Source: Flavobacteriales bacterium
Lineage (GTDB): Bacteria; Bacteroidota; Bacteroidia; Flavobacteriales_D; Sanyastnellaceae
DNA: 35,607 nucleotides
Assembly (NCBI GenBank): GCA_023264155.1
Contig: JALQTD010000005.1
Span: forward strand, 1 to 35,607
Direction of reading: 5' to 3'
Shown here: positions 1 through 35,607 of the stretch, one piece after another
Numbering within the stretch: position 1 is the stretch's first letter
Layout: the number at the start of each line of letters is the position of its first letter
Notes under the pieces: generated by a model
Databases searched by the model: none
Told to the model about the DNA's origin: nothing
What the model saw: only the letters and a program-made list of their open reading frames with translations
Program-made: the position numbers and the translations under genes

Positions 1-1564
1 GAATGCCCGAGAAGCCCGGATGATCAGGGCTGTGGCTCCACCAGATGAAGATAGGCTTGCCCACGATGTGATCCTCAGGCACGAAACCCCAGTAGCTGCT
101 GTCGGCTGAGTTGTGGCGGTTGTCGCCCATCATCCAGTAATAATCCTGCTCGAATGTGTAGGTCGTGGCGGGCGCGCCGTCGATGAGCACCTTGTCCCCT
201 TGCTCCACCAGGTCATGTCCCTCGTAAACCGAGATCACCCGGCGGTACAGGTCCCGGTTCCGCTTGTTCAATGGGACGGTCTGTCCGGCCTTTGGGATGG
301 TGACAGGCCCGAAGTGATCGGGGTCCCACGTGTCGAACTCGGGAGAAGACACGTTGGGGAACATGGCCAACCGGCCGCGGTAGTCCTCGTGGTACTTCCG
401 CGTCACCTGGGCGACCAAGGCGCTTTCCCGCAATTGCTGCGCCTCGCTTTCGGTGAGGGCGAGCAGGGCGACCACGTGTTCGCCTTCGGCCCGCATTTGG
501 CCTGCGACATCGATGTTCGTCAATCCCAAATCGTTCCACGCCCGCTTCACGGCCTGCCCGTTGATGAAGTGGACCTCGTAATCGAATTGCAAGCCCGCCG
601 GATTGTCAACGGGCTTCCCATTGATGTGCAGCTGTCCGTCGACCACGCTCAGCTCCTCACCGGGCAGCCCCACGCAGCGCTTGACATAGTGCTCCATCTT
701 GTCCATCGGCCGTGCGCGCAGTCCGTGCTGTTGCGCCAGTTGCTTCCGCGCCATGCCGTTGAATTTCCCAGGATCGGTGAGGTATGTGGGGATGCTGTTA
801 CCGGCCGCTGCAATCGCTTGTTGGCGCAGCAAAGCGTAGTAATCGTGTCCGGCCAAATCCGGATGCACCACAATTGTGTCCCCATGCGGGAAGTTGAACA
901 CCACAGCATCGTAACGCTCTACGTCGCCCAAGCCCGGCAGCCGCATGTACGGCAAGGAGAACCAAGGCAGGTAGCTCGAGGTCATGTTCCACGGCAACAC
1001 GTTGTGCATGAAGGGCACCGTCATCGGGGTCATGGGCACCTTCGGACCGTACGCCGTCTTGCTGACGTACAAGTAATCGCCTACGAGCATGCTGCCTTCC
1101 ATCGAGCCGGTCGGGATTTTGAAGGCTTCAAAAACGAAACTCCGTACGATGGTCGCCACGACCACCGCCCACAGGATGCTCTCGCTCCACTCCCGCACCG
1201 CAGACTTGCGCGTCCGGCTCCAGTCCCGCGGCCCCACGTGCTTGTCGCTGCCTTGGGCCAGCTCGAACAGCCCCCACCACGGCAGCGCCCCCATTTTCCA
1301 TTGTTCCGCCGTGGAGCGTTTACCGAACACGATGCCGAGTTCCACGTGCATGATGATGAGCATCAGGATGTTCACCCCGGGCACCAGCAACGGAAAAATC
1401 CAATACCACGGCCGGCCGATGAGATTCAAAAACGCCAACAAGTGCAACCCCGGAACGGCGCCGTGCCAGCTGGGGAGGTTCGCACGCCCCAACAGTTTGG
1501 GCAGAAAAATCAGCTGTTCCACCACCAACAGGGCAAGCAGCAACCAGGGAATCATCGAAAGCAT
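1..1564 (-). CDS. lepB: Signal peptidase I, 3' end cut by window start
   Basis: Inner-membrane serine protease that removes Sec signal peptides. Translating the minus strand from the ATG at 1562-1564 gives 521 codons with no stop before the window edge. Hydrophobic stretches lie at about residues 1-22 and 50-76 (the N-terminal membrane region seen in Bacteroidota signal peptidases), with another near 130-145. Then comes the catalytic box GSMEGSMLVGDYLYVSK, with nucleophile Ser154. Further on are a VKRCVGLPGEE segment carrying the general-base lysine and the box E motif MGDNRHNSADSSYWG. The last visible residues, WWSHSPDHPGFSGI, are typical of the family C-terminus, so only a few residues are missing. 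It is about 150-200 residues longer than E. coli-type enzymes in its middle domain, as is usual for Bacteroidota. It follows the DUF5683 gene by 36 bases; a CATTTTTG box at 1585-1592 could add a promoter. Confidence 0.95.
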   Translation of the reverse strand, partial: MLSMIPWLLLALLVVEQLIFLPKLLGRANLPSWHGAVPGLHLLAFLNLIGRPWYWIFPLLVPGVNILMLIIMHVELGIVFGKRSTAEQWKMGALPWWGLFELAQGSDKHVGPRDWSRTRKSAVREWSESILWAVVVATIVRSFVFEAFKIPTGSMEGSMLVGDYLYVSKTAYGPKVPMTPMTVPFMHNVLPWNMTSSYLPWFSLPYMRLPGLGDVERYDAVVFNFPHGDTIVVHPDLAGHDYYALLRQQAIAAAGNSIPTYLTDPGKFNGMARKQLAQQHGLRARPMDKMEHYVKRCVGLPGEELSVVDGQLHINGKPVDNPAGLQFDYEVHFINGQAVKRAWNDLGLTNIDVAGQMRAEGEHVVALLALTESEAQQLRESALVAQVTRKYHEDYRGRLAMFPNVSSPEFDTWDPDHFGPVTIPKAGQTVPLNKRNRDLYRRVISVYEGHDLVEQGDKVLIDGAPATTYTFEQDYYWMMGDNRHNSADSSYWGFVPEDHIVGKPIFIWWSHSPDHPGFSGI

Positions 1565-1600
1565 GGGTCAGGTTTGAATCGGGTCAAAAATGCGGTTTTT

Positions 1601-2173
1601 TTACCAAGTAGTCCGGCTCGCGGAGCGGGAATGGGGAATTTTGGCCAAATCCCAACGCAATCCCACGCCCCATATTGCCCGGCCATCCGGCATCGGTTCT
1701 ACGTGCAACCCCGCTTTCAGGTTCTCCGAAACATCGAATTCCATCAAATGGGCATCCACGTTGGCGTCGAGTACCGACAGCCCGTGCACCGCGAGCAGGG
1801 CAAGGAAGCTCACGTCGCGCTGCCGGCGGTAGAACAGCGCCCGGTCGTTCAGCTCCGCCGCCGTGAACCCCGTCGCATTCACCGTGCCCGCATCGCCATC
1901 GGTCTCTGCCACCAAGGCGTCCCGAAACGTCCGAAATTCCGCCGCGTTGAACTGAATGCTCGAAGCCGTCCACCACACCCCGGCCCACACGATGGGCGCC
2001 TTCCAAAACTTCCGGTTCAACAGCTGCCCCGCACCCGGCAGCACCGCCGCCGCCACCGTCGTCCGGTGGATCCGACGGTCCTGCTCGGCGCGCGCCAACT
2101 CGAGCGAGTCGGTTTGGCCCCAACACCCCGCTGCGGCCGCGAATAACAGGCCGCCAAGGACCCCCCACCTCAC
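1601..2173 (-). CDS. DUF5683-family membrane/envelope protein, GTG start
   Basis: A 190-residue protein of unknown function. The N-terminus (VRWGVLGGLLFAAAAG) looks like a signal peptide or anchor. The core holds AAVLPGAGQLLNRKFWKAP, which matches the DUF5683 signature of a small Gly-rich hydrophobic turn followed by a lysine/tryptophan segment. The start is a GTG (2171-2173) that overlaps the parB stop as GTGA, so the two genes are very likely translationally coupled. As I recall, many Bacteroidota carry parA, parB, DUF5683, dapB and lepB in a row; here dapB is absent and lepB follows directly. The C-terminus is Arg/Ser rich (HSRSASRTTW). The role is not known; the constant position between partition genes and lepB is the only clue. 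Confidence 0.8.
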   Translation of the reverse strand: MRWGVLGGLLFAAAAGCWGQTDSLELARAEQDRRIHRTTVAAAVLPGAGQLLNRKFWKAPIVWAGVWWTASSIQFNAAEFRTFRDALVAETDGDAGTVNATGFTAAELNDRALFYRRQRDVSFLALLAVHGLSVLDANVDAHLMEFDVSENLKAGLHVEPMPDGRAIWGVGLRWDLAKIPHSRSASRTTW

Positions 2174-3078
2174 AGGTTCATCATCTGCAAAATCCGGTGC
2201 AGGTCCTCCGCATCGGTGTACGCAATCTCAATCCTCCCGCTCCCGTCGCCCTTCGCCTTCAGCGCCGCGTGCCGCCCAAACTGCTTCCGCAAATCCTCGT
2301 CCACCTTCCGCTCATCGAAACTGAGCACCGGCTTGGTCACCCGCTTCGTCGGCACGGCGGGCGCGGGTTGCGCCAGTTCCTCCACCTGCCGCACACTCAG
2401 CCCTTCCTCCTTGATCCGCGCGCACACCGCGAGCTGTTCCGCCACGTCCTCGAACGCCAGCAGCGCCCGCGCATGCCCCATGGTGATCGCCTTGCTGGCC
2501 ACTTCCATTTGGATCGCTCCGGGCAATTTCAGCAGCCGCAAGTGATTTGAAATGGCGGACCTGCTTTTGCCGATGCGCTTGCCGAGCTGGTCGTGCGTCA
2601 GATTGCACTCCTGCATCAACCGCTCGAGCGACACCGCCACTTCGATGGCGTGCAGGTCTTCCCGTTGGATGTTCTCGACCAACGCCATTTCGAGCAAGGT
2701 CTGGTCGTTCACCTCCCGGATGTACACCGGCACTTCGGTCAGCCCCGCTCGTTGCGAGGCGCGGAACCGCCGTTCGCCCGAAATGATTTGGTACCGGTTC
2801 GCCCGGATCTTGTGCACCGTGATGGGCTGGATGATGCCCAGCTCCGCGATGCTCTCGGCCAATTCGTCGAGCGCGGTTTCATTGAACTCGCGCCGGGGCT
2901 GTCCGGGATTGGCTTCAATCTGGGCGATGGCCACCATGGCGATTTGTCCGGCCATGTTGCCGATGACTTCGGGTTCGCGCGGCGCTGCCACCGGCTTTCG
3001 GGCGGGCGCCTCGCCAGCCGGCGCGGTATTCAACAAGGCCCCCAAGCCCCGTCCGAGTGCGGGTTGCTTCTTTGCCAT
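2170..3078 (-). CDS. parB: Chromosome partitioning protein ParB (CTPase, parS binding)
   Basis: A 302-residue ParB/Spo0J homologue. The N-terminal ParA-interacting stretch is KKQPALGRGLGALL (residues 3-16), followed by an Ala/Pro-rich linker. The ParB/sulfiredoxin-like nucleotide-binding domain carries NPGQPRREF (about 57-65) and the signature GERRFRAS (101-108). A helix-turn-helix domain around residues 155-180 includes QLGKRIGKSRSAISNHLRLL. The C-terminal residues LHRILQMMNL belong to the dimerisation region. In the family, ParB loads at parS, slides as a CTP-dependent clamp and stimulates ParA. It starts two bases after the parA stop and its TGA overlaps the GTG of the DUF5683 gene. I did not find a convincing full parS palindrome in the window. 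Confidence 0.97.
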   Translation of the reverse strand: MAKKQPALGRGLGALLNTAPAGEAPARKPVAAPREPEVIGNMAGQIAMVAIAQIEANPGQPRREFNETALDELAESIAELGIIQPITVHKIRANRYQIISGERRFRASQRAGLTEVPVYIREVNDQTLLEMALVENIQREDLHAIEVAVSLERLMQECNLTHDQLGKRIGKSRSAISNHLRLLKLPGAIQMEVASKAITMGHARALLAFEDVAEQLAVCARIKEEGLSVRQVEELAQPAPAVPTKRVTKPVLSFDERKVDEDLRKQFGRHAALKAKGDGSGRIEIAYTDAEDLHRILQMMNL

Positions 3079-3080
3079 GC

Positions 3081-3893
<813 letters not shown>

Positions 3894-3908
3894 GTGGTGG
3901 TCTGCCTA

Positions 3909-4604
3909 TCAGGCGGTGATTTGCTCCCCAATTTGGAGAAAAATGAGTTCTTTTCCGATTTCCGCAAACGCCGCTTGCGCCCGCAGTTTCCGGTCGTGGT
4001 CGAGGGCAATCGGAGGGAAGGTGTCGTAATGCAAGGCCAAAACCCGGTCGCAATCCAACATCTGCGCCGCCGCGAGCGCATCCTCCGGTCCCATCGTGAA
4101 CACATCGCCCACCGGCAAGCACGCCAAATCCGGCGTCCAATACCGTCCGATGAGCTCCATGTCCATGGTCAGCGCGGTATCCCCCGCGTGGTACACCCGC
4201 AACCCCTCGGCCTCGATGATGTATCCCGCGGGGTTGCCCCCCGGCGTGCCATCGGGCAGGGTAGAGGAGTGCACCGCATTCACCATCCGCACCTTGCCAT
4301 AAGGGCGTTGCAACACCCCGCCGTGGTTCATCGGCAACACGGTGTGCGCCCCTTTTCCTTGCATCCACATCGCCACCTCGTAGTTCGCGATGACATGAAC
4401 GCCAGGGCGAGCGGCGAGCTCCGGCGCATCCGCCACGTGGTCTTCGTGGCCGTGCGTCAGCAACAGGTCGTCCACCTCGAGACGCGACAAAGTGAGCCCA
4501 GCGGCTTCTGCGTGGGCGTTGGGGCTGATGAACGGGTCGATGACCACCCGGGAATTCCCGGTGGCCAAGCGGATTCCCGCATGTCCGAGGTACGTGATTT
4601 CCAT
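3909..4604 (-). CDS. UPF0173 metal-dependent hydrolase (beta-lactamase fold)
   Basis: A 231-residue protein of the metallo-beta-lactamase superfamily, UPF0173/YtkL type, substrate unknown. It opens with MEITYLGHAGIRL, the usual start of this family, which is why the ATG at 4602-4604 is preferred over an upstream in-frame start at 4667. The metal-binding motif is H51-G-H53-E-D55-H56. Later ligands are likely in NHGGV, VYHAGDTAL and LALHYDTFP. The start sits 15 bases downstream of a perfect TATCTTTG box, so it is probably the first gene of the operon leading into parA. What a metal hydrolase does beside the partition genes is unclear; co-transcription may be incidental. Confidence 0.9.
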   Translation of the reverse strand: MEITYLGHAGIRLATGNSRVVIDPFISPNAHAEAAGLTLSRLEVDDLLLTHGHEDHVADAPELAARPGVHVIANYEVAMWMQGKGAHTVLPMNHGGVLQRPYGKVRMVNAVHSSTLPDGTPGGNPAGYIIEAEGLRVYHAGDTALTMDMELIGRYWTPDLACLPVGDVFTMGPEDALAAAQMLDCDRVLALHYDTFPPIALDHDRKLRAQAAFAEIGKELIFLQIGEQITA

Positions 4605-4619
4605 GGTCGTGTGTTCCCC

Positions 4620-4627
4620 CAAAGATA
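4620..4627 (-). promoter_or_regulatory. Bacteroidota -7 box TATCTTTG for the UPF0173-parAB operon
   Basis: On the minus strand this reads TATCTTTG, an exact match to the Bacteroidota housekeeping -7 consensus TAnnTTTG. It lies 15 bases upstream of the ATG at 4604. No good TTG (-33) element sits at the usual 17-23 base spacing, which lowers confidence. Confidence 0.55.
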
Positions 4628-4638
4628 GGCGGCACACC

Positions 4639-4656
4639 CTCGCCCGCGAAGGCGAG
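4639..4656 (-). terminator. GC-rich hairpin after the DUF3276 gene
   Basis: CTCGCC and GGCGAG form a perfect 6-base stem around a CGCGAA loop. It lies just downstream of the DUF3276 stop (4686) and upstream of the next promoter. The T-run (TTTT, 4657-4660) is on the plus-strand side, so on the transcribed minus strand the hairpin lacks a following U-tract. It may act as a transcript-end stabiliser rather than a classical terminator. Confidence 0.3.
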
Positions 4657-4685
4657 TTTTCAACCAATTTCGCGCACTGCTCGGC

Positions 4686-5045
4686 TCAGAGGTCGTCAAA
4701 CGAGACGTCGCCGCCTGCAGGCTTCTCCTCGCTGCCAGCGTCCTCACCGCCCTCGGGCATTGAAGCCGCGCGCTCGGCAATCGGGTCGCGGTAATTGCCG
4801 GTGTCCATGAGCTCGGCAATCTTGTCCACCGCTTCCACAAACCCCTCCTCAAACTTCTCAAAATCCTCCCGGTACAGGAAGATTTTATGCTTGGAGAATC
4901 CTTCGCCTTCACCGCGGCGCTTGCTTTCCGTGATCGTGAGGTAGAGGTCCTTGCCCCGCGTCTCTTTCACGTCAAAAAAGTAGGTGCGCTTTCCCGCCGG
5001 AACCCGTACGGAGTAGACCTCGTCGTTGTTGTTGTAATCGCTCAT
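4686..5045 (-). CDS. DUF3276 / PUR-domain nucleic-acid-binding protein
   Basis: A 119-residue protein of the DUF3276 family, a bacterial PUR-alpha-like fold that binds single-stranded nucleic acid. After MSDYNNNDEVYSVRV the sequence alternates strands and a helix: RTYFFDVKETRGKDLYLTI, then SKRRGEGEGFSKHKIFLY and the helix EDFEKFEEGFVEAVDKI. The C-terminal 35 residues are acidic and low-complexity (EGGEDAGSEEKPAGG...DDL). The ATG at 5043-5045 is chosen because the conserved start MSDY begins there and a promoter box lies 18 bases upstream. It is monocistronic by layout, between the PKD protein and the UPF0173 gene. The fold assignment is from family knowledge; the cellular target is unknown. 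Confidence 0.85.
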   Translation of the reverse strand: MSDYNNNDEVYSVRVPAGKRTYFFDVKETRGKDLYLTITESKRRGEGEGFSKHKIFLYREDFEKFEEGFVEAVDKIAELMDTGNYRDPIAERAASMPEGGEDAGSEEKPAGGDVSFDDL

Positions 5046-5063
5046 CTGTCGTTCGCTTCCTTG

Positions 5064-5093
5064 CGAAGATATGACTTCCGTTGGGACTCGCAA
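5064..5093 (-). promoter_or_regulatory. Promoter of the DUF3276 gene (TTG, 19 bases, TATCTTCG)
   Basis: The minus strand has TTG at 5091-5093 and TATCTTCG at 5064-5071, with 19 bases between them. This fits the Bacteroidota -33/-7 arrangement with one mismatch in the -7 box. The box ends 18 bases before the ATG at 5045, giving a short leader of about a dozen bases. Confidence 0.55.
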
Positions 5094-5100
5094 GCAATCC

Positions 5101-7794
5101 TCAACGAATCAATGTAATCAGGCCGGATTGTTCGGTGGGCATCCGCAATTGGTCCTCGTACCAAATCCGATAATGGTAAAGCCCGTCTGGCGCGTAGTGG
5201 GCGCCATCGTGGATTTGGCCCAACCACGGAGTGGACGCATCTTCCGTTTCCCAAATCTTCTCGCCCCAGCGGTTGTAGACCTCGCACCGGTAGGCCGTGA
5301 CGCCCAGGGCCGAAGGCATCCAGACGTCGTTCATGCCGTCGTTGTTGGGGCTGAAGGCGTTGGGCGCGTAGAAGACCGTTCCGTTCACGGCCACCTGTCC
5401 TTCTGCGGTGGCGGTGCATCCCGCGGGGTTGACCACGGTTTGGGTCACCGTAAACAGGCCGCCTTCCGTGTACGTATACGTTCCTTCACACCCGTTCATG
5501 CTGCCGCCATCGCCGAAGAAGTAAAAGCACTCCGCGTCCGCGCTCGCGTACGAATCGACGGTGACCGTGGGGGTCAAGATGTCCACCACGTTGGGTTCGA
5601 TGTCAAACCCGGCATCGGGCGGGGCGTAAATGTCCACATACGAGGGGATCTGCAACGTCAGTTCTTGCGCGCAGTACCCCCCGGTCGACATTTCCAGCGT
5701 TACCGGGAAGTTGCCGGGCACATCGTACACGTGCGACGGGTTGGCGGCCGGGGAGGTGCTTCCGTCCCCAAAGTGCCACAGGTAGGTGGTCGCGGTCTCT
5801 GTCGTCGACAGGTTGGTGAAGTTGACCAAATGCGGAGGGCACCCCGCCAGCGGCCCACCTTGGAACTGAATGGTCGGATCGGCGATGACCCAAACCGATT
5901 CCGTGTGCGCTACGTCGCACCCGTTCGCCGAGGCCGTAACAGTGATGTCGAAGGTCCCCGGTTCAGCGTACACGAGGTTGCTCACCGTCCCACCGTTCAC
6001 GTTCGCCGAAACCGTCGGCCCGCCGAAGTCCCAAGCGTAAGTGGTTTCGGGGATGTTCGAGGCAATCACCGACATCGCAAAGTTGTTCGTCGAAAAGCAA
6101 TCGGGAGTCAAGGGCGGGAAAGTCGGGTCGATGAGCGGGAAGATCTCCACGGTGGCCGTTGCGGTGTCGGGACACGTATAGTCCGCCGAGGCAATCAAGG
6201 TGATGGCGTAAATGCCGTCGCTGGGGAATGTGAAGCTCGGCGACACGCTGGTGCTCGCATCTCCCGGGTTCCCCGTTCCGAAGTCCCACAGGTAGTTCGT
6301 CGCATCGGTCGAGTTGTTCTCGAAGTCAAAAGTGAATCCTTGGCAGAACGAGGTTTGGTCCTCGATTGAGGCTTGCGGCCAAGGCGGTGCCTCCCATTCA
6401 AAGGTGGTGCTCGCGGTGCATCCAAAATGCGAGGCAATCAAATTCACCTCGAAGGACGCGGCGTTGTTGAAGTGGATCCACTGCGGTGATTCGACGTTCG
6501 CGTTGCTCGGCGTGCCCCCGGCGAAGCTCCAATCCAACTCCGTGGACGGGTTGAAAGCCCCTTGCGCATCGAAGGCGAAGTAGGACGTGTTCTCCGAGCA
6601 CATGTAATCCGCAAGGACCACCGTGGGCTCAATGGGCTCGTAGACATAGAAGGTCTGGAACGACGTGTCGGCACAAGGCCAGCCGGGGTTCGCAACCAGC
6701 ATCACCTCGTAGACCCCGGTGTCCGGGAAGGTGTAGGTGGGTTCGAAGTCGGTGCTGACATCGTTCGCGGCGCCTTCCACCCCGAAATTCCACTCGAAGA
6801 ACTGCCCGTTCACGCTGTTGTTCTCGAACGTCATGGTTTCCCCGACGCAGAGTTGCTCAGCGGTCTGGGGTTGGACGGAGGAAATGATGTTGGGGTCGCA
6901 GTTCACCACGTTGAACTGGAAGTCCCGCAAGACCGTGCTGAGCAGCTCGCCGTCGCGGTATTCGCTGACGCACACGCCGATCACGAACAGGCCGACTTGG
7001 GTCGGGGTGCCTGTGATTTGGCCGGTGATGGGGTCGATTTCAAAGTTCGGGTTGTCCGTGATCGGATCGAGGGCGCTGAACCCGCCGTTGTAGGGGATGT
7101 TCGTGAAGGTGAATGCCGGCTGCGGCGTCGGGGCCGGGTCGAAGGCGGATCCTCCATTGATGGGTGTGCAAAACGAGTAGGCCAAACTGTCGCCGTCCGC
7201 ATCGGTGGCGCTGTGGTCCATGAAGAATTCGAAGTTGCGGCAAATAGCGGCCGGCGGGTAGTTCACGAACTGCGGGCTCGAGTTGGGCGCGGCGTTCGTG
7301 GTGTTGGGCGGGATTTGCGTCGTCAGGGTGATCCCCACGTCGTCGGATTGCGCCACATTGATGATGCCGGCGTTCCGGCAGCAGCGCTGGAAGACCAAAT
7401 CGTATCCGATCGCACTCGGCGGCAGCGTCTGCACCGTGGTGTACTCCAAGCGCTGCATGCACAGTTCTTCCGGCAGGATGCCACACGGGTTCTCGAGGAC
7501 GGTCGGCACGGGCGTCGTGGAGGCTTGGGTGAGCGGGATGTCCACGAGGTTGTAGGTGTCGCTCCCCTCGAAGATGCCCAGCATGATGCTTTGGTCCAAA
7601 TTGTTGCCATTCAACCCATTCGGCTCATTGCAATCCCGGTAGAAAATGACGGTGATTTGGTACTGGTTGTTGCCCAAATGCGTGTAGAAAATCTCGCCGC
7701 CCAGCGCATGCCCCGCGCGCGCCTCCGGCCCCCACACCGCGGCGGCTCCCAACACGAGAAGCGCCGCCAACAGGTGCCTCATCCAACCTCCCAT
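5101..7794 (-). CDS. Secreted PKD-repeat protein with T9SS type B sorting domain
   Basis: An 897-residue surface or secreted protein. The signal peptide is MRHLLAALLVLGAAAVWG ending near ARA-G. It is followed by the N-terminal domain GGEIFYTHLGNNQYQITVI found in many Bacteroidota PKD proteins. About six PKD-like units follow, each marked by an F-G core: EWNFG, LDWSFAGG, YLWDFG, YAWDFGG, YLWHFGDGS and YFFGDGG. Cysteines are frequent and probably disulfide-linked. The C-terminus has FYAPNAFSPNNDGMNDVW, then YNRWGEKIW and ends in TEQSGLITLIR, the CHU_C/gliding-motility-associated type B sorting domain, so it is a T9SS cargo. The ATG at 7794 is preferred because the -7 box at 7820-7827 would start the transcript near 7813. 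Ligand or adhesion target is unknown. Confidence 0.9.
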   Translation of the reverse strand: MGGWMRHLLAALLVLGAAAVWGPEARAGHALGGEIFYTHLGNNQYQITVIFYRDCNEPNGLNGNNLDQSIMLGIFEGSDTYNLVDIPLTQASTTPVPTVLENPCGILPEELCMQRLEYTTVQTLPPSAIGYDLVFQRCCRNAGIINVAQSDDVGITLTTQIPPNTTNAAPNSSPQFVNYPPAAICRNFEFFMDHSATDADGDSLAYSFCTPINGGSAFDPAPTPQPAFTFTNIPYNGGFSALDPITDNPNFEIDPITGQITGTPTQVGLFVIGVCVSEYRDGELLSTVLRDFQFNVVNCDPNIISSVQPQTAEQLCVGETMTFENNSVNGQFFEWNFGVEGAANDVSTDFEPTYTFPDTGVYEVMLVANPGWPCADTSFQTFYVYEPIEPTVVLADYMCSENTSYFAFDAQGAFNPSTELDWSFAGGTPSNANVESPQWIHFNNAASFEVNLIASHFGCTASTTFEWEAPPWPQASIEDQTSFCQGFTFDFENNSTDATNYLWDFGTGNPGDASTSVSPSFTFPSDGIYAITLIASADYTCPDTATATVEIFPLIDPTFPPLTPDCFSTNNFAMSVIASNIPETTYAWDFGGPTVSANVNGGTVSNLVYAEPGTFDITVTASANGCDVAHTESVWVIADPTIQFQGGPLAGCPPHLVNFTNLSTTETATTYLWHFGDGSTSPAANPSHVYDVPGNFPVTLEMSTGGYCAQELTLQIPSYVDIYAPPDAGFDIEPNVVDILTPTVTVDSYASADAECFYFFGDGGSMNGCEGTYTYTEGGLFTVTQTVVNPAGCTATAEGQVAVNGTVFYAPNAFSPNNDGMNDVWMPSALGVTAYRCEVYNRWGEKIWETEDASTPWLGQIHDGAHYAPDGLYHYRIWYEDQLRMPTEQSGLITLIR

Positions 7795-7819
7795 TCTTAC
7801 ACGTTCATTCATCTGCAAC

Positions 7820-7827
7820 CAAAGGTA
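7820..7827 (-). promoter_or_regulatory. -7 box TACCTTTG for the PKD-repeat gene
   Basis: The minus strand reads TACCTTTG, an exact TAnnTTTG match, 25 bases before the ATG at 7794. It makes the upstream in-frame ATG at 7812 an unlikely start, because transcription would begin at about that position. No clear -33 element is present. Confidence 0.5.
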
Positions 7828-7932
7828 CGTTTGCAGGCCACGAAACCTTGGTGACCGCAATCAAAACACGCAGAAGTCAGAGAAGGTTGCAAGATGACGT
7901 ACCTTCGAAGCGTGGAAGAACAAGTGAAGCGC

Positions 7933-9306
7933 ATGCGGTTCGTGGAGTTGGAGCTCCATCCGGACATCGAGGACGCCCTATTGGATATGGGGTTCGAAGA
8001 AGCAACCCCCATTCAGACATTGGCCATCCCCCCAGCCGTTCAAGGCAAGGACCTCATGGGCATCGCCCAAACGGGTACGGGGAAAACCGCGGCGTTCCTG
8101 CTGCCGGTCATGGACCGCATCATGGACCTGCCCGACAACGGCAAGGTCAAGGCGCTCATCGTGGTGCCGACCCGCGAGCTCGCCACGCAAATCGACCAGG
8201 CTGTGGAAGGCTTTGCCTACTACGCGAAGATCACGAGCTTGGCGATTTACGGCGGTGGAAGCGGGCACGAATTCACCCGTGAAAAGCAGGCCCTGACGAA
8301 GGGAGCGGACATCATCATCGCGACCCCGGGCCGCTTGTTGAGCCACCTCAACCTCGGATACGTCGACTTGTCCGAGTTGCAGACGCTCATCCTCGACGAG
8401 GCGGACCGGATGCTCGACATGGGGTTCTACGGGGACATCATGCGCATCGCCGAGCATTGCCGGAAGGAGCGCCAGACGTTGCTGTTCTCCGCCACCATGC
8501 CCGACCGCATCAAGGAGTTGTCGCGCACGTTGCTCAAGGACCCCGTGCAGGTGCAATTGGCCTTGTCAAAGCCCGCAGAGAAGATCAAGCAGGGCGCCTA
8601 CATCGTGTTCGATCACCAGAAGGACGAGGTGTTGGTCGACGTGCTGAAAGATCGCCAGGTGAAGAGTGGCATCGTGTTCACGTCGCGGAAGCGGACGGTT
8701 TCGCAGATCACGCGCGTGCTCAAGAAGGCGGGGATTGTGTGCGACCGGATTTCATCGGATTTGGACCAAAACGAGCGCGAGGAAGTCATGCTCGGTTTCC
8801 GCCAACGCAAGATCCCGATCCTCGTGGCCACCGACGTGGTGAGCCGCGGCATCGACATCGATAACATTGAGCTGGTTGTCAATTATGACGTTCCCCCGAA
8901 TGAAGAAGATTACGTGCACCGCATCGGCCGAACCGCTCGTGCCGACCGCGATGGCGAGGGCATCACATTGGTTTCGCCAGAAGACCAGTACCGCTTCAAG
9001 AAAATCGAAAAGCTCATCGAAAAGGAGGTGCCCAAGCTCGCCCTTCCGGAGCGCGTGGGACCTGGGCCGGAATACACGGGCAAGTCTTCGGGCGGCCGCG
9101 GTGATCGCGGTGGCCGTGGTGGCCGCTCCGGTGGCGGAGGCAAGCCCCGTTCGGGCGGCAATGGCGGTTCACGGGGAGGCGGCAAGTCCCGTGGTGGCGG
9201 CAAGGGCGATGGCACCCGCAACCACGCACCCAAGCAAGGAGAAGGTTCCAACAAGCCCCGCCGCAAGATGCGCCGCCGACACGACAACGGCTCCCAAGGC
9301 GCTTGA
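7933..9306 (+). CDS. DEAD-box RNA helicase, RhlE-like, with RGG-type tail
   Basis: An ATP-dependent RNA helicase of 457 residues, probably in ribosome assembly or RNA turnover, especially in the cold. The Q motif (EEATPIQ), motif I (AQTGTGKT), Ia (PTRELA), Ib (TPGR), II (DEAD), III (SAT), V (ATDVVSRGID) and VI (HRIGRTAR) all appear in order. The last 80 residues or so are a Gly/Arg/Ser tail (GRGDRGGRGGRSGGGG and similar) ending in a basic patch, PRRKMRRRH, typical of RNA-binding extensions. The start at 7933 (MRFVELELHPDIEDAL) fits the family N-terminus; an in-frame ATG at 7894 would add 13 residues. It is divergent from the PKD gene and followed by msrB 28 bases later. Confidence 0.95.
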   Translation: MRFVELELHPDIEDALLDMGFEEATPIQTLAIPPAVQGKDLMGIAQTGTGKTAAFLLPVMDRIMDLPDNGKVKALIVVPTRELATQIDQAVEGFAYYAKITSLAIYGGGSGHEFTREKQALTKGADIIIATPGRLLSHLNLGYVDLSELQTLILDEADRMLDMGFYGDIMRIAEHCRKERQTLLFSATMPDRIKELSRTLLKDPVQVQLALSKPAEKIKQGAYIVFDHQKDEVLVDVLKDRQVKSGIVFTSRKRTVSQITRVLKKAGIVCDRISSDLDQNEREEVMLGFRQRKIPILVATDVVSRGIDIDNIELVVNYDVPPNEEDYVHRIGRTARADRDGEGITLVSPEDQYRFKKIEKLIEKEVPKLALPERVGPGPEYTGKSSGGRGDRGGRGGRSGGGGKPRSGGNGGSRGGGKSRGGGKGDGTRNHAPKQGEGSNKPRRKMRRRHDNGSQGA

Positions 9307-9334
9307 TGCCAGCCCCTTGTTCGACCCCAGCATC

Positions 9335-9718
9335 ATGAACGAATCCGATTGGCTCGAAAAATTGGGCGCAGATGCTTACCGCGTCATGCGCCAGCAGGGC
9401 ACCGAGCGCCCGTTCACTTCGCCCTTTGTGCAGTGGGAAGCCGGCGGCGTCTACCATTGCAAGGGCTGTAACACGCCCCTGTTTCACACGGATCACCAAT
9501 TCGACGCCGGCTGCGGCTGGCCCTCGTTTGACCGGCCGGTGGAAGGCGCTCCCATTGTAACGCGCCTCGACAAGTCCCACGGCATGATCCGCACGGAAGT
9601 CCGTTGCGGAGCGTGCGACAGCCACCTCGGTCACGTTTTTCCCGATGGTCCGGCGGCCACGACAGGCGAGCGCTTTTGCATCAACGGCATCTGCCTGACC
9701 CGGCAGGAGGCCGAGTAA
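9335..9718 (+). CDS. msrB: Peptide methionine-R-sulfoxide reductase MsrB
   Basis: A 127-residue enzyme that reduces methionine-R-sulfoxide in proteins. Structural zinc cysteines are C42/C45 (HCKGC) and C91/C94 (RCGAC). The signature GCGWPSF (59-65) and the active-site segment GERFCING with catalytic C115 are present. C60 within GCGWPSF and C120 are possible resolving cysteines. No signal peptide is seen, so it acts in the cytoplasm. It starts 28 bases after the helicase stop, probably on the same transcript. The stop at 9716-9718 lies only 9 bases from the stop of the convergent Spy-like gene. That puts a repair enzyme for oxidised protein next to an envelope sigma-factor cluster, but on the opposite strand. 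Confidence 0.95.
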   Translation: MNESDWLEKLGADAYRVMRQQGTERPFTSPFVQWEAGGVYHCKGCNTPLFHTDHQFDAGCGWPSFDRPVEGAPIVTRLDKSHGMIRTEVRCGACDSHLGHVFPDGPAATTGERFCINGICLTRQEAE

Positions 9719-9727
9719 ACGGCCCGG

Positions 9728-10207
9728 TCAGCGCCGGGGTGTAGGCGGCATTCCGGGACGTCCGCCGCTGCGCTTCCGTGCTGCTTCGAGGATGCTGCGC
9801 CGGAATTCCTGTTCCATCCGAGGAAACTGCACCGTCCGTTCGGCGCCCAACACGGGCAGCAGCGCGCGCAGCAACGCGCTTTCCAAATCGACTTCGGCTT
9901 TGCGGTGCTCCGCAAGCTCGGCGATGAGGGCTTCGGCCTCGCGGTCGGTGGTGGGCCGCCGCTCGACCAAGCTCCGCATCGTGGCTTGGTGGTCCTGAAC
10001 CGCTTGTTGGTGCGCATCCACGATGGGCCAAAACAATTGCGCCTCCTCCGTGGTCAAGGAGAGCTGTTCTGAGAAAAAGGCGATGCGCAATTGCTGGAGC
10101 TTGGCCTGCTGTTCAGGAGACAGGCGCTCGTGCATCGGACCGGGCTGGGCCCACGCCGCAGCAGTGCTGAAAGCCACCGCAAAGAAGGTGAAGAGGAACG
10201 TTTTCAT
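9728..10207 (-). CDS. Periplasmic Spy/LTxxQ-like helical protein
   Basis: A 159-residue exported protein. The signal peptide MKTFLFTFFAVAFSTAAAWAQ justifies the ATG at 10207 rather than the in-frame ATG ten codons upstream. The mature part is nearly all helical, with a first helix RLSPEQQAKLQQLRIAFF and then LSLTTEEAQLFWPIVDAHQQ. This SP/T-EEAxxFWPIxDxxQ pattern resembles the Bacteroidota relatives of Spy/CpxP and the metal sensor CnrR/ZraP group. A second helical pair follows, and the C-terminus is basic and Pro/Gly-rich. It is the last gene of the sigma-factor cluster, 10 bases after the anti-sigma-like gene. It could be a periplasmic chaperone or a stress sensor that modulates the sigma factor; the sequence alone cannot decide. 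Confidence 0.6.
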   Translation of the reverse strand: MKTFLFTFFAVAFSTAAAWAQPGPMHERLSPEQQAKLQQLRIAFFSEQLSLTTEEAQLFWPIVDAHQQAVQDHQATMRSLVERRPTTDREAEALIAELAEHRKAEVDLESALLRALLPVLGAERTVQFPRMEQEFRRSILEAARKRSGGRPGMPPTPRR

Positions 10208-10217
10208 GGGGAGCGGA

Positions 10218-10514
10218 TTACATCGAGAGTTCATCAAGGGATTCCATTAGGTGATCGGGCCACTGGCCTGCTTCGAGCAGTTCGTATTCCGCCCATTCTA
10301 CCGGAAGCTCCTCCAACGGGGTAGCTTCCAACAAACAAGCGTAGGTTGTGCAGGGTTCATCCCCTTGCACGGCCCACCAGCTGCCCGCAAGGAGCAAGGC
10401 GAGACCGGCGGCCACGCTGTAGCGTGACCAGTGGGGTTTCCGGGTGGCGCGCAACACGTCCGCGCGCTGCTTGGCGAAGAAGCCATCGGGGGTGGTGAAA
10501 GGAGCAGGATTCAT
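10218..10514 (-). CDS. Small single-pass membrane protein, putative anti-sigma factor
   Basis: A 98-residue protein not recognised as a named family. The N-terminal cytoplasmic part carries FTTPDGFFAKQRADVL, which resembles the 'F-x-x-P-x-G-Y/F-F' motif at the start of many Bacteroidota anti-sigma proteins. A transmembrane helix (YSVAAGLALLLAGSWWAV) spans about residues 32-49. The periplasmic tail has two cysteines in CTTYAC, which could form a disulfide, and an acidic end (MESLDELSM). Its ATG overlaps the sigma factor stop as ATGA. Position, topology and length support an anti-sigma role; this is inference from context, since no zinc-binding HxxxCxxC motif is present. Confidence 0.55.
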   Translation of the reverse strand: MNPAPFTTPDGFFAKQRADVLRATRKPHWSRYSVAAGLALLLAGSWWAVQGDEPCTTYACLLEATPLEELPVEWAEYELLEAGQWPDHLMESLDELSM

Positions 10515-11086
10515 GTCAATTCGAGTGAGGCCGTGACGAAGGACTTGATTTTCTGGGCGGCGTGGTGGTACGAAGCTTTCAGGCTGCCTTCGGAGGTGCC
10601 AGTGAGCGTGGCGATTTGGCTGAATGGCATTTCCTCGAAATAACGCAGGTTAAAGACCTGCCGTTGCCGAGGCGGCAGCGCAGCAATGGCCGCGTGGAGC
10701 TGCAATTCCGCCTCATCGCCCGAAAAGAGCGCATCGGATTGCAAGGCCGCATGGGCCTGAGAAAAGGCGTCGTCGAAGGCAACCGTCCGGTCGCGTTTGC
10801 GCCGTTTCAGGGCGTCAAGCGATTTGCGGGATGCGATGGTGAACACCCAAGTGCTGAACGAGCTGCGTCCTTCGAACTGGCCCGCCGATTTGTACACTTG
10901 GATGAGCGTTTCCTGCGTCACATCGGCAGCGTCCTCGTGGTTGCCCATCATGCGCCGGCAGTGGGCGTACAGCCGCTCGTGCCACGCATCGAGGAACGCT
11001 TCAAACGCCCGCTCTTTTGCGCGCCGCCGGCCCCGTTGCAAGTCGGGAAGCCAAATCGGAATGGATGTGTCAGGGGATGCCGCCAT
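10511..11086 (-). CDS. ECF-type RNA polymerase sigma factor
   Basis: A 191-residue sigma-70 family ECF factor. Region 2 covers about residues 30-100 with GNHEDAADVTQETLIQVY and FSTWVFTIASRKSLDALKR. Region 4 spans about 133-183 with ALPPRQRQVFNLRYFEEM, then the helix-turn-helix FSQIATLTGTSEGSLKASYHHA. Regions 1 and 3 are absent, as in ECF factors. The linker between the two regions is moderately long (about 30 residues). It is followed by the putative anti-sigma gene (ATGA overlap) and the Spy-like gene, a standard layout for an envelope-stress regulon controlled by a membrane anti-sigma protein. It begins 31 bases after lgt, so basal expression may come from read-through of mtaB-lgt. Confidence 0.92.
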   Translation of the reverse strand: MAASPDTSIPIWLPDLQRGRRRAKERAFEAFLDAWHERLYAHCRRMMGNHEDAADVTQETLIQVYKSAGQFEGRSSFSTWVFTIASRKSLDALKRRKRDRTVAFDDAFSQAHAALQSDALFSGDEAELQLHAAIAALPPRQRQVFNLRYFEEMPFSQIATLTGTSEGSLKASYHHAAQKIKSFVTASLELT

Positions 11087-11117
11087 CGCCTTTCAGACGC
11101 AGCAGGGGCGTTTCGGT

Positions 11118-12317
11118 TTAACGTCCCGCCGGTTTTTTTGCGGCTTGTCGGCTGAGGAGGAACCACAGGATGCCCCCGCCGAGGAAGGTCAGCACCGCGA
11201 TGAGTTCCGCTTGGGTGAAGGTCAATCCCAGGGCGTGCATCTTCGCATTCACCCGGATTTGCTCGATGAGAAAACGTTCGAGGCCGTTGAAGATCAGGTA
11301 CAGGGCAAAGGTTTGGCCTGCAACCTGCAACCGCCGGCGCAGCGCCCACAGCACCCCGAAAATCACCACAGCCATCAGCGTTTCATACAACGGCGTCGGA
11401 AAAACCGCCGGCTGCAAGTACGTCCCAAAGCCCTCGAACACCGGCCACGGATCGCCCTCACCGATCAGCACGCCCACCCCGTTCACATTATTCGGATAAT
11501 GGTACGCCCACAACCAATCGGGCAACCAGCCCATCCACCCCGGCTTGGGCGCGTCGTTCACGATGCCCCAGTCCCCGTCCCCGCTCACTTGGCAGCCAAT
11601 CCGCCCGATGCCATAGGCCAAAATCAACGCCGGCGCCGCCGCATCGGCCAGCGGCAAGAACTTCATCCCCTTCTTCCGCGCCACCCACGCCACCGACAAG
11701 GCCCCCACAATCAACCCCCCGTAAATCGTCAGCCCGCCCAAGAAATTCGCCAGCGACGGCCGGGTAAAAAAGGCCACCAGTTCATCCGGGTACTCCAGCA
11801 GGTGGAACAGCTTCGCGCCCGCAATGCCCCCGACGGCCGCAGCCGTGACGATGCTCCCCACGTGCTCGGTCACGTGCACGGTGCGCTTGACCTGCTTCGG
11901 TTCCGGCAGCGCCTCCTTCGAAGCGGCATGATACCGCCAGCCGCCGAAAACCGCCGCCAGCGCGATGCCCCAACCGATGCTGCCCTCCCCGCTGAACAAA
12001 TGCGCCTGGGGCAAGCCGCCCCCGGCGAACAGCACGTCGGCGTTCAGGAGCAAGTAGACGAACTTCCATCCGAAGAGGAATCCCGTCAGGGCCTGCAATC
12101 CCACGTCCATCCACGACACCGGCGCCCCGATCACCACCGTTTCCTCGCCCGGACGGAACAGCCCTTCGCCCTCCTTGCGCCCGAGCTCCATTTTGATGAT
12201 GCGCGCGCCCACAATGAACGCCAAGGCGACAAAGAAGCCGAAGCTGTTGATGAGTTTCAGCCCCGGCAGGTCGAGGCCGAGGAGGTCGAGGAAGGCGAAG
12301 TAGAGGTTCGGATACAT
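11118..12317 (-). CDS. lgt: Prolipoprotein diacylglyceryl transferase
   Basis: Inner-membrane enzyme that transfers diacylglycerol from phosphatidylglycerol to the lipobox cysteine of prolipoproteins. The 399-residue protein is rich in hydrophobic segments and carries the Lgt signature AYGIGRIGCQVSGDGDWG (234-251), holding the conserved Arg/Gly residues. Earlier are the conserved glycines of GGLTIYGGLIVGAL and near the end LYLIFNGLERFLIEQIR. It is longer than E. coli Lgt (about 290) because of a cytoplasmic or periplasmic insert around residues 40-150, common in Bacteroidota. It starts immediately after the mtaB stop with no intervening base and probably shares its transcript. Confidence 0.93.
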   Translation of the reverse strand: MYPNLYFAFLDLLGLDLPGLKLINSFGFFVALAFIVGARIIKMELGRKEGEGLFRPGEETVVIGAPVSWMDVGLQALTGFLFGWKFVYLLLNADVLFAGGGLPQAHLFSGEGSIGWGIALAAVFGGWRYHAASKEALPEPKQVKRTVHVTEHVGSIVTAAAVGGIAGAKLFHLLEYPDELVAFFTRPSLANFLGGLTIYGGLIVGALSVAWVARKKGMKFLPLADAAAPALILAYGIGRIGCQVSGDGDWGIVNDAPKPGWMGWLPDWLWAYHYPNNVNGVGVLIGEGDPWPVFEGFGTYLQPAVFPTPLYETLMAVVIFGVLWALRRRLQVAGQTFALYLIFNGLERFLIEQIRVNAKMHALGLTFTQAELIAVLTFLGGGILWFLLSRQAAKKPAGR

Positions 12318-13619
12318 TCAAAGGAGGTTCAAAGCTCCGTGGACTGCGCCTTCGGAGATGCGTTCAAGTTGGACGGGCACAACGGCGTTTGCAGGGGCCA
12401 AATCCGCAGGCGCCGCCACCCGCACGTATTCGGGCGTATACCCAAACCGCAGCCCATCCTCCTCGGCCTGTTCGAACAAAACCGGCCGCTCCCGACCGAG
12501 AAACCGCTCGTAGTGCGCCCGCTGCTTTTTCAAACTGACCTGTCGCAACACCTTGTTGCGGGCCTGCCGCTCGGGAACGGGCACCACCTCGTCGATGCGC
12601 AGCGCCGTGGTGCGCGGACGTTCGCTGTACGTGAACACGTGCAAATACGAAACGTCCAAACCGAGCAAAAACTCCCGCGAGGCATCGAAGTGCGCTTGCG
12701 TCTCGCCCGGAAAGCCCACGATGACGTCGACGCCGATGGACGCCTCGGGCATCAAGCGCCGGATGTGCTCCACCCGCTCGCGGTACAAGGCCGTGCGGTA
12801 GCGCCGGCGCATCGCCGAGAGGATGGCATCGGAGCCGCTCTGGAGTGGGATGTGGAAGTGGGGCTGGAATTTGGCCGAACTCCCCACGAAATCGATGAGT
12901 TCATCCGTCAGCAAATTCGGCTCGATGGAACTGATGCGGAAGCGCTCCACGCCGTCCACCCGCTCGAGCGCCCGGACCAAATCGATCAGCCGCTCCTCTC
13001 CGCCCTTGCCAAAATCCCCGATGTTCACCCCCGTCAACACGATTTCCTTCGCACCCGCAGCAGCAGCGGCCTCCGCCTGCCGGACCGTGGTAGCCACATC
13101 GGCACTGCGGGACCGGCCGCGGGCAAGCGGGATGGTGCAAAACGCGCAGAAGTAGTCGCAGCCATCCTGCACTTTCAAGAAGGTGCGTGTGCGGTCGCCG
13201 CTGGAGAAGCCGGGGACGAAAGCCCGGACTTCCTTGATTTCGCCCACATGCGCCTCGCCCTGCGCCCGCTTGCCGAGGTCGTCCAAATGCGCAGTGAGGT
13301 TGAACTTCTCCTCCGCTCCAAGGACGATGTCGACGCCCTCGATGGCCGCGATTTCGGCGGGCTTCAATTGGGCGTAGCACCCGATGACGGCCACGAAGGC
13401 TTCGGGATTGCTCGACAGGGCGCGCCGCACGGCATTCCGGCATTTGGCGTCGGCTTGATCGGTGACGCTGCAGGTGTTGATGACCACGACATCGGGCGCT
13501 TCGTCGATGCCCACGCGCGCGTACCCGGCGTCGTGCAACTGCCGCGCGATGGTGGAGGTTTCGCTGAAATTCAGCTTGCACCCGAGGGTGTGGAAGGCCG
13601 CCTTGCCGGTGTGATTCAT
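12318..13619 (-). CDS. mtaB: tRNA t6A37 methylthiotransferase MtaB
   Basis: Radical-SAM enzyme that converts t6A37 to ms2t6A37 in tRNAs. The 433-residue protein begins MNHTGKAAFHTLGCKLN. It has the three N-terminal auxiliary-cluster cysteines C14 (TLGCKLN), C50 (NTCSVTD) and C81 (IGCYAQ), and the radical-SAM triad C154/C158/C161 in CDYFCAFC. KLN after the first cysteine and the shorter N-terminus favour MtaB over MiaB or RimO. Later motifs are FHIPLQSGSD and VGFPGET. The ATG at 13617-13619 is chosen because an upstream in-frame extension has no family similarity and runs into the divergent oxidoreductase gene. A TAACTTCG box at 13626-13633 lies just 6 bases upstream. It is head of the run with lgt and the sigma cluster. 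Confidence 0.92.
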   Translation of the reverse strand: MNHTGKAAFHTLGCKLNFSETSTIARQLHDAGYARVGIDEAPDVVVINTCSVTDQADAKCRNAVRRALSSNPEAFVAVIGCYAQLKPAEIAAIEGVDIVLGAEEKFNLTAHLDDLGKRAQGEAHVGEIKEVRAFVPGFSSGDRTRTFLKVQDGCDYFCAFCTIPLARGRSRSADVATTVRQAEAAAAAGAKEIVLTGVNIGDFGKGGEERLIDLVRALERVDGVERFRISSIEPNLLTDELIDFVGSSAKFQPHFHIPLQSGSDAILSAMRRRYRTALYRERVEHIRRLMPEASIGVDVIVGFPGETQAHFDASREFLLGLDVSYLHVFTYSERPRTTALRIDEVVPVPERQARNKVLRQVSLKKQRAHYERFLGRERPVLFEQAEEDGLRFGYTPEYVRVAAPADLAPANAVVPVQLERISEGAVHGALNLL

Positions 13620-13667
13620 CGGGGGCGAAGTTACGCTGAGAGCGGCATTTTGTCCGAACTTCGGCAG

Positions 13668-14786
13668 GTGGAAGCGTTTGTGGTCATCGGCAATGGAGCC
13701 GCCGGTCGGTCGGCGGCGGAGGAATTGGTCCGCGGCGGGGCCGGGCGGGTGGTGCTGATCGGGCGGGAGCACCCGGTGCCCATCAGCCGGCCGGGCTTGA
13801 TGTACCGGGCGATGGGGGCGATGCGCATCACCGATTTGGAGCTGGGGGTGCCGGCAGGGGTGGAGGCCGTTTTCGGCGAGGTGGTGGCGTGGTCACCGGT
13901 GCAGCGGTGGGTGGAATTGGCGTCGGGGCGGCGCCTGGCCTTCGACCACGTGATTTGGGCGGTCGGGGCGGTGGCTCGGCGGTTTCCCGGGCCGGTGACG
14001 GTGCCGGTGATGCACTTGCAGTCGCTCGGGGATGCCGAGGCCTTGGCGGGCGCGGAGGTGCGGCGGTGGGCCGTGGTGGGCGGCGGACTCGTGGGGGCGG
14101 AGCTGGCGGAGTGGGGGCGCGGCCGGGGGGCGGAAACGCATTGGGTGGTGCGCGAGGAGCGGTTGTGGGAGCGGTGGCTGCGGCGGGAGGAGTCGGTGGC
14201 CTTGGAGAAACGGGTTGCGCGCCATGGCGTGCGCTTGCACCTGGGCGTGGAGTTGGATGCGCTGGCGCCGGTGTTGCCCTTGCCGGGTGGGGAGGTGGCC
14301 GTGGATGCGGTAGGGGTGGCGATCGGTGTCGCGCCTGCCGGTTGGCCGGGGGAGTGGGCCGGGGCGTGGCCCGGGGTGCATGCGGTGGGGGATGCGGCTT
14401 CGTGGGACGGGGCCATGCGCGCGGGGAGGAACGTGGCGCTGCGGCTGACCGGGCGACCGGAGCTGCCGGAGCCGGTGGTGCGCGAGGAGCGGTTGCGCTG
14501 CTTCGACCGGGCCGTCACCGTCTTGGAGCGGGCGCAGCCGGTCGCGGAGTGGGGGTGGCTGGACGCTGCGCAGGCGCGGTCGTTGCGGGTGGGCACGGAT
14601 GCTGCTGGCCGGTGGGTGCGGGTGACGGCGATGGGGTGGAAGCTCCGGGCGAACCGCGTGGCGGAGGTGCTGCAGCAGGGGCTTTCCTCGGACCAAATCC
14701 CCGTACACCCGCTCTTCAACGAGCCCGAAGGCACCCGCCTCCCCGTGGATGCTTGGTCGCAACTTCAACCCCTTCCCGCACCATGA
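13668..14786 (+). CDS. FAD/NAD(P)-dependent pyridine-nucleotide oxidoreductase
   Basis: A 372-residue flavoprotein with two Rossmann folds. The FAD-binding start is EAFVVIGNGAAGRSAAEEL, and RPGLMYRAM follows. The second dinucleotide motif AVVGGGLVGAELAEWG (about 135-150) should bind NAD(P)H. GVHAVGDAASWDGA contains the second FAD-contact Gly-Asp. It resembles nitrite-reductase-type or rubredoxin-reductase-type enzymes but lacks the redox disulfide of dithiol reductases. There is no suitable ATG: GTG at 13668 places the start directly before the first strand, and TTG at 13650 is an alternative. The coding strand is unusually rich in GGG and GTG. Its TGA overlaps the ATG of the polyferredoxin gene, so the two products are probably partners in one electron-transfer complex. 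The electron acceptor is unknown. Confidence 0.85.
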   Translation: MEAFVVIGNGAAGRSAAEELVRGGAGRVVLIGREHPVPISRPGLMYRAMGAMRITDLELGVPAGVEAVFGEVVAWSPVQRWVELASGRRLAFDHVIWAVGAVARRFPGPVTVPVMHLQSLGDAEALAGAEVRRWAVVGGGLVGAELAEWGRGRGAETHWVVREERLWERWLRREESVALEKRVARHGVRLHLGVELDALAPVLPLPGGEVAVDAVGVAIGVAPAGWPGEWAGAWPGVHAVGDAASWDGAMRAGRNVALRLTGRPELPEPVVREERLRCFDRAVTVLERAQPVAEWGWLDAAQARSLRVGTDAAGRWVRVTAMGWKLRANRVAEVLQQGLSSDQIPVHPLFNEPEGTRLPVDAWSQLQPLPAP

Positions 14787-16060
14787 TCCGCGCCCTCGCC
14801 ACGGGCTGCGTTGCGGCCGCCTTCGCCTGGAACCTCGTCGCCAACCCCGGACTCGGCGCGGAGCTGCTCTGGCTCGCCGCGTGGATGGCGGCCGCCGCCG
14901 TGTTCGCCGCAGCGGAAGCCCGCCGCCTGCCCGGCTTCGCGCACCGCCCCCAAATCCGCCACGCCCACCCCGCCCTGCGCGGCGCCCTCGCCCTCGCACT
15001 GACTTCCGGTTACGCCGTGCTGTACTGGTGGCCGGAGGCCGTGGCGCCCGTCCTGCCGGCCGTGGACGACCTCAGCTGGTGGATCCGGGGGGTGGACGCC
15101 GACCGGTGGTGGTGGTATGGTTTGGCCTACACCATGCTGGTCCTCACCTCCGGCCTCATCGTTTTCGTGCGCTACCGCCACGATGCCTACCAACGCCGCC
15201 GGACCGCCGCCGTGACCGCCGCGCAGCTCGTTTTTGCCTTCCTGCTCCCGTCCATCCTGCAAGGCCTCGATGCGGAGCACGCCGCCTTGCACCGGGATTG
15301 GAAGCTGTTCTGGCCCCTCGATCACAGCTTTTTCGAGCCCTACCGGCTCGACGCCATGCGAAGCGGCGGCCTCCTCGGGCGCGCCTATTTCTTCCTCGGC
15401 CTGTTCCTCTTTGCGGTGGTCGCCCCGGTGGCCACGTATTTCTATGGCAAGCGCTGGTACTGCAGTTGGATTTGCGGTTGCGGCGGGCTGGCCGAAACGG
15501 CCGGGGATGCCTTCCGCACCTTGTCGTCGAGCACCCCGCGCAGCTGGCGGTGGGAACGGTGGCTGATTTACCCCATCCTCGCGTGGATCACCGTGGCCAC
15601 TGCCGTGGTGGTCGGCGGCTACCTCGCGGGGGTCGACCGCATCGGTCCCGTGGCCATCTACCCGGTGTTCACCCGGCCGTATGCGTTCGCCGTTGGCGCC
15701 TTGTTCAGCGGGGTCATCGGTGTGGGGTTTTACCCCTTGCTCGGGAACCGCATTTGGTGCCGATTCGGGTGCCCGCTTGCGGCGTACATGGGCCTTGTTC
15801 AGCGGTTTGCGTCGCGGTTCAAGGTTTCGACGGAGGCCGGCGGCTGCATCGCGTGCGGGGCCTGCACGCTGCACTGTGAGATGGGCATCGACGTGCGCGC
15901 GTATGCCATGAAGGGGGAGGACGTGCACCGGGCGGCGTGCGTGGGATGCGGGGTGTGCGCGGAGGTGTGTCCGCGGGATGTGCTGCGGTTGGAGTCCACG
16001 CCGGAGGGGCGGATTTGGCGGTTGCATCCGGAGGCCAAATCCCCTCCCAGCGCCAAGTAA
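14783..16060 (+). CDS. Membrane polyferredoxin (NapH/NosR-like 4Fe-4S protein)
   Basis: A 425-residue integral membrane iron-sulfur protein. About seven hydrophobic segments occur, for example residues 4-45, 70-85, 112-130, 145-160, 200-220, 260-280 and 300-320. Two membrane-adjacent cysteine motifs, WYCSWICGCGGLAE and WCRFGCPLAAYMG, resemble those of the NapH/NosR/RdxA group. The C-terminal soluble domain has two 4Fe-4S sites: C355/C358/C361/C365 (the proline that usually follows is replaced by Glu) and C386/C389/C392/C396 followed by Pro. It starts inside the stop of the flavoprotein gene (ATGA), which points to an NAD(P)H-FAD-FeS electron chain into or across the membrane. The terminal acceptor cannot be read from the sequence. 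I recall similar uncharacterised Bacteroidota proteins. Confidence 0.85.
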   Translation: MIRALATGCVAAAFAWNLVANPGLGAELLWLAAWMAAAAVFAAAEARRLPGFAHRPQIRHAHPALRGALALALTSGYAVLYWWPEAVAPVLPAVDDLSWWIRGVDADRWWWYGLAYTMLVLTSGLIVFVRYRHDAYQRRRTAAVTAAQLVFAFLLPSILQGLDAEHAALHRDWKLFWPLDHSFFEPYRLDAMRSGGLLGRAYFFLGLFLFAVVAPVATYFYGKRWYCSWICGCGGLAETAGDAFRTLSSSTPRSWRWERWLIYPILAWITVATAVVVGGYLAGVDRIGPVAIYPVFTRPYAFAVGALFSGVIGVGFYPLLGNRIWCRFGCPLAAYMGLVQRFASRFKVSTEAGGCIACGACTLHCEMGIDVRAYAMKGEDVHRAACVGCGVCAEVCPRDVLRLESTPEGRIWRLHPEAKSPPSAK

Positions 16061-16129
16061 ACGCCCCTCCTGTGCGTAATTGTTGGTGGCTTTCGTAATT
16101 TGGCCTGAACTACCTGCAAATTGAAACGC

Positions 16130-18934
16130 ATGAAGCACCTTTCCACCTTCGGCCTGCTGCTGCTTACCGCTGCCGCATCGGCCCAATCTTTTACGAACAG
16201 TTCGGCGCTGCTGCCGGGCACGTACAACAGCGGCAACTGCGTCGGCTTCACGGACGTCGACAACGACGGCTTCGATGACGTGGTGGTCCTCGACCAAAGC
16301 CGCGACCTCATCGTCCTGTATCAGAACGGCGACGGCACCTTCACGGAGGTGGCTTTCGGCCAAGTGTCCAACGCCGGCCAGTGGGGCATGTGCATCGCCG
16401 ATTACGACAACGACGGGCACAAGGACGTGTTCAGCGGTGGTTCGTACGACGGGGTGCACGTGTGGAACATCGACGGCCCCGGGGTGTCTTCCGTCATTCC
16501 CATGACGAACAACCAACTCTTCATGCAGGCGTGCAACTTCGCCGACATCAACAACGACGGCCAGCTCGACGTTTTTGCCTGCCACGACGATGCCCTGTCG
16601 CGGATGTGGCGTGGGGAAGGGGAGTCGCTCATCTTCGACGCGGCGTTGATGCCGTTGGATGATTACGCGCTCAATGGCTACCCCGGCAACGATCACAGCG
16701 GCAACTACGGCACGGTTTGGTCCGACTTCGACAACGACGGTGACCTCGATTTGATGATTGCCAAGTGCCGCCAGTTCATCGGGGATCCGCAGGATCCACG
16801 CCGCATCAATCAGTTGTGGGTGAACGACGGCTCGAACAACTACACCGAGGACGCGGAGGCGCGCGGCCTGGTACTCAATGAGCAGAGCTGGACCGCCGAC
16901 TTCGCTGACGTGGACAACGACGGAGATTTCGATTGCTTCATCACGAATCACAGCACGACGATGAAGCTGATGCTCAACGATGGCGCGGGATATTTCACGG
17001 ATGTCACTCCAGGCAGCGGCCTCGATGTGAGCGGATTTGTTTTGCAGGCCAAACTCGCCGACTTCGACAACGACGGCTACAACGACGTCATCATCGGTGG
17101 CGGAGCCGACGGCTACTTCCACAACAACGGCGACCTCACGTTCACCCCCATGGATGCTTTCCCCGCGAACGACGAGATGCACAGCTTTGCCATTGGCGAT
17201 GTGAACCGCGACGGGACGCTCGATGTCTATGCGAGCTACGGCAATGGGTACAACTCGGCCGACAATGCGAACCCGGATCGCCTGTGGGTGAACGACGGCA
17301 ACGACAACCACTGGATTGCCTTCGATTTGCAAGGCATCGCCTCCAACATGGACGCGGTGGGAGCGAAGGTGACCATCACCGGGGCCTTCGGGACCCAAGT
17401 GCGCGAGGTGCGCAGCGGCGAGAGCTACGGCATCACGAACATGTTCACCTGCCACTTCGGCTTGGGAGCGAACGAAACAGTGGACAGCGTGGTCATCGAT
17501 TGGCCGAGCGGCTTCCAATCGACCATTGCCAATCCTGAAATCGATGTGTACCACAACGTCCTCGAAGCGCCCTGCATGACGGAGGTGGCCATCGACGCCA
17601 CTTCGTTGCAGTTCTGCGCCGGGGGGTCGGTGGAATTGACGGTCAGCGGCGACTTTGCGACCTACGCGTGGTCTGCCGGTGCGGGCGACGCCGCGACGGC
17701 GACCATCGATGCACCCGGCACATACAGCGTGACGGTGACCGATGCCGACGGGTGCATGGGCGTGTCGGAGCCGGTGACGGTTACCGAGGTGACCGGCGAA
17801 GCGCCGGTGCTGATGTACGAAGGCAGCACGCTGTTGTGCGACGGCGACATCTTCGAGTTGAGCATCGCGAACGAAGGCGACTGGACGTGGTCAACGGAGG
17901 CCACTGGCACCGTCTTGGCGGTGACGGAATCGGGGGTGTACAGCGCGAGCGGCACGGACATTTGTGGCAACGACTTGGTGTCTGACGTGGTGGAAGTTAC
18001 CTTCTTCCCGGTACCGGATGCGCCTGTTGTAGCGGGGGCAACGGTGGATGCCGGGGGCAGCGTCGTATTGGACGGTGGCGTGAGCACCCTGCTGTGGTAC
18101 GACGACGAATTCGCAACGGAACCGATTGCCGAGGGCGCGACGTTCACCACACCAGCTTTGGATGCAAGCACGACCTACTGGGTGGAGGATGTGGCCGTGT
18201 CTGCCGCGGAGCAATTCACGGGCGGCGAAACGGAGATGGACATGGGCCAGTACCACACGAATGATGCATACTACATGCTGTTCGACGCTTACTCGGCCAT
18301 GCAGCTCGTGGAAGTCACGGTGTTTGCTAACGGAGGGGGGGTGCGCCAAATCGAATTGCTCGACGAGCAAGGAGCCACGCTCTTCGTAGGCGATTTCGAC
18401 CTCACCGACGGCACAAACGTCATTGAATTGGGCTGGTCCGTTCCTGCCGGTACGAATTACGGCTTGAAGTGCAATGCGGACAACCCGCAGTTGTGGCGGG
18501 ATGGCAACGGGTCTGATTTGAGCTACCCGTATGCGCTCGGCGATTTGGGCAGCATCACGTCAAGCACGGTAGCTGGCGCGAATGCCCAGAACTACTACTA
18601 CTTCTTCTACAACTGGGTGGTGTCGGCGCCGACGACGGAATGCCCGTCAGACCGCGTGCCAGTGACCGTGACCGTTGTGGGGGTCGAAGAGTGGGCTGCA
18701 GCCATCGGGTTGGAGGCTTTCCCTAACCCGGCCAGCGAGCAAGTGCAATTGCGTTGGAACACACCGGAGTTGCTGGATGTTGAAGTCACGGATGCCGCGG
18801 GCCGCGTGGTGTGGAGCCGCACGCAAGGCGCCTCGGGAGTCGTGATTCCCGTCGCAAATTGGGACGCAGGCTGGTACCAAGCCACGTTGCGGACGTCGGC
18901 CGGTGCGACCTCCCTGCAATTGCTGGTGCAGTGA
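16130..18934 (+). CDS. Secreted FG-GAP/UnbV repeat protein with T9SS type A domain
   Basis: A 934-residue exported protein. The signal peptide is MKHLSTFGLLLLTAAASAQ, so the ATG at 16130 is preferred over a TTG at 16121. Seven calcium-type FG-GAP/VCBS motifs run through residues 40-370: VDNDGFDD, YDNDGHKD, INNDGQLD, FDNDGDLD, VDNDGDFD, FDNDGYND and VNRDGTLD. These suggest a seven-bladed integrin-like propeller. An ASPIC/UnbV domain follows (DAVGAKVTITGAFG...REVRSGESYG). Then come Ig-like segments and a C-terminal type A sorting domain: EAFPNPASEQVQLRW, DAAGRVVW and a closing YQATLRTSAG segment. It is a T9SS cargo with a likely adhesive or binding role. A strong terminator lies downstream, so it appears monocistronic. 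An imperfect -7 box TAATTTGG sits at 16096-16103. Confidence 0.9.
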   Translation: MKHLSTFGLLLLTAAASAQSFTNSSALLPGTYNSGNCVGFTDVDNDGFDDVVVLDQSRDLIVLYQNGDGTFTEVAFGQVSNAGQWGMCIADYDNDGHKDVFSGGSYDGVHVWNIDGPGVSSVIPMTNNQLFMQACNFADINNDGQLDVFACHDDALSRMWRGEGESLIFDAALMPLDDYALNGYPGNDHSGNYGTVWSDFDNDGDLDLMIAKCRQFIGDPQDPRRINQLWVNDGSNNYTEDAEARGLVLNEQSWTADFADVDNDGDFDCFITNHSTTMKLMLNDGAGYFTDVTPGSGLDVSGFVLQAKLADFDNDGYNDVIIGGGADGYFHNNGDLTFTPMDAFPANDEMHSFAIGDVNRDGTLDVYASYGNGYNSADNANPDRLWVNDGNDNHWIAFDLQGIASNMDAVGAKVTITGAFGTQVREVRSGESYGITNMFTCHFGLGANETVDSVVIDWPSGFQSTIANPEIDVYHNVLEAPCMTEVAIDATSLQFCAGGSVELTVSGDFATYAWSAGAGDAATATIDAPGTYSVTVTDADGCMGVSEPVTVTEVTGEAPVLMYEGSTLLCDGDIFELSIANEGDWTWSTEATGTVLAVTESGVYSASGTDICGNDLVSDVVEVTFFPVPDAPVVAGATVDAGGSVVLDGGVSTLLWYDDEFATEPIAEGATFTTPALDASTTYWVEDVAVSAAEQFTGGETEMDMGQYHTNDAYYMLFDAYSAMQLVEVTVFANGGGVRQIELLDEQGATLFVGDFDLTDGTNVIELGWSVPAGTNYGLKCNADNPQLWRDGNGSDLSYPYALGDLGSITSSTVAGANAQNYYYFFYNWVVSAPTTECPSDRVPVTVTVVGVEEWAAAIGLEAFPNPASEQVQLRWNTPELLDVEVTDAAGRVVWSRTQGASGVVIPVANWDAGWYQATLRTSAGATSLQLLVQ

Positions 18935-18966
18935 TGAAGTAACCTTTGCGCGTTTGATGCGTATTG

Positions 18967-19003
18967 AAAGGCCGGATCCCGTGTGGGGTTCGGCCTTTTT
19001 TTT
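18967..19003 (+). terminator. Intrinsic terminator after the FG-GAP gene
   Basis: AAAGGCCG (18967-18974) pairs with CGGCCTTT (18991-18998) with further pairing of CCC and GGG inside, around a GTGT loop, followed by a run of T to 19002. This is the clearest rho-independent terminator in the window, located 33 bases after the stop at 18934. Confidence 0.85.
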
Positions 19004-19039
19004 CGCGCCCACCGCGCCCTTCCGAATTATCTTGCCCAC

Positions 19040-19813
19040 ATGCAACAACTCATTGCCCTCTTCACTCGTTTTGTGCCGCGCCACCTGCTGCAAGTATGGA
19101 CCCACTGGACCATTTTGCGGATTGCATTCATATGGTCGGGCAACCGGTTTGAAGACCCCATTTCGGGCAAAACGTATCGAAAAATGCTGCCGTATGGCCG
19201 GGTGAATCCGCGCCCCAACGCCCTCGCGCCACACAGCCTGTCACTCGAACGTCACCGGACGATTTGGCTGTTCATGCAGCGCCACACCGACTTCTTCACG
19301 GCGCCGTTGAGGATGTTGCATTTGGCGCCGGAATACTGTTACCTGCGGTTGTTCAAGAAGCAAGCGAACTTGGATTACGTCACCGGCGATTTGGTTTCCC
19401 CATGGGCCGATCACCACTTTGATGTCCATGCCATTCCGTTCGAGGACAATGCATTCGATGTGCTCATGGCCAACCACCTTTTGGAGCACGTGGACAAGGA
19501 CCGGGATGTGTTGCTCGAATTCTACCGGGTCCTCAAACCCGGCGGCTGGGCGATACTACAAGTGCCCATCGACATGGACAACCCCAACACGGAGGAGGAT
19601 CGCAGCATCACCGATCCCCGGGAGCGCGAACGGCTCTACTTGCAGAGCGACCACTTGCGCCTCTACGGACACGCGGACTACCCCAAGCGGCTGGCGGACG
19701 CGGGTTTTGAAGTCCAGGTGGTGGATGTGGCCGATGAAGTGGGAGAGGAGCTTGCGGAGCGCTACTGTCTGGGGTCCGAGCGGCTTGTTTATTTCGTGCG
19801 CAAGCCGCGTTAA
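19040..19813 (+). CDS. SAM-dependent methyltransferase, class I
   Basis: A 257-residue methyltransferase of the type 11 group. Motif I is degenerate (RMLHLAPEYCYLRLF instead of GxGxG). Next come the acidic segment YVTGDL and the post-motif FEDNAFDVLMANHLLEHV, then DVLLEFYRVLKPGGWAILQVP, all typical. The N-terminal 70 residues include KTYRKMLPYGRVNPRPNAL and HSLSLERHRTIW. In relatives I remember, this region is a zinc-ribbon with two CPxC pairs; here the equivalents read DPIS and APHS, so no zinc site remains. The substrate is unknown. The ATG follows the terminator of the previous gene by 36 bases, with a weak TATCTTGC box at 19028-19035. Its TAA shares bases with the stop of the convergent TonB receptor gene. 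Confidence 0.85.
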   Translation: MQQLIALFTRFVPRHLLQVWTHWTILRIAFIWSGNRFEDPISGKTYRKMLPYGRVNPRPNALAPHSLSLERHRTIWLFMQRHTDFFTAPLRMLHLAPEYCYLRLFKKQANLDYVTGDLVSPWADHHFDVHAIPFEDNAFDVLMANHLLEHVDKDRDVLLEFYRVLKPGGWAILQVPIDMDNPNTEEDRSITDPRERERLYLQSDHLRLYGHADYPKRLADAGFEVQVVDVADEVGEELAERYCLGSERLVYFVRKPR

Positions 19814-21771
19814 AACGACCACTCCATGCGCAGCCGGACGTTGCGCCCCGGTTCGGGCAGCCCGAGGTTGTTCAGCTGGGACAGGATCGTCGTGTAGGAA
19901 CGGTTCAGGAGGTTACTCGCCGTCAACGTCGTGGTCCAATGGGCATTCCACACCACGGAACAGCCGGCATCAAGTAAGACCGCTTCGCGTGACGCGCGAA
20001 CAATGGATTGCGCCCGCCACGTGCGGCCGAGGCCATCCCCCCAAAACGTGTGCGCTTCCAAACGCATGTTCGCAGGAGGAATCAACGGCAGGACCTGCCC
20101 CCGTTCGTCCCGCGCATCGATCCAAGACCCCGCAGCCCGGAGTTCCAAGCCCTGCCGCACCGCCCAGCCCGCGCTGACTTCCAGCCCGGTGAGGACAGCG
20201 TCCCGTTGATCAAACGCGTAAACCGGCAGCCCTGCCAGCGCGGTATCCGTTTCCGTCAAGTGAATGAATCCGTTGACCCGTTGGTGGTAGCCTGACAATT
20301 CGCCGCGCCACCCATTGCGTTCGGGCCGCATCCAACTCAGTTCGATTTGATTCGCCGTTTCCACGCGCAGATCGACATTGCCCCATTCCACGCGGTTCAT
20401 GGTCCCGTGAATGCCTGAAGCCGCAAGCTCTGCCAGTCCCGGTGCACGGTTTTTTCGGGCCAAACCCAATGTCATCCTCCAAGCGTCCGGCGACACCCAA
20501 GTCAGCCCCACGCCCCCCGATCCCATCCAATAGGTGCGTGCGGGAAGGCCGGCGGCCAGGGTTTGGCGCACATCCGACCGCAGGATGCCCACGGCGTGCA
20601 GGGACCCACGCTGCCAACCGGATTGCGCAAACACGCCGCCCTCCTTGATTTCTGCATTCGGAAGGAACGCTTCATCGTCGGCTTTGAGCGGGCCATTTTC
20701 GTTCGTTTTTAAGCCACCCTGCGTTCCCAGGGCCCATTGCCATGCACCTTCCTGCCGTTCAACCCGCAGGTCGAGCCGCGTGGTGCGCAAACTCAGATCG
20801 AAGTCCGCGAGAAGGGCCGATTCCGCTTCCCCCACCGCGAGGGAGTCGTGGAATTCCTTCCGGTGATTCAACTGATAACTGAGGGTTGGGTGCCAAACCC
20901 AGCCGCGGCGGCCTTGGATGTGCAGGGAGCTCGTGATGAGGTGGTCGCCGCTTTGGTGCCAGCCGTTGCGGCCGATGAGGCCTGCTGTGTTGTAAGCCGA
21001 GGTGTACGCGCCGTCCCACGTTCCCCAGCGTTTGAGGTAGCCAAACCTTCCCTGCGCAAAGAACTGCCGGTACGCTGAGTTGTCGAGTTGAGTGCCATCG
21101 GACAGGGTGGCATTCCCATGCCGGTTCACGCCCCCGCTGAACGTGTGGTACGCCGACTCGCTGCGCTTGCGGGTGATGACGGAGGCCTGGTAGCCGGAAG
21201 TGTTCGTGTGTCGGGTCAGGTGCAGGGCGCTGCTTCGTCCTTGTTCGGCCTCGGGGCCGATGGGCACGAACCGCAGGACGCCGCCGAGGGCGTCGGCAGC
21301 GTCGATAAGCGTCGAAGCGCCGCGCATGACCTCGACGCGCTCGATGCCTTGTTCGGGCAGGTAGATGCCGTGATGCTCACCCCAGGCTTGGGTTTCGATG
21401 CGGGCTCCGTAGAAATAGGTGGCGACGCGGAGGCCGGAGAGGCCGCGGACGATGGGGCGCACGGTACCACCGGTGGCGGTTTGGAAGGACACGCCGGGCA
21501 AGGCGGCCAAAGCCAGTAACCGGGACGGCGCCGGGGTGGCGTCGAGTGAGGCAACGTCCAGCCGTTGCACTTGTTCGAGCGGGGCGGCGGGGGCGTCTGA
21601 CAAGGCGGAGACGGTCGCCGCATCGAGGCCGTGCACCAAGGCCGTGATGTCGGGTTGCTGGTCCGACAGGAAGAGGCTGTCGCGCAGGGGATCGTGGGAA
21701 GGGGTTTGGCCTGCAGCCCAAAACGCATGCATCACCAAGGCCATCAGCAAGGGGAGCGTGCGCGCGTTCAT
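19810..21771 (-). CDS. TonB-dependent outer-membrane receptor
   Basis: A 653-residue outer-membrane transporter. A signal peptide (LPLLMALVMHAFWAAGQ) leads into a linker and the plug domain at about residues 65-165: ALAALPGVSFQTATGG, PIVRGLSGLRVATYFYGARI and GIERVEVMRGASTLIDAADALGG. The rest is a beta-barrel with alternating aromatic/polar strands and ends in VRLRMEWSF, with the terminal Phe favoured by the BAM machine. There is no N-terminal carboxypeptidase-like domain, so it is not a SusC type. The plug resembles metal, heme or vitamin-type receptors, but the substrate cannot be assigned. A good promoter (TTTTG, 16 bases, TAATTTTG) ends only 4 bases before the ATG. It converges on the methyltransferase, sharing the stop-codon bases TTAA. 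Confidence 0.9.
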   Translation of the reverse strand: MNARTLPLLMALVMHAFWAAGQTPSHDPLRDSLFLSDQQPDITALVHGLDAATVSALSDAPAAPLEQVQRLDVASLDATPAPSRLLALAALPGVSFQTATGGTVRPIVRGLSGLRVATYFYGARIETQAWGEHHGIYLPEQGIERVEVMRGASTLIDAADALGGVLRFVPIGPEAEQGRSSALHLTRHTNTSGYQASVITRKRSESAYHTFSGGVNRHGNATLSDGTQLDNSAYRQFFAQGRFGYLKRWGTWDGAYTSAYNTAGLIGRNGWHQSGDHLITSSLHIQGRRGWVWHPTLSYQLNHRKEFHDSLAVGEAESALLADFDLSLRTTRLDLRVERQEGAWQWALGTQGGLKTNENGPLKADDEAFLPNAEIKEGGVFAQSGWQRGSLHAVGILRSDVRQTLAAGLPARTYWMGSGGVGLTWVSPDAWRMTLGLARKNRAPGLAELAASGIHGTMNRVEWGNVDLRVETANQIELSWMRPERNGWRGELSGYHQRVNGFIHLTETDTALAGLPVYAFDQRDAVLTGLEVSAGWAVRQGLELRAAGSWIDARDERGQVLPLIPPANMRLEAHTFWGDGLGRTWRAQSIVRASREAVLLDAGCSVVWNAHWTTTLTASNLLNRSYTTILSQLNNLGLPEPGRNVRLRMEWSF

Positions 21772-21775
21772 GCCG

Positions 21776-21804
21776 CAAAATTAGCGCTGCGCTTCCCGAC
21801 AAAA
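21776..21804 (-). promoter_or_regulatory. Strong promoter of the TonB receptor; possibly leaderless
   Basis: The minus strand has TTTTG at 21800-21804 and an exact TAnnTTTG (TAATTTTG) at 21776-21783, separated by 16 bases. The -7 box ends 4 bases before the ATG that starts at 21771. Transcription would start at or within a base or two of the ATG, suggesting a leaderless message. Confidence 0.65.
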
Positions 21805-21858
21805 CCCCGGGTTATGTCAGGTTGGGTGAAACTTGACGTTGCTGTGACGAAGTGCGGG

Positions 21859-22488
21859 TCAACCCACCGTTAGGCGCTCTGCTTCAATGCCATAGACCCC
21901 ATTGAACGCGGCCCCAAGCGCCTCCGACTCCCCGAGCCGAATGGACGTTCGCATCCGGCAGCTTTCCCGGAAATCGGTTTCCTCAGGAGCACAATCGAAT
22001 TCCTTCAAAATCCGCATCGCATCACTCATCCGCTCGTATCCGAACCGCACCTCCCAGACCGCTTCCACGTGGCGTTCCACCAGTTCCCCGTGATCCAAAG
22101 CATCCAGGGTCGCTTCCCGGTAAGCCTCGATCAATCCCCCCACTCCGAGTTTGATGCCCCCGAAATAACGCACCACGATCGCCAGGCAATAGGTCACTTC
22201 GCGGCTCCGCAAAGCCCCGAGGATGGGTGTTCCAGCTGAATGCGCGGGTTCCCCGTCGTCCTGAGCCCGCCACTGTTCGCCCGTAGGCCCGAGCCGCCAG
22301 GCATAACAGTGGTGCCGCGCGGCGTGGTGGGCCTTGCGCACGGCCTCGAGGTGCGCCGCAATTTCCTCCTCGGTGCGAACGGGAAAGACGTAGCCGAAAT
22401 GCTTCGATCCCTTCGACTTGAACAGGCCTTCCGACGGACGGGCCGGCATCCAGTACGCGTCAACGGGTCCTGTGGGCACTTCCGACAT
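21859..22488 (-). CDS. yigZ: YigZ/IMPACT-family protein
   Basis: A 209-residue member of the UPF0029/IMPACT family. The N-terminal domain carries FKSKGSKHFGYVFPV, HHCYAWRLG, QDDGEPAHSAGTPIL and VVRYFGGIKLGVGGLIEAY, the conserved IMPACT signature. The C-terminal part is the ferredoxin-like DUF1949 half (VRFGYERMSDAMRIL). Eukaryotic IMPACT tunes translation control through GCN1; bacterial function is not established, though ribosome or RNA contact is often proposed. It starts directly after the TAA of the preceding small conserved gene, and is the last gene of the porT operon. Confidence 0.92.
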   Translation of the reverse strand: MSEVPTGPVDAYWMPARPSEGLFKSKGSKHFGYVFPVRTEEEIAAHLEAVRKAHHAARHHCYAWRLGPTGEQWRAQDDGEPAHSAGTPILGALRSREVTYCLAIVVRYFGGIKLGVGGLIEAYREATLDALDHGELVERHVEAVWEVRFGYERMSDAMRILKEFDCAPEETDFRESCRMRTSIRLGESEALGAAFNGVYGIEAERLTVG

Positions 22489-22884
22489 TTAGGATAACGG
22501 GTTCAGCGTGACCGAAAAAACGGTGATGGCGTGTAAATCGCGTCCGTGGAAGAACTTGTCCAAGGCGCCCATGATGTTAGGGGCCGAGAAGTACGAGGTG
22601 TGCAACTCCGTTTCATTGAAAGCGCGCCACTGGATGGTGTACGTGGGTTCGAGCGCCCGGTGTTCGCGGATGTACTCGAGCATGCTTTCGAGCGCCTGCA
22701 CGGCATGAGCGCCGGTCGATTGGTGGAAGAGGAACTCTTGGTTGTGCCGCGGATTGTTCGTCATCAAGGCCAAAAGCGTCACGCCGCCTTCAACGGTGTA
22801 ATCAAATCGCGGCGGCATCGCCCCGAAGTAGTTGGCCACTTGCGCCTCCAAGCGTTCCTGCTCCGTGCTGAAATCGTTGCTCAT
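22489..22884 (-). CDS. Conserved small cytoplasmic protein, function unknown
   Basis: A 131-residue soluble protein with no signal peptide or membrane segment. It has a mixed alpha/beta pattern: a helix at 5-22, a strand-rich section VEGGVTLLALMTN, then a helix QALESMLEYIREH and the ending FFHGRDLHAITVFSVTLNPLS. I believe a similar ending (GRDxxxITVFSVxxNPxS) occurs in unnamed Bacteroidota proteins, but I cannot confirm a family. Its ATG overlaps the stop of the nucleotide-sugar dehydratase as ATGA, and yigZ follows with no gap, so it is tightly coupled in the operon. No function is proposed. Confidence 0.75.
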   Translation of the reverse strand: MSNDFSTEQERLEAQVANYFGAMPPRFDYTVEGGVTLLALMTNNPRHNQEFLFHQSTGAHAVQALESMLEYIREHRALEPTYTIQWRAFNETELHTSYFSAPNIMGALDKFFHGRDLHAITVFSVTLNPLS

Positions 22885-24761
22885 GACTCAAAGGTAGTTG
22901 CCGCTTTCCGGTTCTCCTTGAATTCGGGGAGCAATTCCGTCAGAAGGGACACGGTTCCCGCGTGGTCTGCCCGCCGCTGTTCGAGCGCGGCGATGCGCTC
23001 GAGCCATTCAGGTCCCGGCGACACCGTGTGCGCCGCGCGCCGGATTTTCGGGTGGTGGGTCGGCAAATCTTCCTCCGATTGCAGCTGCAGTTCTTCGTGC
23101 AGTTTTTCACCCGGGCGGAGGCCCGTGATTTCGACCTTGATGTCGCGTCCCGGTTCCAGCCCAGCCAGTTGGATCATCCGATTGGCCAAATCCAAAATCC
23201 GCACCCGCTCGCCCATGTCGAACATGTAAACCTCCCTTCCTTCGCCCATCGCCCCCGCCTCGAGCACCAACTGCACGGCTTCGGGTATGGTCATGAAGTA
23301 CCGGGTGACCTCCGCATCGGTGACCGTCACCGGGCCGCCGGCTTCGATTTGCCGCCGGAACAAGGGGATCACGCTGCCGTTGCTGCCGAGCACGTTGCCA
23401 AATCGCGTGGTAATCACCCGCGTGGTCCCCTGGCCAGCGAGCTCCTGGATCATCCGTTCGGCCACGCGCTTCGTCGCCCCCATGATCGAAGTCGGATTGA
23501 CCGCTTTGTCCGTGGAGACGAAAACAAACGCTTCGCAGCCCACCTGTTGGGCCGCCGCCAGCACATTGCGGGTACCGACCACATTCGTTTCGAAGGCCTG
23601 CCACGGTTGCTTCTCCATGAGCGGCACGTGCTTGTAGGCAGCCGAATGGAAGACAAATTCCGGATTGAATTCGGCAAAGGTGTCGCGCACTTGTTGGCCG
23701 TCGCGGATGTCGCCGATTTGGGCATTTACGTGACCAAGGACGCCGAGATTTCCCAACTCAAGTTGCAGATCGTGCATGGGAGTTTCCGCTTGGTCGATGG
23801 CCAAAATCGCCGCCGGTTGGTGGACCAAAATCTGCCGCACGAGTTCCGACCCAATGGATCCCGCAGCCCCCGTCACCACGACGCGCTTCCCACGCAAGAC
23901 GTTGGTGACCCGCGAGCGGTCGAGTTGGATGGCCGGGCGGCCGAGGAGATCTTCGATGCGCAATTCGCGGATTTGGCGCGCGGTGAGTTCGCCGTTGATC
24001 CAGTCGTGCACCGGGGGAACGTCGAGGACGCGGATGCCTTGGCCTAGGGCCTGGTCGACGATGCGCCGCCGCCGCTTCGGGTCGAGTTGCTGGACGCTGA
24101 TGATGAGCCGGTCCACGCCGCCCGTTCGGTAAAAACGACGGGCCTGCGCCGCCGACAGGATGTCCACCCCTTCGAGCTTCTTGCCGATTTTATGCGGGTC
24201 GTCGTCGATGAAGGCAACGACCTGCATTTCGGCGGAGCCCTCGCGGTCGAGGGCGCGTTTGGCAATCAACCCCGCCTCTCCCGCGCCAAAAATCGCCACG
24301 TGCACTTGCTCGCTGCCCTTCCGCATGGTCTGCAAATACAGCCACTTCACGGCGAGGCGCATGCCGATGAGCGCCACAAGCGTCCCCATCCACTCGATGG
24401 CCAACACCGAAAATGGAATGAAAAACCGGCCATCCACAGCGGCAAAGCGCACCCCATTCAATCCCGCGAACACGAGCGTGCCCACGGAGACCGCCCAGAA
24501 TACGCGGCGCGCATCCTCGGTCCCCGTGTGCCGCAAAATGCCCGATTCCAGCCGGAACGCCCGCGCAATTGCCAATCGCACCAAGAAGAAAATGGGTAAA
24601 AACCGCCACCAAACCGCCCATTCGTCTGCCGGCACGCGGAACTCAAATCGGATCAACAGCGCCCCGAGCACCGCAACGGTTGCGAGTGCCCCGTCCATCG
24701 CCGCCACAATCCAACGCGGGGCGTACCGAGCGGGCAAGCTGGGGTGAATCAGTCCTTTCAT
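22881..24761 (-). CDS. WbpM/CapD-type membrane nucleotide-sugar 4,6-dehydratase
   Basis: A 626-residue polysaccharide-biosynthesis protein. Four membrane segments occupy about residues 18-38, 50-68, 88-104 and 115-140. A first Rossmann-like domain starts at HVAIFGAGEAGLIAKRAL (154-171). The catalytic SDR domain has VVTGAAGSIGSELVRQ (295-310), DQAETPMHDL, SAAYKHVPLME and the active-site region STDKAVNPTSIMGATK (416-431). There the usual YxxxK is MxxxK (M427, K431), as in WbpM/PglF/FlaA1. Such enzymes convert UDP-GlcNAc to a 4-keto-6-deoxy sugar at the inner face of the membrane for O-antigen, capsule or linker-sugar synthesis. It starts 3 bases after the porT-like stop, which ties a surface-glycan enzyme to the T9SS. 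Confidence 0.92.
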   Translation of the reverse strand: MKGLIHPSLPARYAPRWIVAAMDGALATVAVLGALLIRFEFRVPADEWAVWWRFLPIFFLVRLAIARAFRLESGILRHTGTEDARRVFWAVSVGTLVFAGLNGVRFAAVDGRFFIPFSVLAIEWMGTLVALIGMRLAVKWLYLQTMRKGSEQVHVAIFGAGEAGLIAKRALDREGSAEMQVVAFIDDDPHKIGKKLEGVDILSAAQARRFYRTGGVDRLIISVQQLDPKRRRRIVDQALGQGIRVLDVPPVHDWINGELTARQIRELRIEDLLGRPAIQLDRSRVTNVLRGKRVVVTGAAGSIGSELVRQILVHQPAAILAIDQAETPMHDLQLELGNLGVLGHVNAQIGDIRDGQQVRDTFAEFNPEFVFHSAAYKHVPLMEKQPWQAFETNVVGTRNVLAAAQQVGCEAFVFVSTDKAVNPTSIMGATKRVAERMIQELAGQGTTRVITTRFGNVLGSNGSVIPLFRRQIEAGGPVTVTDAEVTRYFMTIPEAVQLVLEAGAMGEGREVYMFDMGERVRILDLANRMIQLAGLEPGRDIKVEITGLRPGEKLHEELQLQSEEDLPTHHPKIRRAAHTVSPGPEWLERIAALEQRRADHAGTVSLLTELLPEFKENRKAATTFES

Positions 24762-24764
24762 CCG

Positions 24765-25496
24765 TCAGCCTTCAAAGCAGAGTGACAGGATGAAGGTCCG
24801 GGTTTTCAGTTGTTCCAACGGCCGGGCATAAATGGTGTCGTCGTGGATGAGGACATCACGCCGGCCGAATTGGAATTTGCCTTCGATGCCGAATTTGAAG
24901 AAGGGTAAGAACAAATCCACCCCCGCTCCGACATCCAGCGACCGGTTGCCTTTCTCCAAGCGCAGCACCAAGTCGCTCGCCAGTTCTTGGTCCACTTCCG
25001 CGTTCGACTGCATGTCCCGGCTCAATGTTCCGCCGACGAGGCCGTATGCAGCAAAGTTCCCGATGCGGTCGGTCCGAAGTTTCACGAGGAAGGGGAAATC
25101 GAGGTACACCGATTCCGTGCGCCGGACTTTCGTCAGGTCCTCTTCCTCCCGAAGGAACGTGTATTCCAGCCCGCGGTCTTGGAAGCTGAGCCCCGGGGCG
25201 AAGCGCAGGTGCACGTTCCCGTTGATGTCCCAGGAGGCGAGCAAGGCCAAATTAAATCCCGACTGCGGCAAATTCGCCACGCTCAGCAAGCTATCAGCGA
25301 ACAAACTGTCCTGCCGCAGGGTCATCCGGAAATCCGATGAGTTCGCACTCAGCAAGAATCCGAAGTGGTAGGGCTTGGTGTCGAAGGACGCCAGGTTCTT
25401 TCGCGGCCCTTGTCCCCAAGCGGTGGCCGCTGTGGACACCGCAACCAAGGCAAGCGCCCAAGCGCGCAGGGCAGGGAAGTGCTTCATGAATTCCAT
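24765..25496 (-). CDS. porT: PorT-family outer-membrane barrel protein (T9SS)
   Basis: A 243-residue exported protein. The signal peptide MKHFPALRAWALALVAVSTAATAWGQ (start 25496 or 25487) is followed by NLASFDTKPYHFGFLLSANSSDF. A short amphipathic barrel follows: FNLALLASWDINGNVHLRFAPGLSFQ, VYLDFPFLVKLRTDRIGNFAAYGLVGG, LDVGAGVDLFLPFFKFGIEG and the final strand TFILSLCFEG. The KPYHFGFLLSAN segment and the VYLDFPFLVK strand match the PorT/SprT family, a T9SS component first described in Porphyromonas gingivalis. Exact TAGTTTTG lies 7 bases before the first ATG. It heads a four-gene run with the dehydratase, an unknown and yigZ. Confidence 0.75.
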   Translation of the reverse strand: MEFMKHFPALRAWALALVAVSTAATAWGQGPRKNLASFDTKPYHFGFLLSANSSDFRMTLRQDSLFADSLLSVANLPQSGFNLALLASWDINGNVHLRFAPGLSFQDRGLEYTFLREEEDLTKVRRTESVYLDFPFLVKLRTDRIGNFAAYGLVGGTLSRDMQSNAEVDQELASDLVLRLEKGNRSLDVGAGVDLFLPFFKFGIEGKFQFGRRDVLIHDDTIYARPLEQLKTRTFILSLCFEG

Positions 25497-25502
25497 CAGG
25501 TG

Positions 25503-25510
25503 CAAAACTA
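25503..25510 (-). promoter_or_regulatory. -7 box TAGTTTTG for the porT-like operon
   Basis: The minus strand reads TAGTTTTG, an exact TAnnTTTG match, ending 6 bases before the ATG at 25496. If that ATG is used, the message would have almost no leader; if the in-frame ATG at 25487 is used, the leader is about 10 bases. No clear -33 element. Confidence 0.5.
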
Positions 25511-25549
25511 CGCAACGCGCGGTTCCCGGATTTGGTATGCGCGCCCCAT

Positions 25550-26098
25550 TCAGCGGATCCAAACCGACCGCCATAAAACCGTGGCGACGGCTGCGCAAAT
25601 GAGGCTCGCCACGACGAGGCCGAGGAGGGAAAGGCCGATGAACAGGCGCGGATTGAAGATCGTGTCGATGGTGTCCAATTGCTGTTCCAGAGCCGCTTCG
25701 CGATCCCAGTTGCCCCCGCCTTGGGCTTCAACGAAGGCCGACCAAGCGGCATCGTCCTCTACCATGGCGGTGGCCTCCGCTCGCAGGTGTTCGCGGCGGG
25801 CGGCCAATCCGTCCGCTGCCACCGTGGTGTACCAAACGACGAGGCCGGCGGTGACCAAGAGGGCGAAACGGAACGGGGTTTGGGCCACCGCGCGAAACGC
25901 CGTCAAGAAATCAGGGTAATCGTCCCCGCTTTTCATGGCCACCCAAGCCCCGCCCAACGCGAGCAACATCAGGATGAACAGGTTCAGAAGCGCACCGACT
26001 TGGGCGCTCGTTTCCCATGGGAAAACGCCCCAACTGAAGAGCTTCCAGCCCCCCCACAACGCGGCCCCGACCAAGGGAGACCACTTCCAGAAGGTCAT
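25550..26098 (-). CDS. DUF4199-like four-helix membrane protein
   Basis: A 182-residue integral membrane protein. Hydrophobic helices lie at about residues 8-22, 32-50 ([21 protein letters not shown]), 68-86 ([20 protein letters not shown]) and 148-175 ([26 protein letters not shown]). A charged helical loop of about 55 residues separates the last two. This layout and the AMK segment before DxxDFLTAF resemble DUF4199, an uncharacterised Bacteroidota membrane family; I am not certain of the family. Its ATG overlaps the rho stop (ATGA), so it is translationally coupled to rho. Its stop lies 39 bases before the porT promoter box. Confidence 0.6.
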
Positions 26099-27951
26099 CC
26101 GTTCATGGAGTTCAGGAAGTCCTCGTTCGTGCGGGTCTGCTCGATGCGTTCCTTGACGAACTCCATCGCCTCGATCGAGTTCATGTCGGCCAAGTGCTTC
26201 CGCAAGATCCAAATCCGCTGCAAATCGGTCTTGTCCATGAGCAAGTCCTCCCGGCGCGTCCCGCTTGACAAGATGTCGATGGCCGGGTAGATGCGGCGAT
26301 TCGAGATGCGTCGGTCGAGCTGCAGTTCCATGTTGCCCGTGCCCTTGAATTCCTCGAAGATGACGTCATCCATTTTTGACCCCGTTTCGGTCAGGGCCGT
26401 CGCGATGATGCTCAACGAGCCGCCGTTTTCGATGTTCCGGGCGGCGCCGAAGAAGCGCTTGGGCTTTTGCAGGGCATTGGCTTCGACCCCGCCTGAGAGG
26501 ATCTTGCCGGAACTCGGGCTGACCGTGTTGTACGCCCGCGCGAGGCGGGTAATGGAGTCGAGCAGGATGCAGACGTCGTGTCCGCATTCCACCATGCGCT
26601 TGGCTTTCTCCAAGACCAAATCCGCAATCCGGACGTGGCGATCCGCCGGCTCGTCAAACGTCGATGCAATCACCTCCGCGTTCACGCTGCGCTTCATGTC
26701 CGTCACTTCTTCCGGACGCTCGTCGATGAGCAGGATGATGAGGTACACCTCGGGGTGGTTGATGGAGATGGCGTTGGCAACGTCCTTCAACAAGGTCGTT
26801 TTACCCGTCTTCGGCTGCGAGACGAGCATGCCCCGCTGGCCTTTTCCGATGGGGGCAAACAGGTCCATCAGCCGCGTGCTGATGCCACCGCCGCGGGTGC
26901 TCAACTTGAAGCGTTCTTGCGGGAAGAGGGGCGTCAGGAACTTGAAGGGCACCCGGTCGCGCACCCATTCGACCGTGCGGCCATTGATGCTCACCACGTC
27001 GATGAGTGGGTAGAACTTTTCGCCGATGCGTGGCGGACGGATTTTTGCGATGACGGTGTCGCCGTTTTGTAAGGAGAACTGCTTGATTTGGCGGTTGCTC
27101 ACGTAGACGTCATCCGGCGAGTTGAGGTAGTTGTAATCGGCCGAACGCAGGAATCCGTGGCCCTCGTTTTGCAATTCCAAAACACCTTCAGCCTCCAAAA
27201 TCCCGTCGAAGTTGAAGCCGTGTTCTTCCGGCTCGCTGATGAACTTGTCGCGCGAGTTGCGGCGGTCGTTCCGGTCGTTCCGGTTGTTGCGGTCGTTCCG
27301 ATCGTTGCGGTTGTTGTTGCGGTCGCCCCGCTCGTTCCGCTCATTGCGGTTGCCGCGCTCGTTGCGGTTGCCGCGTTCGTTGCGTTCGCCGCGCCCCTTG
27401 TTCTCGGATTTGTTGTCCGGTTTGCTCTCGGATTTGCGCGGCTCCTGCTTTTCAGCCTGTGCGGGCGCATCCCCCTGTCCGTCGCGCGGAGAAGGCGATT
27501 CACCTTCGTTGTTGTTGCGGTTGCGGCGGCTGCGGCGCTCTCGGAGGCGGTCGCCGGGTTTCGGGGCTTCGCCTGAATCGGGTTGCTTCGGTGCGTCGGG
27601 CTTCGGAGCGTCGGACTTGGGGGCATCGCCCTTTGGAGCATTCGTTTCCCGAGCCGTTGTCTCAGCGGGCGCATCCGCGGGCTTGGCCTTGGCAGGACGG
27701 CCCCGGCGGCGTGCAGGTTGTTCGGGAGCTTCCGCGGTTTCCGTGGCCGGTGCGGGCTTGGGCGCTTGGGCGCGCGGTTTGGCCTTGGCCGCAGGCTTCT
27801 TCTCCGGGCTTGGCCGCACAGCTTGCTCATCCAAGATGGAGTAGACCAAATCTTGTTTCTTCAACTTATCCAAGCGCTGGATGCCCAGCTTCTTCGCGAT
27901 GTCGCGCAATTCGGCAACTTTCTTGCCGTTTAATTCGATGATGTCGTACAT
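26095..27951 (-). CDS. rho: Transcription termination factor Rho with long disordered insert
   Basis: A 618-residue hexameric RNA helicase that ends transcription. The Rho_N helical domain covers about residues 4-45 ([18 protein letters not shown]). It is followed by roughly 185 low-complexity residues, first Ala/Pro/Lys-rich, then an Arg/Asn/Asp block made of RNERGN- and RNDRND-like repeats. The RNA-binding cold-shock domain begins near [20 protein letters not shown]. The ATPase domain has P-loop [27 protein letters not shown] and [15 protein letters not shown]. The rest is typical, ending [15 protein letters not shown]. coli Rho is 419 residues, so the extra length is the insert. The ATG at 27951 begins MYDIIELN; a weak AATATTTG box lies at 27964-27971. 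It is coupled to the DUF4199-like gene. Confidence 0.97.
27240..27400 (-). repeat. Degenerate tandem repeat coding the Rho Arg/Asn tract
   Basis: On the plus strand short units such as GTTCCGGTC, GTTGCGGTC and GTTGCGGTTGCC repeat with small changes for about 160 bases. They encode the RNERGN and RNDRND repeats of the Rho insert. Units of 9, 12 and 18 bases are mixed, which is typical of a coding minisatellite that can change length by slippage. Confidence 0.75.
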
Positions 27952-28082
27952 CAAGGGGTCAATCAAATATTCCTAAAAAGAGGGAAGGGGCGGGCACAAA
28001 GGCCCAGGTCCGATGCGTCATGATGGAGCCGTACATCCAAACTCGTGGCCCGCAAACGCAGGGCAATGATACGCAAACTTTT
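27952..28082. other. Intergenic region between rho and the YfcE-like gene
   Basis: This 131-base gap holds the likely rho promoter (AATATTTG, 27964-27971 on the minus strand). It also has two direct copies of CGCAAAC near 28046 and 28072. No convincing terminator or RNA gene is visible. Confidence 0.4.
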
Positions 28083-28580
28083 CTAACCCACGCGCGGACC
28101 GAGCTCGACAACTTCCATGTTGTGGATTTGGCCCCCTTCGATGGAGAACCGCAGGAGGGTCCGCACGCGGTGAAATCCGTGCACCCCGGCGGCTCCCGGA
28201 TTGACGTACAGCCCTCCCCAGCTGGCATCGCGTTCCACCCGCAACAAATGGCTGTGCCCGCAGATGAACACGTCCGGTCGTTCGCCCTGAAGCAGGGCGC
28301 GCACGCCGCTGGCGTAGCGATCGGGGCGTCCGCCGATGTGGCGCATCAGGCAGCGCAGGCCGCCGCATTCCCAGCGGATTTCCTCGGGAAATTCCGCCCG
28401 TGCTCGGTGGTCGTCGATGTTGCCATAAACCGCGCGCAAGGGCGCCACCGCCGCCAGTGCATCGGTCACGGCGAGGTCCCCGATGTCGCCTGCATGCCAG
28501 ATTTCATCCACCTCGCGCAGGTGGTGCAGGATGCGGTCGTCCATGTGGCTGTGGGTGTCGGAAAGGAGGCCGATGCGCAT
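28083..28580 (-). CDS. YfcE/MJ0936-type metallophosphoesterase
   Basis: A 165-residue calcineurin-like phosphodiesterase. Metal-binding motifs are in order: D8-T-H10 in MRIGLLSDTHSHMDD, then WHAGDIGD, VYGNIDDH and FICGHSHLLRVER, with YVNPGAAG near the C-terminus. The size and GNxDxH/GHxH pattern fit the YfcE group, whose physiological substrate is poorly known; in vitro the family cleaves phosphodiesters. The ATG at 28578-28580 starts exactly at the first strand, while the longer in-frame extension has no similarity. It is divergent from the PorE-like gene, with 51 bases between starts, and runs towards rho. Confidence 0.9.
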   Translation of the reverse strand: MRIGLLSDTHSHMDDRILHHLREVDEIWHAGDIGDLAVTDALAAVAPLRAVYGNIDDHRARAEFPEEIRWECGGLRCLMRHIGGRPDRYASGVRALLQGERPDVFICGHSHLLRVERDASWGGLYVNPGAAGVHGFHRVRTLLRFSIEGGQIHNMEVVELGPRVG

Positions 28581-28631
28581 GGGCAGCAATTTCGGGTGCA
28601 AGTTGCGGTTTTTTTGGCCCAAATTGCAGGC

Positions 28632-30566
28632 ATGATTCACCGCCTGCTCCTCCTTGCCCTCAGCGCGTTGCTCGTGGCCACCACCGCGCTCGCGCAACCT
28701 GCGATTACCTCCGAGAACAAACGGGCGGTGAAATCCTATGGTGAGGGGCTTGAGGCCTACCTCCACGGACGCATTTCGGAGGCCCTGGAATCGCTTGATG
28801 CCGCGATCAAGCGGGATCCGGAATTTTTCGAAGCGTGGATGCTGAAGGCCCAAATCCTGGACGAGTCCGGCTACGTGTCCCTCGCTGCCGATGCCTACCA
28901 GCAGGGTTACGAAACCGCCCCCGAGCGGTATCCGCAAGGTCGGATGCGCTTGTGTGAATTGCTGCATGTTTCGGGCCGCTACGCAGAGGGATTGCAAGCT
29001 TATGCGGATGCATCCGCTTCACTCGGTACGGAGTTGAAGGGGGTGGATTGGGAAACCATCCATGCCCACTTGATGTTTGCTGCGGAAGCGGTGAAGCACC
29101 CCGTGGACTTGGAAAGCCACCCCCTTGCAGGGGAAGTGAACACGGAGGCACCGGAGTATTATCCCGCCATCACGGCGGATGGCCAAACCTTGCTGTTCAC
29201 GCGCCAAGTCAATGGTAAAGGCGCGTTCTCGGGCCAGGAGGACTTCTTCACCGCGCACCCCACGGGCAACCGGGGCTGGGGCGACGTTCGCCCACTGCGT
29301 GGCATCAACACCGCTTCCAACGAGGGCGCCCCTGCGTTGCAAGGGGACGGGCAGCGCCTCATCTTCACGGCCTGCTCCACAGTCGAAAACGGCTACGGCG
29401 ATCGCACCGGCAAGGGTTCGTGCGACCTGTTCGAATCGGTGTGGGATCCGGAGCTCGGCCAGTTCACCCTCGGCACCAACCTCGGTGCACCCAACACCGG
29501 CGTTTGGGAAAGCCAGCCCTCGCTCTCCGCTGACGGCCAAACCCTCCTCTTCGTGCGTGCCCGACGCGGAACGCGCGACACCCCGGCCGAGCAAGACATC
29601 TTTCAATCCACCCGCCAGCCCGATGGTTCGTGGTCGCCCGCGGTCCGGTTGCCCGGCCCGATCAACACGCCCGGAATGGAGGGCAACCCCGTGTTGCATC
29701 CGGATGGCAGGACGCTCTATTTCGTTTCGGATGGCCACCCCGGCATGGGGGGGCTGGACCTCTTCCGCAGTGTCAAAGGGTCGGACGGTGTTTGGAGGAA
29801 GCCGGTGAATTTGGGCTACCCCATCAACACGCACCACGACGAAAGCAGTGTGCTGGTGACGCCCGACGGCCGCTGGGCCATGTTCGCCACCGACCGCGAA
29901 TCCCCCGGCAACCTCGACCTGTGGGAACTGCGCCTGCCGGAAGAGCTCGTGGCCAGCGAAGTGCGGGTCTTGCGCGGGCGGGTCACCGATGTGGCCAGCG
30001 GTGCGCCTGTGGCGGCGGATGTCGATGTGGTCGAGACTACCGGACAGCTCATCGCCCAAGTGCAGTCGGACCCGTCGAACGGCCGGTTCGAGTTGCCGCT
30101 GCCCGACGGCGACGCCTTGCGCTTTCGGGTGGACCATCCCCAGTACGCCTTTTATTCGGAGCTGGTGACGTGGTCGGAAGTGGATCCGAACGAGGTGGTG
30201 GAAATCGCCTTGACCCGCTTTGAAGTGGGCACGGTGCTCACTTTGAAGGATGTCCGGTTTGCCTCGGGGTCGTCCACGTTGGAGGCCGTTTTTCAGCCGG
30301 AGTTGGAGCAATTGGCGGCGTTGATGTTGGCCAACGAGGTGAAGGTCCAAATCGTCGGCCACACCGACAACCGCGGCGCTGCCGCCGCCAACCTCACCCT
30401 GAGCATGGAGCGCGCTGAAGCCGTCCGCAATTACCTCCTCGGCCGCGGGGTTGCTGCCGATCGCATGGCCGTGGAAGGCAAGGGCGACACGGCGCCGATT
30501 GCCTCGAACGACACCGAGGCGGGCCGCGCTTTGAACCGGCGGACCGAGATCATCGTGGTCGAGTAG
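28632..30566 (+). CDS. PorE-like OmpA protein: TPR, PD40 propeller, CRD, OmpA
   Basis: A 644-residue periplasmic or outer-membrane protein. The signal peptide MIHRLLLLALSALLVATTALAQ lacks a lipobox cysteine. TPR-like helices cover about residues 30-120 (YLHGRISEALESLDAAIK). A beta-propeller of PD40-type repeats follows, each with ADGQTLLF or PDGRTLYF cores (for instance SLSADGQTLLFVR and VLHPDGRTLYFVSDG). Next is a carboxypeptidase-regulatory-like strand domain (RVLRGRVTDVASGAPVAADVDV). The C-terminal OmpA domain has VQIVGHTDNRGAAAAN and LSMERAEAVRNYLL, which bind peptidoglycan. This domain order matches PorE (PG1058) of the T9SS, which is a lipoprotein in P. gingivalis. Its last 17 bases overlap the convergent TonB receptor gene. 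Confidence 0.85.
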   Translation: MIHRLLLLALSALLVATTALAQPAITSENKRAVKSYGEGLEAYLHGRISEALESLDAAIKRDPEFFEAWMLKAQILDESGYVSLAADAYQQGYETAPERYPQGRMRLCELLHVSGRYAEGLQAYADASASLGTELKGVDWETIHAHLMFAAEAVKHPVDLESHPLAGEVNTEAPEYYPAITADGQTLLFTRQVNGKGAFSGQEDFFTAHPTGNRGWGDVRPLRGINTASNEGAPALQGDGQRLIFTACSTVENGYGDRTGKGSCDLFESVWDPELGQFTLGTNLGAPNTGVWESQPSLSADGQTLLFVRARRGTRDTPAEQDIFQSTRQPDGSWSPAVRLPGPINTPGMEGNPVLHPDGRTLYFVSDGHPGMGGLDLFRSVKGSDGVWRKPVNLGYPINTHHDESSVLVTPDGRWAMFATDRESPGNLDLWELRLPEELVASEVRVLRGRVTDVASGAPVAADVDVVETTGQLIAQVQSDPSNGRFELPLPDGDALRFRVDHPQYAFYSELVTWSEVDPNEVVEIALTRFEVGTVLTLKDVRFASGSSTLEAVFQPELEQLAALMLANEVKVQIVGHTDNRGAAAANLTLSMERAEAVRNYLLGRGVAADRMAVEGKGDTAPIASNDTEAGRALNRRTEIIVVE

Positions 30567-32502
30567 GGGACCAAATCAGCGCCAACTCCATCCGCCGCGG
30601 TGCTACCGGGTTGAAGTACTTGCCACCGAAAGCGTTCACTTGGTACCAGTCCGAGTACCGGCTGTTGGTGGCATTCAATGCGCTCAGGGACACTTCCCAC
30701 GGGCCACGCAACCACGTCACCGTAGCGTCCAGCCGGTGGTGGGCCGGCGCCCAGTCCGCGCCGCTGTTGGAAAGCGGTGCCCGGTCGTTCCACCGGTGTC
30801 GCAGGTGAACCGACCAAGCACGCCGCTGCCAGGTGAGGGTGGCCCCCGCTGTGTGCAACGGGGTGCCAGGCATGGCATAGGCATCGCCCAATGTTTGGAC
30901 AGCAAACCGATGAAGTGTCGCCCAAACCCGCACCGCAAAGGATGCAGTCCCCCCCGACGCTTGCACCTCGATTCCCCGCATCTGCAAGGCATCGGCATTA
31001 GCCAAGACGGGCGCGTCCGTCGGACCCGGGATCACCCCGATCGCATCGCGCACCTGCTGGATGAAGGCGGTGGCTTCCGCCTGCCAACGGCCCGGTTGTG
31101 TCCGAACGCCAGCCTCCAAGGTTTGGCCCCACTCCGGGCGCAATTCCGTGGCCTCCAGCGTTGCGGGATCCACGATTTCGAATGAGGTCGGTGCGTTGAT
31201 GCCCGTGCCCCACTCCAGAAACCCCGTCATGCGCGGACCTGCCGGAATGCGGATGCCCGCCCGGGGCAAGAGCCGCGTGGTGTGAAACCGCTCGTCAAAG
31301 GGCAAGCTGTCCTGAACGGATCCCTCCGTGGTGCGCGCCATGTGGTTCGCGGCCAACCCGGCATGCCAGGCCACGCCGCTTTCGCCAACGCGTTGCACCC
31401 CGGCACTCGCCCAGCCCCGGTGCGTCCGCGATGCCAGGTCATACCGCAGCTCCTCGCCACCGATGTCGGTTTCCTCCAACCGGAGCCCATCCGACTGCAC
31501 CACGGCATGGGTCAGCCACGACCACCGGCTGCGGTCTCCCACATGCAGGACCCCGCGGCGGACCATGCGCAGGGATGCGTTGGCCGCCTGTTCCCGCTTG
31601 TCCCCGTTGTAAAAGGGGCTCGTGCCGTATGGGTTGTGCTTGTCCGTCAGCGATAGCAGGGCCCAAAACCCGCCCCGTTCGCGTTCTTGGCTCCACCCCG
31701 TGGCCACCCGTCGCCGCTCCACGCGGGCGCCATAAGCCACTCCCGGGGCGCGGGTGGGGGCCGCATCGGCGTCCTCGGCGGTCAGCGATCCGGGAAGTTC
31801 CCACATGCCGTCGAACAGTCCGAGCCAGGCGTGCTGCTCCCAATCCCCGCGCGATTGCCGCCAATGCAGGTCGCCTTGGTGCTTGCGGTTGGCTTCTTGT
31901 TCCCGAAATCCCGGTTGCGAGGCACTGACCCACCCCACCTGCCACGGGCCGTGGGCGGCTTGCGCAGCGACGCTTCCGGAGGCCCCTTCTCCGGCCGCTC
32001 CCGCTCCGAGGGTGGCTCCCCGCAGCGTCAGCCGGGTCGCATTCGTGGCGCTCAAGGCCCAGAGGGCTCCGGAGTAGCTCCCTCCCAAGGCGGCGCCCGA
32101 AGGACCGGTCATGATTTCCACGCCCGCGAGCAGTCCGGGGTCCAGCCATTCGACGGGGGAATCGCCATCCGCCGTGGTGAGTACGAATCCGTCGAGCAAT
32201 GTCCACACGTTGCGCACGCCAAAGGGGGACCGCAACGAGCTGCCGCGCATGCGGATGCGCCGGGATCCCCCTGCGCCTCGGGTTTCCATTTTAACCCCTG
32301 GGATTTGGTTCAATCCCCCTTCCAAATCCACGGCACCCGCCCGCTTCAACCCCAAGCTGTCCATGCGGTGAACGGGCGCAAAGACCGGGGCCACCGATTG
32401 AATGGCGACCACGGCTGAGGCGGACAGGCCGATGGTGTCGGTTTGAGCTGCAGCCGATCCGACCAGACCGCCTGCCAAGCACAGCGCCAGCAAGCGCCGC
32501 AC
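30550..32502 (-). CDS. TonB-dependent receptor linked to the sugar dehydrogenase
   Basis: A 650-residue outer-membrane receptor. I place the start at GTG 32500-32502, one base after the stop of the upstream dehydrogenase gene, because it opens a clean signal peptide (MRRLLALCLAGGLVGSAAAQ). An ATG at 32544 would overlap the upstream gene by 41 bases and begin with unrelated residues. The plug domain covers about residues 50-150: GGLNQIPGVKMETRGAGGS, RIRMRGSSLRSPFGVRNVW and PGLLAGVEIMTGPSGAALGGSYSGAL. The barrel ends with VAPRRMELALIWSPTRPR. No SusC-type N-terminal domain. Co-transcription with a PQQ-type dehydrogenase suggests uptake of its cofactor, substrate or product, but nothing in the sequence proves this. 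Confidence 0.88.
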   Translation of the reverse strand: MRRLLALCLAGGLVGSAAAQTDTIGLSASAVVAIQSVAPVFAPVHRMDSLGLKRAGAVDLEGGLNQIPGVKMETRGAGGSRRIRMRGSSLRSPFGVRNVWTLLDGFVLTTADGDSPVEWLDPGLLAGVEIMTGPSGAALGGSYSGALWALSATNATRLTLRGATLGAGAAGEGASGSVAAQAAHGPWQVGWVSASQPGFREQEANRKHQGDLHWRQSRGDWEQHAWLGLFDGMWELPGSLTAEDADAAPTRAPGVAYGARVERRRVATGWSQERERGGFWALLSLTDKHNPYGTSPFYNGDKREQAANASLRMVRRGVLHVGDRSRWSWLTHAVVQSDGLRLEETDIGGEELRYDLASRTHRGWASAGVQRVGESGVAWHAGLAANHMARTTEGSVQDSLPFDERFHTTRLLPRAGIRIPAGPRMTGFLEWGTGINAPTSFEIVDPATLEATELRPEWGQTLEAGVRTQPGRWQAEATAFIQQVRDAIGVIPGPTDAPVLANADALQMRGIEVQASGGTASFAVRVWATLHRFAVQTLGDAYAMPGTPLHTAGATLTWQRRAWSVHLRHRWNDRAPLSNSGADWAPAHHRLDATVTWLRGPWEVSLSALNATNSRYSDWYQVNAFGGKYFNPVAPRRMELALIWSPTRPR

Positions 32503-32503
32503 C

Positions 32504-33895
32504 TTATTGCATTTGGAAGGTCCGCGTGGTGGTCGAAGTGCCATTTGTTACGCGCAGGAAGTAGGAACCGCTGCTAAAGGACGACAGGTCGACGTCCCAA
32601 GCGCTGCTCGTCACACGTCCTGAGGCCACGCGTTCGCCATTGAATCCGATGATTTCCCAGTGACCCGTGGGTTGGGCTGCAGCGTATTCCACGCGGATTT
32701 GGTCCACAGCAGGATTCGGAAAACAGCGGAGCGAAGGGGTGGTGGGAGCGGGCGTTTCGATGGATGAATACGCTTCGTTGGCGAATTGCTTGATCAAATT
32801 GGGGCCGCTGCCGGGGTAGCTGACACCGTTGAATGCGACGTAGACGGCACCGGTGTAAGGATTCACGGCCACGTCGCGCACGCGCTGGTTGAAGGAGGCG
32901 AAGAACTGATCTTCCGATGCGATGGCGGTTCCGTCTTCGCTCATGTGGAGGACGCTCAAGCGCTCGTACGAGGCACTCAGTCCGCCGAGCACGGCCATCA
33001 GCACGCTGTTCTGCCATTCGGGGATGGCGGGGTGGTTGTAGTATTCGATGCCGTTGACGGCCACGCAAGGGGTCCACGCCTTGAGCGGCTCCACCACGTC
33101 GTTGTTTGCGCAGAAATCCTGTTCGCCGATGGTGTTGCAGAATCCCTGCACGTCGGGCCAACCGTAGTGTCCGCCGGGGGTGACGATGTTGAATTCGTCG
33201 TCCGAATTTTGGCCGTGTTCGGAGGCGTAGATGAGGCCATTCGGGCCGAGGGCGAGGCCTTGGGTGTTGCGGTTGCCGTAGGTGTAAACGTAGCTGTCTG
33301 GGAAGGGGTTGTCGGCGGGGATGCTGCCATCGAGGTTGAGCCGCAAGATCTTGCCTTGGAGCGAGTTGAGGTTGGGCGCGTTCGATGAGGTGCCGAGGTC
33401 ACCCGCGGTCATGAGGAGCGTCTGGTCGGGCAGCACGAGGAGGCGGCTGCCATTGTGGATGCCGCCTGCGCCAAGGGTCAGCAGGACTTCTTCATTGACC
33501 AAACTCGTTCCGTTCCAATCGAATGCGCTCAGTCGTTCTTCGCCATTCCAGCCGCTGCCGGTGCAGTAAACGAGGTACACCTTCGGCGTGGTTTCCCAAT
33601 CGGGGTGCATCGCCATGCCGAGCAAGCCGGGCTCGCCGTTGCCGTTGTTCATCACGTTCAACGACAGGACCGTGGTGTAGCTGCCCGTGGCAGGGTCGAT
33701 GCGCAGGACGTCGCCTGGGCGGGTGGTGCACCACAGGAAATCATCGGGGCCCCAGAGCAACTCCCACGGGAGTTGCACGCCGGTGACGAGGTCGGTTTCG
33801 GTGAGCGTGGTGTTGCCGACGGTCCATGTTTGGCCTGAAACCTGACCGCACACCAGGAGGGCAGCGAGTGAAAAAGGGGCGAGAAAACGCATCAT
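32504..33895 (-). CDS. T9SS-exported glucose/sorbosone dehydrogenase-like protein
   Basis: A 463-residue secreted PQQ-dependent sugar dehydrogenase-like (GSDH family) six-bladed propeller. Signal peptide: MMRFLAPFSLAALLVCGQVSGQ. Family motifs occur in order: PWELLWGPDDFLWCTTR, GEPGLLGMAMHPDW, GGIHNGSRLLVLPDQTLLMTAG with the likely catalytic His, YGNRNTQGLALGPNGLIYASEHG, then DDEFNIVTPGGHYGWPDV. The C-terminus has RCFPNPAVDQIRVEY, a HWEIIGFNGERVASG strand and a FLRVTNGTSTTTRTFQMQ end, a type A sorting domain. It therefore crosses the outer membrane by T9SS and works at the surface. PQQ dependence is inferred from the family. A TAATTTCG box lies at 33927-33934. The stop precedes the TonB receptor start by one base. 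Confidence 0.88.
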   Translation of the reverse strand: MMRFLAPFSLAALLVCGQVSGQTWTVGNTTLTETDLVTGVQLPWELLWGPDDFLWCTTRPGDVLRIDPATGSYTTVLSLNVMNNGNGEPGLLGMAMHPDWETTPKVYLVYCTGSGWNGEERLSAFDWNGTSLVNEEVLLTLGAGGIHNGSRLLVLPDQTLLMTAGDLGTSSNAPNLNSLQGKILRLNLDGSIPADNPFPDSYVYTYGNRNTQGLALGPNGLIYASEHGQNSDDEFNIVTPGGHYGWPDVQGFCNTIGEQDFCANNDVVEPLKAWTPCVAVNGIEYYNHPAIPEWQNSVLMAVLGGLSASYERLSVLHMSEDGTAIASEDQFFASFNQRVRDVAVNPYTGAVYVAFNGVSYPGSGPNLIKQFANEAYSSIETPAPTTPSLRCFPNPAVDQIRVEYAAAQPTGHWEIIGFNGERVASGRVTSSAWDVDLSSFSSGSYFLRVTNGTSTTTRTFQMQ

Positions 33896-33926
33896 TTCGG
33901 AATCAATTTCGTTCAAAGCAGTATGC

Positions 33927-33934
33927 CGAAATTA
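33927..33934 (-). promoter_or_regulatory. -7 box TAATTTCG for the dehydrogenase-TonB operon
   Basis: The minus strand reads TAATTTCG, one mismatch from TAnnTTTG. It lies 31 bases before the ATG at 33895, inside the short divergent gap with the gene starting at 33953. Confidence 0.4.
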
Positions 33935-33952
33935 GCGACAAAACCCGAACGC

Positions 33953-34486
33953 ATGCGCAAGACACTGCACCTCATTGCTCCGTTGGTGGCCGGACTGGCC
34001 GCGTCCATGACGTTGCACGCCCAAACCCCGGATTGGATGTTCGCCCTCGAAGGCGCCTACATCGGCCGGTTCGAAATGCCGGATGCGAGCGGGGTGAAGG
34101 ACAAGGCCACGTGGGATGCCCGGCTCGATGGCCGCCGGAATTTGCAAGAGAACGGCTTCGTGCTCCAGTGGATGGTGGAGCGCGAGGGCGGGGTGGAGGA
34201 GACGCTGACGACGTGGCACTGGGAGGACGAGCACGTGTGCGAGACGTCGATTGTGTCGGGCCGTCCGTCGGAGGAGTGCTGGCTGGTTGCGGGCCAAACC
34301 GATCACGCCGTCATCCTGCGCCGCGGCGGTGAGTTCGGCGGCACCGCCATGCTCTTTGAGCGCACGGTGGAACGCCTCCCTGGCCAGCTCCGCATCACCG
34401 ACCGCCACAACGATGGCAGCGGGAAGTGGGCGTTCGCTCAGGGGTACGTGTTCGAAGAAGTGAAGCCGGACGCGGGCAAGGACTAA
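33953..34486 (+). CDS. Small secreted protein of unknown function
   Basis: A 177-residue exported protein. The signal peptide MRKTLHLIAPLVAGLAASMTLHAQ sets the ATG at 33953; an in-frame ATG at 33923 would add ten residues before it. The mature part is beta-rich with regular strands: AYIGRFEMPD, ATWDARLDGRR, FVLQWMVERE, TTWHWEDEHVCETSIV, HAVILRRGGEF, TAMLFERTVER and GKWAFAQGYVFEEV. The pattern suggests a small lipocalin-like or DUF1579-type barrel; I do not recognise the family. Two cysteines could form a disulfide. It is divergent from the dehydrogenase gene and its TAA overlaps the TAG of the convergent alpha-amylase. Confidence 0.7.
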   Translation: MRKTLHLIAPLVAGLAASMTLHAQTPDWMFALEGAYIGRFEMPDASGVKDKATWDARLDGRRNLQENGFVLQWMVEREGGVEETLTTWHWEDEHVCETSIVSGRPSEECWLVAGQTDHAVILRRGGEFGGTAMLFERTVERLPGQLRITDRHNDGSGKWAFAQGYVFEEVKPDAGKD

Positions 34487-35607
34487 CGGGCGAAGGCGGC
34501 GGCGCTGTGGGGCGGGATTTGGCCAGTGGCCTCTCCGAGGAGCAACTCGCCCGGCGCTTCCAACGCATGCGGCGCGTCCGTCTTGTTGATCCACACCTCC
34601 GTGGTCTCGCCCAGGTATTGCCGCGTGATGCGCAACACGCCCGGGGCCACTTCCGCATAGTCCGACGATCCGTACATCATGCTCATCCGGCCGGTCCGCA
34701 AATGGGCCCAAGCCGCAGCGTGGTCGTGCGTCCGCCGTTCCTGCTCATTCCATCTGTCGAACCGCATCATCTTGCGGTTGTCCGGATCATTGCCGCCTTC
34801 GTAGGCCAACTCATCTCCGTAATAGATGCACGGAACGCCCGGAATGCTAAAGAGGTAGCTCGTGAGCAACCGCATCTTCTCGTAGCCGGCGTCGCCTTCG
34901 TGCGCGATGAGGCGCGTCCAGCCCGCGAGCTTCGTATCCTCTCCGGGTTCCAAGGCGCCGTCAGCGAGGGAAGTGAAGCGCGGCCGGTCTTGGTTGCCCG
35001 TGATGTTGCCCATCAGGTGGTGGGCGCCGTACGCAGCCAAGCTCTGCTCCGCGGTCGACACCAAGCCTTCGAAGCTGGCTGAATCATCGGAAAATGCCGC
35101 TACCATGGTGTCGTAGTGGTTGAAATCGAACTGGGCATCGAGCATGCCGGAGGAGAGGTAGGACGCGATGAGCGAAGGGCTGCCGTAGGTTTCACCGATT
35201 TGGAAAACATTGCGACCGCCGCCGGTACTGCGCTTGACTTTCGCCGTGAGTGCGCGCCAAAACGTTTCCGGAATGTGCTTCGTAGCATCGTGGCGGAAGC
35301 CATCGATGTCGGTGTGCTCGACCCACCACAAGGCGCTGTCGGTCATGGCATCCACCACTTCTGGCTTCGAGAAGTCGAGGGTGGGCATGAACGTATCGAA
35401 CCAGGTCGTCAAGCGCTCTTCGTCCCAAAGCTGCGTGTTTTCACGGCCGTCCGGCAGATACAAATCCGTGGCCCATTCCGGATGCAGCTGGTACACGGGG
35501 TGCTCCTCATGTACGTGGTTCGCGACGTAGTCCACCAAGACGTTCAGTTCGTGGGCATGGGCGGCGTCGACCAGGCCGTTGAATTCCTCCAAGCTGCCGA
35601 AGCGCCG
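34483..35607 (-). CDS. Alpha-amylase family glycosidase (GH13), 5' end outside window
   Basis: A glycoside hydrolase of which the last 375 codons are visible; the reading frame runs off the window end (RRFGSLEEFNGLVDAAHA...), so the true start lies beyond. Conserved GH13 regions appear in order: region I DYVANHVHEEHP; region II DIDGFRHDATKH, with the nucleophile Asp in the FRHDA part; region III FQIGETYG with the acid/base Glu; and region IV MGNITGNQDRPRF, where the usual NHD is NQD. A C-terminal beta domain ends SAAAFAR. Substrate is probably an alpha-glucan or maltodextrin; secretion cannot be judged without the N-terminus. It converges on the secreted unknown, sharing stop bases. Confidence 0.9.
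   Translation of the reverse strand, partial: RRFGSLEEFNGLVDAAHAHELNVLVDYVANHVHEEHPVYQLHPEWATDLYLPDGRENTQLWDEERLTTWFDTFMPTLDFSKPEVVDAMTDSALWWVEHTDIDGFRHDATKHIPETFWRALTAKVKRSTGGGRNVFQIGETYGSPSLIASYLSSGMLDAQFDFNHYDTMVAAFSDDSASFEGLVSTAEQSLAAYGAHHLMGNITGNQDRPRFTSLADGALEPGEDTKLAGWTRLIAHEGDAGYEKMRLLTSYLFSIPGVPCIYYGDELAYEGGNDPDNRKMMRFDRWNEQERRTHDHAAAWAHLRTGRMSMMYGSSDYAEVAPGVLRITRQYLGETTEVWINKTDAPHALEAPGELLLGEATGQIPPHSAAAFAR

Follow-up and report, generated by a model that had tools for sequence, protein, structure and literature searches.

An overlapping flavoprotein and NapH-related polyferredoxin gene pair in a Flavobacteriales contig, and its recurrent gene neighbours in relatives

The window (the whole 35,607-nucleotide stretch of DNA that was analysed, which is all of contig C380 of its genome) contains two overlapping genes, here called FP and PF, followed by a gene for a secreted protein. 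The features of the locus were assigned as follows, where A1, A2 and A3 are alignments.

13668..14786, + strand: FP, FAD/NAD(P)H ferredoxin-reductase-like flavoprotein, 372 aa, GTG start (Pyr_redox_2, Foldseek, adjacency to PF)
13680..13706, + strand: FAD-binding GxGxxG stretch VVIGNGAAG, FP residues 5-13 (sequence; conserved N-terminal block of A3)
14064..14159, + strand: NAD(P)-binding stretch, FP residues 133-164, VVGGGLVGAE ... WVVREE (Pyr_redox, A3, BphA4 alignment)
14783..16060, + strand: PF, NapH-related multi-helix membrane polyferredoxin, 425 aa (Fer4_5, Fer4 dicluster, AF2 helices)
15461..15481, + strand: CX3CXC motif C227-C231-C233 (CSWICGC) of PF, replacing a first CX3CP (invariant in A1 and A2)
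15758..15775, + strand: CX3CP motif C326-C330-P331 of PF (invariant in A1 and A2)
15845..15880, + strand: first 4Fe-4S site of PF, C355-C358-C361-C365, then Glu366 (CEMGIDVR) (cysteines invariant)
15938..15973, + strand: second 4Fe-4S site of PF, C386-C389-C392-C396-P397 (invariant in A1 and A2)
16121..18934, + strand: secreted FG-GAP/UnbV_ASPIC protein with a T9SS tail, a neighbour kept in part of the PF family (domain matches)

The original prediction had described FP as lacking an ATG start and as overlapping PF through an ATGA, and both points were confirmed. ATG is absent from the FP frame ahead of codon 45, and the FP stop and PF start share the ATGA at positions 14783-14786. The possible starts are the GTG at 13668 and the TTG at 13650, and both codons are kept in the sister species (locus L031). 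Third-position GC was 0.87 in each gene and the sister genome retains both, with about 75% identity for PF and 56-58% for FP, indicating that FP and PF are truly coding.

In the domain profile search, FP matched Pyr_redox_2 at 2.3e-26 and also Pyr_redox, the latter at 8.9e-10 over residues 133-198. A Foldseek search with the FP model gave the NADH:ferredoxin reductases BphA4 and TodA as top matches (best E 3.6e-27, TM about 0.77), with which FP shares the fold and the two nucleotide-binding motifs. Since FP has a single cysteine it has no redox disulfide, and it is a two-dinucleotide flavoprotein of the BphA4-type fold. The scores against the curated equivalogs AndAa and HcaD were below their cut-offs (66 of 650 and 63.1 of 450 bits, respectively). 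BphA4 and TodA have a soluble ferredoxin partner, whereas the partner of FP is a membrane 2[4Fe-4S] protein. Furthermore, Arg162, which is invariant in A3, is found at about the place where BphA4 has an acidic residue, and as judged from the sequence it possibly reflects a preference of FP for NADPH. The FP proteins of relatives contain the stretches KPYEDWFW and ANFDPEFY, both of which are missing from the FP of the window.

PF matched Fer4_5 at 2.3e-8, together with Fer4 dicluster models. The NapH/NosR-like cysteine motifs and two 4Fe-4S sites of the original prediction were recovered as one CX3CXC, one CX3CP and two CxxCxxCxxxC sites. The Glu following C365, which had been singled out as atypical, is present but is ordinary in this family: Glu366 was found in all 40 rows of A2, and of the 22 rows of A1 only that of a Pseudoalteromonas fusion protein differed, with His. 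Glu at this position is a family signature of PF. Loop charges and a modest model predict that the cysteine motifs are on the cytoplasmic side. The AF2 model had a pLDDT below 50 in the ferredoxin domain, and the geometry of the cysteine sites could not be read from it; a fold search with it gave no match with E below 0.001, a result that says little because the model is weak. By sequence, the best 60 of 80 matches of PF to solved structures cover the ferredoxin domain only. In-frame stops had been reported in several genomes, including G146, G218, G222 and G253 (TGA), and selenocysteine was considered and dropped; the stop in G146 is an ordinary one just past the ferredoxin domain, and G218, G222 and G253 have no stop inside the matched part of PF.

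The closest named families of PF were the NapH models, although its scores were far below both cut-offs (68.6 of 213.05 bits for TIGR02163, NapH/NapH-MauN, and 66.2 of 234 bits for NF007013). NapH characteristically carries two CX3CP motifs. PF shares with NapH several helices, a Fer4_5 region with CX3C and two C-terminal [4Fe-4S] sites, and the second CX3CP is present, but the first is replaced by CX3CXC. Unlike NapH, PF is paired with an NAD(P)H flavoprotein of its own, a combination that is widespread in Bacteroidota and their neighbours. PMC8238504 describes NapH-like proteins as modular, with the reactions of most of them unknown. The pair could therefore be read as a NapGH-like NAD(P)H:quinone or quinol-linked module in which PF mediates the exchange of electrons of NAD(P)H with menaquinone, the neighbouring pathway genes being incidental. 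We regard this as unlikely. No nap operon partner (NapA, NapG or NapC) was found among the scanned window proteins (FP, PF and 14 others), the recurrent annotated neighbours in relatives belong to other families, and the linkage of PF to rhodanese and arsS genes (below) far exceeds that of a control gene. The flavinylated proteins NosR and PceC also have a NapH-like membrane part; however, their FMN_bind domain had no match in PF (E 0.1) or in the longer homologues of L047 and L079 (E 0.01), which again argues against a NapGH-like module. The 16 scanned proteins likewise contained no nitrate, nitrous-oxide or oxidase-assembly domain, as originally noted, although some relatives have SCO1/SenC. 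Four named PF loci include a cytochrome c gene.

SCO1/SenC, a copper/oxidase-assembly gene, is located at a distance of 6-9 kb from PF in L064, L065, L072 and L107, and together with the arsenic genes near PF in some relatives it raises the possibility of a metal or metalloid reductase, in which PF would use FP electrons to reduce Cu(II) or As(V) species. The GID-R after the first cluster of PF resembles the CcoG motif. PMC7558416 describes CcoG (RdxA/FixG) as a Cu(II)-reducing membrane protein containing two tetranuclear Fe-S clusters, and PF has two predicted [4Fe-4S] clusters of this kind. Nevertheless, the CcoG model was not among the best 25 of 53 NCBIfam matches of PF, no cco genes were seen, no copper gene was found in the scanned window proteins, SCO-type neighbours occur in only 4 of 80 named loci, and many PF-positive genomes are without arsS. 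A CcoG-like role is thus doubtful, and in our judgement distinctly unlikely.

No paper on FP-PF was found among the open-licence papers searched. At least 588 confirmed loci of the family were found, of which 80 named loci were kept for adjacency counts. FP was directly upstream of PF in 73 of these, with the 4-nt overlap in 23. Among 120 sampled relatives, 47 had PF matches (E <= 1e-3), one of which (G076, 3e-11) was dropped as weak before counting. When 26 genomes in which FP was apart or in doubt were checked, it was present in 21 and away from PF in 16. Overall, FP and PF co-occur near-universally. In addition, PF is fused to a different flavoprotein in some Bacteroidota and one Pseudoalteromonas, as a Pyr_redox_3 plus Fer4_5 fusion in L051, L142, L144 and L153 and, by similarity, in L141, L145 and L154; the one record returned by a plasmid search with PF was the Pseudoalteromonas fusion. 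These data support the coupling of flavoprotein and polyferredoxin proposed originally. Separation of the genes in relatives, which had been named as a finding against it, does occur physically in family f13, in five Cytophagales-type named loci and in some other lineages, but both genes are still kept. That FP and PF are unrelated, their overlap merely a product of a compact genome, has this non-adjacency in its favour; given the adjacency, the retention of FP elsewhere and the fusions, it is extremely improbable.

The description of the pair as a self-contained module holds for this contig, in which no arsenosugar cluster genes were seen, but not for the family, in which the neighbourhood consists of glycosyltransferase, rhodanese, DUF547 and arsenosugar genes. 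In several relatives (L149-L159) FP-PF lies inside or beside arsenosugar (ArsS/ArsM) clusters. Among the sampled relatives, arsS, the arsenosugar radical-SAM gene, was over cut-off in 35 of 46 with PF versus 5 of 74 without it. In the phylum sample, where 65 of the 136 genomes with a PF match had been dropped because that match was weaker than about 1e-80, it was present in 48 of 71 PF-positive and 73 of 225 PF-negative genomes. The genomes in either sample are not independent, since some are related to one another. G107, whose arsS is split into two sub-cut-off pieces, was counted as lacking arsS. In 14 of the 48 genomes holding both genes, arsS and PF were no more than 25 kb apart; these cases come from four families and show several gene orders. 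Of the 80 named loci, only 2 had arsS inside the fetched flank. Of 296 genomes, 27 contained the rhodanese NF045521 (E <= 1e-35; 25 of them scored over cut-off). Every one of the 27 was PF-positive, and in 14 the rhodanese was within 25.1 kb of PF. By comparison, 18 of these 71 PF-positive phylum genomes had the control gene bioB, which shared a contig with PF in 10 but was never closer than 149 kb (nearest about 150 kb).

An obligatory link to arsenosugars was rejected. FP-PF also occurs without arsS, which was missing from 23 of the 71 PF-positive phylum genomes, indicating that arsenic is not obligatory; 9 genomes had the rhodanese and PF without arsS. G259, G271 and G299 have rhodanese, DUF547, TIGR04282 and TIGR04283 genes by FP-PF but no arsS, and the PF-positive G193 and G228 had neither arsS nor an ArsM-like match better than 1e-6. 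The window's own genome carries arsS on contig C333, and NF045521 was not found in it. ArsM (NF038099) was below cut-off there, as in all 15 genomes compared, which says little because arsS-positive genomes among the 15 were also below cut-off.

The window itself offers no acceptor for the pair. In relatives, however, FP-PF is recurrently linked to arsS, glycosyltransferases, TIGR04282/TIGR04283 transferases, DUF547 and rhodanese NF045521, which suggests that the role of FP-PF may belong to sugar-lipid or arsenic-sugar synthesis and not respiration. FP and PF probably deliver electrons to the membrane, with NAD(P)H as their source. The best reading, to which we give an even chance, is an NAD(P)H-FAD-[4Fe-4S] module for a membrane glycolipid/arsenosugar-type pathway. 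FP would be a cytoplasmic BphA4-type ferredoxin reductase that contains FAD and oxidises NAD(P)H, and PF its dedicated electron acceptor, in which two [4Fe-4S] clusters would lie on the cytoplasmic side and CX3CXC plus CX3CP would make up a five-cysteine site at the inner membrane face. Electrons would run from NAD(P)H through FAD and [4Fe-4S] and, at the membrane, reach a hydrophobic carrier or substrate. This would be a reduction within a glycolipid pathway by which many species may also make arsenosugars. The earlier suggestion that the pair feeds a periplasmic reductase was not upheld, as no such neighbour was found and the PF motifs are predicted to be cytoplasmic. We know of no work that has established the later steps of the arsenosugar/glycolipid pathway, which would gain a testable redox step if served by FP-PF; rhodanese NF045521, named only for nearby glycosyltransferases, would then be suggested to belong with the pair.

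In a more specific form, which we consider very unlikely, FP-PF would be a dedicated organoarsenic or chalcogen reductase of the membrane lipid pathway. The invariant CX3CXC plus CX3CP site would bind an intermediate, either trivalent arsenic or a persulfide, transferred with the rhodanese; NAD(P)H would reduce it, and ArsS and the TIGR04282/TIGR04283 transferases would then build arseno- or thio-sugar lipids.

BphA4-type reductases supply oxygenases through an iron-sulfur protein, and the PDB titles of the FP fold matches agree with this. Given the BphA4 fold of FP, FP-PF might donate to a membrane di-iron hydroxylase or other oxygenase that decorates a lipid, PF being a membrane-anchored version of the oxygenase ferredoxin. 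Ten loci (L047, L093, L118, L126, L158, L159, L163, L164, L167 and L168, of which L093 and L158 represent a single genomic position) encode near PF a protein that has three His boxes and resembles the L167 FA_hydroxylase (PF04116). However, just one of the ten comes from the order to which the window belongs, no such protein was seen in the window, and among the other loci searched the only flank match was a weak one in L052 (26% identity), leaving this alternative quite unlikely.

Genes in relatives were called with a simple longest-ORF script which fails in GC-rich sister loci, as seen for the window and L031 and for arsS in L133. The 222-aa ORF next to arsS in L132 was probably called in the wrong frame. 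The FG-GAP/UnbV_ASPIC homologue was not directly after PF in L032, L036 or L037, but was found directly 3' of PF in L031, L035, L041, L043, L049 and L165.

The two genes of the original observation are real and lie at the positions it gave, and the end of the first overlaps the start of the second as ATGA. The relevant features are as follows.

13668-14786: FP, an NAD(P)H ferredoxin-reductase-like flavoprotein of 372 aa
14783-16060: PF, a NapH-related membrane polyferredoxin of 425 aa
16121-18934: the next gene after PF, for a secreted protein of FG-GAP/UnbV_ASPIC type that carries a T9SS tail

FP had also been correctly described as lacking an ATG start; it begins with GTG, and the earliest ATG comes only at residue 45. 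The sister species retains this GTG as well as a TTG upstream of it. A 1329-codon open frame (10797-14786) extends from within the lgt/mtaB region to the end of FP; upstream of 13650 it is antisense to the genes of that region, and this part is probably a GC-rich artefact. FP contains Pyr_redox_2 and Pyr_redox domains, and its AF2 model (mean pLDDT 88.6) matched BphA4 ferredoxin reductases (best E value of 3.6e-27, TM ~0.77). FP is not a disulfide reductase, since it has a single cysteine. Arg162 is invariant in the FP alignment and lies at about the position of an acidic residue in BphA4, a hint of NADPH as a possible donor.

PF matched the Fer4_5 and dicluster Fer4 domains. It is similar to the NapH models but scored far under their cut-offs, and membership tests placed it in neither NapH nor NosR. 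The CcoG model was absent from the best 25 of the 53 families that PF hit. Thirteen of its 14 cysteines (C227-C231-C233, C326-C330, C355-C358-C361-C365 and C386-C389-C392-C396) were invariant in both PF alignments (22 and 40 rows), the unusual C233 turning the first membrane motif into CX3CXC. The Glu following C365, originally taken for an oddity, proved to be a family signature, being invariant across the 40-row alignment; in the 22-row alignment, a Pseudoalteromonas fusion has His at this position. The charges of its loops (at 128-141, for instance, five K/R and one D/E), together with the helices of the AF2 model (mean pLDDT 66), suggest a cytoplasmic location for the invariant cysteine motifs and the C terminus.

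PF matches (E <= 1e-3) were present in 47 of 120 sampled relatives, or 46 after G076, with a weak match, was left out. FP was present in 44 of these 46 (43 in the first search and G100 in a later check), and the two without detected FP (G025 and G116) are fragmentary genomes. A scan of named genomes gave 588 confirmed PF loci, and among the best 80 of these, a selection biased to close relatives, FP lay <=400 bp upstream of PF on the same strand in 73 (with a 4-nt overlap in 23); of the other seven, two had a 0.8- to 1.5-kb gap and five had no FP in the locus. When 26 genomes with FP apart, missing or doubtful were re-checked, FP was found in 21, beside PF after all in five (G086, G149, G202, G300 and G356) and on another contig or outside the PF locus in 16. 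The five in which FP was not found comprised two fragmentary genomes and three with a longer PF frame (811-910 aa), which are probably of a fused type. In family f13 (G088, G109, G113 and others), FP and PF are truly separate, and the lone FP gene of G109 adjoins a DUF547 gene. FP and PF make up a genuine module of conserved genes that has the components of an electron-transfer chain.

In Pseudoalteromonas pPBSW1, a single 784-aa protein comprises Pyr_redox_3 and a PF part, and comparable proteins of 777-830 aa occur in Bacteroidota loci, assigned by Pfam (L142, L144, L153) or by similarity to L051 (L141, L145, L154). The FP profile gave 24-40 bits against L142 and L051 and no match to the others at the thresholds used; the NAD(P)H flavoprotein joined to PF in these proteins is therefore not FP but another one. 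The fusions support PF receiving electrons from a flavoprotein. The best-supported chain would run from NAD(P)H to the FAD of FP, then to the two [4Fe-4S] clusters of PF, and on to a putative membrane-associated acceptor. Rival candidates for this acceptor are a quinone, a metal or metalloid in the manner of CcoG (as described in PMC7558416), and a di-iron hydroxylase; a gene for an FA_hydroxylase-like membrane di-iron protein is near PF in ten loci (L158, L159, L163, L164, L167, L168, L093, L118, L126, L047), two of which (L093 and L158) are one and the same genome place. NapH-like proteins are presented in PMC8238504 as modular units with mostly unknown reactions. FP-PF is a variant among such systems.

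The tie of FP-PF to glycolipid/arsenosugar clusters in relatives is a useful extension of the original observation, and does not yet give the acceptor's identity.

Neighbors of PF among the best 80 named loci, many with <10 kb of flank
GT2a 36; GT2b 33; GT87 24; DUF547 26 (+2)
Rhodanese 18; Fnr-like regulator 19; TIGR04282 7; TIGR04283 5
arsS (arsenosugar radical SAM) 2; arsM 1

Layouts at loci picked for arsS near PF
L149, L150, and L151 with one intervening ORF: arsS-TIGR04282-FP-PF
L152: FP-PF-110aa-arsS-GT2b
L153, L154: fused PF-TIGR04282-DUF547-110aa-arsS-GT2b
L155, L157, L159, and L156 with DUF547 beyond arsS: GT87-GT2a-GT2b-PF-FP...DUF547...ArsM-PNP-TIGR04282-arsS

The rhodanese was identified as NF045521 (186 bits versus a cut-off of 145). 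In L127, L135 and L077, scores for ArsS, ArsM, TIGR04282 and TIGR04283 were over the respective cut-offs. The TIGR04282/04283 copies of Pseudoalteromonas scored under them. A small carboxymuconolactone-decarboxylase-family (AhpD-like) protein adjoins arsS in many clusters (L152, 10236-10568; L155, 16208-16543; others). SCO1/SenC and cytochrome c genes lie 6-9 kb from PF in L064, L065, L072 and L107 (domains checked in L107), and L064 has a UPF0093/CopD-like gene too in the wider neighborhood.

In a phylum sample of 296 genomes, the PF profile matched in 136 at E <= 1e-3, and the 71 with matches stronger than ~1e-80 were counted as PF positive. arsS was present in 121, 48 with PF and 73 without, and 23 PF-positive genomes lacked it; the last two counts speak against the arsenosugar tie. 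The two genes shared a contig in 22 of the 48 and started <=25 kb apart in 14, spread over four families (7, 4, 2, 1), versus ~0.7 expected by chance (50 kb per 3.5 Mb); linkage was computed on 47 genomes, and the window's genome, with the genes on different contigs, was then added. The control gene bioB occurred in 150 of the 296 genomes and 18 of the 71 PF-positive ones, sharing a contig with PF in 10, at ~150 kb when nearest. Among the 120 relatives, PF was found in 46, arsS over its cut-off in 40 and both in 35, with no tight linkage (nearest, ~32 kb in G034). The rhodanese (E <= 1e-35) was present in 27 of the 296 genomes, all PF positive and nine without arsS; it shared a contig with PF in 19 and lay <=25.1 kb away in 14. 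Nominal p-values for linkage and co-occurrence are too strong because related genomes are not independent. In G259, G271 and G299, three of these nine without arsS, rhodanese, TIGR04282, TIGR04283 and DUF547 are all beside FP-PF; this neighborhood therefore also occurs where arsS is missing. 'Arsenosugar' may be too narrow as a transferase family name. L166, L167, L168 and L173, from genomes with no arsS over the cut-off, have rhodanese, DUF547 and TIGR04282-like transferases, and L166-L168 have TIGR04283-like ones as well, assigned by BLAST to references rather than by curated models.

The window's own genome also speaks against the arsenosugar tie. It is 87.6% complete, which makes gene absences soft: NF045521 was not found in it, and ArsM was under the cut-off there, as in the other 14 genomes of the same search. 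Its arsS, over the cut-off, is on contig C333 (L132, ~8187-10692, minus strand), unlinked to the window and adjoining a purine nucleoside phosphorylase gene. The FG-GAP/UnbV_ASPIC gene, whose product has to our knowledge no redox link, also directly follows PF in six relatives (L031, L035, L041, L043, L049 and L165).
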